Shown: piece after piece, positions 1-64,000 of the stretch
Layout: the number at the start of each line of letters is the position of its first letter
How positions within the stretch are numbered: the first letter of the stretch is position 1
Assembly (NCBI GenBank): GCA_902801165.1
Contig: CADCHI010000029.1
Location: 1 to 64,000, forward strand
Origin: an uncultured Eubacteriales bacterium
Lineage (GTDB): Bacteria; Bacillota; Clostridia; Christensenellales; Aristaeellaceae
Direction: 5' to 3'
DNA: 64,000 nt
The notes under the pieces: generated by a model
The model's input: only the letters and a program-made list of their open reading frames with translations
Told to the model about the DNA's origin: nothing
Databases searched by the model: none
Made by a program: the position numbers and the translations under genes

Positions 1-25
1 TGATGATGTCATATGCGCTCTTCAT
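1..25 (-). CDS. rplW: 50S ribosomal protein L23, N-terminal fragment
   Basis: Only the first eight codons lie in the window (MKSAYDII), running off the left edge. The start ATG overlaps the rplD stop as ATGA, so the two are translationally coupled. Position directly after rplD in the S10 operon and the residues MKSAYDII are what is expected for L23, a 23S rRNA-binding protein at the exit tunnel. The call rests mostly on gene order. Confidence 0.75.
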
Positions 26-654
26 TCTGCATAAACCTCCTCAACCAGCTTCACGGCGTCCTGGGAGATGATGAACTTGTCGCAGTTCAGGATGTCCACG
101 ACGTTCAGGCTGCCCACGAAGGTGGTCTTGACGTCCTCGATGTTGTTCGCGGCGCGAACAACCATCGGCTCGACGTCCTTGGTCACGATGAGGGCCTTCT
201 TGTCGGCGCCCAAGGCCTTGAGCATCTTCACGATGTTCTTGGTCTTGGCATCGGCCTCGGCCAGGGTGATGTTGTCCACCACGATGATCTCCTGCTCGGC
301 AACCTTGCTGGACAGGGCGCTCTTCATCGCCAGGCGGCGAACCTTGCGGGGCACGCTGATGCGATAGTCGCGGGGCTTCGGCGCGAACACCACGCCGCCG
401 TGGGTGAACTGCGGGGCCCGGCGGCCATGATGGCGCGCATTGCCGGTGCCCTTCTGGCGATAGATCTTACGGCCGCCGCCGCGCACCTCGGTGCGGGTCA
501 GAGCGGACTGGGTGCCCTGGCGCTGCGCGTTCATGTAGGCGCGCACCACCGCGTGCATCGCGGGAACGTGGGGCTCGACGCCGAAAACCTCGTCGGAGAG
601 GGCGATCTCACCGACTGCGGCGCCCTGCATGTTGAATACTTTCACATTTGCCAT
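22..654 (-). CDS. rplD: 50S ribosomal protein L4
   Basis: 210 aa, the usual length for bacterial L4. The protein carries the family loop rich in Gly and Arg (GGGRKIYRQKGTGNAR, about residues 60-75) that reaches into the exit tunnel, followed by the GGVVFAPKPRDY segment. Third gene of the S10 operon: rplC ends 15 nt upstream and rplW overlaps its stop codon. In some bacteria L4 also represses its own operon through the leader RNA; whether that happens here is unknown. Confidence 0.97.
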   Translation of the reverse strand: MANVKVFNMQGAAVGEIALSDEVFGVEPHVPAMHAVVRAYMNAQRQGTQSALTRTEVRGGGRKIYRQKGTGNARHHGRRAPQFTHGGVVFAPKPRDYRISVPRKVRRLAMKSALSSKVAEQEIIVVDNITLAEADAKTKNIVKMLKALGADKKALIVTKDVEPMVVRAANNIEDVKTTFVGSLNVVDILNCDKFIISQDAVKLVEEVYAE

Positions 655-669
655 GTTTGCGTCCTCCTA

Positions 670-1311
670 TTAACCCTTGACCGCTTCGCGAACGATCACG
701 AGGCTGCCGTTGGCGCCGGGGACAGCGCCCTTGATCATGAGCAGGTTGCGCTCGGCGTCCACCTTGACGACCTCCAGGTTCTGAACGGTGACGCGATCGC
801 CGCCGTACTGGCCGGCCATGTGCTTGTTCTTGAACACGCGGGACGGGTCAGAGTTGGCGCTCAGGGAGCCAACGCCGCGGTGGTACTTGGAGCCGTGGCC
901 CATGGGGCCGGTGTGCTGGTTCCAGCGCTGGATGGCGCCGGTATAGCCGTGGCCCTTGCTGGTGCCGATGACGTCGATCTTGTCGCCTTCGGCGAAGACG
1001 TCGCACTTGATGGTATCGCCCACGGAGTAGCCGGAGATGTCCTCGAACCGGAACTCGCGCAGGTGCCGGGCGGGCTTGACGCCGGCCTTGGCAAAGTGAC
1101 CTTGCTCGGGCTTGTTGAGCAGTTTCTTGGCCCGCTGTTCGCTGAGCTCATCGAAACCGACCTGTACCGCTTCGTAGCCGTCGGTCTTCGCGGTCTTCAC
1201 CTGGGTGACGGTGCAGGGGCCCGCTTCGACGACGGTGACCGGCACCAGGCGACCGTCAGATACGAAAATCTGGGTCATGCCGATCTTCTTGCCGAGAATT
1301 GCCTTTTTCAT
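670..1311 (-). CDS. rplC: 50S ribosomal protein L3
   Basis: 213 aa. It begins [16 protein letters not shown], the hallmark L3 start, and has the central [15 protein letters not shown] and HRGVGSLS segments of the extension that approaches the peptidyl-transferase centre. An AGAGGTG ribosome site precedes the ATG. It is separated from rpsJ by 171 nt, a long gap for this operon, holding GC-rich short inverted repeats and no ORF. Confidence 0.97.
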
Positions 1312-1482
1312 GGTTACACCTCTTCTGATTAGTACAAACCGCTCTGCAGTTTGCCTCGGGGCTCTCGCCCCTATTGATAAGCCGTAAGCCTCCGGGCTTC
1401 AATCGGACGATGTCCTTCGGGCTACGCAGGATGCCCTCCGTTCAGCGCGTCCGTCCACCCTTCGTGCGGGGAGTCATGCTCC

Positions 1483-1791
1483 TTACAGCTTGATCTCGAT
1501 TTCAACGCCCGCCGGCAGATCCAGCTTGGTCAGAGCGTCTACCGTCTGGGAAGTGGGCCGCAGGATGTCGATGAGGCGCTTGTGGGTGCGCATCTCGAAC
1601 TGCTCGCGGGAATCCTTGTGCTTGTGGGGGGAACGCAGGATGGTCACGATCTCCTTCTCGGTGGGCAGCGGGATCGGGCCGGACACGCGGGAGCCGGTGC
1701 GCTTCGCGGTCTCGACGATGCGCGCCGCGCTCTGGTCGATGATGGAGTGCTCATAGGCCTTGAGCTTGATGCGGATCTTCTGGTTTGCCAT
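1483..1791 (-). CDS. rpsJ: 30S ribosomal protein S10
   Basis: 102 aa, full length. Starts [15 protein letters not shown] and contains [10 protein letters not shown], both typical of S10 (NusE), a 30S head protein and transcription antitermination partner. First gene of the operon, with an AGGAGG-type site about 8 nt before the ATG and a roughly 250-nt structured leader from a consensus promoter. Confidence 0.97.
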
Positions 1792-2048
1792 GGTTTTTCC
1801 TCCTGTTTGAACTCATGCACACGCTGCCGGGCGTGTTCTGTTGTTTTTTCTTTCGACGGGCATGAGCTCCGTCGTCCGATTGTCGGACATAGTCCCCGGA
1901 AATTACCGGCTGGGCGCCTCGCGCCGGGTTTAAACGCGAGCCGCGTTTAACACCGCAACCTTCCGGATCATCCCATTTGTCACCTTCGCGGGCGGGCTTG
2001 GCATCCGGCATCTCCGGCAAAAATGCACATGGATAGCCCGGCACACGA
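1792..2048 (-). promoter_or_regulatory. Structured 5' leader of the S10 operon
   Basis: The stretch between the predicted transcription start and rpsJ holds no ORF but several strong stems: a 9-bp perfect inverted repeat at 1930-1950 (TTAAACGCG, 3-nt loop), GTCCGA/TCGGAC at about 1873-1887, and CGACGG/CCGTCG at about 1855-1875. None is followed by a clear U-run. A role in ribosomal-protein feedback control is inference only. Confidence 0.5.
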
Positions 2049-2055
2049 CTTTACT

Positions 2056-2084
2056 ATTATAGCCCATATCCCGTGATTAATCAA
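2056..2084 (-). promoter_or_regulatory. Promoter of the S10 operon
   Basis: TTGATT (2079-2084) and TATAAT (2056-2061) on the minus strand, separated by exactly 17 bp. It lies about 265 bp upstream of rpsJ. Confidence 0.85.
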
Positions 2085-2155
2085 ATTAAATATGTGATTA
2101 GATTGTTATTTTTAGGAGAAATCTTGCCCCGCCCCGCCGCCTTCGGACATGCGCC

Positions 2156-2187
2156 GGGAGCGGAAGGCCCTCAAGCCCTCCGCTCCC
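2156..2187. terminator. Hairpin after the Ig-like protein gene
   Basis: GGGAGCGGA/TCCGCTCCC inverted repeat just beyond the stop of the minus-strand gene and facing the S10 promoter. There is no clear U-tract, so it may be a weak or Rho-assisted terminator. Confidence 0.45.
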
Positions 2188-2212
2188 GCGAATCCTATTC
2201 AGGTGCTCTCTC

Positions 2213-3403
2213 TCAGAACTTCAGCACCGCGACAATGCCGCCGATGGTCTTGCCGTCGTCCGTGCTGATGGCGATGCCCCGCTTGGCGTCGTCCTCCCGG
2301 GCGAAGGCGTACACGTCCACGCCGTCCACGGTGGTCTTCCCGGCCTCCTTCCAGCCATAGGCGGTCAGCTTGACCTTCGCCTCGTCGAGGGTCATGCCCA
2401 TGTCGATGCCCTGGAGGCTGTACTTCGGCTTGGTGGCGGGGATCAGGTCCACCTGGCAGCTGTCCTCGTCCATGATCAGCGCCAGCTGGCTGTTGTAGTA
2501 CATCACGCCCTTGAACTCGGGGTCGTTGTCCTTCTTCAGCTTCAGCTTCTTGGCATACTTCAAGAAGTTCGACTGGCTGCTGGTCAGGGCGCCGTACACG
2601 TCCGTCAGCTTGGCCTTCACGGTGACGTTCACGGTCTTGCTCAGGCCGTTGTGGGTGGTGACGGTGATGGTGGTAGCGCCCTTCTTCTTGGCGGTGATCA
2701 GGCCGTCGGAGGACACGGTGGCGATCTTCTTGTTCTTGGTGGTGTAGGCGTACAGCGTGTCGCTGCCCTCGTTCAGGGTGGGCTTCACCTGGAACTTCTC
2801 GTTCACGTAGAGCGTCACCGCCTCGACGTTCAGCGCCATGCTGGTGGGCGCCGGGCCGGCCATCACGTAAACGGTGCACTTGGCGGTCTTCTTATTGAAG
2901 GTCGTGGCGGTGATGACGGCCTTGCCGCTGCCCACGCCCTTCACGTTGCCCAGGGCGTCCACGGTGGCCACCGCAGGGTCGCTGCTGGCGAAGGCGATGG
3001 CGGAGGCGGTCTTCTTCGGCAGCGTGGCCACCAGCTGCTTGGTGTCGTCCTTGCTGATCAGCAGCTTCTTCTCGGACAGGGTCACCTTCTTCGGCGCGGC
3101 CAGCACGGTCACCTGGAAGACGGCCAGCACGGTGGTGTCGTAACCCACGGCGATGCCGACGCTGCCCTTCTTCTTGGCGGTGATCACGCCGCTGGAGCTG
3201 ACCGTGGCCACCTTCTTGTTCGAGGAGGCGTAGCGCAGGGTCTTGCCCTCCGCGCCCGGGATGGTCGAACCGACGATCTGGTATTGTTCCTTCACACCCA
3301 GCTTCAGCTCCACGGTGGCGGGCTCCGCGAAGGCGACCGCGGGCACCACCAGCGCCAGCATCAGCAGCAGCGCCAGGATCTGCTTGATGAAACGGGTATT
3401 CAT
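2213..3403 (-). CDS. Secreted protein with three bacterial Ig-like (BIG2) domains
   Basis: 396 aa from the ATG that follows a GGAGGG site; an upstream in-frame start is less likely. An N-terminal signal peptide (about residues 1-26, hydrophobic core LALLLMLALVVPAVAFA) is followed by three BIG_2-type repeats. Each has the signature SSNKKVATVSSSGVITAKKKG or a variant (about residues 28-100, 105-180 and 190-262). The unique C-terminal 130 residues, ending IGGIVAVLKF, are unrecognised. Probably cell-surface or extracellular. The Ig-like units resemble those of the caspase-like protein at 36397-38109. No anchor motif is visible. Confidence 0.85.
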   Translation of the reverse strand: MNTRFIKQILALLLMLALVVPAVAFAEPATVELKLGVKEQYQIVGSTIPGAEGKTLRYASSNKKVATVSSSGVITAKKKGSVGIAVGYDTTVLAVFQVTVLAAPKKVTLSEKKLLISKDDTKQLVATLPKKTASAIAFASSDPAVATVDALGNVKGVGSGKAVITATTFNKKTAKCTVYVMAGPAPTSMALNVEAVTLYVNEKFQVKPTLNEGSDTLYAYTTKNKKIATVSSDGLITAKKKGATTITVTTHNGLSKTVNVTVKAKLTDVYGALTSSQSNFLKYAKKLKLKKDNDPEFKGVMYYNSQLALIMDEDSCQVDLIPATKPKYSLQGIDMGMTLDEAKVKLTAYGWKEAGKTTVDGVDVYAFAREDDAKRGIAISTDDGKTIGGIVAVLKF

Positions 3404-3442
3404 GCTATTCCCTCCAAAATGTGTCATTCACTGTGCTCTGTC

Positions 3443-3471
3443 ATTATAACCCGCGCCCATGGGCGACTCAA
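3443..3471 (-). promoter_or_regulatory. Promoter of the Ig-like protein gene with palindromic spacer
   Basis: TTGAGT (3466-3471), 17 bp, TATAAT (3443-3448) on the minus strand. The spacer contains the 12-bp palindrome CGCCCATGGGCG (3454-3465), which could be an operator. Confidence 0.75.
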
Positions 3472-3518
3472 GGACACCAGTCTGAGAAAAATCGGGCGAA
3501 ATAATGACCGCCACAGCG

Positions 3519-3547
3519 TTGCGGGGGACAGTGCGCCATGCTATAAT
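3519..3547 (+). promoter_or_regulatory. Promoter of the GT4 gene
   Basis: TTGCGG (3519-3524), 17 bp, TATAAT (3542-3547); about 36 bp upstream of the start codon. Divergent from the promoter at 3443-3471. Confidence 0.75.
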
Positions 3548-3583
3548 AATAATTGGAACAAAAAAGCAAGGAGCTCAGCACCG

Positions 3584-4738
3584 ATGCGCATCATACAATT
3601 CTCCGATTCCTTCCTTCCCATCATGGACGGCGTGGGCAACGTGGTCTACCAGTATGCCCAGAACATCGGCCGGAAGGGGCACGAGTGCTACGTGGTGGCC
3701 CCCCAGACGGACACCGGCTACCGGGGCGGCTTTCCCTTTGAGATCGTGGACTACATCGGCGTCCCGCTGCGGCACATGAAGAGCTACAAGATCGGCATGC
3801 CGGTCCTGGACATCCACTGCCAGAACCGGCTGAACGCCATCACCGCGGACATCGTCCACGTCCACAGCCCCTTCATCGCCGGCCAGGCGGGCCTCGCCTA
3901 CGCCCAGCGGACGGGCTGCCCCGTGGTGGGCACCTTCCACTCCAAGTATTACGACGACTTCCTCCAGGTCACCGGCATCGAGCTGCTGGCGGAAGTGGGC
4001 GTCAAGCACGTGGTCAGCTTCTACGAGAAGTGCGACGAGGTGTGGGCCGTCAGCGCCTCCTCCGCGGACACGCTGCGGGGCTACGGCTATTCCGGCGAGA
4101 TCCGCGTGATGCCCAACGGCACCGACGTGCACCCCGTGAACGACGCCCTGGCGCGGCAGGTCGCCGCGGAATACGGCCTGGACGACGGCGTGCCGGTGCT
4201 GCTCTACTGCGGGCAGATCAACTGGAAGAAGAACCTGCGCCGCACCCTGGAGGGCTGCTCGCGGCTGACCCACCCCTTCCGCCTGGTGCTGGCCGGCCAG
4301 GGCCCCCACGAGAAGGAGGTGCGCCAGCTGGCCCAATCCCTGGGCATCGATGATCGCGTGCTGTTCACCGGCCACATCGGCGACACGGACACCCTGAACG
4401 CCCTCTACCGCATCGCGGACCTGTTCCTGTTCCCCTCCCTCTACGACACCTCGGGCCTGGTGGTGCGGGAGGCCGCCGCCATGGGCACCCCCTCGGTGGT
4501 GGTGCGGGGCAGCAGCGCCGCCGAGGGCATCGAGGATGGCGAAAACGGCTACCTGTGCGCGGACGACTCCGAGGACCTGGCCCGGGTGATCGACGGCATC
4601 CTGGCGGACCCCGAGGCCCGCGTCCATGTCGGACAGCGCGCCTGCGAGACCATCCCCATCCCCTGGACACAGCTGGTGGACGGCGTGCTCGACCGCTACC
4701 AGGCCCTGCTCCAGGCCCGCGGCCCCGCGTCGAAATAG
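3584..4738 (+). CDS. Family 4 glycosyltransferase
   Basis: 384 aa from the ATG after AAGGAG. The start MRIIQFSDSFLPIMDGVGNVV, the HVHSPF segment and the C-terminal donor-binding stretch with the EX7E-type motif (LYDTSGLVVREAAAMG, about residues 285-300) identify a GT-B fold, GT4-family transferase. The closest relatives by eye are the PimB/alpha-mannosyltransferase or diacylglycerol glucosyltransferase types, so lipid or surface glycan synthesis on the cytoplasmic face of the membrane is likely; donor and acceptor cannot be told from sequence. No transmembrane segment. The GH1 gene follows after 50 nt and may be co-transcribed. Confidence 0.85.
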   Translation: MRIIQFSDSFLPIMDGVGNVVYQYAQNIGRKGHECYVVAPQTDTGYRGGFPFEIVDYIGVPLRHMKSYKIGMPVLDIHCQNRLNAITADIVHVHSPFIAGQAGLAYAQRTGCPVVGTFHSKYYDDFLQVTGIELLAEVGVKHVVSFYEKCDEVWAVSASSADTLRGYGYSGEIRVMPNGTDVHPVNDALARQVAAEYGLDDGVPVLLYCGQINWKKNLRRTLEGCSRLTHPFRLVLAGQGPHEKEVRQLAQSLGIDDRVLFTGHIGDTDTLNALYRIADLFLFPSLYDTSGLVVREAAAMGTPSVVVRGSSAAEGIEDGENGYLCADDSEDLARVIDGILADPEARVHVGQRACETIPIPWTQLVDGVLDRYQALLQARGPASK

Positions 4739-4788
4739 CGGCTCCCCTCCCCCATTCCCACCAATCATCATTTTACAGGAGGTATACC

Positions 4789-6138
4789 ATGATCCAGTTC
4801 CCCTCTGATTTCATCTGGGGCGTCGCCTGCGCCGCCTACCAGTGCGAAGGCGGCTGGGACGCCGACGGCAAGGGTCCCAGCATCTGGGACGACTTCTGCC
4901 ACCAGACGCAGATCGTCAAGAACGGCGACACCGGCGACACGGCCTGCGACTCCTACCACCGCTGGCCCGAGGACGTGGCCCTGATGAAGGCCCACGGCGT
5001 CAAGGCCTACCGCTTCTCCATCAGCTGGCCCCGGGTCATCCCCGACGGGGACGGTGCGGCGAACGAGGCCGGGCTGCGCTACTACGACGACCTGGTGAAC
5101 GCCCTGCTGGAAGCCGGCATCGAACCGATGATCACCCTGTACCACTGGGACCTGCCCAGCGCGCTGGAGCTGAGGGGCGGCTGGCGCAACCGGCAGATCG
5201 CCGACTGGTTCGGCCGCTACGCGGATCTCGTCGCCCGCCGCTTCAAGGGGCGGGTCCGGCGGTTCATGACCATCAACGAGCCCCAGTGCATCACCTTCCT
5301 GGGCTACGGCGTCGGCGCGCTCGCCCCTGGTCTGAAGCTGCCCGACGGGGAGCTGGCCCGCATCTACCACAACATCGCCCTGGCCCACAGTGCCGCCCAG
5401 CGGGCCATCAAGGCCGTCATTCCCGACGCGCAGGTGGGCTTCGTGTCCTGCGGCTCACTGTGCTATCCCCAGGAGGACACCCCGGAGGGCCGGGAGGCCG
5501 CCTACCGCGCCTCCTTCGACCTGTCGGACAACTGGGGCTTCCGCTTCAACCTGGTGCTGGACAGCCTGGTGCTGAAGCGCTGGGACGACAGCGCCCCGGC
5601 GGCGGTGAAACGCTTCGTCGACACCATTCCCGAGGGCGACTGGGCGCTGATGGAGACCCCGGACTTCATCGGCATCAACACCTACAACGGCCAGATGGTG
5701 GATCGGGACGGCAGGCCGGTGCCCGAAGCCGAAGGCGCGTCGCGGACCGCCTGCAAGTGGCCCATCACCCCCGAGGTGATGCACTACGGCCCGCTGAACG
5801 TCCATCGCCGCTACGGCCTGCCGCTGATCATCAGCGAGAACGGCCTGTCCTGCAACGACATCGTGTTCATGGACGGCCAGGTGCACGACCCCAAGCGCAT
5901 CGACTTCCTGCACCGCTACCTGGCGGAGCTGTCCAAGGCCGTCGCCGACGGCGCGCCGCTGCTGGGCTACCTGCACTGGAGCTTCCTGGACAACTTCGAG
6001 TGGAGCTCCGGCTACGACGAGCGCTTCGGCCTGATCTACGTGGACTACACCGACAAGCGCCGCATCCCCAAGGATTCCGCCCGCTGGTACGCCCACGTGA
6101 TCGAGACCAACGGCGCCTGCCTGAACCCCGCCGAGTGA
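4789..6138 (+). CDS. GH1 beta-glucosidase / 6-phospho-beta-glucosidase family
   Basis: 449 aa, usual for the family, starting at the ATG after AGGAGG. It has the GH1 N-terminal signature FPSDFIWGVACAAYQCEGG, the acid/base Glu164 in TINEP and the nucleophile Glu350 in IISENG, with the late WSFLDNFEWSSGY motif. No signal peptide, so it acts in the cytoplasm on imported beta-linked oligosaccharides. The EW..GY region without the Ser/Lys/Tyr set of phospho-glucosidases favours a non-phosphorylated substrate, but that is a weak inference. Confidence 0.93.
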   Translation: MIQFPSDFIWGVACAAYQCEGGWDADGKGPSIWDDFCHQTQIVKNGDTGDTACDSYHRWPEDVALMKAHGVKAYRFSISWPRVIPDGDGAANEAGLRYYDDLVNALLEAGIEPMITLYHWDLPSALELRGGWRNRQIADWFGRYADLVARRFKGRVRRFMTINEPQCITFLGYGVGALAPGLKLPDGELARIYHNIALAHSAAQRAIKAVIPDAQVGFVSCGSLCYPQEDTPEGREAAYRASFDLSDNWGFRFNLVLDSLVLKRWDDSAPAAVKRFVDTIPEGDWALMETPDFIGINTYNGQMVDRDGRPVPEAEGASRTACKWPITPEVMHYGPLNVHRRYGLPLIISENGLSCNDIVFMDGQVHDPKRIDFLHRYLAELSKAVADGAPLLGYLHWSFLDNFEWSSGYDERFGLIYVDYTDKRRIPKDSARWYAHVIETNGACLNPAE

Positions 6139-6167
6139 TGGTTCCCATAGTTCGAATGCCAAAACAC

Positions 6168-6203
6168 AATCGCCCCTGCCGGTTTTGCCCGGCAGGGGCG
6201 ATT
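6168..6203. terminator. Bidirectional terminator
   Basis: A 15-bp perfect stem (AATCGCCCCTGCCGG and complement) with a 6-nt loop between the convergent GH1 gene and the minus-strand gene ending at 6239. Flanking A and T residues on each side suit termination in both directions. Confidence 0.85.
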
Positions 6204-6238
6204 CCTATTATAGGGTTGTCAACGGTGTCTCGAAGTCA

Positions 6239-8257
6239 TCAGAAATGGATGCCCGCGACGATCTGGCCCACGGTCTGCAGGTCGATGCCCTCGGTGTTGA
6301 TGGTCATGTTGCCATAAACGCCGCTCTCGTTCAGGGTGACGGACAGCATGTCCTCGTCGATGCTGCTGATGCTGACCTCGCGGCCCTCGACGGGCACGAG
6401 GGCGCCGTCCTCGCCCACCGTGTAGCTCTCGGAGTTGTCGTTGTCCGCGTAGAACATCAGGTAGGCCACTGCGTTGCCGTCGGCGTTGCTCAGGGTGATG
6501 TCCACCCAGTCATAGGCGGTGTCCACCTGGGTGTCGGACACGCTCCAGCCCTCGGGCAGCCAGGTGATCTCCGGCATGCCGTAGGGCAGCACGCCGTCGT
6601 CCTCCACCTCATCCGAATAATCGTAGTCGTCGCCGTAGTCGTCGCCTTCGCCGTCGAAGTTCCCGGCGTCGTAATCGTAGTTGTAGTTTTCAACCTCTTC
6701 CTCGACCACGCTGCCCAGGTTCATCAGCGCCTGCACGCTCTCGTCGGCGGTCAGCTTCTGGGCGTCCGCGGTCAGGGAGCCCAGCACCTGCATCAGCGCG
6801 CCCTGCACGCCCTGATCCTCGCCCAGGGCGTTCAGCGCCTCGTCGGACAGGTCGTCGATCACCACGGCGGCCTCGCAGCCGTTCACCTTGTCCTCGATGG
6901 GCGCGTCGGTCACGTCCACGTCGAAGCTGACGGTGAAGCTGTTGCCGTCGACCATGCCGGTCAGCATCACGGTGTTCACGCTGGTGCCGTTCGCCTCGCG
7001 GATGCCGTTCACGGCCATCAGGACGTCGGCTTCATGCTCGTTCACGACCCGGAAGGTCACGGCGTAGGCCGCGCCGCCCTCTTCGTCGGAGGTCTTGCTC
7101 GCGCCGATTTCGAAGCTGACCACCTGCTCGCCCTCCTCGGCGACGTTCATGGTCATGTTGAAGCTCATGGAATCCTCGGCCATCTCGCTGTCGGCGGCGA
7201 TGCTCACCGCGCCCTCGTCCATGGCGTAGTCGCAGCTCATGCGGCTGGTGGTCCGGCTGCCGACCTTCACGGTGTGGATGTCGAACACCATCGGCGGAAG
7301 CTCCGGAATCTCGATCTCCTCGGGCTCGTCGTCCTCTTCGGGCTCGTCGTCCTCTTCGGGCTCGTCGGCCCCGTCTTCCGCCTCGTAGGCCTCCTGCTGG
7401 GCCTGGGCGATCTGCTGCACCATGGCGTTCATGTCCAGGGTCATCGTGGCGTCCATCACGTCGACCTCGCCGTCGTCGGACAGCATCTCAGCCACGTCCA
7501 TGCGCAGCTGCATGCCGGTCTTGGCAAACAGGTCCGCGAAGCTGGTCAGGCCGTTCAGGCCGCTCTCCTCGGGCAGCATGCCGTAGAGCTTGAACATCGC
7601 CTGGTAGTAGGCGTTCAGCGCGTCGTCGGAGGTATACAGCGTGTCGATCAGCTCCGCCAGCTTGTCGCTCTCGATGGCGTAGCTGTAGCGGGTCAGGGCG
7701 TACTCCTCGCCGTCGATGGTCGTGGTGACGGCCTCGCCCTCGCCCCGGTCGATGACCTGGTCGAAGATCTCGTTGCCCTTCTGCTGGATCTCATTGCGGA
7801 AGGTCTCGTCCTGCACGGCCTCGATCAGGCCCGCGTAGGCGGGGACATATTCGTTCATCAGGAAGTCCACCAGCTCGGCGTTCTCACCCTCGGCGAGGCC
7901 CGCCATCATCTGGCTGGCCTGCTCGCTCAGCGCGTTCAGCGCGTTGGCGGAGACCCGCGCGGCAATGCCGCTCTTCACGAACAGCGCCGTGATGCCGTCG
8001 GCCTCGCTGGCGCCCAGCTGGATCGGGAACAGCGTGTCGCCGTCCACATCCAGGCCGAAGTCGAACACCGCCTTCTCGCCGTCGGTGTACGCACCGAGCC
8101 TCAGGGCCGGAGCGACGTTCACGGTGTCGTCGTTGTAAGTAATGCTCAGGTCGTGGAGCGTCAGCGTCCTCGCCGCCTCGGCGGGCTGGCCTTCGGCTCC
8201 GGCGCCCGTCAGCATCATGGCAAGGGAGATAATGATTGCCAGGATATTCAACGTCAT
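6239..8257 (-). CDS. Large secreted acidic protein of unknown function
   Basis: 672 aa. An ideal AAAGGAGG site lies before the ATG. A signal peptide (residues 1-21, cleavage after GAGA) is followed by a long extracytoplasmic region with very high Asp/Glu content, including a tandem DEPEEDD stretch near residue 300 and a tyrosine/aspartate-rich stretch (NYDYDAG, GDDYDYSD) near residue 550. The last 110 residues, starting TWLPEGWSVSD, look like the C-terminal domain of DUF4367-type proteins; this is a tentative match by eye. No catalytic motif, membrane anchor or sortase signal is visible. Monocistronic. Confidence 0.7.
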   Translation of the reverse strand: MTLNILAIIISLAMMLTGAGAEGQPAEAARTLTLHDLSITYNDDTVNVAPALRLGAYTDGEKAVFDFGLDVDGDTLFPIQLGASEADGITALFVKSGIAARVSANALNALSEQASQMMAGLAEGENAELVDFLMNEYVPAYAGLIEAVQDETFRNEIQQKGNEIFDQVIDRGEGEAVTTTIDGEEYALTRYSYAIESDKLAELIDTLYTSDDALNAYYQAMFKLYGMLPEESGLNGLTSFADLFAKTGMQLRMDVAEMLSDDGEVDVMDATMTLDMNAMVQQIAQAQQEAYEAEDGADEPEEDDEPEEDDEPEEIEIPELPPMVFDIHTVKVGSRTTSRMSCDYAMDEGAVSIAADSEMAEDSMSFNMTMNVAEEGEQVVSFEIGASKTSDEEGGAAYAVTFRVVNEHEADVLMAVNGIREANGTSVNTVMLTGMVDGNSFTVSFDVDVTDAPIEDKVNGCEAAVVIDDLSDEALNALGEDQGVQGALMQVLGSLTADAQKLTADESVQALMNLGSVVEEEVENYNYDYDAGNFDGEGDDYGDDYDYSDEVEDDGVLPYGMPEITWLPEGWSVSDTQVDTAYDWVDITLSNADGNAVAYLMFYADNDNSESYTVGEDGALVPVEGREVSISSIDEDMLSVTLNESGVYGNMTINTEGIDLQTVGQIVAGIHF

Positions 8258-8346
8258 GTCTCTTCCTCCTTTATGTTTCGCGCCTGCCGCCTTCCGCGGC
8301 CCGGCGTCGGATGTTCAGAGGGGTTCTCCCCTCATAGGGTGTCCCC

Positions 8347-8375
8347 ATCTTAGCACGAAAGCCCTCGCAAAGCAA
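8347..8375 (-). promoter_or_regulatory. Probable promoter of the 6239-8257 gene
   Basis: TTGCTT (8370-8375), 17 bp, TAAGAT (8347-8352) on the minus strand, about 90 bp upstream of the start codon. Confidence 0.55.
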
Positions 8376-8509
8376 CCGCTTTTGCCCCAAATGCGAAAAA
8401 AGGACAACCAATTGTCACTTTCCCCGCACCAATGCGCAGTCGCAACGGGGCTCCATGAGGTTAGACGCTCGGCGGCGCGGTTTGGTTGCGTCTCCCCGGA
8501 TATTAACGT

Positions 8510-8525
8510 TTGCATATATATGCAA
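8510..8525. promoter_or_regulatory. 16-bp perfect palindrome upstream of argF
   Basis: TTGCATATATATGCAA, centred about 48 bp upstream of the argF -35 element. Followed by ATTTATTCAC, which resembles half of an ARG box. It may bind a regulator (ArgR is one candidate), but the match to the ARG box is imperfect. Confidence 0.4.
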
Positions 8526-8563
8526 TTTATTCACCATTTATGCCGTTATTTAACATTATATTC

Positions 8564-8592
8564 TTGAATTTCCCCATCTTGTACGTTATAAT
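8564..8592 (+). promoter_or_regulatory. Promoter of argF
   Basis: TTGAAT (8564-8569), 17 bp, TATAAT (8587-8592); about 38 bp upstream of the start codon in an AT-rich patch. Confidence 0.85.
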
Positions 8593-8630
8593 TATTAATC
8601 AAATAGATCATTCTTATTCGGAGGCGCGCT

Positions 8631-9614
8631 ATGAATCTCAAGGGCAAGAGCTTTTTGAAGCTGCTGGACTTCACTCCTCAGGAGATCACCGGCCTGATCG
8701 ACCTGGCCGCCGAGCTGAAGGCGAAGAAGAAGGCCGGCATTCCCCACGACACCCTGCGGGGCAAGAACGTGGCGCTGATCTTTGAAAAGACCAGCACCCG
8801 CACCCGCTGCAGCTTCGAGGTGGCCGCCTACGACCTGGGCATGGGCGTCACCTACCTGGACCCCACCGGCTCCCAGATCGGCAAGAAGGAGTCCATCGCC
8901 GACACCGCTCGGGTGCTGGGCCGCATGTACGACGGCATCGAGTACCGGGGCTACGGCCAGCAGATCGTGGAGGCGCTTTCAAAGTATTCCGGCGTCCCGG
9001 TATGGAACGGCCTGACCAACGAATTCCACCCCACCCAGATCCTGGCGGACATGCTCACCATCCGCGAGCACTTCGGCACCCTTGACGGCATCAAGCTGGT
9101 CTACATGGGCGACGCCCGCTACAACATGGGCAACTCGCTGATGGCAGGCTGCGCCAAGCTGGGCCTGGACTTCGTGGCCTGCGCCCCGAAGAAGTACTTC
9201 CCCGACGCGGACCTCGTGGCAGCCTGCCAGGCGGTCGCCAGCGAGACCGGCGCGACCCTGAGCTTCATCGAGGACCCCGCCGAGGCCGTCAAGGACGCTC
9301 ATGTGGTCTACACCGACGTGTGGGTCTCCATGGGCGAGCCGGACGCGGTGTGGGAGGAGCGCATCCGCGACCTGACCCCCTACCAGGTCAACGCGGCGCT
9401 GATGGAAGCCGCCGGTCCCCAGGCCGTGTTCATGCACTGCCTGCCCGCCTTCCACGACCTGAACACCGGCATCGGGCGCCAGATCCACGAAAAGTACGGC
9501 CTCACCGCCATGGAGGTCACCGACGAGGTGTTCGAGGGGCCCCGGTCCATCGTGTTCGACGAGGCGGAAAACCGCATGCACACCATCAAGGCCGTCATGG
9601 CGGCGACGCTGTGA
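8631..9614 (+). CDS. argF: Ornithine carbamoyltransferase
   Basis: 327 aa. Transfers the carbamoyl group of carbamoyl phosphate to ornithine, giving citrulline. All family motifs are visible: STRTR (carbamoyl phosphate binding, about residue 55), HPTQ (about residue 135), DVWVSMG (ornithine side) and HCLPAFH with the catalytic Cys (about residue 270). Start chosen at the ATG after GGAGG. It sits directly before carA and the carB-dapF fusion, so the enzyme and its substrate supply are clustered. No other arg genes are in the window. Confidence 0.97.
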
Positions 9615-9620
9615 CATTTA

Positions 9621-9838
9621 CATTATGGATGGGGGAGCAAGCTCCCCCGCCATTTCCACCCCCTCCAGATTTTGCTTGAGGCCCAAAGGTCTCCGGCCGC
9701 AAAATCTGCAAAGAAGGCATTTTTGCTCTGGTCGACAGGCTCCCTGCCGCAAAAATGCCCGCGTCTCCGCCGCACGTGTCGCCGGAGACGATTGACAGTC
9801 GGGGCGCTGCCGCCCCCGACACCCCAGGCAAGCGAGTG
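9621..9838 (+). repeat. Five-hairpin covarying element, copy A
   Basis: Between argF and carA lie five consecutive stem-loops: 9625-9653; 9666-9708 (CAGATTTTGC stem enclosing a second helix); 9716-9759 (GGCATTTTTGC stem); 9762-9790 (CGTCTCCG stem); 9798-9820 (GTCGGGG stem). The same five stems, in the same order and with changed but still complementary bases, recur at 47113-47360. Function unknown: structured RNA, leader, or mobile repeat. It ends about 12 nt before the carA start. Confidence 0.8.
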
Positions 9839-9849
9839 AGGTAACGACT

Positions 9850-10914
9850 ATGTCCAAAGCCTATTTGATCCTCTCCGACGGCACCGTCTACGAGGGGGAG
9901 CGCTTCGGCGCGGAACGGGATTCCACCGGCGAGCTGGTGTTCAACACCGGCGTGGTCGGCTACATCGAAACGCTGACCGATCCCAGCTACTACGGCCAGA
10001 TCGTCATGCAGACCTTCCCCGCCGTGGGCAACTACGGCATCATCGAGGAGGACTTCGAGGGCGAATGCGCCGTGAAGGGCTACGTGGTGCGCGAGTGGTG
10101 CCCCGAGCCCAGCAACTTCCGCAGCCAGTACACACTGGACGAGTTCCTGAAGCGCAACGGCGTGCCGGGCATCTGCGGCGTGGATACCCGCGCCATCACC
10201 CAGCACATCCGCGACAAGGGCGTGATGAACGCCATGATCGCGGACCAGGTGCCGGAGGACCTTTCTGCGCTGCGGGCCTACGCCGTCACCGGCGGCGTGG
10301 CGCAGACCTCCGCGAAGGCGGAGGCGCTGTACCCGGCCGTGGGCGAAAAGGTCTGCGACGTCACGCTGGTGGACTACGGCACCAAGCGCAACATCATCCG
10401 CGAGCTGTGCGCCCGGGGCTGCGCCGTGCGCGTGGTGCCCGCCGATACCTCCGCGGAGGCCATCCTCGCCGGACATCCCGACGGCGTGATGCTGTCCAAC
10501 GGCCCCGGCGACCCGGCGGAGAACACCGCCTGCATCGCCGAGATCAAAAAGCTCCTGGGAAAGGTACCCCTGTTCGGGCTGTGCCTGGGCCACCAGATGC
10601 TGGCCCTCGCCGCCGGCGGGCAGACCACCAAGCTGAAATACGGCCACCGGGGCGGCAACCAGCCGGTGATCGACCTGGAGACCGGCCACACCTACATCAC
10701 CAGCCAGAATCACGGCTACGCGGTGGTCTCCGAGAGCCTGCCCGTGGGCAGGGTCCGCTACGTCAACGCCAACGACCGCACCTGCGAGGGCGTCGACTAC
10801 CCCGACTGGAACGCCTTCACCGTGCAGTTCCACCCCGAGGCCTGCGCCGGCCCCAGGGACACGAGCGTGCTGTTCGACCGATTCGTCAGGATGATGGCGA
10901 AGAATCAGGAATGA
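9850..10914 (+). CDS. carA: Carbamoyl-phosphate synthase small (glutaminase) subunit
   Basis: 354 aa. Class I glutamine amidotransferase that supplies ammonia to CarB. N-terminal CPSase domain (YLILSDGTVYEGERFG, FNTGVVGY), then the amidotransferase domain with the oxyanion segment LSNGPGDP, nucleophile Cys245 in GLCLGHQ, and His328/Glu330 in FHPEA. A GTGAGG site precedes the ATG. It is followed by a repeat element and then by carB-dapF, so the two subunits are separated by about 240 bp of noncoding repeat. Confidence 0.97.
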   Translation: MSKAYLILSDGTVYEGERFGAERDSTGELVFNTGVVGYIETLTDPSYYGQIVMQTFPAVGNYGIIEEDFEGECAVKGYVVREWCPEPSNFRSQYTLDEFLKRNGVPGICGVDTRAITQHIRDKGVMNAMIADQVPEDLSALRAYAVTGGVAQTSAKAEALYPAVGEKVCDVTLVDYGTKRNIIRELCARGCAVRVVPADTSAEAILAGHPDGVMLSNGPGDPAENTACIAEIKKLLGKVPLFGLCLGHQMLALAAGGQTTKLKYGHRGGNQPVIDLETGHTYITSQNHGYAVVSESLPVGRVRYVNANDRTCEGVDYPDWNAFTVQFHPEACAGPRDTSVLFDRFVRMMAKNQE

Positions 10915-10916
10915 GG

Positions 10917-11135
10917 AATGAGGAATTGTGGTGCAAATTCCTCCGGAATTTGGAATTGGAAAAGATACGTTTGGGCTGCTTGAATCCGCCTGTTATCGAA
11001 AAGGGCACAAAGGCTTCAACCCGAACCATCATATAATGATGAAATCCCTCCGGGATTTCAACCTCCATTCTCAATTTCCAATTCCCAATTCTCAATTTCA
11101 ATTCCCAATTCCTACTTCCATATCTGACCTCTTCT
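10917..11135. repeat. AATTGAGAATTGGGAATT-type repeat element, copy 1
   Basis: Noncoding insert between carA and carB. The ends are made of short reiterations of GGAATT/AATTCC, and two internal hairpins, AAATTCC-TCC-GGAATTT and GAAATCCC-TCC-GGGATTTC, flank a unique centre. Related elements are at 36081-36236 and 41153-41206. Probably a MITE-like or REP-like sequence. Confidence 0.65.
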
Positions 11136-11153
11136 CCGAAGGGAGCTAAAAAC

Positions 11154-14100
11154 ATGCCACTGAACAAGGATATCAAGAAGGTTCTGATGATCGGCTCCGG
11201 CCCCATCGTGATCGGCCAGGCGGCGGAATTCGACTATGCCGGCGCCCAGGCCTGCCGCGTGCTGAAGAAGGCGGGCGTGAACGTGGTGCTGGTGAACAGC
11301 AACCCCGCCACCATCATGACGGACAAGGCCCTGGCGGACGAGATCTACCTGGAGCCGCTGACGGTGGAGACCGTCAAGCGCATCATCGAAAAGGAGAAGC
11401 CGGACAGCATGCTGGCGGGCCTGGGCGGCCAGACGGGCCTGACCCTGGCCATGCAGCTGGACAAGGAGGGCTTCCTGCAGACCCACGGCGTGAAGCTGAT
11501 CGGCACCAACGCCGAGGCCATCGACAAGGCGGAGGACCGGCAGCTGTTCAAGGACACCATGCAGGCCATCGGCGAGCCGGTGATCCCCTCGGACATCGCC
11601 GAGGATGTGGAAACCGCCCTGTCCATCGCCGAACGCATCGGCTACCCGGTCATCATCCGCCCCGCCTTCACCCTCGGCGGCACCGGCGGCGGCGTGGCCT
11701 ACGATCCTTCGGAGATGGCCGCCGCGGCCCGCACCGGCCTGGACGCCTCCCCCATCACCCAGATTCTGGTGGAGAAGTACATCGCCGGCTGGAAGGAGAT
11801 CGAGTTCGAGACCATGCGGGACGCCGCGGGCAACTGCATCGCCATATGCAGCATGGAGAACGTGGACCCGGTGGGCATCCACACCGGCGACTCCATCGTG
11901 GTGGCCCCGGCGCTGACCCTGGCCAACAAGGAATACCAGATGCTGCGCAGCGCGTCGCTGAACATCATCAACGCCCTGGGCATCGTGGGCGGCTGCAACT
12001 GCCAGTTCGCCCTGGACCCCGTCAGCTTCGAGTACGCGGTGATCGAGGTCAACCCCCGGGTCAGCCGCTCCTCGGCCCTGGCCAGCAAGGCCACCGGCTA
12101 TCCCATCGCCAAGGTGACCACCCAGATCGCCCTGGGCTACACGCTGGACGAGATCAAAAACGAGATCACTGGCAAGACCTGCGCCTGCTTCGAGCCGGCG
12201 GTGGACTACATCGTGGTCAAGTTCCCGAAGTGGCCCTTCGACAAGTTCAACACCGCGTCCCGCCGGCTGGGCACCCAGATGAAGGCCACCGGCGAGGTGA
12301 TGAGCATCGCCCCCACCTTCGAGATGGCGCTGATGAAAGCCGTGCGAGGCGCGGAGATCAAGCTTGACACGCTGAACCGCCCCTATGACGGCGACCGCCC
12401 GGTGCGGGAACGCCTGGCGGACTGCGACGACCACCGCATCTTCACCGTGTTCGAGGCCATCAAGGCGGGCGTGTCCATCGACGAGATCCACGCCATCACG
12501 AAGATCGACCGCTGGTTCCTGAACAAGATCAAGAACCTGGCGGACTACGAGGCCCGCATCTCGGGCGGCCTCACCGACGAGGACTACTTCCTCGGCAAAA
12601 AGCTGGGCTATCCTGACGCGGCGCTCAGTCGGCTGTCCGGGCGGGTGGACCTGCCCGAGACCCACTCCACCTACAAGATGGTGGACACCTGCGCGGCGGA
12701 GTTCGACGCCGAGACCCCCTACTTCTACGAGACCTTCGACCAGGTCTGCGACGCACGGAACTTCCCAAGGTCAGAAAAGCAGACCATCATGGTCCTCGGC
12801 TCCGGCCCCATCCGCATCGGCCAGGGCATCGAGTTCGACTATTCCAGTGTGCATTGCGTATGGACGCTCAAGCAGCTGGGCTACGACGTGGTGATCGTGA
12901 ACAACAACCCGGAGACCGTCTCCACCGACTACGACACCGCCGACCGGCTGTACTTCGAGCCGCTGACGGACGAGGATGTCATGCGCATCATCGAGGTGGA
13001 GCGGCCCGTGGGCGTGGTGGTGGCCTTCGGCGGCCAGACGGCCATCAAGCTGACCCAGCACCTGGACCGGGCCGGCGTGAAGATCCTGGGCACCTCCGCC
13101 GAGGGCATCGACATCGCCGAGGACCGGGAGCGCTTCGACGCGCTGCTGGAGCAGTTCAGCATCCGCCGGCCGAAGGGCATGGGCGTGCACAGCCTCCCGG
13201 AGGCCCTGGACGCCGCCGAGGCCCTGGGCTATCCGGTGCTGCTGCGGCCCAGCTACGTCATCGGCGGGCAGAACATGACCATCGCCCACAACCGCCACGA
13301 CGTGACCGTGTACATGAACCGCATCCTGGCAGGGGGGATCGACAACCCGGTCCTCGTCGACAAGTACATGTCCGGCGTGGAGCTGGAGGTGGACGTGATC
13401 TCTGACGGCTCGGACGTGTTGATCCCCGGCATCATGCAGCACGTGGAACGGGCCGGCGTGCACAGCGGAGACTCCATCGCCGTCTACCCGCCCTTCTCGC
13501 TGGACGACGCCATGATGGAGACCGTGGTGAAGAGCAGCGAAAAGCTGGCCCTCGCCCTGGGCACGAAGGGCCTGGTGAACATCCAGTACCTGGTGTACCA
13601 CGGCGAGCTGTACGTGATCGAGGTCAATCCCCGGGCCAGCCGCACCATCCCCTACATCAGCAAGGTCACCGGCGTGCCCATGGTGGACCTGGCCAGCCGC
13701 GTGATGATAGGTCAGCCGCTGAAGTCGCTGGGCTACGGCACCGGCCTGTACAGGACCCCGCCCTACTGGGCCGTGAAGGTGCCCGTGTTCAGCTTTGAGA
13801 AGCTCACCGACGCCAACAGCTACCTGGGGCCGGAGATGAAGAGCACCGGCGAGGTGCTGGGCATCGGCAAGACGCTGTCCGAAGCGCTGTTCAAGGGCCT
13901 GGTGAGCGCCGGGACCCGGCTGCCCCACCCCGGCGAGCGCACCGGCGTGCTGCTGAGCGTGGACGAGTACGACTACCTGGAGGCCGTCGACGTGGCCCGC
14001 CGGTTCAGCGACCTGGGCTGCGCGATCTACGCCACCGAGGGCACGGCCCAGACCATCGCCACCCTGGGCATCCCGGTGACGGCCATCCCCGGCATCCGGG

Positions 14101-15179
14101 AGAGCGACCACGCCTTCGAGCTGCTGGAGAGCGGGAAGATCAACTACATCGTCTACACCGGCGCGCTGCTGGACAGCACCATCGAGGACTACATCGCCCT
14201 GCACCGCAAGGCGCTGCTGCTGAACATCGCCTGCCTGACCTCCCTGGACACCGCCCGGGCCCTGGCGGACATCCTGCTCTCCCGCTACAGCCAGCAGAAC
14301 ACGGAGCTGGTGGACATCAACCACATGCGCGCCGAGCACCAGAAGCTGCGCTTTACCAAGATGCAGGCCACCGGCAACGACTACATCATCATCGACGCCA
14401 TCCGCCAGCAGATCACCTGCCCGGAGAGCCTGTGCGTGCGGCTCTGCGAGCAGCACTACGGCGTCGGCGCCGAGGGCATGACGTTGATCGAGGCCAGCGA
14501 CGTCGCCGACGCGAAGATGCGCCAGTACAACCGGGACGGCACCGAGGGCGGCATGGGCGGCAACGCCATCCGCTGCGTGGCCAAGTACCTGTACGACAAC
14601 GGCATCGTCCACAAGCCGGACATCGCCATCGAGACCGCCGGCGGCGTGAAGAAGCTGCACCTGTACACCCGCTACGGCAGGGTCTCCTCCGTGGCAGTGG
14701 ACATGGGGCCCGCCTCCTTCGAGCCTGAAAAGGTGCCCTGCACGCTGGACGTGGCGCGCGCCGTGAACGTCCCCGCCCAGATCGGCGGAAGGACCTACGC
14801 CGTCACCTGCGTCTCCATGGGCAACCCCCACTGCGTGGTGTTCACCGACGGCGTGGACGGCCTGGACCTCAATTCCATCGGCCCGGTGTTTGAAAACGCG
14901 CCGCTGTTCCCCGAGCGCGTGAACACGGAGTTCGTCCGCGTGGTCAACCCCACCACCCTGCGCATGCGCTGCTTCGAGCGCGGCAGCGGCGAGACCATGG
15001 CCTGCGGCACCGGCGCCTGTGCCGCCGCGGCCGCCGCCGTGGAGAACGGGCTGTGCCGTGGGGACGCCGACATACTGGTGCTGGTCCCCGGCGGCAAGCT
15101 GTGGGTGCGCTGCACCGACGACGCCGTGCTGCTCACCGGCAAGGTGGAGCAGGTGTTCGAGGCGGAGACGGAGTATTGA
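11154..15179 (+). CDS. carB-dapF: Fusion of carbamoyl-phosphate synthase large subunit with diaminopimelate epimerase
   Basis: 1341 aa in one uninterrupted frame. Residues 1 to about 1055 are a complete CarB: two ATP-grasp synthetase halves, each opening with GSGPI.IGQ, and a C-terminal MGS-like allosteric domain (IYATEGTAQTIATLG). From about residue 1065 (LRFTKMQATGNDY) to the end is a full DapF: GNPHCVVF, and the second catalytic Cys1284 in GETMACGTGAC. The first catalytic Cys, normally in MCGN, is Gly1135 here (MGGN). CarB makes carbamoyl phosphate for arginine and pyrimidines; DapF makes meso-DAP for lysine and peptidoglycan. GAAGGGAG precedes the ATG. CarB alone is normally about 1070 aa, so this is a true fusion, not read-through by sequencing error. 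Confidence 0.93.
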   Translation: MPLNKDIKKVLMIGSGPIVIGQAAEFDYAGAQACRVLKKAGVNVVLVNSNPATIMTDKALADEIYLEPLTVETVKRIIEKEKPDSMLAGLGGQTGLTLAMQLDKEGFLQTHGVKLIGTNAEAIDKAEDRQLFKDTMQAIGEPVIPSDIAEDVETALSIAERIGYPVIIRPAFTLGGTGGGVAYDPSEMAAAARTGLDASPITQILVEKYIAGWKEIEFETMRDAAGNCIAICSMENVDPVGIHTGDSIVVAPALTLANKEYQMLRSASLNIINALGIVGGCNCQFALDPVSFEYAVIEVNPRVSRSSALASKATGYPIAKVTTQIALGYTLDEIKNEITGKTCACFEPAVDYIVVKFPKWPFDKFNTASRRLGTQMKATGEVMSIAPTFEMALMKAVRGAEIKLDTLNRPYDGDRPVRERLADCDDHRIFTVFEAIKAGVSIDEIHAITKIDRWFLNKIKNLADYEARISGGLTDEDYFLGKKLGYPDAALSRLSGRVDLPETHSTYKMVDTCAAEFDAETPYFYETFDQVCDARNFPRSEKQTIMVLGSGPIRIGQGIEFDYSSVHCVWTLKQLGYDVVIVNNNPETVSTDYDTADRLYFEPLTDEDVMRIIEVERPVGVVVAFGGQTAIKLTQHLDRAGVKILGTSAEGIDIAEDRERFDALLEQFSIRRPKGMGVHSLPEALDAAEALGYPVLLRPSYVIGGQNMTIAHNRHDVTVYMNRILAGGIDNPVLVDKYMSGVELEVDVISDGSDVLIPGIMQHVERAGVHSGDSIAVYPPFSLDDAMMETVVKSSEKLALALGTKGLVNIQYLVYHGELYVIEVNPRASRTIPYISKVTGVPMVDLASRVMIGQPLKSLGYGTGLYRTPPYWAVKVPVFSFEKLTDANSYLGPEMKSTGEVLGIGKTLSEALFKGLVSAGTRLPHPGERTGVLLSVDEYDYLEAVDVARRFSDLGCAIYATEGTAQTIATLGIPVTAIPGIRESDHAFELLESGKINYIVYTGALLDSTIEDYIALHRKALLLNIACLTSLDTARALADILLSRYSQQNTELVDINHMRAEHQKLRFTKMQATGNDYIIIDAIRQQITCPESLCVRLCEQHYGVGAEGMTLIEASDVADAKMRQYNRDGTEGGMGGNAIRCVAKYLYDNGIVHKPDIAIETAGGVKKLHLYTRYGRVSSVAVDMGPASFEPEKVPCTLDVARAVNVPAQIGGRTYAVTCVSMGNPHCVVFTDGVDGLDLNSIGPVFENAPLFPERVNTEFVRVVNPTTLRMRCFERGSGETMACGTGACAAAAAAVENGLCRGDADILVLVPGGKLWVRCTDDAVLLTGKVEQVFEAETEY

Positions 15180-15262
15180 GAAGGGGCATCTATTAAAGGA
15201 AACAAAAGAAGGCTTTTGGAGGCTGTGTTCTTCCAAAAGCTTTCCTTTTGAGGACCGAGCAC

Positions 15263-16165
15263 CGCCAAAAGCCTTCCCACTTTGGGAGCCCGAACGCCTG
15301 GAAAACAGTCCTGCGAACTGTTTTCCAAAAGCCTTCCCCTTTGGGGGACCGAACGCCCCCAAGCCTTCCCCTTTGGCGGACCGAGCACCGCCAAAAGCCT
15401 TCCCCTTTGGGGGACCGAACGCCCAGAAAACAGTCCAGTGGACTGTTTTCAGTGAGGTCGGGCCGGCAGGCCCATGGAATGGTGGCAGTCCGTAGGACTG
15501 ACGGATGAGGTCGTATTCTCGCAAGCTATATAAAGTAGAACCGAAGGACGGCCTTTCCTGGCGGCATGTTTTCCGAACAAAAACTTCGGACCTCGCCCAC
15601 GCTGCGGTCGAGTGCCAAGTTTTTGGCCTGAACAGGAAAACAGAACATTTTCCGGGTCGCCGGGCAAGCGAGCGATCGCGAGTCGTTGAAGCGTCCGGCA
15701 TAGCCGGACTGAAGGCGCGCGCATTTGGCTGCGCCGCCCAAAACCCGCACTTGCCGAGTGCAGAAGTGCGGGTGTAAGCGCAGCATGGCGACAATCAGGT
15801 GGGAATCCGCCGCAAAAAGCCGTCCCGACATGGGACACAGCAAATAGAACAAACGGTATGAGTAAAGGAGGAGGATTGCGGTATACGACCTCATCCGTCA
15901 GCCCTTCGGGCTGCCACCTTCCCCAAGGGGGAAGGCTTGGAGGAGTACCTCTATCGCTGTTCCCCTCTGAGAAGCGGCGGGTTCCCCCGGCACTTTCGAA
16001 TCGAGGCAGCTCGACCGCAGCGTGGGCGAGCGCCAAAGATTTTGGCCTGATTAGGAAAACGGAACGTTTTCCGGGTCGCCGGGCAAGCGAACGCAGCACG
16101 GCGACAATCAGACGGGAATCCGCCGCAAAAAACCCGTCCCGACATATAGCATTCCACACAGAACG
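15263..16165. repeat. Composite repeat region with inverted CTCATCCGTCAG ends
   Basis: The whole 1.1-kb gap after carB-dapF is noncoding repeat. 15263-15460 holds several tandem copies of a roughly 32-bp unit (AAAAGCCTTCCCCTTTGG...). Inverted terminal sequences GACTGACGGATGAGGTCGTA (15496-15515) and its complement (15883 onward) flank about 370 bp. Two internal blocks (around 15599-15680 and 15780-15840) are repeated in direct orientation at 16012-16150. A related copy lies at 38757-39182. Small ORFs inside show no coding signature. Confidence 0.75.
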
Positions 16166-16218
16166 CACGACACAATCGAAAAATCCCCCACCCTCTTCAA
16201 ATTGCGCATACATACACA

Positions 16219-16247
16219 TTGACGCGCGCCTCAAAATCCTATAGAAT
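16219..16247 (+). promoter_or_regulatory. Promoter of the beta-mannosidase gene
   Basis: TTGACG (16219-16224), 17 bp, TAGAAT (16242-16247); 36 bp upstream of the start codon. Confidence 0.8.
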
Positions 16248-16283
16248 ACACACAGCGAATCAATCAAACAGGGGGTATGACCC

Positions 16284-18728
16284 ATGAAGACCCTTTCCCT
16301 GAACGGACCCTGGACGCTGAACGTGGTCTCCGAGGACGGCGCGTCGGTATTCGCGGACGTGCCTGCGATGGTGCCCGGCTCGGTGTACCACGACCTGCTG
16401 ACCGCCGGGCGGATCCCCGATCCCTTCTGGCGGGACAACGAGAACGAGGCGCTGATGCTGATGGAGCACCACTTCACCTATGCCCGCGCCTTCGACGTTC
16501 CCGAGGCGCTGCTGGCCTGCGACCGGGTGCTGCTGCGCTGTGAGGGCCTGGACACGCTGGCGGACATCACCGTGAACGGCATCCCTGCCGGCTCCGCGGA
16601 CAATATGCACCGGACCTGGGAATTCGACGTCAAGGCCCTGCTGCGGCCCGGCGCGAACGAGATCGCCGTGGCGCTCCGCTCCCCCACCCGCGCCATCCGT
16701 GCCGCCTACGCCGAGAGCCGCGCCGACGGCTCCAGCGACGCCATGACCGGTTTCCCGCTGCTGCGCAAGGCCCACTGCATGTTCGGTTGGGACTGGGGCC
16801 CGCGGCTCCCCGACGCCGGCATCTGGCGGGACATCTCCCTCGTGGGCGTGGAGACCGCCCGCATCCGGGACGTCTACATCCGCCAGCGCCACACGTCGGG
16901 CCAAGTGACCTGCGAGATCGAGACCCGCACGGAGAATGCCCTTTCGGAGGGCGTCCGGATCGAGGCGACGATCACCGCGCCGGACGGCGAGACCTTCACC
17001 GCCCTCGGCGAGCGCTGCGCCGTCGAGATCGAAAATCCCAAACTGTGGTGGCCCAACGGCTGGGGCAGTCAGCCCCTGTACACCGTAACCGTCCGCCTGA
17101 TGGCGGGCGAGCGCGAGCTGGACCGCTGGCAGCGCCGCATCGGCCTGCGCACACTGACCGTGCGCCGCGCGCCGGACGAGTGGGGCGAGAGCTTCTGCTT
17201 CTGCGCCAACGGCGTGGACATCTTCGCCATGGGCGCGGACTACATCCCCGAGGACAACCTGCTGCCCAGGGTGACCCCCGAGCGCACCCGCCGGCTGCTG
17301 GAGGACGCCGTCGCTGCCCACATGAACACCATTCGCGTCTGGGGCGGCGGCTACTACCCGGACGACTTCTTCTTCGACATCTGCGACGAGCTGGGCCTGA
17401 TGGTCTGGCAGGACTTCATGTTCGCCTGCGCCGTGTACAACCTGACCGACGCCTTTGAGGCGAACCTGCGCGCGGAGTTCGCGGACAACATCCGCCGCCT
17501 GCGCCACCACGCCTCCCTGGCCCTGTGGTGCGGCAACAACGAGATGGAGGGCTTCGTCGCCGCGGGCCTGTGGACCACCGACAAGCGCCAGACCGCCGAC
17601 TACATCAAGATGTTCGAGTACATACTGCCCCAGGTGCTGAAGGTCGAGGACCCCGACCGGTTCTACTGGCCCTCCAGCCCCTCCAGCGGCGGCTGCTTCG
17701 ACGATCCCCAGGACCCCAATCGGGGCGACGTGCACTATTGGGACGTCTGGCACGGCATGAAGCCCTTCACGGACTACCGCAACTACCTGTTCCGCTTCGC
17801 CTCGGAGTTCGGCTTCCAGGCCTTCCCCTGCATGGAGACCATCGAGGGCTTCACCCTGCCGGAGGACCGCAACGTGTTCTCCTACGTGATGGAGAAGCAC
17901 CAGCGCAACGCCTCCGCCAACGGCAAGATCGCCGAATACCTGTCCCAGACCTACCTGTACCCCACCAGCTTCGACGCCTTCGTCTACGCCTCCCAGCTGC
18001 TCCAGGCCCAGGCCATACAGTACGGCGTGGAGCACTGGCGCCGCAACCGGGGCCGGTGCATGGGCGCGGTGGTGTGGCAGCTGAACGACTGCTGGCCGGT
18101 GGTCAGCTGGGCCAGCGTCGACTACCACGGCCGCTGGAAGGCCCTGCACTACTACGAGAAGCGCTTCTTCGCCCCGGTGCTGATCTCCTGCTGTGAGGAG
18201 GGCATTCTCTCCCAGAACACCAACGTGAACGCCGAGCCCTTCCCGCTGAAGAAGTCCGCCCGGCTGAACGTCAGCAACGAGACGCCCAACCCCTTCCGGG
18301 GCACCGTCCGCTGGTCGCTGCGCCGGCCCGACGCCTCCATCCTGCGGGAGGGCAGCGCCACCGTGGAGGTCCCCGCCCGCTCGGCCCTGTGGCTGGACGA
18401 GCAGGACTTCTCCGACGAGGACACCTACGGCTGTTACTTCGCCTACGCCCTGGAAGATGAAGGCGGCCGCCTCGTCGGCAGCGGCACCGTGCTGTTCTGC
18501 CCGCCGAAGCACTTCCGCTTCCAGGATCCGCGCCTCGAGGCCCGCGTCGAGGGCGACGAGATCGTCGTCACCGCCGGGGCCTACGCCCGCAGCGTGGAGC
18601 TGCGCTGCGGCGGCGACGTGCTGCTGGAAGACGACTTCTTCGACATGAACGCCGGGGAAAGGCGCGTGAAGGTGCTCCGCGGAACCCCCGGACAGGTCTC
18701 TGCGCGAAGCGTGTACGACATAAGGTAA
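16284..18728 (+). CDS. GH2 beta-mannosidase
   Basis: 814 aa, typical size for the family. N-terminal jelly-roll starting LNGPWTL, the segment FGWDWGPRLPDAGIWR characteristic of beta-mannosidases, a TIM barrel with acid/base Glu420 in WCGNNE and nucleophile Glu508 in FASEFGFQ, and the late WQLNDCWPVVSWASVDY motif. No signal peptide, so it removes mannose from imported manno-oligosaccharides in the cytoplasm. AGGGGG lies before the ATG. Monocistronic, with its own promoter. Confidence 0.94.
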   Translation: MKTLSLNGPWTLNVVSEDGASVFADVPAMVPGSVYHDLLTAGRIPDPFWRDNENEALMLMEHHFTYARAFDVPEALLACDRVLLRCEGLDTLADITVNGIPAGSADNMHRTWEFDVKALLRPGANEIAVALRSPTRAIRAAYAESRADGSSDAMTGFPLLRKAHCMFGWDWGPRLPDAGIWRDISLVGVETARIRDVYIRQRHTSGQVTCEIETRTENALSEGVRIEATITAPDGETFTALGERCAVEIENPKLWWPNGWGSQPLYTVTVRLMAGERELDRWQRRIGLRTLTVRRAPDEWGESFCFCANGVDIFAMGADYIPEDNLLPRVTPERTRRLLEDAVAAHMNTIRVWGGGYYPDDFFFDICDELGLMVWQDFMFACAVYNLTDAFEANLRAEFADNIRRLRHHASLALWCGNNEMEGFVAAGLWTTDKRQTADYIKMFEYILPQVLKVEDPDRFYWPSSPSSGGCFDDPQDPNRGDVHYWDVWHGMKPFTDYRNYLFRFASEFGFQAFPCMETIEGFTLPEDRNVFSYVMEKHQRNASANGKIAEYLSQTYLYPTSFDAFVYASQLLQAQAIQYGVEHWRRNRGRCMGAVVWQLNDCWPVVSWASVDYHGRWKALHYYEKRFFAPVLISCCEEGILSQNTNVNAEPFPLKKSARLNVSNETPNPFRGTVRWSLRRPDASILREGSATVEVPARSALWLDEQDFSDEDTYGCYFAYALEDEGGRLVGSGTVLFCPPKHFRFQDPRLEARVEGDEIVVTAGAYARSVELRCGGDVLLEDDFFDMNAGERRVKVLRGTPGQVSARSVYDIR

Positions 18729-18733
18729 GGAAC

Positions 18734-18762
18734 TTGACACGGGTTTGAATCTCAACTACAAT
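18734..18762 (+). promoter_or_regulatory. Promoter of the small ORF mRNA
   Basis: TTGACA (18734-18739), 17 bp, TACAAT (18757-18762). It starts 6 bp after the beta-mannosidase stop codon. Confidence 0.85.
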
Positions 18763-18843
18763 ATAAATGCCCGAGAGGGCCGAAGAGCGAACAACAAACA
18801 TGCAGGCGGTTGCTCCTACATCTCCGAAAGGAGGTGAAGGACC

Positions 18844-18930
18844 ATGCGCGTTACATTCCATCTTGGAAGGTACACCGTCACGATCATCGTGTACGAACGC
18901 AAAAAAAGCAACCGCCACTCTGCCAAGTGA
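18844..18930 (+). CDS. 28-residue candidate type I toxin peptide
   Basis: ATG to TGA encodes a 28-aa peptide that begins MRVTFHLG, has a short hydrophobic core (YTVTIIVY) and ends in a basic tail (ERKKSNRHSAK). A perfect AAAGGAGGTGA ribosome site precedes it, but GGAGGTG (18830-18836) is paired with CATCTCC (18819-18825) across a GAAA loop, which would hide it. The 5' leader segment 18805-18817 is complementary to both 18907-18916 (within the ORF) and 18969-18979 (after it). A consensus promoter faces it from the other strand. The layout is that of a type I toxin mRNA; toxicity is inference. Short ORFs of this type look familiar from Clostridia, but I know of no assigned function. Confidence 0.7.
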   Translation: MRVTFHLGRYTVTIIVYERKKSNRHSAK

Positions 18931-18998
18931 CGGATGCTTTGGGTAAACCGGGGTATTCTTGATCGCTGAGGAGCAACCGTGTGCGTGGTTTGCTCTTC
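18901..18998 (-). ncRNA. Candidate antisense RNA (antitoxin)
   Basis: Predicted from the promoter at 19005-19033 to a Rho-independent terminator: stem 18908-18939 (GC.TCCGTCACT with AGTGGCGG.TGC, one wobble) followed by seven U encoded by 18907-18901. The transcript of about 98 nt would be fully complementary to the 3' part of the small ORF and its downstream sequence. Its 5' end forms a second hairpin, GAGCAA..CC/GGTTGCTC. Expression is not shown by sequence. Confidence 0.65.
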
Positions 18999-19004
18999 GC
19001 CTCT

Positions 19005-19033
19005 ATTATAATTCCGGGATTTGCAATTGTCAA
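19005..19033 (-). promoter_or_regulatory. Consensus antisense promoter
   Basis: Perfect TTGACA (19028-19033) and perfect TATAAT (19005-19010) with 17-bp spacing on the minus strand, reading toward the small ORF. There is no protein gene it could otherwise serve. Confidence 0.85.
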
Positions 19034-19040
19034 GTTCAAA

Positions 19041-19068
19041 CGGCGCTGTCGCTCTCGCGACAGCGCCG
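19041..19068. terminator. Terminator of the opp operon
   Basis: A 12-bp perfect stem CGGCGCTGTCGC with a 4-nt loop, about 30 bp past the oppA stop, followed by TTTG on the minus strand. Confidence 0.8.
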
Positions 19069-19098
19069 TCCTTTGCCCTTTCGGGCGGGGTTCATCGA

Positions 19099-20763
19099 TT
19101 AGCGGCCGAACTGGCAGTCGTTGTTGCCGGACTCGGTGGTCCACATCTCCAGCATGTTGATCGGGTCGTTGAAGTCAGCGATCCAGCCGTTGCGGGCGAT
19201 GTCGTAGTTGCCAGCCTTGCGGTCATCCAGGAACACGTTCCAGTCGCAGGTGCGGATGGTCATGGTGATGCCCACGGCCGCCAGGTCCTGCTGGATGCAC
19301 TCGGCGATGGCCACGTGACCGGAAGACTCGTTGGTCAGGTACTCGAAGGAGATGGGGGTGTTGGCGGACAGCATCTCGCCGTCGAACTCAAAGCCCGCTT
19401 CCTTCAGCAGCTCGATGGCGCCCTCGACGTCCACATCGTAGCCGTAGTAGCCCACGTTCTCCTCGTCCGGATAGGTGTAGGCATCGTCGTTGGCCTTGAA
19501 CACGCCGCCCTGGCCATCAGCCATGCCCTCGGGGATGAAGGCGTTGGCAGGCTTCTGCTCGCACTGGCCCACGGTCTCGATGATGTAGTCGCGGTCGATC
19601 AGCTTGGAGAAGGCCAGACGCATGGCGTTCGCCTGCTCGACGGTCTTGCCGTCAAACAGATGGGACTTCACGTTGAAGCACACATAGTAGGTGCCCAGGT
19701 TGTCGATGATGTGGAACTCCTCGGAGTCCTTCAGGTTCTGGATCTCATCGGTGGGAACGGAGTCGATGAAGTCCACGTCGCCGGCCTGATAGGCGGCATA
19801 GATGGCGGTGTCGTCAGCGGAGAGCATGAAGGTCAGCTTCTCGAGCTTGACGTTCTCGGCATCATAGTAGTTGGGGTTCTTGGTGTACACCATGGACTCG
19901 TTGTGGGTCCACTCGGTCAGGGTGAAGGGGCCGGAGGTCACGAAGCCAGCCTCGTTCGCCCAGGCGCCGGGATTGTCCTGCCAGCCCTCAACGGACTCGA
20001 CGCAGGCCTGGTTCACGGCGTAGAAGGCCGGGAACGCCATCAGGTCCAGCATGTAGGCGCAGGGAGCGTCCAGCTCGACGGTCAGGGTGGTGCCATCCTC
20101 GGAGGCAGCCACGGCCAGGTCTTCCGGATAGCCCTTGATGCCGTTGAACATGTAGCTGTAGTCAGCGGCGGTCGCGGGGTTGGCGGCGCGCTTCCAGCTG
20201 TACTCGAAGTCCTTGGCGGTCAGGTCAGTGCCATCGGACCACTTCAGGCCCTCACGCATGGTGAAGGTGTAGGTCAGGCCGTCCTCGCTCATCTCGTAGC
20301 CGGTGGCGAAGTCGGGCTTCAGGTTGCCCTCGGCGTCATAGGTGTACAGGCCGCCGAAGGAGGCGATGGCCAGGCACGCGCCGTCCACGGAGCTGTTCAG
20401 AGCGGGATCCAGATGGTCCGGCTCGGAGGCCAGGTTCAGACGCAGGGTGTCGGAGCCTTCCACGGTGGCATACTGGAAGAACTTGAAGCCGAACAGGTTG
20501 GCATAGATGCCGTCCACGGTGGGCTTCTGCATGTACAGATCGTTGTAGTAGTAGATCGGCAGGATGGCGCCAGTGGACATCAGGATGTCCTCAGCCTCAT
20601 GCATCTTGGCTTCGCGGGCAGCGAAGTCGGTCTCGGACTTGACTTCGGCAATCAGCTCGTTGTACGCAGTCCAGTCGGGCTCGGAGCCTTCATCCGCCAT
20701 GGCGATGGCGACGCAGGAGATGAGCATCATCATGGCCAGCAGCGCTGCAAGCAGCTTCTTCAT
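19099..20763 (-). CDS. oppA: Peptide ABC transporter substrate-binding protein, circularly permuted
   Basis: 554 aa with a signal peptide (residues 1-23) and an AGGAGG site. It is a family 5 (OppA) binding protein, but the order is changed. Residues about 28-102 (DWTAYNELIAEV, then ILPIYYYNDLYMQKP, then FKFFQYATVE) are what normally forms the C-terminal end of OppA. Residue 104 on (DTLRLNLASEPDHLDPALNSS) is the usual mature N-terminus, and the protein stops at NDCQFGR, where the C-terminal segment should follow. Both joints are in frame. The two ends of the moved segment carry the same 11 bp, GAAGGCTCCGA (complement at 20681-20691 and 20450-20460). Captures oligopeptides for OppBCDF. A misassembly of tandem paralogues is the main alternative. 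Confidence 0.85.
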   Translation of the reverse strand: MKKLLAALLAMMMLISCVAIAMADEGSEPDWTAYNELIAEVKSETDFAAREAKMHEAEDILMSTGAILPIYYYNDLYMQKPTVDGIYANLFGFKFFQYATVEGSDTLRLNLASEPDHLDPALNSSVDGACLAIASFGGLYTYDAEGNLKPDFATGYEMSEDGLTYTFTMREGLKWSDGTDLTAKDFEYSWKRAANPATAADYSYMFNGIKGYPEDLAVAASEDGTTLTVELDAPCAYMLDLMAFPAFYAVNQACVESVEGWQDNPGAWANEAGFVTSGPFTLTEWTHNESMVYTKNPNYYDAENVKLEKLTFMLSADDTAIYAAYQAGDVDFIDSVPTDEIQNLKDSEEFHIIDNLGTYYVCFNVKSHLFDGKTVEQANAMRLAFSKLIDRDYIIETVGQCEQKPANAFIPEGMADGQGGVFKANDDAYTYPDEENVGYYGYDVDVEGAIELLKEAGFEFDGEMLSANTPISFEYLTNESSGHVAIAECIQQDLAAVGITMTIRTCDWNVFLDDRKAGNYDIARNGWIADFNDPINMLEMWTTESGNNDCQFGR

Positions 20764-20849
20764 AGTGTCTCTTCCTCCTAAAAGATATTATCTGAAACGG
20801 CTGGGCCGTTAGAGATTCGGGGTTTGTGCGGACGCCAATTATGGCATTC

Positions 20850-21841
20850 CTACTCGTGGGCGTTCCAGCAGGCGATCTGATGGCCCGGGGCGACCTCCGT
20901 CAGGCTGGGGCACTCCTGGGCGCAGCGCTCGGTGGCGTAGCGGCAGCGGGGCCGGAACGCGCAGCCGGAGGGCATGTTCAGCGGGCTGGGCACATCGCCT
21001 TCCAGCGGAATGCGCTGGCGCGTGCGTGCGATCTTCGGGTCCGGGATCGGAATGGCGGAGATCAGCGACTGGGTGTAGGGGTGCATCGGGTGGTCGATCA
21101 CCTCGTCGGAATCGGCGATCTCCACAATGCGGCCCAGGTACATCACCGCGATGCGCTGGGAGATGTGCTGCACCACCAGCAGGTCGTGGGCGATGAACAG
21201 GTACGCGATGCCCAGCTTCTTCTGCAGGTCCTCAAAGGTGTTGATGACCTGCGCCTGAATGGACACGTCCAGAGCGGACACGGGCTCGTCGCAGACGATG
21301 AACTTCGGGTTCACGGCCAGGGCGCGGGCGATGCCGATGCGCTGGCGCTGTCCGCCGGAGAACTCGTGAGCATAGCGGCGGGCGTGGTCGGAGTTCAGGC
21401 CGACCAGGTTCAGAAGCTCGGTGATCCGCTCGGCGCGCTCCGCCTTGGTGCTGTACAGCTTGTGGATGTCCAGGGGCTCGCCCACGATGTCGGAGACCGT
21501 CATGCGGGGGTTCAGCGAGGAGTACGGATCCTGGAACACGATCTGCATTTCCTGTCGGAAATTCCGGATGTTCTGAGGCGTCACCTGGGTGCCGTTGTAG
21601 ATGATCTCGCCGGAGGTGGGCTTGTACAGGTGCAGTATGGTGCGGCCCACGGTGGTCTTGCCGCAGCCGGACTCTCCCACCAGGCCCAGCGTCTCGCCGG
21701 GCTTGATGGCGAAGGACACGCCGTCCACCGCCTTCAGCGGCTTGCTGGTAAACCAGCCCGTGCGGATGGGAAAGTGCTGCTTCAGATTCCTGACCTCGAG
21801 CAGGTAGCGCGAATCATTCGCTGTATTGCGGTTATCCATGG

Positions 21842-21845
<4 letters not shown>
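20850..21845 (-). CDS. oppF: Oligopeptide ABC transporter ATP-binding protein
   Basis: 331 aa. Walker A GESGCGKT, signature FSGGQRQR, Walker [13 protein letters not shown], and the C-terminal oligopeptide-type extension with Cys-rich [14 protein letters not shown], which may hold an Fe-S cluster or zinc as in the Dpp/Opp subfamily. The start overlaps the oppD stop as ATGA; a second in-frame ATG six bases on is equally placed for the GAGGG site. Paired with OppD as the heterodimeric motor. Confidence 0.94.
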
Positions 21846-22912
<1,067 letters not shown>

Positions 22913-22918
22913 CTCTTT

Positions 22919-23995
22919 TTACCTCCTCAGCTTGGGATCAAAGGCGTCGCGCAGGCCGTCGCCCAGCAGGTTGAAGCTCAGCACGATCAGGCAGATGAAC
23001 AGCGCGGGGAACACCATCTTGTAGGGATAGCTCTGCATACCGCCGCGGGCCGCGTTGGCGAGGGAGCCCAGGGAGGGCATCGGCGCCTGAACGCCCAGTC
23101 CGATGAAGGACAGGAAGCTCTCGGTGAAGATGGCCGAGGGAATCTGCAGCGCCACGGAGATGAAGATCACCGACATGCAGTTGGGCAGGATGTGCCGGCG
23201 GATGATGCGGCCGGGCTTGGCGCCCATGGCGCGGGCGGCCAGCACATACTCGTTGGTTTTAATGGAAAGGATCTGGCCGCGGACCAGCCGGGCCATGCCC
23301 ACCCAGTACAGCACGCCGAACACCACGAACAGCGAGATCATGTTGGTGCCCACCTTGGCCAGGGCCGTGCCCTGGAGGCTCGTGCCCAGCACCTGGGTCA
23401 GCACCACGCTCAGCAGAATGACCATCAGCGTGTCCGGCAGGGAGTAGATGATGTCGACGATGCGCATCATCACCATGTCCACCTTGCCGCCGAAGTAGCC
23501 CGATACCGAGCCGTACAAAAGTCCGATCACCAGCACGATCAGGCTGGCGAACAGGCCCACCGCCAGGGACACCCTCGCGCCGTAGAGCACGCGGATGAAG
23601 TAGTCGCGGCAGAGCTCGTCGGTGCCAAAGATGTGCGGGAAGATCTCCTGGCCCTCCTCGATGGCCTTCAGCTCGTTCTTGGAATAGGTGAAGGGCGCCA
23701 GGTTCTTGGCGGTCTTGTCGCGCTTGCCGTTCACGGTGATCATCTGCTCGTAGCTGTAGGGGTAGAACATCGGCACGATGATGATCGTCATCACCAGGCA
23801 GAACAGCACGACCAGGCTGATCATCGCCAGGGGGTTTTTGCGCAGCTTGCGCATGCCGTCGCGGAAGAAGGTGGTGGACTCGCGCATGGTCTCATGCTGG
23901 GTCTTTTCCTCCTCGGTGGCCTTTTCAAACTTCTTCAGGTCGATCTGCAGGCTGAGGAATTGCTTCTTCGGCATAACGTCCGGATTATTGCTCAT
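22919..23995 (-). CDS. oppC: Oligopeptide ABC transporter permease
   Basis: 358 aa, longer than most OppC because of a charged cytoplasmic N-terminus of about 60 residues before the first membrane span (MISLVVLFCLVMTIIIV). It holds the permease EAA-type loop ending ARAMGAKPGRIIRRHILPN and about six membrane segments. GGAGGA precedes the ATG. Partner of OppB in the membrane channel. Confidence 0.93.
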   Translation of the reverse strand: MSNNPDVMPKKQFLSLQIDLKKFEKATEEEKTQHETMRESTTFFRDGMRKLRKNPLAMISLVVLFCLVMTIIIVPMFYPYSYEQMITVNGKRDKTAKNLAPFTYSKNELKAIEEGQEIFPHIFGTDELCRDYFIRVLYGARVSLAVGLFASLIVLVIGLLYGSVSGYFGGKVDMVMMRIVDIIYSLPDTLMVILLSVVLTQVLGTSLQGTALAKVGTNMISLFVVFGVLYWVGMARLVRGQILSIKTNEYVLAARAMGAKPGRIIRRHILPNCMSVIFISVALQIPSAIFTESFLSFIGLGVQAPMPSLGSLANAARGGMQSYPYKMVFPALFICLIVLSFNLLGDGLRDAFDPKLRR

Positions 23996-24010
23996 GTCTC
24001 TTCCTCCTCC

Positions 24011-24922
24011 TCAGTCGAATGTAATCTTCGGGTCGACCAGCTTGTACACCATGTCGCTCACCAGCGTGGCCACGACCATCAGCACCGCCAGGAAGATCGT
24101 GGTGGCCATGATCATCGGGTAGTCCTGGTTGTTGATGGAACGGACGAACTCGGTGCCCAGGCCGCCGATGGTGAACACGGTCTCAACCACCATGGATCCG
24201 GTCAGGATGTAGGCCACCATCGGGCCGACGTAGGTGATGACGGGAATCAGCGCGTTCCTCAGCGCGTGCTTGAAGATCACCAGGCTGTCCCGCACGCCCT
24301 TGGCCCGGGCGGTGCGGATGTAGTCCTGCCCCAGCACGTCCAGCATGGAGGACTTGGTCAGCCTCGTGATGTAGCTCATCGGGTAGAGCATCAGCGAGAT
24401 CACCGGCAGCACGTAGTTCGGGTTGTTGGCGGAGAACACGCCCACCCACTTCAGCGTCAGCGCGAACACCAGCAGCAGGATCGTCGCCAGTATGAAGCTG
24501 GGCACCGACACGAACAGCGTGGTCAGGAAGATGATCAGCCGGTCGGGCCAGCGGTTGCGGCACAGCGCCGCCACGGAGCCCAGGATCAGCCCCAGCACGA
24601 TGGCGAAGCCCGCCGCCATGCCGCCCAGCTTGGCCGACACCGCAAACTTCTCAGTGATGATCTGGGAAATGTCGCGCCCGGTCTTCAGCGAAATGCCGAA
24701 GTCGCCGTGCAGCAGGTTCCCCAGGTAGATGACGAACTGCTGGGGCACGGGCTTGTCCAGGTTAAAGCGCGCCTCCAGCATCGCCTGAACGGCGGGATCG
24801 GGCGCTTTTTCCTTGGAGAAGGGGCCGCCGGGAATGGCGTTCATCGCAAAGAACGTGATGGCAGAGATGATAAATACGGTGACCACTGCCAGCAGCACGC
24901 GCTTGACGGTATACTTCAGCAT
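24011..24922 (-). CDS. oppB: Oligopeptide ABC transporter permease
   Basis: 303 aa from the ATG; three TTG codons just upstream are in frame but the GAGG site fits the ATG. It has six membrane spans, the OppB N-terminus (LKYTVKRVLLAVVTVFIISAITF) and the EAA loop DYIRTARAKGVRDSLVIFKHALRNALIP. First gene of a five-gene operon oppBCDFA. Confidence 0.94.
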   Translation of the reverse strand: MLKYTVKRVLLAVVTVFIISAITFFAMNAIPGGPFSKEKAPDPAVQAMLEARFNLDKPVPQQFVIYLGNLLHGDFGISLKTGRDISQIITEKFAVSAKLGGMAAGFAIVLGLILGSVAALCRNRWPDRLIIFLTTLFVSVPSFILATILLLVFALTLKWVGVFSANNPNYVLPVISLMLYPMSYITRLTKSSMLDVLGQDYIRTARAKGVRDSLVIFKHALRNALIPVITYVGPMVAYILTGSMVVETVFTIGGLGTEFVRSINNQDYPMIMATTIFLAVLMVVATLVSDMVYKLVDPKITFD

Positions 24923-24989
24923 CAACAACAACCTCGCTTTGTTTGAAAGGGACGCGCCCGGGGCATGCTTCGCGCCGCCGGCCCATCCC

Positions 24990-25035
24990 GTGAAACGCGC
25001 CGCGTTTCACCTTTTTAACGCTGTCTTTCATTATA
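24990..25035 (-). promoter_or_regulatory. opp operon -10 element and leader inverted repeat
   Basis: TATAAT at 25030-25035 on the minus strand, with no good -35 at 16-18 bp. About 20 bp into the transcript is a near-continuous inverted repeat GTGAAACGCG-C-CGCGTTTCAC (24990-25010), a possible operator or leader stem. The -10 being the functional one is inference. Confidence 0.5.
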
Positions 25036-25185
25036 CCATAGTTGTTCGCTAAAGTCTACAATTTGCACCAATCTTAATCTAAAAATGCATAATCAAGCGA
25101 CTTTCATGCCGTTCACCGGCAAAAATGAAATTTCCGGGCGCCCGGAAACACTATCTGTCCCCCGCCCTCCCCGCCGGCGGCCGCA

Positions 25186-25214
25186 TTGACACCCGCAGGT
25201 TTATTTTGTAATAT
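25186..25214 (+). promoter_or_regulatory. Promoter of the GH42-GH51 operon
   Basis: TTGACA (25186-25191), 17 bp, TAATAT (25209-25214), about 59 bp before the start codon. A GC-rich hairpin (GCGCGGC/GCCGCGC, about 25230-25250) lies between them. The rest of 24923-25272 holds no ORF. Confidence 0.8.
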
Positions 25215-25272
25215 ATAGCCAGTGATTACGCGCGGCGCCAAGGCCGCGCCTATAAAATGGAGGAAATGCCCC

Positions 25273-27264
25273 ATGCCCAACCTTTCCCTGCCCTTTCTCG
25301 GCCACGGCGGCGACTACAACCCGGACCAGTGGCGAGACCGCCCCGACATTCTGGCGGAGGACATCCGCCTGATGAAGCTGGCCGGTTGCAACCTGATGAG
25401 CGTCGGCATATTCGCCTGGTCCGCCCTGGAGCCCGAGGAGGGCGTCTACGACTTCGGCTGGCTGGAGGAGGTGCTGGACCGGCTCCACACGGCGGGCATC
25501 CACGCCTTCCTGGCCACGCCCAGCGGCGCGCGCCCGGCCTGGATGAGCCAGAAGTACCCGGAGGTGCTCCGGGTGCGGCCCGACGGCGGCCGGAACCTCC
25601 ACGGAGGCCGGCACAACCACTGCTTCACCTCCCCCGTCTACCGGGGCTTCGTCAACCGCATGAACACAGCCCTGGCCCGGCGCTTCGGGAATCACCCCGC
25701 GGTGGTGGGCTGGCACATCTCCAACGAGTACGGCGGCGACTGCCACTGCGAGCTGTGCCAGCAGGCCTTCCGGGACTGGCTCAGGGACCGCTACGGCACG
25801 CTGGACGCCCTGAACCACGCCTGGTGGACCGGCTTCTGGAGCAAGAAGTACACCGACTGGAGCCAGCTGCACAGCCCCTCCCCCGTCGGCGAGACCGCGA
25901 TCCACGGCCTGAACCTGGCCTGGCAGCGGTTCGTCACCCACCAGACCGCCGACTTCATCCGCGCCGAGGCCGCCCCGCTGCGCGAGGCCGCGCCTCAGCT
26001 GCCGGTGACCACCAACCTGATGGAGTTCTACGGCCAGCTGAACTACTTCGAGCTGTCAGAGCAGTTGGACTTCGCCAGCTACGACAGCTATCCCCGCTGG
26101 GGCGGCCCGGACGACGCTCAGACCGCCGTCGGCGCGGCCTTCAACTACGACGTGATGCGCTGCCTGAAGCAGAAGCCCTTCGCCCTGATGGAGTCCACCC
26201 CCTCCCAGGTGAACTGGCAGCCGGTGTGCAAGCTGAAAAAGCCCGGCATGCACCTGCTGTCCAGCCTGCAGGCGGTGGCCCACGGCGCGGACACGGTGCA
26301 ATACTTCCAGTGGCGCAAGAGCCGGGGCTGCGCCGAGAAGTTCCACGGCGCGGTGGTGGACCACGTGGGCCACGAGCACACCCGCACCTTCCGGGACGTG
26401 CAGGACCTGGGCGAGGCGTTACAAGCGCTGAACGGCCTGCAGGGAACCATGCCCGACACGAAGGTGGCGCTGATCTTCGACACCGAGAACCGCTGGGCGC
26501 TGGAGGACTGCCAGGGCCCCCGGGACGACCTGAAATACCTGGACACCGCGCTGGAGCACTACGCCGCCCTCACCCGCCGGGGCGTGGACGTGGACGTGAT
26601 CGACGAGACCCGGGACTTCTCCGGCTACCGGCTGATCGCCGCGCCGATGCTCTACATGCTCCGCCCCGGCGTCGCCGAGCGGCTGACCGAGTTCGTCCGG
26701 GGCGGCGGCACGCTGGTCTGCACCGCGTACACCGGCCGGGTGGACCAGGACGATCTGTGCTTCCTGGGCGGCTTCCCCGGCCCGCTGCGGGAGGCGCTGG
26801 GCATTTGGGTCGAGGAGACCGACGGCCTGTACGACGGCGAGACCAACGGCATCCGCATGGACGGCGCGGTTTATTCCTGCTCCACGCTGTGCGACCTGAT
26901 CCACGCCGAGACCGCCCAGGTGGCGGGCACCTATGAGAAGGACTTCTACGCCGGCCGGCCCTGCGTCACCCGCAACGACTTCGGCGACGGCGCGGCCTGG
27001 TACATCGCCACCCGCCCGGACGCCGCCTTCCTGGACGCCTTCTACAGTGAAGCGCTGGAGGCCGCCGGCGTGGCCCCGCTGCTGCCGGAGCTGCCCGCGG
27101 GCGTGCAGGCCGCCAGCCGGGGCGACGTGCTGTTCGTGATGAACTTCAGCGGCAGGCCCGCGTCGGTGACGCTGCCCGAGGGCACCGACGTCCTCACCGG
27201 CAAGCCCGTCGGCGGCGAAGTAGAGCTGCCCGTCAACGGCATCGCCGTCGTCGCCCGAAAATAG
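25273..27264 (+). CDS. GH42 beta-galactosidase
   Basis: 663 aa from the ATG nine bases after GGAGG. Begins [12 protein letters not shown], the GH42 opening. Acid/base Glu152 in HISNEYG, nucleophile Glu307 in [11 protein letters not shown], and four Cys (DCHCELCQQ with Cys117) at the zinc site found in many GH42 enzymes. A trimerisation Rossmann-like domain follows the barrel (from about residue 395). No signal peptide. Likely acts on galacto-oligosaccharides or arabinogalactan side chains with the adjacent GH51 enzyme. Confidence 0.93.
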
Positions 27265-27302
27265 TACGGCTTCCCAAGCCCATAAATAAAGGAGGCTTTC
27301 CC

Positions 27303-28766
27303 ATGAACCGCATCACCGTGAACCCCGATCGCAGCATCGGCGTCATCAACCGCAACCTCTACGGCCACTTCTCCGAGCACCTGGGCCGCTGCGTCTACGG
27401 CGGCCTCTACGTGGGCGAGGACAGCCCCATCCCCAATGTCAACGGCATGCGCACAGACGTGGTGGAGGCCCTGAAGGCCATCCGCGTCCCGGTGCTGCGC
27501 TGGCCGGGTGGGTGCTTCGCCGACGAATACCACTGGGAGGACGGCATCGGCCCCCGGGAGAGCCGCAAGCGCATGGTGAACACCAACTGGGGTCACGTGG
27601 TGGAGGACAATTCCTTCGGCACCCACGAATTCCTGGAGCTGTGCCGCCAGCTGGGCTGCGCGCCTTACATCACCGCCAACGTGGGCTCCGGCACCGTGCG
27701 GGAGATGGCCGAGTGGGTGGAATACCTGAACAGCCCCGGCGACTCCACCGTGGTGCGCCGGCGCTGGGCCAACGGCCGCAGGGAGCCCTGGGGCGTGAAG
27801 TATTGGGGCGTGGGCAACGAGAGCTGGGGCTGCGGCGGCAACATGCGGCCCGAGTACTACGCCGACGAATACCGGCGCTACCAGACCTATTGCCGGGACT
27901 ATCCCGGCACGAAGCTGTACCGCATCGCCTGCGGCCCGAACACCGACGACTACGAGTGGACCCGGGTGCTGATGGAGCGGGCGGGCAAGTTCATGGACGG
28001 ACTCAGCCTGCACTACTACACCACCACCGGCCCCACCTGGGAAGAGAAGGGCACGGCGCTCAGCTTCACCAAATCCGAGTATTACGAAATGCTGAGCAAG
28101 GCCGCCCGCATGGAGGAGCTCGTCGTCCGCCACGGGCAGATCATGGACCGCTTCGACCCCGAAAAGCGGATCGGCCTGATCGTGGACGAGTGGGGCACCT
28201 GGCACCAGGTGGAGGCGGGCACCAACCCCGGCTTCCTGTACCAGCAGAACGCCATGCGGGACGCGCTGGTGGCGGCCATCCACCTGAACCTGTTCAACCG
28301 CCACTGCGACCGCGTAGCCATGGCGAACCTGGCCCAGACGGTGAACGTGCTCCAGTCGGTGGTCCTCACCGAGGGCGAGCGCATGCTGCTCACCCCCACC
28401 TGGCACGTGTTCGACCTGTTCAAGGCCCACCAGGACGCCCGGGCCGTGGACTGCTTCGTGGAGACCGACGCCGTCGGCGAGGGCGAATGGCACATCGACC
28501 GGCTCACCGCCTCCGCCTCCGAGAAGGACGGCGTCCTGACGGTGACCGTCGCCAACTGCTCGATGGACAGCGCCGCGGACCTCGTCCTCCGCGCGCCCCA
28601 CACCGGGAAGGTCAGCGGACGGATCCTGGCCGGCGCGCCGGACGCACACAACACCTTCGACGCCAGCCCGGTGGCCTCCGCGCCCTTCACCGACTTCGTC
28701 GCCGATCCCCACGGCATCTCGCTGTCCCTGCCCCCGTGCAGCGTGCTGGCGCTGACCCTGACATGA
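27303..28766 (+). CDS. GH51 alpha-L-arabinofuranosidase
   Basis: 487 aa. The N-terminal [20 protein letters not shown] is typical of intracellular GH51. Acid/base Glu173 in [11 protein letters not shown], nucleophile Glu296 in VDEWGTWH, then a C-terminal beta-sandwich. AAAGGAGG precedes the ATG. It lies 38 bp after the GH42 gene and overlaps the next gene by four bases, so the three form an operon for arabinose- and galactose-containing plant glycans. Confidence 0.94.
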
Positions 28767-29053
28767 GCGGCGCTCCCACTGGGGAACAGCGCCCCGGTCC
28801 CCGCGACTTCTGCCCCCGCTGCCTGCTGGCGGAGGTCCCCGACGGCGAAGCGCTGGCCCGGCTGAACCGGCAGTGGATCGACGCCCTGCCCCCGGAGCGC
28901 CGGGCAGACGACGCCCTCTACGAGGCGCGCCTGGCGGCCTGCCGCGGCTGCGGGCACCTCTTCGCCGGGACCTGCGGCCTGTGCGGCTGCTACGTGGAAT
29001 ACCGGGCCGCCCAGGCGGACCGGCGCTGCCCGGACGTGCCGCCCCGCTGGTGA
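28763..29053 (+). CDS. Small Cys-rich protein, DUF6171-like
   Basis: 96 aa; the start overlaps the GH51 stop as ATGA. Eight or more Cys in [21 protein letters not shown] and RRCP pairs suggest zinc binding. The pattern [22 protein letters not shown] matches what I know as DUF6171. No catalytic motif; role unknown. The link to arabinofuranosidase may be only positional. Confidence 0.75.
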
Positions 29054-29126
29054 GCGCGGCCTCACACTTTTCCGTCCAGCTGGAAGGACGCCGCCAGACG
29101 TCCATCGCAAGCACGACAATCCCAAC

Positions 29127-29170
29127 AAACACCGCCCCGGCGGCTCGATCGAGCCGCCGGGGCGGTGTTT
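29127..29170. terminator. Bidirectional terminator, 22-bp perfect arms
   Basis: A 44-bp perfect palindrome (arms AAACACCGCCCCGGCGGCTC plus two bases) between convergent genes, with A- and T-rich ends for termination in both directions. Confidence 0.9.
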
Positions 29171-29189
29171 ATTGGCGATGGTGTAGGTC

Positions 29190-30494
29190 CTACCGCCTTT
29201 CCGCCGCGGCCTGGTAGGAGATCTCCAGCACGTCGGCGTAGGTGCCCAGCGGGTCCTCGGACAGCAGGCACATCAGTATGAAGCACTCGTAGGGGTTTGC
29301 GATGTACAGCGGGCCCATGCCGCACTGGTCCAGGATGCGGTTCGTGGACTCGATGAAGCTGCTGTAGCGCCGCCGCACGTGCAGGTGCGCGGCCAGGTTT
29401 CCGGCGAACACGAAGAAGTTCAGCGTGATCAGGTCGAAGCGGTCGATGCCCGCCCGGCCGGCCAGCACCTCGCTGACGTGCTGGCGGTTGAAGCGCTTGC
29501 CGGAGAACTGCTCGCTGAGCTCGGAGGCCTTGGCAGGCATCAGGTTGCCGTGATCGCCCACGGGCACGGCGGAGCAGATGATCCGCTCGATGTCCCCGGG
29601 CTTGATGTCCTCGGGCTTCACGGTGCGCCGCTCGGCGCGGTAGTGCTCCACCTTTTCCTTTTTCTCGTACTCAAACATCCGCTCGCTGCCGGAGAGCTTC
29701 TCCTGGAGCCGCCGCGCCAGCAGGGCGCGGTCCTCGGCCTCGGACTCGTTGAGCATCCCGGCGGCGATCTCCCGGGCGCGGTCGTACAGGGCATTGAAGG
29801 CCTCCCGCGCCGCCACGCTCTGGCGGGCCTCGCCGCCGGGCCGCTTCAGCATGCGCAGGAAGGCCATCAGCGCCTCGTCGCTGGTCAGCCCCCGCAGGCT
29901 GGCGCGCACGTTGGCGGTCTGCTCGCTGAACAGGTCCTCCGGCGCCTCGTCGTCCGGCGGCAGCGCCTCAAAGGCCTGCCACAGCTTGGCGAACCGGGCG
30001 TAGCCGTAGCCGTTCTTGTAGCAGTACCAGCAGATGGCCTCCATGGGGTCCTTCGGATTCAGCATCTGCTCCCGCAGGGCCTTGGTCAGAAACTCATTGA
30101 CGTCCGCCACGTTCATGCCCAGCCCGAAGCCCAGCAGCAGCACCACGCTGCGCTTCACCGTCTGCTGGGTCAGCCAGTTCTTCGCCATGGCCGAGAGCCG
30201 CGCCGTGGTGGGCGTGAAGGACACCGGGGTGCCCCGCTCGGCGAAGGCGTCCCGAATGATCGCCTGGTAGTCCGACAGCGGGATGTCCTGGTATTCGCCG
30301 GTCAGCTCCGCGCGGCTGTAGATGTAGCGCTTCAGGTAGTCCCCGAAGGGCACCAGGCGCATCTGGTTCTTCAGCGCGTCGTAGATCAGGAACAGGTCCT
30401 TGTCCCTGAAATAGGGGTCGTCCACGGCGCTGTAAAAGGACTCGAGGGCATTGTCCGTAAAGTCCACCTGTGAAATTCCATCCTTTTGCGCCAT
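29190..30494 (-). CDS. Hypothetical protein paired with a Ser/Thr kinase
   Basis: 434 aa from the ATG eight bases after AGGGGA. No signal peptide or membrane span. Mostly helical in composition; a Lys/Glu-rich stretch (FEYEKKEKVEHYRAERR) lies near residue 270. The C-terminal third (RFNRQHVSEVLAGRAGIDR, then FFVFAGNLAAHLHVRRRY) has a helix-turn-helix look. I do not recognise a named family. It follows the kinase gene by 45 bp on the same strand and is likely co-transcribed, so it may be a substrate or effector of the kinase; that is inference. Confidence 0.75.
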   Translation of the reverse strand: MAQKDGISQVDFTDNALESFYSAVDDPYFRDKDLFLIYDALKNQMRLVPFGDYLKRYIYSRAELTGEYQDIPLSDYQAIIRDAFAERGTPVSFTPTTARLSAMAKNWLTQQTVKRSVVLLLGFGLGMNVADVNEFLTKALREQMLNPKDPMEAICWYCYKNGYGYARFAKLWQAFEALPPDDEAPEDLFSEQTANVRASLRGLTSDEALMAFLRMLKRPGGEARQSVAAREAFNALYDRAREIAAGMLNESEAEDRALLARRLQEKLSGSERMFEYEKKEKVEHYRAERRTVKPEDIKPGDIERIICSAVPVGDHGNLMPAKASELSEQFSGKRFNRQHVSEVLAGRAGIDRFDLITLNFFVFAGNLAAHLHVRRRYSSFIESTNRILDQCGMGPLYIANPYECFILMCLLSEDPLGTYADVLEISYQAAAERR

Positions 30495-30539
30495 GCGCCC
30501 ATCCCCTTTCACCGTGTCGTCCGTTCAATGGTGTCAATT

Positions 30540-32081
30540 TCAGCCCGCCGACTCCTTGCCCGGCGCCGCTGCGCTCTCCAGCGGAATCTTGGTGGGCTCC
30601 GGCGTGGGCTTGGTTGAAATGCCGCTGCCGCCGATTCCCGGCGTCACCGCGGGAAGCCCCTCGTCGCCCAGCTGCTGCTGGATGCCGCTGGGACGGGGTG
30701 TCTCCACCACGTCGCCCAGCTGGTTCTGAATGCCGTCCGCCTGGGGCGTGGCGCTCGCCAGGGGCTCCGGCGTGTCCTTCGGTCCCAGGCTCTCCTCCGG
30801 CGGCTGGGTCCCGGCCTCCGGGGTGGGCGTTTCGGAGGGCGCCGCAGACGGGGCGGGCTCCGAACCTCCGCCGACGCGGTATCGGATGCCCAGCCAGCCC
30901 AGCGCCGCCAGCAGCAGCGCCGCCAGCGCGATCAGAAGCAGCCGCTTCCGCCGCCTGCCGCCGTCCGTGCCGCCGTTTTCTTCCTCGCCGTTCTCCTCCG
31001 GGCCGGGGTTTTCCCGCTCTTCATCCTCCCCCGCCGGATCGCCGTCCTCCTGCGGGTGTTCGTCCTCCGCTCCGTCGTCCTCGCCGCCGTCCCCGCCGGG
31101 TTCCCCTTCCGGCTTCTCCGGCTCAACGTCAGCAGGCTCCTCCACGGGCAGCGCCGCCTCGGCCTCTTCCAGGGCCAGGCGCATTTCCTCCGCGCTGTCG
31201 AAGCGCTCGGCAGGCTCATAGGCGCAGGCGCGCATGATGACCCGCGCCATCTGTTCCGAAGCCTCCACGGGCGGATCGAACGCCTCCCTCTTCATGCGCC
31301 GCAGCACCGCCTTCCGCCGGTCCTCCGGCGTGGGCAGCTGCTTGTCAGGCACGAAGGGCAGCCGGCCCCGGTTCAGCAGCCGGTAGAGCACCAGCCCCAG
31401 GGAGTAGATGTCCGCCCGCGCCGCCGCCTGCATGTCGGCCTCCGTCAGCGACTCGTTGAACACCTCCGGAGCCATGTAGTTGTAGGTGCCCCGGCGGGTC
31501 AGGTTGGCCACCAGCGACTCCATGCTCCGGGCGACGCCGAAGTCGCCCAGCTTGTAGTCGCCCTGGTCGTTGACGAATATGTTCTCGGGCTTGATGTCCC
31601 GGTGGAATATGTTCTTCTTGTGGCACACCGACAGGGCCGCGCACATGTCCTTGCCCAGCCGGATGACCTCCCGCTCGGAAAGCGGCGCCTCGGCGATGCG
31701 CTGGCTCAGCGGGGTCAGCAGCTCCATCCGGATGAAGATCGTCCAGGCGATGCGGTCGCGGTGCTCGACGATCTTGTAATCCTCGATGGAGACGATGTTG
31801 GTGTAGCCCTTGACGGACTCCATCAGGCGGATCTCCGCGGCCAGGTCCCGGACGATGTTCTCCAGGTAGCTTCTGGACTGCTCCGCCGACAGGCCCTCCA
31901 TGCGCAGCGAATCCAGTTCCCCGCTGTCCTGGGGGATGACCGTCACCTTGATGGCCGAGTCGGTCACGCCCACGATGTCCCCGCGCTGGGCCCGGTAGAC
32001 GGTGCCGAAGTTGCCCTCGCCGATCGCCTCCACGACCTCCCAGTCCGGCCACACGGAGCGAACGAATTGCCTGATGTCCAT
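30540..32081 (-). CDS. Membrane-anchored Ser/Thr protein kinase
   Basis: 513 aa. Kinase domain about residues 14-290 with a Gly-rich loop (IGEGNFGTVYRA), catalytic HRDIKPEN (about residue 160), DFG in KLGDFGVARS and APE in YMAPEVF: an apparently active Hanks-type kinase. Then an acidic, Pro/Glu-rich linker, one membrane span (LLLIALAALLLAALGWLG, about residues 378-400) and an extracellular Pro/Thr-rich tail with two copies of GIQ.QLGD. No PASTA domains, unlike PrkC. Own promoter. Confidence 0.92.
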   Translation of the reverse strand: MDIRQFVRSVWPDWEVVEAIGEGNFGTVYRAQRGDIVGVTDSAIKVTVIPQDSGELDSLRMEGLSAEQSRSYLENIVRDLAAEIRLMESVKGYTNIVSIEDYKIVEHRDRIAWTIFIRMELLTPLSQRIAEAPLSEREVIRLGKDMCAALSVCHKKNIFHRDIKPENIFVNDQGDYKLGDFGVARSMESLVANLTRRGTYNYMAPEVFNESLTEADMQAAARADIYSLGLVLYRLLNRGRLPFVPDKQLPTPEDRRKAVLRRMKREAFDPPVEASEQMARVIMRACAYEPAERFDSAEEMRLALEEAEAALPVEEPADVEPEKPEGEPGGDGGEDDGAEDEHPQEDGDPAGEDEERENPGPEENGEEENGGTDGGRRRKRLLLIALAALLLAALGWLGIRYRVGGGSEPAPSAAPSETPTPEAGTQPPEESLGPKDTPEPLASATPQADGIQNQLGDVVETPRPSGIQQQLGDEGLPAVTPGIGGSGISTKPTPEPTKIPLESAAAPGKESAG

Positions 32082-32166
32082 GGCTTCTCCCTCGCGGGCG
32101 GCTGCCGCCGTCCAATCGATCCCTCACGGCGCGCGCCTTCCCGACGCGCACCCCTATCCAGTTTCC

Positions 32167-32195
32167 AGTATAGCACACTCTCGCGCCGTTCGCAA
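32167..32195 (-). promoter_or_regulatory. Promoter of the kinase operon
   Basis: TTGCGA (32190-32195), 17 bp, TATACT (32167-32172) on the minus strand, about 86 bp before the kinase start. The rest of 32082-32361 shows no ORF or clear terminator. Confidence 0.75.
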
Positions 32196-32361
32196 CGGAA
32201 ATTCTCGGCCTTCCGGCCCGACGCGGACGCGCCAAAAGGGAAGCCGGGGAGGCTGCCCCGCGGCGTTCTCCCGCCGTGGGCGCGCTCCCCGTTCCCTCAG
32301 GGTCCGCAACCTTATTCTGTTCTGACGCGCTTCACCGCGTCCCGGTTCCCGGCCTGCGGCG

Positions 32362-33651
32362 CTACGGGCGAATGACCTCTCCCTCGCCCAGCCTGCCGAT
32401 GCCGCTCTCGCCGCCCACGGACTGGCTGCGCACGACCTCGCCGCCGTCGCCCAGCGCGATGCCGCGGCCGATGTCGTCCCGGCCCAGCTCGATGTCAATG
32501 ACCTTGTCCGTGCGCTTCTCGCTGATCTCGCCCTCGGCGATGACCCGCTTGTCGATCATCTCATCCGACGCGCCGCGCACGATGTCCCCGCCCTCCTCGG
32601 GCTCGAAGGGGTTGATCACCTTCGTCGCGCCGGCGTCCTCGATGGCGCGGTCCACCATGTTCGCGTCCTTCTTCACGAAGGGCTCGGTGGCCTCCAGCGC
32701 CCCGGATTTCTCCGCCCCGATGTCCTCGGGGGCGACGGCCCGCTCCACGTCCTTCTTGACGAATTCGTCGTCCAGTGCCAGGGACTTCACCGCGCCGACA
32801 TCCTCGATCAATATGGCCCGCTCGATGTCGTTCTTGGCGAATGCGTCGTCCAATGCCAGCGACTTCACCGCGCCGATGTCCTCGACCGGTATGATCCGCT
32901 CGACGTCCTTCCGGATGAGCTCGTCGTCCAGCGCGGCGGCCTTCTCCACCGAGCCGCCCTCGAACGGCGCGGCGCGTTCCACATCCGCCGCCTGGCGGGC
33001 GATGGGCTCGGCGTCGCCGAGCTGGACGGAGCGAAGCACGTTGTCCTCGGTGGTCAGCGCAGCATCGTTCTTTGCGGTATAGGCGGCGTCCGTTCCCAGC
33101 GCCGCGTCCCTGGAGATGCCCGCCGCGTCGATCGCGACGGCCCGCTCGATGTCCTTCTTGGTGAAATCAGCGTCCAACGCCAGCGACTTCTCCGCCGCCG
33201 CGCCGTCCGGCATGACGACGCGTTCCACGTCCTTCTTGGTGAAATCAGCGCCCAGCGCCAGCGACTTCTCCGCCGCCGCGCCGTCCGGCATGACGACGCG
33301 CTCCACATCCTTCTTGGTGAAATCAGCATCCAGCGCCTGCGACTTCTCCGCCGCCGCGCCGTCCGGCATGACGACGCGCTCCACGGGGTTCTTCAGCGCG
33401 AGCGCCTCGTCGGTGCCCAGCTCCACGGACTTGTCGATCTGCCCGAGGGCGCCGGCCTTGACGAGGACGTCGGCCTCGGCCAGCCGAACGATGTCCGGGG
33501 TGTCGGGTGTCATCGCCCGCAGCACAGGCGCGGCGACGCGCCCGCCATCCGCCAGCTTCGGGATGCTGTCCTCGGCCAGCGCGCCGGCGCACAGGGTCGT
33601 GGTCGCCGCGAGGGCACAGACCATGGAAACCGCCTTGATATATCGCTTCAT
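32362..33651 (-). CDS. Secreted protein built of 26-residue repeats
   Basis: 429 aa, AAAGGAGG site, signal peptide (cleavage near AGALA, residue 26). From about residue 88 the sequence is a ladder of 26-residue units of the form (V/I)ER...(V/P)..G/D.AAEKSLAL.ADF.KKD: three nearly identical copies, then at least five diverged ones, with a C-terminal variant region (DEMIDKRVIAEGEISEKR). Charged and low in aromatic residues and Cys. No known repeat family is recognised; it could form an extended coiled or beta-solenoid surface structure. Monocistronic. Confidence 0.75.
   Translation of the reverse strand: MKRYIKAVSMVCALAATTTLCAGALAEDSIPKLADGGRVAAPVLRAMTPDTPDIVRLAEADVLVKAGALGQIDKSVELGTDEALALKNPVERVVMPDGAAAEKSQALDADFTKKDVERVVMPDGAAAEKSLALGADFTKKDVERVVMPDGAAAEKSLALDADFTKKDIERAVAIDAAGISRDAALGTDAAYTAKNDAALTTEDNVLRSVQLGDAEPIARQAADVERAAPFEGGSVEKAAALDDELIRKDVERIIPVEDIGAVKSLALDDAFAKNDIERAILIEDVGAVKSLALDDEFVKKDVERAVAPEDIGAEKSGALEATEPFVKKDANMVDRAIEDAGATKVINPFEPEEGGDIVRGASDEMIDKRVIAEGEISEKRTDKVIDIELGRDDIGRGIALGDGGEVVRSQSVGGESGIGRLGEGEVIRP
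33153..33386 (-). repeat. Three tandem 78-bp coding repeats
   Basis: Three near-identical 78-bp units within the repeat protein gene, each encoding one 26-residue unit with core VERVVMPDGAAAEKS. The near identity points to recent duplication or gene conversion. Confidence 0.85.
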
Positions 33652-33739
33652 GATGATTGCCTCCTTTGCTCATTCGCGCCGCATGCCCGCAGGGCCGCGG
33701 CCTCGCGCCCACCGCGGGGCGCTCTGTTGACTTGATTTC

Positions 33740-33769
33740 ATTATAGCCGCCAGCGGAGGTCATTCGTAA
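33740..33769 (-). promoter_or_regulatory. Probable promoter of the repeat-protein gene
   Basis: TATAAT (33740-33745) on the minus strand with TTACGA 18 bp upstream (33764-33769); the -35 is weak. Confidence 0.5.
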
Positions 33770-33816
33770 TTCATCTTTTACGCCCCTTCTCCGCGTCAAA
33801 ATAACACATTCGCGCA

Positions 33817-33845
33817 TTGACATTCCACGGCAAACATGTTAAAAT
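33817..33845 (+). promoter_or_regulatory. Promoter of the thrS leader
   Basis: Perfect TTGACA (33817-33822), 17 bp, TAAAAT (33840-33845). Confidence 0.85.
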
Positions 33846-33852
33846 CACTCTA

Positions 33853-34073
33853 CCGATCAGGTGACAGGGAACACGTCCCCCGGAGAGGCACGCAAGAGAG
33901 CACGCGCCATAGGCTGAAAGCGCGGGCCGGAGCTGCCGCGGGATACCGCCCCTCGATGGCCGGCGTCCCGCGCGCGTTACTGCGCGGCTGAGCGGCTGCG
34001 GCGAAGGCCCGGCCAGCAGGGTGGAACCACGGATGCGACGCATTCGTCCCGGCAGGGACGAGTGCGTTTTTTT
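33853..34073 (+). promoter_or_regulatory. T-box leader of thrS
   Basis: The conserved T-box sequence AGGGTGGAACCACGG is at 34018-34032, followed by an intrinsic terminator: CGCATTCGTCCC (34039-34050), GGCA loop, GGGACGAGTGCG (34055-34066) and seven T. A long stem I region precedes it. T-box leaders sense uncharged tRNA and allow read-through into the synthetase gene. The position before thrS implies tRNA-Thr; I could not fix the specifier codon by eye. Confidence 0.92.
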
Positions 34074-34163
34074 GCGACCCGCTCCAAGGCGGCGCAAAAG
34101 GGCTCCCCCAGCCTCCCCGTCCCCTGAAACAGCCCAGTATATAATAAGAAGGAGCGTATGAAC

Positions 34164-34415
34164 ATGGAGCGCGAACACTTTCTGGAAGTTTACCGCCATT
34201 CCCTGGCCCACATCCTGGCCAAGGCCGTGATGGAGATCTTCGGCAGGGAAAACGTGCAGATCGCCATCGGCCCGCAGATCGCCGACGGCATGTACTATGA
34301 CTTCCTGCTGCCCCGGGGCATCAGCACCGAGGACTTCCCCGCCATCGAGGCGAAGATGAAGGAGATCATGAAGCGCAAGGAGCCCTGGACCCGCAAGGAG
34401 ACAAGGAGGAGCTGA
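34164..34415 (+). pseudogene. thrS: Threonyl-tRNA synthetase, 5' part (frameshifted)
   Basis: 83 codons from the ATG nine bases after AAGGAG (an ATG at 34158 is also in frame). Encodes the start of the editing domain, with the HxxxH motif in RHSLAHILAKAV and GPQIADGMYYDF. There is no N-terminal TGS domain. The frame ends at TGA 34413-34415 after PWTRKETRRS, where homologues continue. The rest of the enzyme resumes one frame over. Confidence 0.85.
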
Positions 34416-34447
34416 TCAACGACCTGCCCGAGGGCGAGACCATCACC

Positions 34448-36010
34448 GTGTACTACACCGGCGACGACTTCGTGGACCTGTGCCGCGGCCCCCACGTGGA
34501 GAACTCCGCCGAGCTGCTCTCCGTGGCCTACAAGATCCGCGCCGTCTCCAGCGCCTACTGGCGCGGCGATGAGAAGCGGGATTCCCTGCAGCGCGTCTAC
34601 GTCTACGCCTTCCCGAACCAGCAGCAGCTGAAAGCCCACCTGGCCATGATCAAGGAGGCCCAGGAGCGCGACCACAAGAAGATCGGCAAGGAGCTGGACC
34701 TGTTCATGTTTGACGAGACGGCCCCCGGCATGCCCTACTGGCTGCCCCGCGGCTGGATCCTCTACCAGACGCTGCTGGCCTACAGCCGCAAGCTCCAGGC
34801 CAAGCACGGCTACACCGAAATCTCCGCCCCGCTGATCAACAAGAAGAAGCTGTGGGTGATCTCCGGCCACTGGGCCCACTACCAGAACAACATGTTCATG
34901 GTGCCCGGCCTGGAGGGCTTCATGGCCGCGGACGCCGAGATCCCCGGCGTGCTGGACAACCCCGCCGACGGCCTGGACGAGACCGCTTCCGTGAAGCTGG
35001 TGGCCGGCGCGCCGGTGTTCAACCGCGACCTGGACGACACCATGGGTGCCAAGCCCATGAACTGCCCCAACGCCATGATGACCTACAAGCGGACCCTGCA
35101 CTCCTACAAGGAGCTGCCCATCCGCTACAGCGAGTATGACGTGCTGCACCGCAAGGAGAAGTCCGGCCAGATGAACGGCTTGTTCCGCGTGCAGGAGTTC
35201 CGCCAGGACGACGACCACACCTTCGTGACCGAGGACCAGATCGAAAGCGAGATCGCCGACATCATCGCCATCGCCGACGAGATCTACGCCACCTTCGGCG
35301 TCACCTACCGGGCCGAGTTCTCTACCCGCCCCGAGGACTTCATGGGCGACATCGAGGTCTGGAACCGGGCCGAGGCCGCGCTGAAGAAGATCCTGGACAA
35401 GAAGTACGGCGAGGGCAACTACGAGATCAACGAGGGCGACGGCGCGTTCTACGGCCCGAAGATCGACCTGCAGATCAAGGACGCCCTGGGCCGCGAGTGG
35501 CAGTGCGGCACCATCCAGCTGGACTTCCAGCTGCCCCACAACTTCGGCCTGACCTACGTGGACCAGGACGGCAGCCTTAAGCAGCCCGTGGTGCTGCACC
35601 GCGCGCTGTATGGGTCCCTGGAGCGCTTCATCGGCATCATCATCGAGAACTTCAAGGGCTCCTTCCCCTTCTGGCTCAGCCCCTACCAGGTGGCCGTGGT
35701 TCCGATCCGCCCCGAGCACAACGACTATGCCCGCAAGGTGGCCGAGCGCCTCGAGGACGAGGGTATCCGCGTGGAGGCCGACTATGCCGACGTGAACATG
35801 AACACCAAGATCAAGTTCTTCAAGACCATGAAGGACCCCTACATCATCGTGGTCGGCGACAAGGAAGCCGAAGAGGAGACCGTGTCCATCACCGTGCGCG
35901 GCCAGAAGCAGCAGCTCCACGGCGTGCCGCTGGAGACCCTGGTCAAGATGTGCAACAGGATGAACGACACCCGCTGCCTCGACCTGATCGGCGAAGTGCC
36001 GGAGGAATAA
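34448..36010 (+). CDS. thrS: Threonyl-tRNA synthetase, main part (5' end out of frame)
   Basis: 520 aa open from GTG 34448; recognisable ThrS residues begin earlier in this frame (DKEELINDLPEGE at about 34400). It carries editing-site DLCRGPH, zinc-site MNCPN, motif 2 FRQDDDHTF, VLHRALYGSLERF with motif 3, and the anticodon-binding domain. About eleven residues seem missing at the break, where AAGGAG occurs twice eight bases apart, suggesting a deletion between short repeats. Either thrS is a broken copy, or translation restarts, or the sequence has an error. No -1 slippery heptamer is visible. Confidence 0.88.
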   Translation: MYYTGDDFVDLCRGPHVENSAELLSVAYKIRAVSSAYWRGDEKRDSLQRVYVYAFPNQQQLKAHLAMIKEAQERDHKKIGKELDLFMFDETAPGMPYWLPRGWILYQTLLAYSRKLQAKHGYTEISAPLINKKKLWVISGHWAHYQNNMFMVPGLEGFMAADAEIPGVLDNPADGLDETASVKLVAGAPVFNRDLDDTMGAKPMNCPNAMMTYKRTLHSYKELPIRYSEYDVLHRKEKSGQMNGLFRVQEFRQDDDHTFVTEDQIESEIADIIAIADEIYATFGVTYRAEFSTRPEDFMGDIEVWNRAEAALKKILDKKYGEGNYEINEGDGAFYGPKIDLQIKDALGREWQCGTIQLDFQLPHNFGLTYVDQDGSLKQPVVLHRALYGSLERFIGIIIENFKGSFPFWLSPYQVAVVPIRPEHNDYARKVAERLEDEGIRVEADYADVNMNTKIKFFKTMKDPYIIVVGDKEAEEETVSITVRGQKQQLHGVPLETLVKMCNRMNDTRCLDLIGEVPEE

Positions 36011-36015
36011 TTGAG

Positions 36016-36077
36016 ACATCGAGCGCCCGGAAAACAGCCCGGTGGGCTGTTTCCGTGAGATGGGTCCGGCAGGCCCA
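36016..36077. repeat. Partial copy of the composite repeat
   Basis: Contains the GAAAACAGCCC/GGGCTGTTTCC hairpin and GGTCCGGCAGGCCCA, matching 15421-15475 and 38831-38890. It may also act as the thrS terminator. Confidence 0.6.
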
Positions 36078-36080
36078 AAG

Positions 36081-36236
36081 AATTAGGAATTGGGGTCAAA
36101 TCCCTCCGGAATTTGTATTGATAGGGGCAGCGGCAGCGGAAATATCTGCCGCCCTGTCTCAATCAATGGAAATCCACAAGGATTTCCTCCGCCATTCTCA
36201 GTTCCCAATTCTCAATTCCAAATTCCAATTCACCCG
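36081..36236. repeat. AATTGAGAATTGGGAATT-type repeat element, copy 2
   Basis: Same layout as 10917-11135: GAATTAGGAATTGG at one end, TTCCCAATTCTCAATTCC at the other, with internal hairpins around 36100 and GGAAATCC-ACAA-GGATTTCC near 36170. No ORF in 36011-36396. Confidence 0.65.
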
Positions 36237-36396
36237 ATTTCTGCCCGCCCTGCCCCGCAGCGGCGGGCTTTTTTTGCGTTTTTTACCTCCGAAGCCCCTT
36301 CCATTGTATGGACATTTGATGACGGCTATGTTAAACTTATAGGGAGAGAATGTGACTTGCCGCCGTTTCAGGCGGAACACGAGAGGGAGAAGAACC

Positions 36397-38109
36397 ATGA
36401 AGAGACGCTTGCTCAGCCTGCTGGCCGCGCTGCTGATCTGCGCGCTGTGGACGACCGCCGCCCTGGCGGAATTCGAGGAGCCCGAGATACTCAACGACGC
36501 CGTGGACGCGGAGATCGACCCGGCCGAGGACACGGGGGCCGAGGGCCTCTCCATGGAGGCGGAGGCCGCCATTGCACCGGAAGCTGCCGGTGAACCGGAG
36601 GCCGACCCGTTCCCCGGCGCCGGGGACTTCATCCTCCAGGAGGACCTGGACGGCGAGGCGCTGCCCGGCGGGAAGGACTCCGCGGACATGCCCCCCGTGG
36701 CGGATCTCTACGCCATCGACGGAAATGGCGGCGACTTTGCGGCGGAGGGCGACCAGGCCGTGCTGGCGGAGGAGATGGGCGAAGCCGCGGACTCCCTGGC
36801 TCCGCGCCTGTACACCACCCAGATGATCCTGGGCGTCAAGGAGAACCGCGCCCTGGCCGGCACCACCAGCTACACCTACACCTCCCAGAACCCCGCCATC
36901 GCCACGGTCTCCGCCACCGGCGTCGTGACCGGCATAAAGGTCGGCACCACCACCATCGTGGTCACCAACGCCTTCAGGCGGCAGAGCACCTGCACGGTCA
37001 CCGTGAAGAAGGCCCCCAAGAAGGTGACGCTGAAGCCCAAGAAGCTGTCGCTGCCGGCGAAGACCTCCGCGATGCTGACGGTCACCCTGCCGAAGGACAC
37101 CGCCTCGGCCATCACCTACAGCTCCAGCAACCCCGCCATCGCCAGCGTCGGCCCCACCGGCATCGTCACCGGCGTCAGCGCGGGCAAGGCCACCATCACT
37201 GCGAGGGCCTTCAACGGCAAGAAGGCCACCTGCAAGGTGACCGTGACCCACGAGCAGAACTACGCCATCAACTACCGCGCCCTGCTCATCGGCGAGGGCA
37301 CCTTCCCCAACATGGGCAGCTCCCGCTACCTGCCGGCGAAGAAGAACATCTCCATGATGGAGAAGATGCTGCGCAGCGTCAAGGGCCCCATGGGCAACGG
37401 CTGGTCCATCACCACCCGGCTCGACCGGACCGCCAGCCAGGTGCAGAGCGACATCAGCGCCGCCTTCGCCGGAGCCACCTCCAACGACGTGTCCCTGTTC
37501 TACATCTCCACCCACGGCAATTCCAGCGTCCGCTACACCCAGAACTACTATACCGCCGGCGCGCTGTCCACCTACGCCTACGGCCCGGGCGTCAACGCCA
37601 TCAGCCTGCACCAACTGGCCCGGTGGCTGAACGCCATCCCCGGCCGGGTCATCGTCATCATCGACGCCTGCGGCTCCGGCTCGGCCATCTACAACGCCAA
37701 GGCCGGCGGCGACCGCTTCGACGGCGCGGCCTTCGACCAGTCCGTGGTGGACGCCTTCTCCGAGCTGGACGTGGGCGTGATGGCTCCCGGCGACCATGAC
37801 GTGGGCGCCTTCGTGCTGACGAACAAGTTCTTCGTGCTCACCTCCGCCGCCGACGGCGAATGGGGCTGGAGCAACGCGAAGAAGGGCCACTTCTTCACCC
37901 AGTGGCTCACCGCCGGCGTCAAGACCAAGGGCAAGATGCCCGCGGACACCAGCAAGAACGCGTACCTGACGCTGGACGAGCTGTACAACTACACCTCGAA
38001 GAAGGCCAACAAGACCTGGATTCGCAACATCGAGGACGGCCGCCGCTACAAGCAGCACATCCAGGTGTACCCCGCCAACTCCGGCTTCGAGCTGTTCCAC
38101 AGGAAGTAA
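36397..38109 (+). CDS. Secreted Ig-like (BIG2) protein with caspase-like peptidase domain
   Basis: 570 aa from the ATG after GAGAGGGAG. Signal peptide (residues 1-23), an acidic stretch, two BIG_2 domains (about 138-205 and 210-285; SSSNPAIASVGPTGIVTGV) and a peptidase C14/metacaspase-like domain (about 290-570). The domain starts NYRALLIGEG and has the dyad His373 (FYISTHGNSS) and Cys425 (VIVIIDACGSGS). Prokaryotic caspase-like proteases cut after Arg or Lys; here the enzyme would act at the surface or outside. The bacterial target is unknown. A possible promoter TTGATG/TATAGG lies at 36317-36344 with 16-bp spacing. Confidence 0.87.
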   Translation: MKRRLLSLLAALLICALWTTAALAEFEEPEILNDAVDAEIDPAEDTGAEGLSMEAEAAIAPEAAGEPEADPFPGAGDFILQEDLDGEALPGGKDSADMPPVADLYAIDGNGGDFAAEGDQAVLAEEMGEAADSLAPRLYTTQMILGVKENRALAGTTSYTYTSQNPAIATVSATGVVTGIKVGTTTIVVTNAFRRQSTCTVTVKKAPKKVTLKPKKLSLPAKTSAMLTVTLPKDTASAITYSSSNPAIASVGPTGIVTGVSAGKATITARAFNGKKATCKVTVTHEQNYAINYRALLIGEGTFPNMGSSRYLPAKKNISMMEKMLRSVKGPMGNGWSITTRLDRTASQVQSDISAAFAGATSNDVSLFYISTHGNSSVRYTQNYYTAGALSTYAYGPGVNAISLHQLARWLNAIPGRVIVIIDACGSGSAIYNAKAGGDRFDGAAFDQSVVDAFSELDVGVMAPGDHDVGAFVLTNKFFVLTSAADGEWGWSNAKKGHFFTQWLTAGVKTKGKMPADTSKNAYLTLDELYNYTSKKANKTWIRNIEDGRRYKQHIQVYPANSGFELFHRK

Positions 38110-38150
38110 CACCCGAAGCCGTTCCCCATTCACGCGCAATTTCAAAATGC

Positions 38151-38190
38151 AGAAGCGCCTCTCCCATTCCGAAAGGGAGAAGGCGCTTCT
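38151..38190. terminator. Bidirectional terminator
   Basis: AGAAGCGCC.TCTCCC and its complement around a GAAA-containing loop, between two convergent genes; TTCATCTTT follows on the plus strand. Confidence 0.8.
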
Positions 38191-38207
38191 TCATCTTTAT
38201 ACGTGGG

Positions 38208-38657
38208 TCAGAATTCCACGGCGCTCCCGATGACCTCCGCGAGGGCCTCCAGGCCCGCCTGGTCCTCCGCGCTGAAGCGGTCGAACCTGGGGCTGTCGAT
38301 GTCCAGCACGCCGATCACCGCGCCGTCCCTGCGCAGGGGCACCACGATCTCCGAGTTGGAGGCACCGTCGCAGGCGATGTGCCCGGGGAATTCGTGCACG
38401 TTGGCTACCCGCCGGGTGCGGTTCTCCGCCGCCGCCATGCCGCAGACGCCCTTCCCCACCGGGATGTGGATGCAGGCCATCTTTCCCTTGAAGGGCCCCA
38501 GCACCAGCCGGTCCTCCCGCATCAGGTAGAAGCCCGCCCAGTTCAGACCCTCCATGGAGTCGTAGATCAGCGCCGCGGCATTCGCCAGCAGCGGCACAAA
38601 CCACTTCTCCTCCGCGGCCAGCCCCTTCACCTGTTCACACAGCAGCTTGTAATCCAT
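38208..38657 (-). CDS. msrC: Free methionine-(R)-sulfoxide reductase (GAF domain)
   Basis: 149 aa from the ATG nine bases after AGGAGG. A single GAF domain holding the three conserved Cys of the family (MACIHIP, GVCGMAA, HIACDG) and the segment VHEFPGHIACDGASNSEIVVP. Reduces free Met-R-sulfoxide using thioredoxin. Monocistronic. Confidence 0.92.
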   Translation of the reverse strand: MDYKLLCEQVKGLAAEEKWFVPLLANAAALIYDSMEGLNWAGFYLMREDRLVLGPFKGKMACIHIPVGKGVCGMAAAENRTRRVANVHEFPGHIACDGASNSEIVVPLRRDGAVIGVLDIDSPRFDRFSAEDQAGLEALAEVIGSAVEF

Positions 38658-38756
38658 GTCCGTCGCCCTCCTGACTTGAATCGCTGCGACCATGATAATG
38701 GATGGCGAGGGGTTTGTCAATGGGATTGAACCCGTCAATGATCCGCGAAGCTGTTT

Positions 38757-39182
38757 CCGCAAAAGCTTCCCCTTTTGGGGGTGTGTTACACTTCACATGA
38801 TAATCTAATGCCTTCCCCTTTGGGGGATCAAGCGCCCGGAAAATTGTCCGGTGGACAATTTTCAGCGCAGATCGGGCCGGCAGGCCCCTGGAATGGTGGC
38901 AGCCCGCAGGGCTGACGGATGAGGTCGTATTCTCGCCAGGAAGGCGAAGGAGAACCGTGGGACGGTTTTCTTGGCGGCATGTTTTCCGTACGAATGTCGC
39001 TGTACTGCGCATGCATGCCCGACGGCAATCAATGGGAATCCCGCCGCAAAACCCGTCCCGACACGGGACACAGCGAATAGAACGGGCGATGCGAGTGAAG
39101 CATCGGGCATATGCGGTTGACGACCTCATCCGACCTCGCTTCGCTCGGCCACCTTCCCCAAGGGGGAAGGCTTTTGGGAGCA
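38757..39182. repeat. Composite repeat, second copy
   Basis: Shares with 15263-16165 the tandem GCTTCCCCTTTTGGGG units, the hairpin GAAAATTGTCC/GGACAATTTTC (38839-38863), the inverted ends (CTGACGGATGAGGTCGTA at about 38909-38926; complement at about 39118) and the central CCGCAAAACCCGTCCCGACA block. It fills the gap between msrC and ylxM; nothing else is seen up to the promoter at 39336. Confidence 0.75.
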
Positions 39183-39335
39183 TACTGCCAAGAAAACACG
39201 TCCCTCGCCCTCTCTCACATATCAAACTTGCATTAGCGTATGCTTTTCATGCCGTATACCTGCATACAGGAAATCCGCCCATTCTCCTCCCATGTCAATC
39301 TTCTGTAAACTCCCCTCCCTGTCAATCAAAACTGC

Positions 39336-39364
39336 TTGACAGCGCCGTCTCCTTCGCGTATAAT
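39336..39364 (+). promoter_or_regulatory. Promoter of ylxM-ffh
   Basis: Perfect TTGACA (39336-39341) and TATAAT (39359-39364), 17 bp apart. Confidence 0.92.
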
Positions 39365-39404
39365 GAGAAAGCTGTCAAGTAATATCTCTTGCGGGGGCGC
39401 GACT

Positions 39405-39767
39405 ATGGCCGACATGAATGCGCGGGTGGAATTGAATTACCTGCTGGATTTCTACGGCCCCCTGCTGACGGAGCACCGCCAGGAGGTCATGCGCCTGTAC
39501 TGCGAGGAGGACCTCTCCCAGCAGGAGATCGCCGACCAGCTGAGCATCACCCGCCAGGGCGTGTTCGACACGCTGGCCAAGGCGAAGAAGCAGCTGACCG
39601 GCTATGAGGACAAGCTGGGGCTGGTCCGCCGCCACCTGGCGCAGACCGCCCAGGCTGAAAAGTGCCTGGAGGCCCTTGCGGACATGCGGCCCTCCGAGGC
39701 CGACAAGCCCGCCATGGCCCGGGCCCGGCAGGCGCTGGACGCCATCCTCCGGGACCGGCTGGACTGA
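39405..39767 (+). CDS. ylxM: YlxM-type helix-turn-helix protein, SRP-associated
   Basis: 120 aa (UPF0122 family). Sigma-70 region-4-like helix-turn-helix (LSQQEIADQLSITRQGVFDTLAKAKK, residues about 38-63, quoted in part as QQEIADQLSITRQGV). It stands directly before ffh, its usual place; in streptococci YlxM modulates SRP GTPase activity. Start chosen at the first ATG after GGGGGCG; a second ATG three codons on is possible. Confidence 0.9.
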   Translation: MADMNARVELNYLLDFYGPLLTEHRQEVMRLYCEEDLSQQEIADQLSITRQGVFDTLAKAKKQLTGYEDKLGLVRRHLAQTAQAEKCLEALADMRPSEADKPAMARARQALDAILRDRLD

Positions 39768-39801
39768 CAGCACATTGCGATGAAAGAGTGGTGATGTCCG
39801 C

Positions 39802-41151
39802 GTGGCATTTGAAGGATTGACCGATAAGCTCCAGGGCGCGTTTAAGAAGCTCAGCAGCAAGGGCAAGCTGACCGAGGCCGACGTCAAGACCGCGATGCGA
39901 GAGGTTCGCATGGCCCTGCTGGAGGCGGATGTCAACTTCCTGGTGGTGAAGGACTTCGTCAAGAAGGTGACGGAGCGCGCCGTTGGCCAGGATATCATGC
40001 AGAGCCTGACCCCGGGCCAGCAGGTCATCAAGATCGTCAACGAGGAATTGACGAACCTGATGGGCGGCACCAACGCCCGGCTGACCTACTCCCCCCAGGC
40101 ACCGACGATCTATATGATGGCGGGCCTGCAGGGCGCCGGCAAGACCACCATGTGCGCCAAGCTGGGCAATCTGTTCAAGAAGGACAACAAGAAGCCCCTG
40201 CTGGTGGCCTGCGACGTGTACCGCCCCGCCGCCATCAAGCAGCTGCAGGTGGTCGGCGGCCAGGTGGGCGTCGAGGTCTTTGAAAGGGGCCAGGGCGACC
40301 CGGTGCAGATCGCGAAGGAAGCCGTCGAGTACGCCCGCTACTACGGCCGCGACCCGGTGATCATCGACACCGCCGGTCGGCTGCACATCGACGAGAACCT
40401 GATGCAGGAGCTGAGGGACGTCCGCGCGGCGGTCAACCCCAAGGAGATCCTGCTGGTGGTCGACGCCATGACCGGCCAGGACGCCGTGAACGTGGCCAAG
40501 ACCTTCAACGAGGAGCTGGGCGTGGACGGCGTCATCCTCACCAAGCTGGACGGCGACACCCGCGGCGGCGCGGCCATCTCCGTGCGCGCGGTCACCGGCA
40601 AGCCCATCAAGTTTGCCGGCATCGGCGAAAAGCTGACGGACATCGAGCCCTTCCACCCGGACCGCATGGCCAGCCGCATTCTCGGCATGGGCGACGTGCT
40701 GACCCTGATCGACAAGGCCCAGGAGCAGTTTGACGAGAAGGCCGCCATCGACTTGACCCGCAAGATGCGCACCAACAGCTTCACGCTGGAGGATTACCTG
40801 GAGCAGCTCAAGCAGATGAGCAAGATGGGCTCCATCACCGACCTGCTGAAGATGGTCCCCGGCCTGGGCAGCAAGATCAAGGACGTGGACATCGACGAGG
40901 AGCAGGTGACCAAGGCCCAGAAGAAGAACGAGGCCATCATCCTCTCCATGACCCGCATGGAGCGCCGCAATCCCGACATCCTCAACGCCAGCCGCAAGCG
41001 CCGCGTCGCCGCGGGCAGCGGCACCACCGTGCAGGACGTCAACCTGCTGCTCAAGCAGTTCGACCAGGCCCGCAGCATGATGAAGACCATGATGGGCGCC
41101 GGCAAGCGCGGCAGGATGCGCATCCCCTTCGGGAAGATGCCGAAATTCTGA
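39802..41151 (+). CDS. ffh: Signal recognition particle protein
   Basis: 449 aa, GTG start, 34 bp after ylxM. NG domain with G1 GLQGAGKTT, DTAGR and TKLDGDTRGGAA, then the Met-rich M domain (MTRMERRNPDIL, MMKTMMGAGKRG) that binds 4.5S RNA and signal sequences. Directs nascent membrane and secreted proteins to FtsY. Confidence 0.97.
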   Translation: MAFEGLTDKLQGAFKKLSSKGKLTEADVKTAMREVRMALLEADVNFLVVKDFVKKVTERAVGQDIMQSLTPGQQVIKIVNEELTNLMGGTNARLTYSPQAPTIYMMAGLQGAGKTTMCAKLGNLFKKDNKKPLLVACDVYRPAAIKQLQVVGGQVGVEVFERGQGDPVQIAKEAVEYARYYGRDPVIIDTAGRLHIDENLMQELRDVRAAVNPKEILLVVDAMTGQDAVNVAKTFNEELGVDGVILTKLDGDTRGGAAISVRAVTGKPIKFAGIGEKLTDIEPFHPDRMASRILGMGDVLTLIDKAQEQFDEKAAIDLTRKMRTNSFTLEDYLEQLKQMSKMGSITDLLKMVPGLGSKIKDVDIDEEQVTKAQKKNEAIILSMTRMERRNPDILNASRKRRVAAGSGTTVQDVNLLLKQFDQARSMMKTMMGAGKRGRMRIPFGKMPKF

Positions 41152-41152
41152 T

Positions 41153-41206
41153 TTGCGAAGCAAATCAGAAAATTGAGAATTGGGAATGGGGAATTGAGAA
41201 TAACAG
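41153..41206. repeat. AATTGAGAATTGGGAATT-type repeat, short copy 3
   Basis: GATTTGC-GAA-GCAAATC hairpin beginning within the ffh stop region, followed by AATTGAGAATTGGGAATGGGG. One half of the element seen at 10917 and 36081. Confidence 0.55.
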
Positions 41207-41295
41207 TCCGTTCCCCGTCCTCAGGCCAACCACGATATACGAGGCATCAAGCCGTATATATACAACAATTCGATATCATTAAGGAGGAAATCCAA

Positions 41296-41535
41296 ATGGT
41301 CAAGATTCGTCTGAAGAGAATGGGTATGAAGAAGAAGCCCTTCTATCGTCTGGTTGTCACCGACAGCCGCAACCCCCGCGACGGCCGCTTCATCGAGGAG
41401 ATCGGCTACTACAATCCCGTTGCCGAACCCGTTGAGATGAAGATCAACGACGAGCGCGCCAAGTATTGGCTCGGCGTCGGCGCCCAGCCCACGGACACCG
41501 TCCGCGCGCTGCTGAAGAAGGGCGGAGTCCTGTAA
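41296..41535 (+). CDS. rpsP: 30S ribosomal protein S16
   Basis: 79 aa, starting [18 protein letters not shown] after AAGGAGG, with [19 protein letters not shown]. All are S16 hallmarks. Downstream of ffh in the conserved Firmicutes order. Confidence 0.97.
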
Positions 41536-41537
41536 TC

Positions 41538-41765
41538 ATGGTTGAACTGGTTAAGTATATCGCGCAGGCGCTGGTTGAAAAGCCGGAGGCCGTGGATGTC
41601 CGCGAGGTTGAAAACGAGGACAGCATCGTCATCGAGCTGCGCGTCGATCCCGACGACATGGGCAAGGTCATCGGCAAGCAGGGCCGCATCGCGAAGGCCA
41701 TTCGCACCGTGGTCAAGGCCGCTTCCGTCAAGGCTCCCAAGCCCGTCTTCGTGGAGATCATCTGA
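41538..41765 (+). CDS. khpA: KH-domain RNA-binding protein
   Basis: 75 aa; starts 3 bp after rpsP. The KH core VIGKQGRIAKAIRTVV is intact. KhpA (YlqC) binds RNA with KhpB and affects cell-size and division genes in streptococci. The usual followers rimM, trmD and rplS are absent; a terminator comes next. Confidence 0.94.
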   Translation: MVELVKYIAQALVEKPEAVDVREVENEDSIVIELRVDPDDMGKVIGKQGRIAKAIRTVVKAASVKAPKPVFVEII

Positions 41766-41772
41766 TCCCGTT

Positions 41773-41803
41773 ATCCCCTGCCCCTTCGGCGGGGGATTTT
41801 TTT
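41773..41803 (+). terminator. Intrinsic terminator of the ffh-rpsP-khpA operon
   Basis: ATCCCC.GCC / GGC.GGGGAT stem with CTTC loop and seven to eight T. Confidence 0.92.
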
Positions 41804-42076
41804 GCGCCACAAACGTTAAATGATTATTAAATGCCATATTGCTCATTCGTTGCGCCGCCTCAAGGCCCATGCGGGGCCGATACCCCTCTGAATCCGTCGG
41901 AATTTCCGCGCTGCAAATCCGGGCCCATGGCGCGCCGCAGGCCCCGAATTTGAATAATCCATTCTGCAAATTTGCATTTTTTCATTTTGAACTTGCAGTT
42001 TTTTGTGACTAACTCCCCTTGTTAGCCTATATTAATCTCTTTTTTTAGAAGTAAACGAATAATTTTGAATTGGATA
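41804..42076. other. Noncoding gap, nothing recognised
   Basis: No ORF with coding character. A GC-rich block (about 41855-41950) with loose inverted repeats (GGGCCCATGGCGCGCC) is followed by AT-rich sequence leading to the ferredoxin promoter. Confidence 0.5.
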
Positions 42077-42105
42077 TTGCATTTTTGTCGGTTCGGGTGT
42101 ATAAT
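42077..42105 (+). promoter_or_regulatory. Promoter of the ferredoxin gene
   Basis: TTGCAT (42077-42082), 17 bp, TATAAT (42100-42105). Confidence 0.85.
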
Positions 42106-42136
42106 GTCCTCAACAACAAAACAGGAGGTACTTATC

Positions 42137-42307
42137 ATGGCATATGTTATCAGTGACGAGTGCGTCGCCTGCGGCGCCTGCGCAGAAGAGTGTCCCGTTT
42201 CCGCCATCTCTGAGGGCGAGGGCAAGTACAACATCGATCCCGATACCTGCGTTTCCTGCGGCGCTTGCGCCGGTGTGTGCCCCGTTGGCGCTCCCTCCGA
42301 GGCATAA
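42137..42307 (+). CDS. 2[4Fe-4S] ferredoxin
   Basis: 56 aa, clostridial type. Two CxxCxxCxxxCP clusters (CVACGACAEECP and CVSCGACAGVCP) bind two [4Fe-4S] centres. AGGAGG precedes the ATG. Single-gene unit with a good promoter and its own terminator, as expected for an abundant low-potential electron carrier in an anaerobe. Confidence 0.97.
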   Translation: MAYVISDECVACGACAEECPVSAISEGEGKYNIDPDTCVSCGACAGVCPVGAPSEA

Positions 42308-42322
42308 TTAAACCCTTATGAG

Positions 42323-42345
42323 AACCCCGCTTCGGCGGGGTTTTT
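42323..42345 (+). terminator. Intrinsic terminator of the ferredoxin gene
   Basis: AACCCCGC, TTCG loop, GCGGGGTT and a T-run. Confidence 0.93.
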
Positions 42346-42521
42346 CTATTGGCTGAAACAACGGGTGCGCAGGCACGGCCCGGGAACATTCTGACAAAAG
42401 GTTTTCGATATTCTCACAATTCTATTTCACGGCAGGAAATGCAGCGCAGGGATAGAATTTTTAAAAGATGGCGAGGCAGCGCATGCGGGCCGAGCCGCAC
42501 AAAAGATGAGCGAGGCACTCC

Positions 42522-45266
42522 ATGCTGATGACGAAACGGAAAGATGCGATGACGGCTTGCGTCCGGGCGCTGCTCGTGGCGCTGACCCTTTTGGCATTTC
42601 TCTGCGCGGCCTCCGCGCGGGCGGAGAGCGACGGCATGCTGCGGGTAAAGCTGGCCCGGCTGGGCTCGCCCTCGGCGATCCAGATGAAGGCCGACTGCGA
42701 CTACTACCTGGCGGCGGACCCCTCCGTGCGCATCCCCGCGGACACCGAAATGACCGTCTCCGCCTCCGGTGGCAACCTCGCCCTCACCGCCAGCGGGCAG
42801 ACCGTGCTGCTGGGCCCCTCGGCCCGGCTGATGCGCTCCGCCCCCGGCACCTGCGGCCTGCGCTTTCTCTCCCCCGCCCTCTCCAACCGCTTCTGCGGCG
42901 ACCTGAGCATTTCCGCCTCCTCCGACGTGATCGTCACCGTGCTGCACATCTACGTGGAGGATTACCTCTACGGCGTGGTGGGCTATGAGATGCCCCCCTC
43001 CAGCGGCCTGGAGGCCCTGAAGGCCCAGGCCGTCGTGGCCCGCAACTACGCCCTGCGCCAGAAGGCGGCCCGGTCCGGCTCCTCCTACGACCTGTCCGAC
43101 TCCGGCGACGCCCTCACCTACCGCGGCTACAACACCGCCTCCGAGTACGCCCAGTCCATACAGGCCGTGGACGCCACCCGGGGCGAGGTGCTCTACTACG
43201 GCGATTCCCCCGCCACCTGCTACTACTGCGAATCCAACGGCGGCCAGACGGAATCCTCCGCCAACGTGACCGGCACGGCGCTGCCCTACAGCTCCGTGTG
43301 GGACGATCCCTACGACTTCGAAAGCGCCGGCGCGAAGAAGACCGCCTCCCTGCGCAAGGACGCCTCCAACCTGAACCCCCAGCTGGCCCTGGCGCTGGCC
43401 GACGGCGCGGCGGCCCAGGTGACCCAGATGGGCTTCACCGCTGCGGCGGAGGGCGTGCGCATCAACGCAATCGAGGACATCCAGGTGGGCGATGCCCGCT
43501 ACCCCGCCCCCAGCCGCCTGCACAAGTACCTGATCTTCCGCCTCTCCGCCAGCGTCACCACCGCCAACGGGGACACCCGGATGGTCTCCGTCAGCGTGGC
43601 CATTCCCACCTACGGGGCCCTGGAGGACTGGTACCAGCTGGGCATCAACGCCGACGACAACGAGACCGTGTGGGTCGTCGAGACCGACAAGACCTTCGAG
43701 ATCACCTTCCGCCGCAGCGGCAGCGGCCTGGGCATGAGCCAGCGCGGCGCCCAGATGATGGCCCGCAGCGGCCGCACCTGCGCCGAGATCCTGGACTACT
43801 ACTACCCCGGCACCACCCCCCGCACCCTGTCCCTGGCGGACACCACCGAGGACAGCCAGGCCGTGGAGGCCGCCGCCACCCCCGCCACGGAGCCCATCGC
43901 CACCGCGCGGCTGAGCCAGAAGGCGGAGCTCTACGAGCGAGCGGACGAGTCCGGCAGCGTGCTGAACCTGCTGCCCGCCGGCGCCACCGTGGACGTCTAC
44001 GCCGTGCAGGAGGACTGGGCCGCCGTCAGCAGCGGAAGCCTCTACGGCTTCCTGCGCACCGATGCGCTGACCTCCTTCGCGCTGAACGGCACCACCGCCA
44101 CCCAGGTGCTCAACGAGACCCTCGCCCGGGTCAACGCCGATTCCGTGGACGTGCTCCAGCTGCCCGTGGCCACCGCGAAGCTGCTGATCCGTCTGTCCTC
44201 CGGCGCGACCGTCAACCTGAACGCCTACACCGACCAGTGGGCGATGATCACCACCGCCGAGGGCGTCACCGGGTTCATCCCCCGCTCCGCCCTGACGCTC
44301 CAGGCCGGAAGCGCCCAGCTGGCGGAGGGCGACATCGTGGCCGCCGAGGAAAACCTGTACGCCCTCCTCACCGAGGACGCCGGCCTGTACATCAACAGCG
44401 ATGACTCCGTGGAGCCCCGCGTGGTGCTGGAGAAGGGCGCCTACGTGATGGTACTGGCCTACAACCAGGTCTGGGCCTACGTGCGCACCACGAACAACGA
44501 GACCGGCTACATGAAGCTCAGTTGCCTCTCCCCGGTGCAGGACGTGCCCCAGGACGTGGACCCCGACCTGACCGACGGCGGCGAGATCACCGTCGTGCAG
44601 AGCGTAGAGCTGCGCTACGTCGCGGAGGACACCCTCAATCTCTACGAGACCTACTCCACCGATTCCGAGATTCTCGCCACCCTGACCCGGGGCGAGGAGG
44701 TCCAACTGGGCGCCTACAACACCCGCTGGGCCTGCGTCCGGGCAAACGGACTCACCGGCTTCGTGCTGCGCTCGGGCCTGACGGAGCAGTCGCCCCTGGG
44801 CGAGCAGATGCAGGCCATCGACGGCGGCGACATCACCGTCGTGCATGGACGGCAGTATGCCACGGTTGTCCGTGAAGGCGCGAAGCTCTACGCCACCTGG
44901 AACGAGCAGGGCGACGTGCTGGCGACCCTCGTCCAGGGCGACGTGGTGCAGCTGGGCGCGTACAACACCCGCTGGGCCTGCGTGCGCATCGACGGCGTCA
45001 CCGGCTTCATGCTGCTGACGGACCTGGAGGCCTCCGCCTCCGACGCGCCCGACGAGGACACCGGCATCAGCTACCTGGAGTGCGAAGCGGCGACCACCGC
45101 CGCCGTGGGCCTCTACGAGGACGCCGATCTCTCCGGCGAGCCCATCGCCCAGCTGGCGGAAGGCACGCAGGTGCACGTGTTCGCCTACAACCGCCGCAGC
45201 GCCTATGTGGAATACAACGGGCAGAAGGGCTTTGTGGCCCTGCGCTTCCTGCGCAAGCTGTCCTGA
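42522..45266 (+). CDS. Secreted SpoIID/LytB-type protein with SH3-like repeats
   Basis: 914 aa. Signal peptide (to about residue 34, ASARA). SpoIID domain at about residues 140-440 with VEDYLYGVVGYEMP, LEALKAQAVVARNYAL and SGLGMSQRGAQMMA; the usual GHGVGMSQ is changed to GSGLGMSQ, so the His is lost. Then five or six SH3-like repeats (for example LYATWNEQGDVLATL...YNTRWACVR, with near-identical copies around residues 730 and 800). SpoIID-family proteins degrade or modify peptidoglycan glycan strands; SH3 repeats bind the wall. Probably a cell-wall remodelling enzyme rather than the sporulation SpoIID itself, given its size. Confidence 0.88.
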   Translation: MLMTKRKDAMTACVRALLVALTLLAFLCAASARAESDGMLRVKLARLGSPSAIQMKADCDYYLAADPSVRIPADTEMTVSASGGNLALTASGQTVLLGPSARLMRSAPGTCGLRFLSPALSNRFCGDLSISASSDVIVTVLHIYVEDYLYGVVGYEMPPSSGLEALKAQAVVARNYALRQKAARSGSSYDLSDSGDALTYRGYNTASEYAQSIQAVDATRGEVLYYGDSPATCYYCESNGGQTESSANVTGTALPYSSVWDDPYDFESAGAKKTASLRKDASNLNPQLALALADGAAAQVTQMGFTAAAEGVRINAIEDIQVGDARYPAPSRLHKYLIFRLSASVTTANGDTRMVSVSVAIPTYGALEDWYQLGINADDNETVWVVETDKTFEITFRRSGSGLGMSQRGAQMMARSGRTCAEILDYYYPGTTPRTLSLADTTEDSQAVEAAATPATEPIATARLSQKAELYERADESGSVLNLLPAGATVDVYAVQEDWAAVSSGSLYGFLRTDALTSFALNGTTATQVLNETLARVNADSVDVLQLPVATAKLLIRLSSGATVNLNAYTDQWAMITTAEGVTGFIPRSALTLQAGSAQLAEGDIVAAEENLYALLTEDAGLYINSDDSVEPRVVLEKGAYVMVLAYNQVWAYVRTTNNETGYMKLSCLSPVQDVPQDVDPDLTDGGEITVVQSVELRYVAEDTLNLYETYSTDSEILATLTRGEEVQLGAYNTRWACVRANGLTGFVLRSGLTEQSPLGEQMQAIDGGDITVVHGRQYATVVREGAKLYATWNEQGDVLATLVQGDVVQLGAYNTRWACVRIDGVTGFMLLTDLEASASDAPDEDTGISYLECEAATTAAVGLYEDADLSGEPIAQLAEGTQVHVFAYNRRSAYVEYNGQKGFVALRFLRKLS

Positions 45267-45438
45267 ACCGCGCGATAACACCAGATCCATGCAGGGGCGG
45301 CGGCGCGCCGTCCGTCCGGAGCCCGCGAAAGTGCCGCTTCGGGTGGCGCGCCGGCGCCCCTGCGGGCATCAGAAGTCCCCTTTGGGGGAGGAAGGAATCC
45401 ATCATGAACGACAAACGCCCTTCGCCGTCCCTCGGCCC

Positions 45439-45509
45439 GGCGCCAAGTCAAGGGAAATCAAGTTCAAGGCGCCGAAAATGCGCTTCACGCATTTTAGAAA
45501 CAGACTCTA
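45439..45509. mobile_element. Truncated MITE, TAGAGTGTG family
   Basis: Right-hand part of the element only: GGCGCCAAGTCAAGGGAAATC near its cut end, CATTTTAGAAACAGACTCTA at the intact end. It abuts the full copy at 45508. Confidence 0.75.
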
Positions 45510-45681
45510 GAGTGTGTTTCAAAATGCAGGGAGATGCGGTTTCGAGTGGATTTGGCTGCATTTCAAGGCGATTTTCCGCAGGCTTAGTGGCGCTAAGTCA
45601 AGGGAAATCAACGCAGAAATGCAGTCTAATACGCCGAAATACGCCGAAAATGCACTTCAGGCATTTTAGAAACAGACTCTA
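45508..45681. mobile_element. Complete MITE, TAGAGTGTG family
   Basis: 174 bp with inverted ends TAGAGTGTGTTTCAAAATG and CATTTTAGAAACAGACTCTA. Outer TA may be the target duplication. Related to 62056-62209 and 62790-62939. No transposase inside. Confidence 0.85.
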
Positions 45682-45785
45682 GGCCCCGGCGATGGCTGGC
45701 GGCGCTGACGGCCGCCGCGCTGCTGGCGGGCTGCGCCCTGGCGGAGCCCGCCGCCGAGCCGCTCCAGGAGCTGACCGGCGAGCAG

Positions 45786-47105
45786 GTGCAGGCCATGGAG
45801 GCCCGCCTGGCGGAGCTGGGCTACCTGTCGGCGGAGCCCGACGGGGATATGGACGGAGAGACCCGCTCCGCGCTGGAGAGCTTCCAGCAGGCCAACGGCC
45901 TGGACGTCACCGGCGAGGCCGACGCCGCCACGCTGGAGCGCCTGAACCGCACCGACGCCCTCTCCCGCCAGGACTACCTGGCCCGCTTTGCCAACGCCTA
46001 TGCCCAGATGGACCCGCTGGCGCAGGGCAGCGTCAGCAGCGACGTGCTGGTGATGCAGCGCCACCTGAAGGAGTACGGCTACTACTCCGGCGAGTGCGAC
46101 GGCCTGTTCAACGACGCCACCCGCCTGGCGGTGGAGAGCTTCCAGATGGTCAACGGCCTGCAGGTCACCGGCATTGCCGACGGCGCGACGCTGATGCGCC
46201 TGATGGCGGATTCCCCCATCACCTGGCCGGCGTGGCTGTCCGAGATGAGCGCCTCCGAGGGCGACACCGGGCTGAACGTCTACGTGCTGCAGCGCCGCCT
46301 GACCCAGCTGGGCTACTATGCCGGCAGCTGCTCCTCGAACTACGGCGAACTGACCCGGCAGGCCGTGGAGGCCTTCCAGCAGGCCAACGGCCTGGAGGCC
46401 ACCGGCATCGCCGACGCCGCCACCTGGGCCGCGCTGTACACCGGCGCCGCCGCAGCCGTTCGCCCGGAGGGCGTGCTCTGCCGGGGCGACAGCGGCGACA
46501 ACATCCGCGAAATGCAGGAGCGGCTGAACGCGCTGGGCTTCTTCGACCACGACATCACCGGGGAGTTCGGCTACACCACCGAGACCGCCGTGCGCCTGTT
46601 CCAGATGGCCAGCGGCATGACCGCCACCGGCGAGGCCGACACCCAGACCCAGTCCCTGCTGATGGGCGACGCCGCCGCCTCCACCCTGGACAGCGCCGTG
46701 CAGCAGCGCTTCGAGCTGATTCTGGACGCCGCCGGCGAGGACACCCAGGCCGCCGTCGCTGACATCGCCGCGGGGCTCGTTGGCTCGTCCTTCGGCACGG
46801 CGGACGACGAGCTGTACCCCGGCTATTCCTTCGTGCAGTACGTCTGCGTGGCCGCCGGGCTGCCCATCACCTTCCCCGAGGACCTGATCCGCATGGCCGA
46901 CCGTCAGGCGGAGAGCATCGAGGCGGTCAACGCCGGCGACATCGTCGCCTTCCAGAGCGCCTCCGCCGACAACGTGACCATCACCCTGGCCATCGGCGCG
47001 GGCGACGGCAGGCTGATCGGCACCACCGAGAGCGGCGGCTGGGTCGTGCTCAGCTACATGGACCGGATGGAGAACGCCACGATTTACTGCTGGGACGCAA
47101 ATTGA
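45786..47105 (+). CDS. Peptidoglycan-binding protein with degenerate NlpC/P60-like end (N-terminus disrupted)
   Basis: The open frame starts within the MITE (about 45632) but the first usable start is GTG 45786, giving 439 aa without the signal peptide encoded just upstream (LLAGC lipobox at 45720-45734). Four PG_binding_1 repeats follow (motif L..LGYLSAEPDG...T..A...FQ..NGL..TG.AD..T), spanning about residues 1-300. The last 130 residues resemble NlpC/P60 (LVGSSFGTADDELYPGYSFVQYV, then AGDIVAF), but the catalytic Cys of the DCSG motif and the SHVGIY His are absent. If made, the protein would stay in the cytoplasm; likely inactive or in decay. Confidence 0.8.
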   Translation: MQAMEARLAELGYLSAEPDGDMDGETRSALESFQQANGLDVTGEADAATLERLNRTDALSRQDYLARFANAYAQMDPLAQGSVSSDVLVMQRHLKEYGYYSGECDGLFNDATRLAVESFQMVNGLQVTGIADGATLMRLMADSPITWPAWLSEMSASEGDTGLNVYVLQRRLTQLGYYAGSCSSNYGELTRQAVEAFQQANGLEATGIADAATWAALYTGAAAAVRPEGVLCRGDSGDNIREMQERLNALGFFDHDITGEFGYTTETAVRLFQMASGMTATGEADTQTQSLLMGDAAASTLDSAVQQRFELILDAAGEDTQAAVADIAAGLVGSSFGTADDELYPGYSFVQYVCVAAGLPITFPEDLIRMADRQAESIEAVNAGDIVAFQSASADNVTITLAIGAGDGRLIGTTESGGWVVLSYMDRMENATIYCWDAN

Positions 47106-47112
47106 CCACATT

Positions 47113-47360
47113 ATGGCGGGGGACCTGCTTCCCCCGCCATTGCCACCCCTTTGACGGATTTCGTTTGAGTTTTTCGCCCGTTTTCCCGAAAGAATAAATG
47201 GGAAAAACGGGCGAAAAACTCCGGCCGCGAAATCCGCTGGGAAGCCTTTTTTCATCCGGCAAATGGGATTTCCCTCCTGAAAAAAAGGCCCCGTCCCCGG
47301 CGTACATGCCGCCGGGGACGATTCAACATCGGGGCGCTGCCGCCCCCGATCCCCCCGGCA
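47113..47360 (+). repeat. Five-hairpin covarying element, copy B
   Basis: Stems: ATGGCGGGGG 47113-47140; CGGATTTCG 47155-47236 enclosing a 21-bp helix 47167-47221; GCCTTTTTTC 47244-47289; CGTCCCCGGC 47292-47320; ATCGGGG 47328-47350. Order and linkers (TTTGAG, CTCCGGCCGC, GGCGCTGCCG, GGCAAG) match copy A at 9621-9838, while the stem bases differ in compensating pairs. Confidence 0.8.
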
Positions 47361-47423
47361 AGTTTGCTTTGCAAAGTAAACAATAAGACCTATCAGCCGG
47401 TATATATTCTTTTCGGAGTTATT

Positions 47424-48164
47424 ATGATGGACATTATCCTGAATCCCGGCGAGCGCCTGGACGACTTGCAGACCGGCGGCTTGAAGATCATCCAGCGGCC
47501 GGACGCCTTTCGCTTCGGCACAGACAGCGTGCTGCTGGCGGACTTCGCCGCGCCGCGCCGCAGCGACCGAGCGGTCGACCTGGGCTGCGGCACCGGGGCC
47601 ATCGCCCTGCTGATGGCGGCGCACCAGCCCACGCTCCAGGTGGACGCCGTGGAGCTCCAGCCGGAGATCGCCGACATGGCTCGCCGCAGCGTGGCGCTGA
47701 ACGAAATCGGCGACCGGGTGCGCGTCCACGGGATGGACATGTGCGAGGCGTGGCGGACCCTCGGCGCGGGCCGCTTCTCCCTGGCGGTGTGCAACCCGCC
47801 CTATGGCCGCAGCGGCGCGGCGCTGGAGAGCCTCAGCGAGACCAAGCGCATCGCCCGCCACGAGGGCGACCTCACCCCCTCGGACGTGGCCCGAAGCGCC
47901 TCCATGCTGCTGAAGAACGGCGGTCGGTTCTGCGCCGTCTATCCCGCGCCACGGGCCTACGAGCTGATGCGGGCCATGGACGAGAGCGGCATCGCCCCGA
48001 AGCGCCTGCGCACCGTCCACGGCGTGGCGGGCCGCGCGCCGAAGTTCGTGCTGCTGGAGGGCGTCAAGCAGGGCGGCGAGGGCCTGCACTGGCTGGAGCC
48101 CCTGGTGCTGCGCGAGGCCGACGGCAGCTTCTCCGCGGAGTGGCACCGGATCTACGGATACTGA
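47424..48164 (+). CDS. tRNA1(Val) N6-adenine methyltransferase-like protein
   Basis: 246 aa; ATG 47424 or 47427 after CGGAG. Rossmann methyltransferase with VDLGCGTGAIALLM (SAM-binding) and the N6-adenine motif NPPYGR. The N-terminal LQTGGLKIIQRPDAFRFGTDSVLLADF is shared with YfiC/TrmN6 proteins, which methylate A37 of tRNA1-Val. In Firmicutes this subfamily often pairs with a GIY-YIG gene or rsmI; neither is next to it here. Element B lies directly upstream. Confidence 0.88.
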   Translation: MMDIILNPGERLDDLQTGGLKIIQRPDAFRFGTDSVLLADFAAPRRSDRAVDLGCGTGAIALLMAAHQPTLQVDAVELQPEIADMARRSVALNEIGDRVRVHGMDMCEAWRTLGAGRFSLAVCNPPYGRSGAALESLSETKRIARHEGDLTPSDVARSASMLLKNGGRFCAVYPAPRAYELMRAMDESGIAPKRLRTVHGVAGRAPKFVLLEGVKQGGEGLHWLEPLVLREADGSFSAEWHRIYGY

Positions 48165-48190
48165 AACCCACATATGCGATCAGAATTTAC

Positions 48191-48219
48191 TTGACACGGG
48201 GCTCACGCGAGCCTACAAT
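48191..48219 (+). promoter_or_regulatory. Promoter of the TPP riboswitch-thiT unit
   Basis: Perfect TTGACA (48191-48196), 17 bp, TACAAT (48214-48219). Confidence 0.88.
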
Positions 48220-48227
48220 AGTATCGA

Positions 48228-48373
48228 CCGCTGGGGGCGCCGAAAGGCTGAGATGGGCGGAGACGTCCGGTCCCTTGGAACCTGAAGTGGATAATCCCAC
48301 CGTAGGGAAGCGGAGCGCCGTTTTTCGACGTCCCCGTTTCCCCGCGTGCGCAAAGCGCATGCGGGTTTCTTTT
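48228..48373 (+). promoter_or_regulatory. TPP riboswitch with terminator platform
   Basis: THI-box aptamer at 48228-48313: GGGGGCGCCGAAAGGCTGAGA, CCCTTGGAACCTGA and GATAATCCCACCGTAGGGAAG blocks all present. The expression platform ends in an intrinsic terminator: CCCGCGTGCGC (48341-48351), AAA, GCGCATGCGGG (48355-48365), TTTCTTTT. Binding of thiamine pyrophosphate is expected to favour termination and shut off thiT. Confidence 0.95.
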
Positions 48374-48401
48374 GCGGAAAAACGCGAAAGGATGAGGAAA
48401 C

Positions 48402-49316
48402 ATGAAGAAACTGATTGCCCTGTTGACCGCGCTGCTGCTGGCGCTGCTGCTGGTGACCCCCGCCCTGGCGGAGGACGCCGCCGCGGAGGTCGAGGCTGCC
48501 GCCGAGGAAGTCGAAGCTGCCGCTGAGGAAGTCGCCGAAGAAGCCGAAGCTGCCGTCGAGGAGGCCGGTGAAGCTGTTGAGGCTGCCGCTGACGAAGCCG
48601 AAGCTGCCGCTGAGGAAGTCGCTGAAGAAGCCGAAGCTGCCGTCGAGGAGGCCGCCCAGGAGGAAGCCCCCGCCGTCTCCCCCGTGTTCAAGAAGCTGCT
48701 GGAGGTGCCGTGGTACACCTGGGTCGTGCTGGCCGCGCTGGTGGTCGCCGCGATCCTGCTGGCCCTGTCCACCAAGAACGCCAAGTGGGACAGCCGGCAC
48801 ATCTCCATGGGCGCCATGTGCATCGCCATCGCCTTTGTGCTCAGCTGCATCCGCCTGTTCCGCATGCCCCAGGGCGGCTCCATCACCCCGGCGGCCATGC
48901 TGCCCCTGATCCTGTTCATGGTGGCCTGCGGCCCGCTGAAGGGCTTCGTGGTGGGCTGCGCCTTCGGCCTGCTGCAGCTGATCACCGACCCCTATGTGAT
49001 CCATCCCATCCAGCTGCTGGTGGACTATCCCCTGGCCTATGGCGCGATGATCCTGGGTTGCCTGGCCACGCTGCTGCCGGTAAAGAAGCAGTGGCAGCTG
49101 CCCATCGCCGTGCTGCTGGCGGGCATCGGCCGCTACATCATGGCCGTGCTGTCCGGTGCCATCTTCTTCTCTGAGTACGCCGGCGAGCAGAACGCCTGGG
49201 TCTACTCCCTGGTCTACAACATCAGCTACCTCGGCCCGGACACCCTGGTGTGCATGCTGATCGCCTGCATTCCCGGCATGCCCCGCCTGGTGGACATGAT
49301 CCGCAAGAAGGGCTGA
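48402..49316 (+). CDS. thiT: ThiT thiamine transporter S component with Ala/Glu-rich N-terminal extension
   Basis: 304 aa, about 100 longer than usual ThiT. Residues 1-23 are a signal-like sequence (LALLLVTPALAEDA). Residues about 24-88 are nearly all Ala, Glu and Val (EEVAEEAEAAVEEA units). Then the ThiT core with six membrane spans, GLLQLITDPYVIHPIQLLV and GAIFFSEYAGEQNAWVYSLV. It binds thiamine outside and works with the shared ECF energising module, not in the window. Control by the TPP riboswitch supports the substrate. Confidence 0.93.
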   Translation: MKKLIALLTALLLALLLVTPALAEDAAAEVEAAAEEVEAAAEEVAEEAEAAVEEAGEAVEAAADEAEAAAEEVAEEAEAAVEEAAQEEAPAVSPVFKKLLEVPWYTWVVLAALVVAAILLALSTKNAKWDSRHISMGAMCIAIAFVLSCIRLFRMPQGGSITPAAMLPLILFMVACGPLKGFVVGCAFGLLQLITDPYVIHPIQLLVDYPLAYGAMILGCLATLLPVKKQWQLPIAVLLAGIGRYIMAVLSGAIFFSEYAGEQNAWVYSLVYNISYLGPDTLVCMLIACIPGMPRLVDMIRKKG

Positions 49317-49332
49317 TATCCCAATCCCCGTT

Positions 49333-49370
49333 GCCGCCCCTCCGACGCCAAAGCGCGCCGGATGGGCGGC
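49333..49370 (+). terminator. Probable terminator of thiT
   Basis: GCCGCCC.TCCG / CGGA.GGGCGGC stem, followed by GCCTTTGTTTTT. Confidence 0.75.
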
Positions 49371-49510
49371 GCCTTTGTTTTTGGCGCGATTCTTCCGCCC
49401 GGGGAGGCATCCTCCCTCCCCCTTCTTCATTAACATTCCAATAAATGTGCGGCGCACGCAGGAATTTGACCCGGGTTTGTAGAATGTAATTTCCTGCGAG
49501 GTGACCGCGC

Positions 49511-50245
49511 ATGGACACGAAACCCCGGCGCGCCCTGGCGGCGGGCCTGACCCCGGGCAGCGGCTCCGGCGTGGAGCGCGCGCTGAGCGAGACCGGGTTC
49601 ACGGCCGTCGAATGGACGCCGGACGCCGAAAGCGCGCTGCGCCGCATACGGGACCTCCAGCCCGAGCTGGTCGTCGCCGCGGCGGTGCTGCCCGGCACGG
49701 ATGGCGTCGGGTTTGCCGAGCGGGTCCGCGCCTTGCGGCTGGACGTCCGCCCGGCGCTGCTGATCCAGCGGCTCCCGGGTCTGGCGCTCCCCGGCGCGGC
49801 CCGTCTGGAGGCCCTGGCCGCCGCGGAGGTGGACCGGCCCCTGACCGCCGAGGCCCTGCGATCGGCGCTGGCAGCGCTGGCGCCCCGGCTCAACGCCCTG
49901 CCGCCGGAGCTGGAAGCCCGCCTGGAATCGCTGCTGGACGCCCTCGGCGTTCCCCGGCACCCCGGCCGCGACTGCCTGTCCAGGGCGGTGGCCCTGGCAT
50001 GGGCGGATCGGCGCAGGCTGCGCGCCCTGCGGGACGCGCTCTACGTCCCGGTCGCCCGGGAGACAAACCTCACGCCCGCCCAGGTGGAGCGGGCCATGCG
50101 CCACGCGATAGAGGTCGCTTGGCGCACCGGTGAGATCGAGCAACAACACCGGATTTTTGGAGATACTATCGACGCGAGGCGCGGAAAGCCCACCTGCGGC
50201 GAGATGATCGCGCAGCTCGCGGATATACTGCGATGGGAGGGATGA
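49511..50245 (+). CDS. Spo0A-like regulator with degenerate receiver domain
   Basis: 244 aa, GAGGTGA site. The C-terminal domain (about residues 130-244) is clearly Spo0A: LLDALGVPRHPGRDCLSRAV, the recognition region TPAQVERAMRHAIEVAW and GDTIDARRGKPTCGEMIA. The N-terminal 110 residues have receiver length, but the acidic pair at the start is missing (LAAGLTPGSGS) and the phospho-acceptor Asp is replaced (LVVAAAVLPGTDG, where Spo0A has VV.D..MP..DG). So it should bind 0A-box DNA but not be switched by phosphorylation in the normal way. Overlaps deoB upstream region; likely an operon. TTTGTAGAA at 49476-49484 is one base off an 0A box. Confidence 0.87.
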   Translation: MDTKPRRALAAGLTPGSGSGVERALSETGFTAVEWTPDAESALRRIRDLQPELVVAAAVLPGTDGVGFAERVRALRLDVRPALLIQRLPGLALPGAARLEALAAAEVDRPLTAEALRSALAALAPRLNALPPELEARLESLLDALGVPRHPGRDCLSRAVALAWADRRRLRALRDALYVPVARETNLTPAQVERAMRHAIEVAWRTGEIEQQHRIFGDTIDARRGKPTCGEMIAQLADILRWEG

Positions 50246-50253
50246 CTTTGAAG

Positions 50254-51432
50254 AAGATGAAGCGCGTTGTGGTCGTCGTGCTGGACGGCGCCGGCGCGGG
50301 CTGGCAGCACGATGCCGCCCAATATGGCGACGAGGGCGCCAACACCCTCGGCCATGTGATCGAGCAGGCCAACCCCAACATTCCGAACCTGGAGGAGCTG
50401 GGTCTGAAGCACCTGCTGGGCCTGCAGGCCCCCGACGCGGACGACCCCATCGGCTGCTACGGCACCATGCTGGAGCGCGCCGCCGGCAAGGACACCACCA
50501 CCGGCCACTGGGAGATCGCCGGCCTGACCCTGGAAAAGCCCTTCCCCACCTATCCCAACGGCTTCCCGCCGGAGGTCATACAGGCCTTCGAGGATGAGAC
50601 CGGCATGGGCACCATCGGCAACAAGGTGGCCTCGGGCACGCAGATCATCCAGGAGCTGGGCGCGGAGCACCTGAATACCGGCAAGCTGATCATCTACACC
50701 TCCGCGGACAGCGTGTTCCAGATTGCCGCCCACGAGGCCGTGATGCCACCCATGGAGCTGTGGCACGTGTGCCGCATCGCCCGCAGGCTGCTCACCGGCG
50801 AACACAACGTGGGCCGCGTCATCGCCCGCCCCTTCAAGGGCGAGGTGGGCGCCTTCGTGCGCACCGCCGACCGGCGGGACTTCTCCGTGGACCCCACCGG
50901 CCGCACCATGCTGGACGCGCTGAAGGACGCCGGCTATGACACCCTGGCCGTGGGCAAGATCGAGGACATCTTCAACCACCGGGGCATCACCCAGTCCAAC
51001 CACGCCGCCGGCAACCCCGCCTGCATCGACGCCACCATCGAGTACCTGAAGAAGGACCGCTGGAAGGGCCTGATGTTCGTCAACCTGGTGGACACCGACA
51101 TGCAGTACGGCCACCGTCGCGACGTGCCGGGCTTTGCCAGGTCCCTGGAGGAGTTCGACAAGAAGCTGCCGGAGATCATGCGCCTGCTGGGCAAGGACGG
51201 CATGCTGATCATCACCGCCGACCATGGCTGCGACCCCTCCTACGTCGCCCACACCGACCATACCCGCGAGCGCGTGCCGCTGCTGGTCTGGGGCCTGGGC
51301 GTGGAGGAAGGCGTGAACCTGGGCGAGCGCAAGAGCTTCGCCGACATCTCCGCCACGGCGCTGGAGGCTCTGGGCTGCAGCGAGAAGCTGGACGGCACCT
51401 CCTTCTACAAGGACATCGCGCTGGACGACTGA
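50254..51432 (+). CDS. deoB: Phosphopentomutase
   Basis: 392 aa. Alkaline-phosphatase superfamily metalloenzyme: N-terminal VVVVVLDGAGAG (metal Asp), GKDTTTGHWEIAG with the phosphorylated Thr, and the C-terminal ITADHGCDPSYVAHTDHTRE metal site. Interconverts ribose-1- and ribose-5-phosphate (and deoxy forms) in nucleoside salvage. The start is uncertain: GGGAGGG is followed by ATG 50242, TTG 50248 and ATG 50254 in one frame; I chose the last. Overlaps or adjoins the end of the Spo0A-like gene. Confidence 0.95.
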   Translation, partial: KMKRVVVVVLDGAGAGWQHDAAQYGDEGANTLGHVIEQANPNIPNLEELGLKHLLGLQAPDADDPIGCYGTMLERAAGKDTTTGHWEIAGLTLEKPFPTYPNGFPPEVIQAFEDETGMGTIGNKVASGTQIIQELGAEHLNTGKLIIYTSADSVFQIAAHEAVMPPMELWHVCRIARRLLTGEHNVGRVIARPFKGEVGAFVRTADRRDFSVDPTGRTMLDALKDAGYDTLAVGKIEDIFNHRGITQSNHAAGNPACIDATIEYLKKDRWKGLMFVNLVDTDMQYGHRRDVPGFARSLEEFDKKLPEIMRLLGKDGMLIITADHGCDPSYVAHTDHTRERVPLLVWGLGVEEGVNLGERKSFADISATALEALGCSEKLDGTSFYKDIALDD

Positions 51433-51457
51433 GCGAAACAGGCGGATGAAGCTTTTG

Positions 51458-51594
51458 AGGCAACAGGCATTAGGCAACAGGCATTAGGCAGAATGCCGCT
51501 TCCGCGTTGTCAGCCAACCCCACGGCAAGGCGCGGCAGCTACATTCTGACTGTTGCCTGTTTGCCTGTTGCCTGATGACTGTTTCCCTGTTGCC
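51458..51594. repeat. GGCAACAGGCATTA inverted-repeat element
   Basis: Left arm 51458-51495 has GGCAACAGGCATTA reiterated and ends CAGAATG. Right arm 51542-51594 is its imperfect complement (CATTCTGACTGTTGCCTG...). About 45 bp lie between. MITE-like. The rest of 51595-51738 is the gap leader with a TACAAT box near 51656 and no firm -35. Confidence 0.65.
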
Positions 51595-51738
51595 CCATAA
51601 TGATCCGTCATTGTTATTTTACAGAAAAGGGCTTTTCATTTCAGGGCTGATAGGGTACAATGTTATATGTAGTTATGGGTGACGAGGGCCCCGCCCGAGT
51701 CGCGCAACATTGCACAATATTTTAGGGAGGTTTTTCCA

Positions 51739-52767
51739 ATGGCTGTTAAAGTTGCTATCAATGGCTTTGGCCGCATCGGCCGCCTGGCTTTCCGTCAGAT
51801 GTTCGACGCTGAGGGCTACGAAGTCGTCGCCATCAACGACCTGACCACCCCCAAGATGCTGGCTCATCTGCTGAAGTATGACTCCTGCCAGAAGGGCTTC
51901 GCCGGCGTGATCGGCGAGGGCAAGCACACCGTCGAGTCCACCGAGGATTCCATCGTGGTCGACGGCAAGGCCATCCGCATCTACGCTGAGAAGAACGCGG
52001 CGGATTGCCCCTGGGGCGAGCTGGGCGTGGACGTCGTGCTGGAGTGCACCGGCTTCTACACCTCCAAGGCCAAGAGCCAGGCTCACATCGACGCTGGCGC
52101 CCGCAAGGTTGTCATTTCCGCTCCCGCTGGCAATGACCTGCCCACCATCGTTTACAACGTGAACCACGAGACCCTGAAGCCCGAAGACAACATCATCTCC
52201 GCCGCTTCCTGCACCACCAACTGCCTGGCGCCCATGGCCAAGGCTCTGAATGATGGTTGGGCCATCGAGTCCGGCATCATGTGCACCATCCACGCCTACA
52301 CCGGCGACCAGATGATCCTGGACGGCCCGCAGCGCAAGGGCGACCTGCGCCGCTCCCGTGCCGGCGCTGCCAACATCGTGCCCAACAGCACCGGCGCTGC
52401 CAAGGCCATCGGCCTGGTCATCCCCGAGCTGAACGGCAAGCTGATCGGCGCTGCCCAGCGCGTGCCCACCCCCACCGGCTCCACCACCATCCTGAACGCC
52501 GTCGTGAAGGGCGCTCCCACCGTGGAGGAGATCAACGCTCAGATGAAGTCCCAGGCCAACGAGTCCTTCGGCTACAACACCGACGAGATCGTTTCCTCCG
52601 ACATCATCGGCATGCGCTTCGGCTCCCTGTTCGATGCCACCCAGACCATGGTCAAGAATCTGGATAACGGCACCTCTCAGGTCCAGGTCGTGTCCTGGTA
52701 CGACAACGAGAACAGCTACGTGAGCCAGATGGTTCGCACCATCAAGTACTTCTCCGAGCTGAAGTAA
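51739..52767 (+). CDS. gap: Glyceraldehyde-3-phosphate dehydrogenase
   Basis: 342 aa. NAD-binding [16 protein letters not shown], catalytic Cys in [19 protein letters not shown], and C-terminal [16 protein letters not shown]. Glycolytic oxidation of glyceraldehyde-3-phosphate. GGGAGG site and T-rich spacer before ATG. The codon choice (GCT, GTT, TCC) differs slightly from its neighbours, as for highly expressed genes. Single gene with terminator. Confidence 0.97.
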
Positions 52768-52781
52768 TTCTCGCAAAGCCG

Positions 52782-52814
52782 CGCCCCGCTTCCGAAAGGA
52801 AGCGGGGCGTTTTT
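52782..52814 (+). terminator. Intrinsic terminator of gap
   Basis: CGCCCCGCTTCC, GAAA loop, GGAAGCGGGGCG and TTTTT. Confidence 0.95.
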
Positions 52815-52898
52815 CATTGGCGCGATTGGCTTGCCATTTCAGGCCGGTCATGCACTATTGAGGATTCCCTGCCGACAACATGCATAACTCATGGATAA

Positions 52899-52931
52899 AC
52901 AAAAGACGGAACGCTCGTTTCCGTCTTTTGT
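52899..52931. terminator. Terminator of the small RHH gene
   Basis: ACAAAAGACGGAA/TTCCGTCTTTTGT perfect 13-bp stem with a 7-nt loop, at the stop codon of the minus-strand gene; T-rich on the 3' arm. Confidence 0.8.
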
Positions 52932-53113
52932 CATTCTATCTCGATGTTCTTCACGCCGTGCGCGAGGATCAGGTTGATCAGTTCATTCCTGGAATAGTTG
53001 GTCTCGGATGCAATGCGGTCCAGTTCCGCGAGGGTTTCCTCCTTGATGCGGACTGTAATGATGCGGTTGCCATCCTCGCCCCTCTTCTTTATCTTCAAAG
53101 GCTCATTGTTCAT
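52931..53113 (-). CDS. Small ribbon-helix-helix protein (CopG/Arc-like)
   Basis: 60 aa, AAAGGAAG site. Basic N-terminus (KIKKRGEDGNR), then a strand ITVRIKEETLAELD and two helices (IASETNYSRNELINLIL), the CopG/MetJ/Arc layout. Probably a DNA-binding repressor. The divergent unit at 53289 begins 175 bp away with overlapping promoter sequence, so that unit is a candidate target. No toxin gene is adjacent. Confidence 0.75.
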   Translation of the reverse strand: MNNEPLKIKKRGEDGNRIITVRIKEETLAELDRIASETNYSRNELINLILAHGVKNIEIE

Positions 53114-53147
53114 AGCAAACTTCCTTTCATTTTGTATCGATTATATA

Positions 53148-53177
53148 TTGACAAGTAATGGTGTTGTATGCTACAAT
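53148..53177 (+). promoter_or_regulatory. Promoter of the 53289-53687 genes
   Basis: TTGACA (53148-53153), 18 bp, TACAAT (53172-53177). A minus-strand TATAAT (53140-53145) for the divergent gene lies directly beside it. Confidence 0.75.
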
Positions 53178-53288
53178 ACGAAATCATATATGATATTATT
53201 TTGTATTACATTCGACTGTCATTAACATATTAGACAGTTCGGGAAGAACCATCAAAGAATAGCGGAAGTATTGTAAGGAGGTTTTTCT

Positions 53289-53474
53289 ATGATTCATCAC
53301 AGCAAGCACAGCAGACACGCGATGCTCCTCATAGCATTGCTTGTTTTCATGGTCATCACAATGACCGCGTGTTCCAGTTCTTCATCAACAAGTTACAGAA
53401 GCTCAGGAAAATCCTATGATGAACGACTGTTGGATGAGGCAAGAAGAGGGTACAACGCAGCCTTCGGCAATTAA
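53289..53474 (+). CDS. Small lipoprotein
   Basis: 61 aa after AAGGAGG. Signal peptide with lipobox VITMTAC (Cys about residue 28), a Ser-rich linker and a charged tail (DERLLDEARRGYNAAFGN). No known function. AT-richer than most of the window. Confidence 0.7.
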   Translation: MIHHSKHSRHAMLLIALLVFMVITMTACSSSSSTSYRSSGKSYDERLLDEARRGYNAAFGN

Positions 53475-53492
53475 TTAACAGGAGGAGTATCC

Positions 53493-53687
53493 ATGGCACA
53501 GATGCGCAGATGTCCAACATGTGGCAAAGAAGTGGCCTCCAATGCTTGGAAATGCCCTTACTGTGGGCATAGCTTCACAAGTGAAAAAGTGGTTGTCAAT
53601 GCCAACGCAGGATGCTTGACAGCTCTAATTGTAGGACTTTGCTTTTTTGTATTATTACTTATCTGTATGGCGATCGGCGGAAACTGA
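53493..53687 (+). CDS. Small zinc-ribbon membrane protein
   Basis: 64 aa, GGAGGAG site. An N-terminal zinc ribbon (CPTCGKEV...CPYCGHSF) and one C-terminal membrane span (LTALIVGLCFFVLLLICMAI). 18 bp after the small lipoprotein gene, hence one operon. Role unknown. Confidence 0.75.
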   Translation: MAQMRRCPTCGKEVASNAWKCPYCGHSFTSEKVVVNANAGCLTALIVGLCFFVLLLICMAIGGN

Positions 53688-53728
53688 TCGAGTATTCAAT
53701 TAGGAAAACTGGTCACATCCACTCCCCT

Positions 53729-53752
53729 CCGGGCGGCGCACGCGCCGCCCGG
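53729..53752 (+). terminator. Terminator of the small-gene operon
   Basis: CCGGGCGGCGC/GCGCCGCCCGG perfect stem, then CTTCTATT. Confidence 0.7.
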
Positions 53753-53878
53753 CTTCTATTGCCCCTCTTCCCGCAAAATCCCCGTTACGGCTCCCCGGTT
53801 TTCGATGGTATGATAATCCCATGAGGCGCTAAGACCGCCGCGAGGCGCGAGCGCCATCGAGAGAAGGGAGCGATTCCT

Positions 53879-55105
53879 GTGAAGAAAGCCATCCTGGCGC
53901 TGCTGTTGTGCGCCTGCCTGCTGGCGTCGGCGCTGCCCGCGCTGGCGTCCGAGGATTATTCCCAGGCACGGCCCATCGCGCTCAACCAGCCCGTGGAGGA
54001 TCACCTGGAGGACTACGCCGACGTCCAGCTCTACACCCTCGCCCTGAGTGAGCCCGGCAGCCTGACGCTCGGCTTCCAGTTTGTCCCCGGCGGCGATTAC
54101 ATCGTGGAACTGCTCGCGGCCGACGCCAGCGGCGAGCTGACGGTGCTCCAGTACACCGACTTTTACTACGACAAGGAGACCGTGACCGGCGTCATCATCC
54201 TCCAGGCCAACCGAATGCGCCTGCCCGCCGGAACCTACTACCTGCGCGTCAAGGCCTACAACGCCTCCGGCTGGCGCGGCGACGCCTACGTGCTGACGCC
54301 CGCCTTCCAGGCCGAGCCCGGCGGCTGCTGCGAGCAGGAATTCAACGATTCCGCCCGATACGCCATGCGCCTGGACCCGAACCAGTCGGTCAACGGCAAC
54401 CTTTCCTCCTACAGCGACACGGACTTCTACCACTTCTCCCTGATGCAGCCCGGCTGCCTGCAGATGCGGTTCAGCTTCGCGCCGGGCGGCGACTACGACT
54501 TCCGCCTCTACACGCTGAACGCCGAGGGCGGGCTCGACCAGCTCCAGTACTACAACATCTTCTTCGGCGGCGAATCCCAGACCGCCCTGATCCAGCGGGA
54601 GCTGGACCGGCAGCGGCTGCCCGCCGGGGAATACTACATCGAAATCGCCGCCTATAACAGCAGTGGCTTCGTCAACGACGACTACGTCCTCTCGCTGGCC
54701 TTCGCCGGGGAGGCGGCCCCCGCCTGCGAGGTGGAGTTCAACGATTCCGGCCTCACCGCCAACCCCATCGCCCTTGGCAGCGCGGTGACGGGCAACCTGA
54801 ATTCCTACCTGGACGAGGACTTCTTCCTCTTCGCGCTGGACCACGCCGGGAGCGTGGCGCTGAGCTTCGGCTTCGCGCCGGGCGGGGACTACAACGTCGA
54901 GGTGTACGCCGTGAACGCCGACGGCACCCTGAACCGGATCGAGTACTTCAACTTCTACGCCTCCGAGGAGAGCATGCTCCCCCAGGTCACCCAGACCTCC
55001 GACGCCATGGACCTGCAGGCGGGCACCTACTTCGTGCGGGTCACGGCCTACAACTCCAGCGGCTACAGCGACGACGACTACACCCTCGCCGTCCTTCCGG
55101 GCTGA
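53879..55105 (+). CDS. Secreted protein with three PPC-like repeats
   Basis: 408 aa, GTG start after AAGGGAG. Signal peptide (to about ALPALA, residue 23). Three beta-rich repeats of about 125 residues, each with EFNDS..A.PI.L...V.GNL.SY.D.DFY.F and F.FAPGGDYN, plus LPAGTYY..V.AYN.SG. This is like the bacterial pre-peptidase C-terminal (PPC) domain, here without a protease. Possibly a surface binding protein. Confidence 0.75.
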   Translation: MKKAILALLLCACLLASALPALASEDYSQARPIALNQPVEDHLEDYADVQLYTLALSEPGSLTLGFQFVPGGDYIVELLAADASGELTVLQYTDFYYDKETVTGVIILQANRMRLPAGTYYLRVKAYNASGWRGDAYVLTPAFQAEPGGCCEQEFNDSARYAMRLDPNQSVNGNLSSYSDTDFYHFSLMQPGCLQMRFSFAPGGDYDFRLYTLNAEGGLDQLQYYNIFFGGESQTALIQRELDRQRLPAGEYYIEIAAYNSSGFVNDDYVLSLAFAGEAAPACEVEFNDSGLTANPIALGSAVTGNLNSYLDEDFFLFALDHAGSVALSFGFAPGGDYNVEVYAVNADGTLNRIEYFNFYASEESMLPQVTQTSDAMDLQAGTYFVRVTAYNSSGYSDDDYTLAVLPG

Positions 55106-55167
55106 CCGCCGCTTCGACCAAATCAGCCTTTTCACACAGAATATACACTGAATCAACAACACCATGC

Positions 55168-55196
55168 TTACATTTGTCATAATGTTTCACTATAAT
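55168..55196 (+). promoter_or_regulatory. Promoter of the Ala/Glu-rich lipoprotein gene
   Basis: TTACAT (55168-55173), 17 bp, TATAAT (55191-55196). Confidence 0.7.
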
Positions 55197-55300
55197 TGGT
55201 TTGCTCTTCGGGGATGGGCACAAGCCGCCCTGGGAAGCCGCGTAAGCGGCAAATACAGCGCGCAGAGCGCGCAACACGACGTGAAAGGAAGTACCTTAAA

Positions 55301-55558
55301 ATGAAGAAGATCTTTGCTCTGATCCTGGTTATGGTTCTGCTGGCCGTTGGCCTGACCGCTTGCAAGAAGGCTGAGAAGCCCGCTGAGGAAGCTGCTGCTG
55401 CCGTCGAAGAGGCCGCCGAGAACGCCGAGCAGGCTGTCGAGGAAGCCACCGAAGAGGCCACCGAGGCCGTCGAAGAGGCTGCTGAGGCTGCTGAGGAAGT
55501 CGTCGAAGAGGCTGAGGCTGCTGTTGAAGAGGCTGCCGAGGAAGTCACCGAGGGCTAA
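55301..55558 (+). CDS. Ala/Glu-rich small lipoprotein
   Basis: 85 aa. Signal peptide with lipobox AVGLTAC (Cys21), then almost only Ala, Glu, Val and Thr in EEA/AVEEA units, likely one long acidic helix or coiled coil projecting from the membrane. The same composition and unit pattern forms the N-terminal extension of ThiT at 48402. Long GC-rich 5' leader (about 100 nt). Confidence 0.75.
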   Translation: MKKIFALILVMVLLAVGLTACKKAEKPAEEAAAAVEEAAENAEQAVEEATEEATEAVEEAAEAAEEVVEEAEAAVEEAAEEVTEG

Positions 55559-55578
55559 TCCACTCAAAGGACGCACAT

Positions 55579-55615
55579 ATGAAGCGGTCCGCGCAAAACG
55601 CGCGGGCCGCTTCAT
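55579..55615 (+). terminator. Terminator hairpin, first of two identical copies
   Basis: ATGAAGCGG.CCGCGC-AAAA-CGCGCGG..CCGCTTCAT stem with TTATAG after it. An identical 37-bp copy is at 55818-55854. Confidence 0.75.
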
Positions 55616-55649
55616 TATAGGCTGTTGACAAAGTCAACAGACTGGAGGC

Positions 55650-55815
55650 CGCTGAAAAAGTCTGCAAGGCAAGGCGGCAAGCCTGCAAAAAAGGGAGTTT
55701 ACCCTGTCGTAAATGACCGCATTTTGTAGGCGCTGCCAACGCAGCAAGCAAGAATCCCACCTGCTTTCTTCCATCAGGTGGGATTCTTGTGATTGTGGGC
55801 TTTGTCAGCGGTCTG
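55650..55815. mobile_element. MITE-like element between duplicated terminators
   Basis: Imperfect inverted ends AGACTGGAGGCCGCTGAAAAAG and CTTTGTCAGCGGTCT, with an internal AAGAATCCCACCTG/CAGGTGGGATTCTT hairpin (about 55750-55793) and GCAAGGCAAGGCGGCAAGCC. No ORF. Confidence 0.6.
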
Positions 55816-55817
55816 AA

Positions 55818-55854
55818 ATGAAGCGGTCCGCGCAAAACGCGCGGGCCGCTTCAT
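55818..55854 (+). repeat. Second identical terminator hairpin
   Basis: 37-bp direct repeat of 55579-55615. Confidence 0.85.
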
Positions 55855-55942
55855 TTATTGCCTCCCCCACCGCTGGGGATGGGCTGCTTCTCCAACGATG
55901 CCGCTTTGACGTACTTGCCGCCAAATCTGACTAAATGGAACT

Positions 55943-56080
55943 TGTCTCAAAACAAACGACATCGCAGAATCCATTCGTAGGGACGGCAGAAATGCCGTCC
56001 ACGGGCGCCAATTATGGCGCCCCTACGGTGTTTTCTGAATCATCACCCGATGATTCCTTTGCGTTTTTTGTTTTGAGACA
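55943..56080. mobile_element. MITE-like element, TGTCTCAAAACAAA ends
   Basis: 138 bp with inverted ends TGTCTCAAAACAAA and TTTGTTTTGAGACA and internal hairpins (GGACGGCA/TGCCGTCC; GGCGCCA..TGGCGCC). No ORF. Confidence 0.75.
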
Positions 56081-56112
56081 GTCCCACCCTTCCAGGGTTT
56101 GTCAATAGTCTG

Positions 56113-56142
56113 ACCGGAGGGTTCCGCTGGGAACCCTCCGGT
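56113..56142 (-). terminator. Terminator of the 56166-56588 gene
   Basis: ACCGGAGGGTTCC, 4-nt loop, GGAACCCTCCGGT just past the stop codon. Confidence 0.75.
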
Positions 56143-56165
56143 ATCTTGCGCTTATCAATTTTGGC

Positions 56166-56588
56166 TTACCAGTTCAGCACCGAATTGGCGTCGTAGCCCA
56201 TGGTCTCCTGGACCAGGTCGAAGATCTCCCACAGCCGGGCCTGGTCGGCCTCGCTGAGGGTGTAGGTCTTGTTGTTGTCCATGTCGGTGATGTAGGGGCA
56301 GCCGTCCGTGGCCACGGCGAAGTCATAGATCTCGCCGCTGGGCACCACGCAGAACAGGGTGCTGTTCATGGTGCAGCCGTCCAGCTGGCCCGGGTTCTTC
56401 TTCGCCCGCTTCAGCATTTCCGCCAGCTCCGTCAGCGTGGCCTCGTCGTCTATCGTCTGCTCGGCACGGTTGCCGTCATAGTCCTCATAGACCATGATCA
56501 CTTCCTTCAGCCCGCTTCCCGCGGCCAGCGCGGGCACGGAGAGGGCCAGCAGCGCGATGGCCAGCAGCGCGCAAATCCAACGCTTCAT
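56166..56588 (-). CDS. Small secreted protein of unknown function
   Basis: 140 aa from the ATG eight bases after AGGAAGG. Signal peptide (ALLAIALLALSVPALA). The mature part is acidic with two Cys (GCTMNSTLFC) and TDGCP, segments such as DDEATLTELAEMLKRAK and ending GYDANSVLNW. No family recognised. Own promoter and terminator. Confidence 0.7.
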   Translation of the reverse strand: MKRWICALLAIALLALSVPALAAGSGLKEVIMVYEDYDGNRAEQTIDDEATLTELAEMLKRAKKNPGQLDGCTMNSTLFCVVPSGEIYDFAVATDGCPYITDMDNNKTYTLSEADQARLWEIFDLVQETMGYDANSVLNW

Positions 56589-56653
56589 TTCAAACACCTT
56601 CCTCTCGCAGCGGCCGGCTCCGGCGCAAGCGCCCCCAGGCCGCGATCAGCTTC

Positions 56654-56682
56654 ATTATACACTGGGCGAAAGGTGGAATCAA
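56654..56682 (-). promoter_or_regulatory. Promoter of the 56166-56588 gene
   Basis: TTGATT (56677-56682), 17 bp, TATAAT (56654-56659) on the minus strand. Confidence 0.85.
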
Positions 56683-56735
56683 TCGACGAACCAGAAGTGT
56701 CACCATAACATCATTTGACCATCACAATTGCCCCA

Positions 56736-57410
56736 TCAATGCTTGATATACAGCACGTCGGCATCCAAATAGCCCCACATGCCCTTCCAGTACACGTACT
56801 GCCAGCCGCTGCCGTTCCCACCGAAGGCATAGACCCGGGCCCCGCGGGGGATGCTGGCCACATGGTGTCCGCTGTCGGAGGCCGATTCCCGCAGCGCCGC
56901 GTGCTTTCCCGCGCAGACGACCCACGCCTTCCTTCCGTCCCCGGCCTTCGCGGCCCGCAGTGCCGAGGCACTGACATAGCCGTACCAGCCGTTCCACTGG
57001 ACGTAGTAGTACCCGTTCGGCGCCTCGGCGAGGGCCACCACCGTCGCGCCCTTCTTCAGCTTTTTCAGCTTCCTGCCGTCGGCGCTTGGCGCTTCCCGCA
57101 GCCAGACCTTCTTGTTCACCCGCAGCGCCCGGCTCTGCTTCTCCAGGTATTTCCGGGCGACATAGCCCCACCGCGTTCCGCAGCGCACCAGGCAGAAGTC
57201 CTTCTCCGACCGCTCGTAGACCGCCGTCGTGCCCTTGTACAGCTTCGCCAGCCGCGGCGAGTTCGCCGTGGCCTCCGCGCGCAGCGCCACCCATTTGCCG
57301 CAGTGGTCCACCCGCAGCAGCTGTCCCTTCTCCAGCGCCAGCGCCGGAACGGCCATCCCTGCCAGCAGCGCCGCCAACAGCAGCGCGCAGAGCGCCTTTT
57401 TGAGCCTCAT
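56736..57410 (-). CDS. Secreted protein with three SH3-like domains
   Basis: 224 aa from the ATG after GAGGATG. Signal peptide (ALCALLLAALLAGMAVPALA), then three SH3_3-type repeats, each with W..LRE/LRAE, LKKGATV and WGYV/WYGYV, for example YYYVQWNGWYGYV. Likely wall- or surface-binding. No catalytic domain. Resembles the SH3 part of the 42522 protein in type, not in close sequence. Confidence 0.82.
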   Translation of the reverse strand: MRLKKALCALLLAALLAGMAVPALALEKGQLLRVDHCGKWVALRAEATANSPRLAKLYKGTTAVYERSEKDFCLVRCGTRWGYVARKYLEKQSRALRVNKKVWLREAPSADGRKLKKLKKGATVVALAEAPNGYYYVQWNGWYGYVSASALRAAKAGDGRKAWVVCAGKHAALRESASDSGHHVASIPRGARVYAFGGNGSGWQYVYWKGMWGYLDADVLYIKH

Positions 57411-57535
57411 GTCATCATCCTCTTTCCCATACTCGCCGGGAGACAGCTTTCCCCTCCCGGCCTTCACCTATAATGACGCCGGCGAGGGGCCGAAGGGTGG
57501 ATTTTTCCATTGTTAAATGGATGTTTTCCGCCGCC

Positions 57536-57564
57536 TTGACAGCCCCCGTCCCAGATGCTATGAT
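57536..57564 (+). promoter_or_regulatory. Promoter of the PLP lyase gene
   Basis: TTGACA (57536-57541), 17 bp, TATGAT (57559-57564). Confidence 0.85.
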
Positions 57565-57614
57565 AGTGGGCGGCGATTCAACAAACCGGCCTCGCAGCCA
57601 AGGAGAGACAGACG

Positions 57615-58898
57615 ATGGAATTGACGGAAATGTATCGTTCCCTGGGCGTCAGCCCGGCGGTGTATCAATATGGCGAGGACACCCTCGCCGCCCTGAAGGC
57701 GCGATTTGAGGCCGTGGATGCGGTGGCGGAATACAACCAGGCCAAGGTCATCGGCGCCATGCAGAAGAACCGGGTCAGCGCGCCCTGCTTTGCGGCCACC
57801 ACCGGCTACGGCTACGACGACGTGGGCCGCGACACGCTGGAGAAAGTCTACGCGGACGTGTTCCACACCGAGGCGGCCCTGGTGCGCCCGCAGATCACCT
57901 GCGGCACCCACGCCCTGGCGGTGGCGCTGTCGGCGAACCTGCTGCCGGGAGACGAGCTGCTCAGCCCCGTGGGCCGTCCCTACGACACCCTGGAGGAGGT
58001 CATCGGCATCCGGGAGTCGAAGTGCAGCCTCAAGGAGTACGGCGTCAGCTACCGCGAGGTGGCCCTTACGGAAGAGGGCGGCTTCGATTGGGAGGGCATC
58101 CGCGCCGCCATCAACGACAGGACCAAGCTGGTCACCATCCAGCGCAGCAAGGGCTACGCCACCCGCCCCACCTTCTCGGTGAAGCAGATCGGCGAGCTGA
58201 TCGCGTTCATCAAGTCCGTGAAGCCCGGCCTGAACGTGATGGTGGACAACTGCTACGGCGAATTCGTGGAGACCCTCGAGCCCTCGGACGTCGGCGCGGA
58301 CATGACCGTCGGCAGCCTGATCAAGAACCCCGGCGGCGGCCTGGCCCCCATCGGCGGCTACATCGTGGGCACCGAGGCCTGCGTGTCTCGCTGCGCGTTC
58401 CGGCTGAGCGCCCCCGGCCTGGGCCAGGAGGTCGGCGCGAACCTGGGCATCATGCCCGCGCTGTACCAGGGCCTGTTCCTGGCCCCCACTGTGGTGGCCG
58501 GGGCGCTAAAGGGCGCGATCTTCGCCGCGAACATGTATGAGAAGCTGGGCTTCCGCGTGGTTCCGAACGGCTCGGAGAGCCGCCACGACATCATCCAGGC
58601 CGTTGAGCTGGGCTCCGCCGAGGCCATGAGCGCCTTCTGCCACGGCATACAGGCCGCCGCGCCGGTGGACAGCTATGTGATCCCCGAGCCCTGGCCCATG
58701 CCCGGCTACGACAGCAACGTGATCATGGCCGCGGGCGCGTTCGTGCAGGGCAGCTCCATCGAGCTCTCCGCCGACGGCCCCATCCGCCCGCCCTACGCGG
58801 TGTACTTCCAGGGCGGCCTGACCTGGTACCACGCCAAGCTGGGCATCCTGATGAGCCTGCAAAAGCTGGTGGACGCGGGGCTGGCTTCCCTGAAATAA
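57615..58898 (+). CDS. PLP-dependent lyase of the methionine gamma-lyase / aluminium-resistance family
   Basis: 427 aa after AAGGAGAG. Fold type I PLP protein. RPQITCGTHALAVAL lies near the cofactor phosphate, VDNCYGEFVE holds the PLP Asp-type residue, and the Schiff-base Lys is in GSLIKNPGGGLAP (about residue 238). This family (Alr-type, often annotated as aluminium resistance or cystathionine beta-lyase) probably cleaves sulfur amino acids; exact substrate unknown. In many Firmicutes it lies near miaA, hfq or lexA; here it stands alone. Confidence 0.88.
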   Translation: MELTEMYRSLGVSPAVYQYGEDTLAALKARFEAVDAVAEYNQAKVIGAMQKNRVSAPCFAATTGYGYDDVGRDTLEKVYADVFHTEAALVRPQITCGTHALAVALSANLLPGDELLSPVGRPYDTLEEVIGIRESKCSLKEYGVSYREVALTEEGGFDWEGIRAAINDRTKLVTIQRSKGYATRPTFSVKQIGELIAFIKSVKPGLNVMVDNCYGEFVETLEPSDVGADMTVGSLIKNPGGGLAPIGGYIVGTEACVSRCAFRLSAPGLGQEVGANLGIMPALYQGLFLAPTVVAGALKGAIFAANMYEKLGFRVVPNGSESRHDIIQAVELGSAEAMSAFCHGIQAAAPVDSYVIPEPWPMPGYDSNVIMAAGAFVQGSSIELSADGPIRPPYAVYFQGGLTWYHAKLGILMSLQKLVDAGLASLK

Positions 58899-58912
58899 AC
58901 CACCGCACGCAA

Positions 58913-58952
58913 AAGGCCCCGGGCGACGCAACATTGCGCCGCCCGGGGCCTT
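58913..58952. terminator. Terminator of the PLP lyase gene
   Basis: AAGGCCCCGGGCG/CGCCCGGGGCCTT perfect 13-bp stem with a 14-nt loop and T at the end. Confidence 0.88.
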
Positions 58953-58973
58953 GAATATAAAGTTTACACTAAG

Positions 58974-59228
58974 CTCAATCTAAAAGTGAACATATGCGGA
59001 GCAGATTTTTCGTTCTGCCTAAGTCAAGCGGAGGGAGGCGATGCAGCGCATCGTTGACCGCAGCGAGACAACGGCAGGTTACGCACCGGCGTTTTGCCTT
59101 CCAGGCAAATCGCCGGCAGCGCCGGGCTGGCATCCTTGGATGCGCCCGGGCTGGTCGCGCCTGCCTTTGGCAGTGGCGCGACTGCTATGCGGAAAAGATG
59201 CCCGCAGATGGTTGCAATTTAGATTGAG
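58974..59228. mobile_element. MITE-like element, CTCAATCTAAA ends
   Basis: 255 bp between inverted CTCAATCTAAA (58974-58984) and TTTAGATTGAG (59218-59228). It contains several small hairpins (GCGATGCAGCGCATCG, GGCATCCTTGGATGC) and no convincing ORF. It sits right after hpf. Confidence 0.65.
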
Positions 59229-59235
59229 ATTAGTA

Positions 59236-59766
59236 TTACTGCTCGGGCACCAGCAGGCCGTAGGTTCCGTCGTTGCGGCGATACAGCACGTTCATGCTGT
59301 CGTTCTCCGCGTTCATGAACAGGAAGAAGTTGTGGCCCAGCAGCTCCATCTGGGTGATGGCGTCGTCCACATCCATGGGCTTCACGCTGAACTTCTTCAC
59401 GCGCACAACGTCGTAGTTGACCTCCTCGTACACCGGCTCGACGACCTCTTCCGGCGCCTCCGGCTTGGGATCGCGCAGGTGCTTGCCCATCTTCGTGCGG
59501 TAGCGGCGAATCTGGCTCTCCAGCTTGTCCGCGGCGCGATCGATGGACAGGTACATGTCGTTGGAGTTTTCCTCCGCGCGCAGCATCAGGCCGTCCACGC
59601 TGACGGTCAGCTCCGCGATGTTCCGGCCTCCGCGCTGCTGGCGGAAGCGAATGATGGCTTCGGCATCCCTGTTAAAATAGCGGTCGAGCTTGCTCAGCTT
59701 CTTCTCCGCCCGGGCCTTCAGGCTATCGGATACAACTTCCTTGCCCACATAGACAAACTTCATCAT
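59236..59766 (-). CDS. hpf: Ribosome hibernation promoting factor, long form
   Basis: 176 aa. The N-terminal domain binds the 30S decoding region (KLDRYFNRDAEAIIRF, VSVDGLMLRAEE). The C-terminal dimerisation domain (VRVKKFSVKPMDVDDAITQMELLGHNFFLFMN) makes 100S ribosome dimers. Long-form HPF is standard in Firmicutes. GGAGCG before two tandem ATG codons. Confidence 0.95.
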   Translation of the reverse strand: MMKFVYVGKEVVSDSLKARAEKKLSKLDRYFNRDAEAIIRFRQQRGGRNIAELTVSVDGLMLRAEENSNDMYLSIDRAADKLESQIRRYRTKMGKHLRDPKPEAPEEVVEPVYEEVNYDVVRVKKFSVKPMDVDDAITQMELLGHNFFLFMNAENDSMNVLYRRNDGTYGLLVPEQ

Positions 59767-59901
59767 TACATCGCTCCTTTATATTGAAATGACGCGCGGC
59801 AGCGCCCTCGGCGCGCCGGTTTAACGTCTTGATAATACTTATTCTGCACGGTTCGGCGTTTTTCCTGCCTGTCGCGCAACTATTTTTCTACAAAACAGTA
59901 T

Positions 59902-61896
59902 TTATGGCGCTGCCTCCGGCTTTTTCCGGGTCCGCGACGCGCCCTTTGCGCCGCTTGCCTTGCTCCCGCGCGCCTTGGTCGCGCCTGCCTGTGTCCCGCC
60001 GGCCTTCTTCGCGCCGGTCCCTCGGGCGGAGGTCCTCTTCGCCGCCTTGCGCTTCGCCGGAGCCTCCTTCTCAAAGCGCACGTCCCGGGGCCCGTTCTTC
60101 GCGGCCTCCACCAGGAAGGTGGAGAAGCGGCGGATGCCGCTCATGAACCGCTCGGACTTCGCCGTTCGCTCGGCCTCGTCCCGCTGGACGGCCATGTCGC
60201 TGAGGAACTTTTCCCATTTGCCGGTGGTCACGGCGGAGGCGATCTGCTCCGGCACCACGGCGATCAGCTGGCGGCCCTTTTCGGTGGACACGATGGTCTT
60301 GCCCTTGCGGCAGGCGTAGCCCATCTCGATCAGGCGCTCGATGGTGGCCGCCCGGGTGGCGGGCGTGCCCAGGCCGGAGGACTTCATCTGCTCCCGCAGG
60401 GCCTCGTCCTCGATGCTGCGGCCTGCATTCTCCATCAGGCTCAGCAGCGAGGCGTCGGTGTGCGGCGCGGGCGGCTTGGTCTGCCCCTTCTTCACCGTGG
60501 CGCGGGCCACCCTGCGGGCGTCCCCTGCCTCCAGCTTGGGCAGCGGCGGCTCCTTGTCCTCCTGCTTGTCCCCCCGGTACAGCGCCCGCCAGCCCTCCAC
60601 GACGGGCATCGCGCCGGTGGACTTGAAGTCGTGCTCCCCCACCCGGGTGATGACCTTCGCGGCATCGTACTCGTAATAGGGGTAGTGGACGGCAATCAGC
60701 CGCCGGGCGATCATGTCGAACAGCATGGCCTCGTCCCGGGTCAGGGCCGAGGAATTGGCGGTCTTTTCCGTGGGCACGATGGCGTGGTGGTCGCTGATCT
60801 TGGAATTGTCGTAGAAGCGCTTGGAGCCCAGGTTCCAGTTCAATTCCGGCGCGCTCACGAACCCCTGGTAGGCCGCCGGCAGCTTCTTCAGCGTGGCGGC
60901 GATCTTCGGCTTCATGTCGTCCGGCAGGTAGCGGCTGTCGGTGCGGGGATAGGTGACCAGCTTGTGGGTCTCGTACAGCGACTGGGCCAGCTTCAGCGTC
61001 TTGTCGGCGGAGAAGCCCAGCTTGCGGTTGGCCTCCCGCTGGAGGCTGGTCAAGTCGTACAGCTGGGGCGGCGGCAGCTTCTTGCGCTCCACCTTGCTCT
61101 CGGCCACCACGGCATCCTTTCCGGCCACGGCCTCCCGCACCGCCCGGGCCTTCGCCTCGTCCCAGCACTGGGTGTCCTTCAAATCCGGGTCCTTCTTCGC
61201 CTCGGGGTTCAGCCAGAGCCCCTCGTAGTCGCCGAAGTTGGCGTGCACCTCCCAGTAGTCCCGGGGCGTGAACTGGGCGATCTCCCGGTCCCGGGAGACG
61301 ATCAGGTTCAGCGTGGGCGTCTGCACCCGGCCCACGGACAGGTGGGCGTCGTAGGCCAGGGAAAAGGCCCGGGAGGCGTTCATGCCCACCAGCCAGTCCG
61401 CCTCGCTGCGGCAGCGGGCGCTCTCGTACAGGGAATCATAATAAGAAGCGGGTTTCAGGCTTGCAAAGCCCTGTCGGATGGCGGCGTCGGTCATGGAGGA
61501 GATCCACAGCCGCTCCACCGGCTTCTTGCAGCCCGCCATCTGGTAGATGTAGCGGAAGATCAGCTCGCCTTCCCGGGCGCTGTCCGTGGCGCAGATCAGG
61601 CTGTCGTGCTCCTTGTCCAGCATCAGCTTCTTGATCACGGCGAACTGTGACTTCGTGCCCGGCAGCACCTTCAGCGGGATGCGCTCCGGCAGCATCGGCA
61701 GCTGGGCCATGTTCCACTTCACCCAGCTGGGGTCGGTCTCCCCCGGCTCGCTGAGGGACACCAGGTGCCCGATGGCCCAGGTGACGGTGTAGTCGCTGCC
61801 GGTGATGCATCCCTCGCCCCGGCCCGTCACCCCCAGCACCCGGGCGATGTCCCGGGCCACGGAGGGCTTCTCGGCGACGATCAGTTTCTTGGACAT
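59902..61896 (-). CDS. topB: DNA topoisomerase III
   Basis: 664 aa. Toprim domain with LIVAEKPSVARDIA and CATDSAREGELIFR, active-site Tyr in TYPRTDSRYL (about residue 318), and the DHHAIVPT segment. Type IA enzyme that decatenates and relaxes DNA. The usual Cys-type zinc fingers are absent; instead the last 50 or so residues are a basic Lys/Ala/Gly tail (KRKAAKRTSARGTGAKKAGG), probably for DNA contact. Confidence 0.95.
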   Translation of the reverse strand: MSKKLIVAEKPSVARDIARVLGVTGRGEGCITGSDYTVTWAIGHLVSLSEPGETDPSWVKWNMAQLPMLPERIPLKVLPGTKSQFAVIKKLMLDKEHDSLICATDSAREGELIFRYIYQMAGCKKPVERLWISSMTDAAIRQGFASLKPASYYDSLYESARCRSEADWLVGMNASRAFSLAYDAHLSVGRVQTPTLNLIVSRDREIAQFTPRDYWEVHANFGDYEGLWLNPEAKKDPDLKDTQCWDEAKARAVREAVAGKDAVVAESKVERKKLPPPQLYDLTSLQREANRKLGFSADKTLKLAQSLYETHKLVTYPRTDSRYLPDDMKPKIAATLKKLPAAYQGFVSAPELNWNLGSKRFYDNSKISDHHAIVPTEKTANSSALTRDEAMLFDMIARRLIAVHYPYYEYDAAKVITRVGEHDFKSTGAMPVVEGWRALYRGDKQEDKEPPLPKLEAGDARRVARATVKKGQTKPPAPHTDASLLSLMENAGRSIEDEALREQMKSSGLGTPATRAATIERLIEMGYACRKGKTIVSTEKGRQLIAVVPEQIASAVTTGKWEKFLSDMAVQRDEAERTAKSERFMSGIRRFSTFLVEAAKNGPRDVRFEKEAPAKRKAAKRTSARGTGAKKAGGTQAGATKARGSKASGAKGASRTRKKPEAAP

Positions 61897-61982
61897 ACTT
61901 GCTCCTAAGAAGATTTTGTTTATCAGTCCTTATTAATTGTCATTCTACCAGTTTCCATTCCTTTTTTCAAGCATATATATAA

Positions 61983-62028
61983 TGAGGCAGTTCTACTAAG
62001 CTCTTTCGAGTCATATAGAACTGCCTCA
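61983..62028. terminator. Inverted repeat between topB and yidD
   Basis: TGAGGCAGTTCTA/TAGAACTGCCTCA, 13-bp perfect arms with a 20-nt loop. Lies downstream of yidD on the minus strand, beyond the MITE. May terminate that unit. Confidence 0.5.
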
Positions 62029-62055
62029 CTTGTATCATTTAATATCAGACTAAAT

Positions 62056-62209
62056 TAGAGTCTGTTTCTAAAATGCCAGAAGCGCATTTTCGGCGTATTT
62101 GACTGCATTTCTGCGTTGATTTCCCTTGATTTACCGCCAGTAAACCCGCGGAGAAATGCAGCCAAATCCTCTCGAAACTTCATCTCCCTGCATTTAGAAA
62201 CACACTCTA
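62056..62209. mobile_element. MITE, TAGAGTGTG family
   Basis: 154 bp; ends TAGAGTCTGTTTCTAAAATG and CATTTAGAAACACACTCTA. Ends two bases from the yidD stop codon. Confidence 0.85.
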
Positions 62210-62211
62210 GT

Positions 62212-62424
62212 TCAAGGTACAGGATCATATCCTCCTTTTGTAAATGGGTTACATCTCATCAAACGCCAGATTGCCAATTGTCCACCTTTCCATGCACCAT
62301 ATTTCTCTATTGCTTCCATTGCATAAGTGCTACAAGTCGGTGTATAGGGACAGTGGTATTTTTTCATCGGTGAAATATATCTCCGATAGAAACGGATATT
62401 CCAAAGCATGTAACGCTTTATCAC
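62212..62424 (-). CDS. yidD: Membrane protein insertion efficiency factor
   Basis: 70 aa from GTG 62424, six bases after AGGAAGGGG; an in-frame GTG at 62445 gives 77 aa. [22 protein letters not shown] (shown in part: [15 protein letters not shown]) and [20 protein letters not shown] are diagnostic of YidD, which assists YidC-mediated membrane insertion. In many genomes it lies by rnpA-yidC; here it is alone. Confidence 0.93.
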
Positions 62425-62485
62425 TATTATCCCCTTCCTAACCACTATCTTTTCTATTAAACATCACATCAGCAAATAGAGCCGT

Positions 62486-62701
62486 TCAGTTCCCCTCGCC
62501 ATCCGGTATAACTGAATGAGAATCTTTATCCTCTCTTTGAGAATCTCCATTTGTGCTTAATTGGATATCTCCTTCTTTAATTGCAGCAATACCACCTATT
62601 ATTGGCCAGAGAGGCAGGGTTAAAACCATCAGAATACAACCTGGTCCTCCACAGCATCCTGTATTATATGTCTTATGATATGTCCACTTTCCTCTTGCCA
62701 C
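62486..62701 (-). CDS. Small membrane protein
   Basis: 71 aa, GTG start after AAGGAGG. A CysCysGlyGly motif (NTGCCGGPGC) is followed by one membrane span (ILMVLTLPLWPIIGGIAAI) and a polar tail. No known family. 40 bp upstream of yidD on the same strand. Confidence 0.65.
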   Translation of the reverse strand: MARGKWTYHKTYNTGCCGGPGCILMVLTLPLWPIIGGIAAIKEGDIQLSTNGDSQREDKDSHSVIPDGEGN

Positions 62702-62789
62702 GATAATTCCTCCTTAAAACAATCCCCTATAAAACATATGGTTGCACCCGTAATGCTCATGCTTGCATCAACATGTTATCAAAAGCAAT

Positions 62790-62939
62790 TAGAGTGTGTT
62801 TCTAAAATGAGGGATGTGCAGTTTCGAGTGCATCGGGCTGCAGTTCAAGGCGATTTTCCGAAGGTTTGCTGGCGGCAAATCAAGGGAAATCAACGCAGAA
62901 ATGCAGTTCGCATGTTCGGGATTTTAGAAACACACTCTA
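62790..62939. mobile_element. MITE, TAGAGTGTG family
   Basis: 150 bp; ends TAGAGTGTGTTTCTAAAATG and ATTTTAGAAACACACTCTA, nearly perfect inverted repeats. No ORF. Confidence 0.88.
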
Positions 62940-62953
62940 GTCGGCTTTGAATA

Positions 62954-63000
62954 TTGACCAATTTTGGTTAATATCATTATATATCGGTTTCGGTTAATAT
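62954..63000 (+). promoter_or_regulatory. Promoter and direct repeats before the XRE gene
   Basis: TTGACC (62954-62959), 17 bp, TTATAT (62977-62982). GGTTAATAT occurs at 62966-62974 (in the spacer) and 62992-63000, 26 bp apart, a possible autoregulatory operator. Confidence 0.6.
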
Positions 63001-63037
63001 GTCAATAGGAAAATAGCAAGATCGGAAGGATGTGCGC

Positions 63038-63250
63038 ATGATTTCTTACCATCGTCTTTGGGAAACCATGCGCAAAAAAGGCGTGACACAATATGCCCTT
63101 ATCTACAAAAAAGGGATTAGTCCTGGTCAGATTACTCGTATGAAGCGTAACGAAAGTGTTAGTACACATACTATTGAAATGTTCTGCAAAATATTAAACT
63201 GCCGCGTTGAAGAAGTGATGGAATATATTCCAGAGGATGAGACTGAATAG
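63038..63250 (+). CDS. Small XRE/Cro-type helix-turn-helix regulator
   Basis: 70 aa from the ATG after GGAAGGA; a GTG two codons earlier is in frame. One HTH: LWETMRKKGVTQYALIYKKG, then ISPGQITRMKRN and VSTHTIEMFCKILNCRVEEVMEY, typical of the YozG-like short regulators. AT-rich compared with its neighbours, as for recently acquired genes. No partner gene is adjacent. Confidence 0.85.
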   Translation: MISYHRLWETMRKKGVTQYALIYKKGISPGQITRMKRNESVSTHTIEMFCKILNCRVEEVMEYIPEDETE

Positions 63251-63285
63251 GTATCGATTTGCATTAATCTGTGATACGTATAATT

Positions 63286-63319
63286 ATGCTCCCCTTGATC
63301 TGATGATCTGGGGGAGCAT
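63286..63319. terminator. Bidirectional terminator
   Basis: ATGCTCCCC/GGGGAGCAT stem between convergent genes, followed by TTTCATTT. Confidence 0.75.
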
Positions 63320-63328
63320 TTCATTTCC

Positions 63329-63853
63329 TTACCTTCCGTACTTCTCCACTGTGTACGCTTCTCCGAAGGTCTCCACGGTGGCCTTCTTGATGCGCTGCTC
63401 CTGCACGGGGCGATCCTGGAAGCCGGTGGGAGTCTTGGCGATGCCGTCCACCACGTCCATGCCCTCGGTCACCTTGCCGAAGGCGGCGTAGTCGCCGTCC
63501 AGGTGAGGCGCGTTGGCGTGCATGATGAAGAACTGGCTGCCGGCGGAGTTGGGCATCATGCTGCGGGCCATGGACAGCACGCCGCGGCTGTGCTTCAGGT
63601 TGTTCTGCTTAAAGCCGTTGCGGGCAAACTCGCCCTTGATGGAATAGCCCGGGCCGCCCATGCCGGTGCCCTGGGGGTCGCCGCCCTGGATCATGAAGCC
63701 GGGGATGACGCGGTGGAAGATCAGCCCGTCATAGAAGCCGGACTGGACCAGGGTGACGAAGTTCGCCACGGTGTTCGGCGCGATCTCGGGATACAGCTCG
63801 GCCTTGATGACGCCGCCGTTTTCCATCTCGATGGTGACAATGGGATTGCTCAT
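63329..63853 (-). CDS. Cyclophilin-type peptidyl-prolyl cis-trans isomerase
   Basis: 174 aa, AGGAGG site. FHRVIPGFMIQGGDPQGTGMGG, MARSMMPNSAGSQFFI and HLDGDYAAFGKV hold the active-site Arg, Gln, Phe and His of cyclophilins. No signal peptide, so cytoplasmic. Followed or preceded on the same strand by a second isomerase gene. Confidence 0.95.
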   Translation of the reverse strand: MSNPIVTIEMENGGVIKAELYPEIAPNTVANFVTLVQSGFYDGLIFHRVIPGFMIQGGDPQGTGMGGPGYSIKGEFARNGFKQNNLKHSRGVLSMARSMMPNSAGSQFFIMHANAPHLDGDYAAFGKVTEGMDVVDGIAKTPTGFQDRPVQEQRIKKATVETFGEAYTVEKYGR

Positions 63854-63895
63854 GGTTCCATACCTCCTGATAATCTTGTCGCGTGACGCGGGGCG

Positions 63896-64000
63896 TCAGC
63901 GGATCTTCTCGGCCTCGTAGGCCACGCCCTGAGTCTCCACGCGGATGCTCTTGATCACCTGCTCCTCCAGGGGCCGGTCGTTGGCGTCGGTGGCGGTGGT
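63896..64000 (-). CDS. Second peptidyl-prolyl isomerase, C-terminal fragment
   Basis: The last 34 codons of a minus-strand gene that enters from the right edge. Ends RPLEEQVIKSIRVETQGVAYEAEKIR-like sequence (here RPLEEQVIKSIRVE then AYEAEKIR), parallel to RPVQEQRIKKATVET at the end of the neighbouring cyclophilin. It lies 42 bp upstream of that gene; tandem paralogues. Confidence 0.75.
   Translation of the reverse strand, partial: TTATDANDRPLEEQVIKSIRVETQGVAYEAEKIR

Follow-up and report, generated by a model that had tools for sequence, protein, structure and literature searches.

A candidate type I toxin-antitoxin module with a cationic 28-residue peptide in an uncultured Clostridia bacterium

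Type I toxin-antitoxin systems such as txpA/ratA, bsrG/SR4 and fst are marked by hidden ribosome sites, pairing between the 5' and 3' ends of the mRNA, and a convergent antisense RNA. In fst, the repeats make the 5' ends of the two RNAs complementary. The closest systems to the locus studied here are presumably the Hol_Tox (PF16935) loci of Clostridia, with which we group bsrE/SR5 and bsrH of Bacillus subtilis. Membrane-type type I toxins are alpha-helical peptides that span the membrane according to PMC8309996, which gives AapA1 as an alpha helix. The type I toxins of Clostridioides difficile are reported in PMC6563280 to have no sequence homology to other known toxins.

A locus of comparable design lies in a 64,000-nucleotide stretch of DNA from an uncultured Eubacteriales bacterium; this whole stretch is called the window. 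Two promoters, a 28-aa ORF, a hairpin that hides GGAGGTG and an antisense terminator had been proposed in a sequence-only reading, and all were found where it had placed them (Table 1). The plus and minus promoters face each other. A scan of 4 kb found 3 promoter-like sites vs 0.5 expected from shuffled sequences; terminator-like sites alone were not above chance in the same scan (3 vs 2.2 in shuffles). The predicted mRNA folds more stably than its shuffles (z = -6.8), and hairpins like the one at its 5' terminus were seen by eye in relatives. The leader had also been described as complementary to two downstream segments. Both matches are perfect, 10/10 with 18907-18916 and 11/11 with 18969-18979, and the pairing of leader with tail is longer than first described, as 18781-18792 is also joined to 18988-18999. 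Alone, the tail can fold as a hairpin followed by a T-rich stretch, and these two elements are possibly the mRNA terminator. Across 76 copies the tail end has a mean of 6.6 T in 11 nt, partly because the stretch takes in part of the antisense -10 box. We infer that the tail lies within the transcript because it covaries with the leader. No Rfam family matched at 18700-19100.

Table 1. Features of the candidate module in the window, and the related array in Vescimonas fastidiosa MM35
Feature	Position	Strand	Support or context
Toxin mRNA promoter, predicted, TTGACA-17-TACAAT	18734-18762	+	consensus match 11/12
Toxin mRNA, predicted, ~235 nt, ends inferred	18769-19003	+	
5'-terminal hairpin GCCC-GAGA-GGGC	18769-18780	+	-6.7 kcal/mol
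Outer leader arm, partner 18988-18999	18781-18792	+	covariation, helices 1 and 2
Inner leader arm, partner 18969-18979	18807-18817	+	covariation, helix 3
Ribosome-site-hiding hairpin CATCTCC-GAAA-GGAGGTG, 7 bp, GAAA loop	18819-18836	+	-9.5 kcal/mol
28-aa ORF MRVTFHLGRYTVTIIVYERKKSNRHSAK, putative toxin	18844-18930	+	coding signature
mRNA 3' tail, leader partner	18968-18999	+	covariation
Antisense RNA, predicted, ~98 nt, putative antitoxin	18901-18999	-	folding z = -3.7 vs shuffles
Antisense RNA terminator stem, overlaps last ORF codons, then T run	18912-18933	-	
Antisense RNA promoter TTGACA-17-TATAAT	19005-19033	-	consensus match 12/12
Vescimonas fastidiosa MM35 array	L231 28826-29585; NZ_AP023416.1 ~308826-309584		between nadE and a LysR-type gene

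By analogy, control of the module is best read as that of a 3'-overlapping type I system (txpA/RatA, bsrG/SR4) to which a 5'-3' closure like that of aapA/IsoA has been added. Among the parallels drawn in the sequence-only reading, the txpA/RatA type holds up best and fst fits less well. fst/RNA II (par of pAD1) likewise has convergent transcripts and a small peptide, but the repeats are inverted here, so the two RNAs of the module share 5' sequence. According to PMC6562991, the ribosome sites of txpA/RatA and bsrG/SR4 are sequestered by base pairs, as here, whereas their toxins are transmembrane and their RNA overlap is longer than the ~98 nt in the window. The C. difficile modules likewise have convergent mRNA and antisense RNA, a long complementary stretch and a charged C-terminus; their toxins differ from the window's peptide in having 34-59 aa and a transmembrane domain, and they often lie in prophages (PMC6563280). 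Sequence comparison with them was at the level of the library searches. aapA/IsoA of Helicobacter pylori shares long-distance 5'-3' closure of a stable full-length mRNA and occurs in several copies per chromosome. In aapA the ribosome site is covered by the 3' partner, and the mRNA becomes active once its 3' end is trimmed (PMC6733600), whereas in the window module a local hairpin hides the site and calculated trimming leaves it closed.

To follow the module through relatives, peptide-like matches were pooled and de-duplicated to 92, and 4 were dropped as chance (L030, L032, L059, L061), leaving 88 related copies. The window's genome has one copy. A search of 200 family genomes detected the peptide in 24 at E <= 1 and in 14 of these at E <= 1e-3, with the window's own genome counted. 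A scan of GTDB contigs gave 60 loci, mostly in metagenome-assembled genomes and several from rumen by title, on contigs named uncultured Clostridiales, Clostridia, Christensenellaceae, Oscillospiraceae, Ruminococcaceae and Lachnospiraceae. Viral contigs held 7 loci, plasmid records one match and phage records none. When 396 genomes of the order and 391 of the class were searched with the peptide, strong matches were confined to the window's genus, despite the contigs named for Oscillospiraceae and Lachnospiraceae. Within the genus, antisense relatives occur in 18/28 genomes, 1 to 6 in each, as found with R1, a model built from 42 antisense RNAs of the window's family.

The distribution within the genus is patchy, which we read as repeated gain and loss. 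One genome, G940, has a 414-aa part of a beta-mannosidase 98% identical to the window's, and the module is absent both at the equivalent site and elsewhere in its assembly (94% complete). Three loci (L195, L205, L206) carry a copy after the same gene in reversed orientation. Besides G940, no copy follows that gene in 9/15 loci read, and one was unreadable. No exact empty site was recovered: at the G940 site (L194) the same two genes enclose other DNA of about equal length, and this DNA repeats the terminator-like hairpin that comes after the module in the window.

Codon differences among 33 copies argue that the 28-aa ORF is under coding selection. Single-base codon differences in the ORF frame are 2745 synonymous vs 919 non-synonymous; the two other plus frames give 447/3288 and 298/3414, and the best reverse frame 1716/1996. 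The third codon position is the most variable, and T4, F5 and H6 are invariant, each encoded by 2 to 4 codons. Codons 1-16 lie outside the antisense RNA. The ORF is intact in 74/88 copies, where intact means a stop codon in GTGA context, as in the antisense hairpin, so this class favours copies in which that hairpin is kept. The 14 non-intact copies include some that possibly work (L025, L124, L131). In L043, L123, L128 and L129 the antisense hairpin is kept and read in another ORF frame, giving C-termini that are AATPHK-like, not NRHSAK-like.

The peptide family had been said not to match known type I toxins, and that claim stands. Pfam, NCBIfam, PHROGs, PADLOC and PDB gave no match in searches limited by the 28-aa query, and neither the window peptide nor 46 aligned members hit PF16935 (Hol_Tox) or any other Pfam family. 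The family is not named in the literature searched, which comprised titles and abstract openings, with most subscription journals outside. Relative to these libraries and this literature the peptide family counts as new. As the peptide matched no protein library searched, current annotation probably overlooks loci of this kind.

The peptide is predicted to be unlike a transmembrane helix and to form a beta hairpin. Judged by hydropathy, the family (77 peptides) falls short of the transmembrane alpha-helix of membrane-type type I toxins. Its maximum 19-residue Kyte-Doolittle value has a mean of 0.53 and reaches 1.07 at most, compared with 1.8-2.9 for 11 hydrophobic peptides on the same RNA layout. 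In 77/77 peptides the beta moment is larger than the alpha moment. The peptide is also amphipathic and positively charged, five examples having +5 to +7. AlphaFold2, run on a 30-aa relative with 46 sequences, placed strands at 2-7 and 10-15, with a mean pLDDT of 78.5 (91 over the first ten residues, 61 in the last third) and a pTM of 0.31. The beta hairpin is taken as a lead because short peptides are hard to predict.

Conservation of both promoters is plain from the copies. A plus promoter of at least 10/12 lies upstream in 72/88, and an antisense promoter of at least 10/12 lies downstream in 86/88, with at least 11/12 in 82/88. As controls in the same DNA, sites of at least 11/12 were found in 4/92 on the plus strand downstream and in 12/92 on the minus strand upstream, the latter presumably in part from tandem copies. 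The two exceptions are L023, which has a broken ORF and an antisense relative further away (G060:C10), and L111, which is cut by a contig end. Homologous loci that keep the peptide and lose the antisense promoter had been named as grounds for rejecting the module. Among the 88 copies there is no such intact copy barring L111, as the promoter is present in 73/74 intact-ORF copies and L111 is the 74th. Non-intact copies keep it in 13/14 cases. At the stem pair 18915/18930, 64/66 copies have C-A on the mRNA, which becomes G.U on the antisense RNA, so the hairpin seems to be shaped for the antisense strand. The conserved promoter and terminator point to a separate antisense RNA gene, with a predicted transcript, that overlaps the toxin mRNA.

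Loss of the ORF need not bring loss of the antisense gene. A search with the antisense-RNA model found the ORF start deleted and the antisense promoter kept in L138, L145, L167, L186, L187 and L229; in the ORF-deleted copy L140/L192 the antisense -35 box is lost as well. A regular-expression survey of the loci, in which only copies passing the promoter filter (at least 10/12) were counted, gave 47 rows: 29 intact, 7 broken, 10 'solo' and 1 at a contig edge. The 'solo' class is mixed. It holds six copies without an ORF start, two that are degenerate or frameshifted (L147, L210), a divergent but open copy (L157) and one spurious row (L152). This retention bias, in classes that we defined ourselves, is the trace expected of a harmful peptide and indirectly suggests that the peptide is toxic to its own cell.

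The same RNA layout was found with other peptides. R1 was run on 291 class genomes and gave 36 rows outside the window's own genome. Of the best 21 of these 36, which were read, 14 have a short hydrophobic peptide ORF directly before the hairpin and 1 is an antisense gene alone. The other 6 are unrelated (L170, L178, L179, L181, L182, L183); R1 scores of ~25-37 bits include plain terminators. Thirteen of the 14 peptides end in KK and that of L190 in KRK, with L169 cut at a contig edge and four of the 14 read by eye or confirmed later. L168, the best row with a peptide (53 bits), has an identical 22-nt hairpin and the peptide MEYVLAFALVVMVIVLIIKK. To judge by this locus, the RNA part of the window's module and those of the hydrophobic peptides may share ancestry and not only design. 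L177 passes the Pfam Hol_Tox cut-off (27.6 vs 23.3), its R1 score alone, 31.8, being in the noise range. Leader-tail pairing was stronger than in all 100 shuffles in 9/12 R1 loci, the row for L176 having measured a neighbouring copy; L171, L177 and L189 fail.

Hol_Tox matches were found in 14/148 genomes. Like the window's module, these Clostridia loci have a short ORF, a ribosome site near a GAAA-type hairpin and a stem at the stop codon (the latter two by eye), followed by a minus-strand promoter-like site of 9-11/12. Strong leader-tail complementarity is likewise present in 8/14 loci, where the tail ends 59-98 nt past the stop. Its energy in these 8 is -39 or lower, vs about -20 in shuffles, in a test that entered 15/17 loci (not L243 or L245), in which L241 gave no stop and some starts were misplaced by the script. 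The peptides differ, those on the Hol_Tox layout being hydrophobic whereas the window's family has low hydropathy, a predicted beta hairpin and no PF16935 match. From these likenesses we conclude that the module is probably related in RNA design to the Hol_Tox modules.

The peptide could instead be harmless to its own cell, acting as a small regulator or being exported as an antimicrobial, with the antisense RNA holding down its synthesis. Antimicrobial peptides are often cationic and amphipathic, as this peptide is, and the nearest downstream genes look by eye like an oligopeptide-type ABC transporter and binding protein. Against this, antisense genes were found without the peptide and the reverse was not, and the RNA layout common to Hol_Tox-like peptides points to self-toxicity. 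We regard a harmless peptide as unlikely.

Support for pairing of the mRNA leader with its own 3' tail, similar to the 5'-3' pairing of hok and aapA, comes from compensatory changes. Pair counts were made on 66/86 elements, with broken, near-duplicate and oddly long rows removed by hand. In helices 1 and 2, 12/12 pairs are changed on both sides and 73% and 82% of cells are paired; in helix 3 the figures are 8/11 pairs and 88%, and in helix 4, the ribosome-site hairpin, 2/7 pairs and 83%. Together the leader-tail and ribosome-site helices are 83.5% paired, and 22/30 pairs are changed on both sides. Cells changed on both sides number 146 vs 58 in shuffles, and 0/500 shuffles reach 146; such copy counts overstate the number of events because the relatives are not independent. 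When the alignment is shifted by 1-3 columns, the paired share drops from 83.5% to 41-53%. In L105, L131 and L072 the arms are quite different yet complementary.

Further tests were made on the 76/86 elements with a plus promoter of at least 9/12. A leader's own tail beats tails less than 60% identical to it in 3073/3232 comparisons, by a mean of 17.5 kcal/mol. Among all tails, related ones included, the own tail is best or tied in only 19/76, with a mean fractional rank of 0.10. Mismatches in the arms comprise 113 G.U, 31 A.C and 129 others; by copy, G.U outnumbers A.C in 50, is outnumbered in 7 and ties in 19. Such a surplus of G.U is what selection for pairing in the mRNA would leave, and simple copying of a DNA repeat would not.

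These counts bear on a second alternative, that the inverted repeat is a DNA feature only, such as a small mobile or palindromic element whose copies gene conversion keeps alike, with RNA pairing as a by-product. Both ends do bear an inward-facing TTGACA and similar 5' transcript sequences, and copies are patchy and sometimes tandem. The G.U excess, the coding selection on the ORF and the strand-specific G.U of the antisense stem all speak against it, leaving it very improbable. That a chance ORF and promoters without function make up the locus, for which its small size alone would speak, is hardly credible with the layout kept in 86/88 relatives.

The second pairing proposed for the leader, with the end of the ORF (18805-18814/18907-18916), fared less well: its complementarity is complete in the window and its compensatory support is weak. 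The GGCGG/CCGCC core is near invariant, and changes in the leader are unmatched, with 18813/18908 paired in 22/66 copies. Cells paired amount to 86.9% vs 84.7% in shuffles (0/500 as high), cells changed on both sides to 15 vs 10 (14/500), and pairs with two-sided change to 4 vs 2.8 (87/500). This pairing was set aside.

The ribosome site appears to be closed by its local hairpin. Pairing of its core reaches 80% or more in 71/74 leader folds, and none of the four forms whose folds were calculated, tail present or absent, opened the site. The leader-tail closure may instead serve mRNA stability. The leader and the antisense RNA, which share sequence, may also be rivals for the tail.

A chromosomal type I toxin-antitoxin module under RNA-duplex control, with a putative toxin and a putative antitoxin, is in our judgement quite probable. 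The earlier type I reading is supported by the coding of the peptide, the covariation of the RNA structures, the promoter kept in 86/88 copies and a layout common to partly Hol_Tox-like loci. In the mechanism proposed, the conserved plus promoter would give an mRNA of ~235 nt whose 5' leader folds onto its own 3' tail in two helices of 23 pairs, with the ribosome site shut in a local hairpin adjoining the leader-tail helix. From the conserved minus promoter, and ending at the antisense terminator, would come an RNA of ~98 nt that can pair along its whole length with the 3' part of the mRNA, last codons included. A double-strand RNase would then cut the mRNA/antisense duplex and keep peptide synthesis low. 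The mRNA would be stable and the antisense RNA short-lived. Once the antisense RNA is exhausted, or the mRNA trimmed, the cationic 28-aa peptide would be made, and with its amphipathic beta-hairpin head it would harm the cell, probably at the membrane. Transcript ends, the two RNA stabilities, the RNase step, trimming and target are modelled on known systems; trimming is borrowed from hok and AapA because the folds keep the ribosome site closed after tail removal.

To our knowledge, this may be the first type I family in which a cationic amphipathic beta hairpin replaces the membrane-spanning helix, on an antisense-RNA chassis found elsewhere with Hol_Tox-like helices. The RNA control would stay and the toxin would be exchanged. 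We put this forward tentatively, with slightly less than even confidence. If true, a different fold under the same RNA control would separate the requirements of the RNA part from those of the toxin part, and the family would be a natural toxin exchange.

Vescimonas fastidiosa MM35, whose source is given in its record as Homo sapiens, has two full tandem copies and a third antisense gene without the peptide. Its copies are absent from the gene table, which PLSDB states is incomplete. As a named, sequenced strain with tandem copies, it makes the system open to experiment. NZ_AP023416.1 is filed as a plasmid, yet bears dnaA, gyrA and gyrB.

Two other features of the window were recorded. A 1341-aa ORF at 11154-15179 (+) resembles by eye a carbamoyl-phosphate synthase large subunit followed by a diaminopimelate epimerase and is possibly a gene fusion. 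A TPP riboswitch (RF00059, 74.7 bits) lies at 48223-48325 (+).
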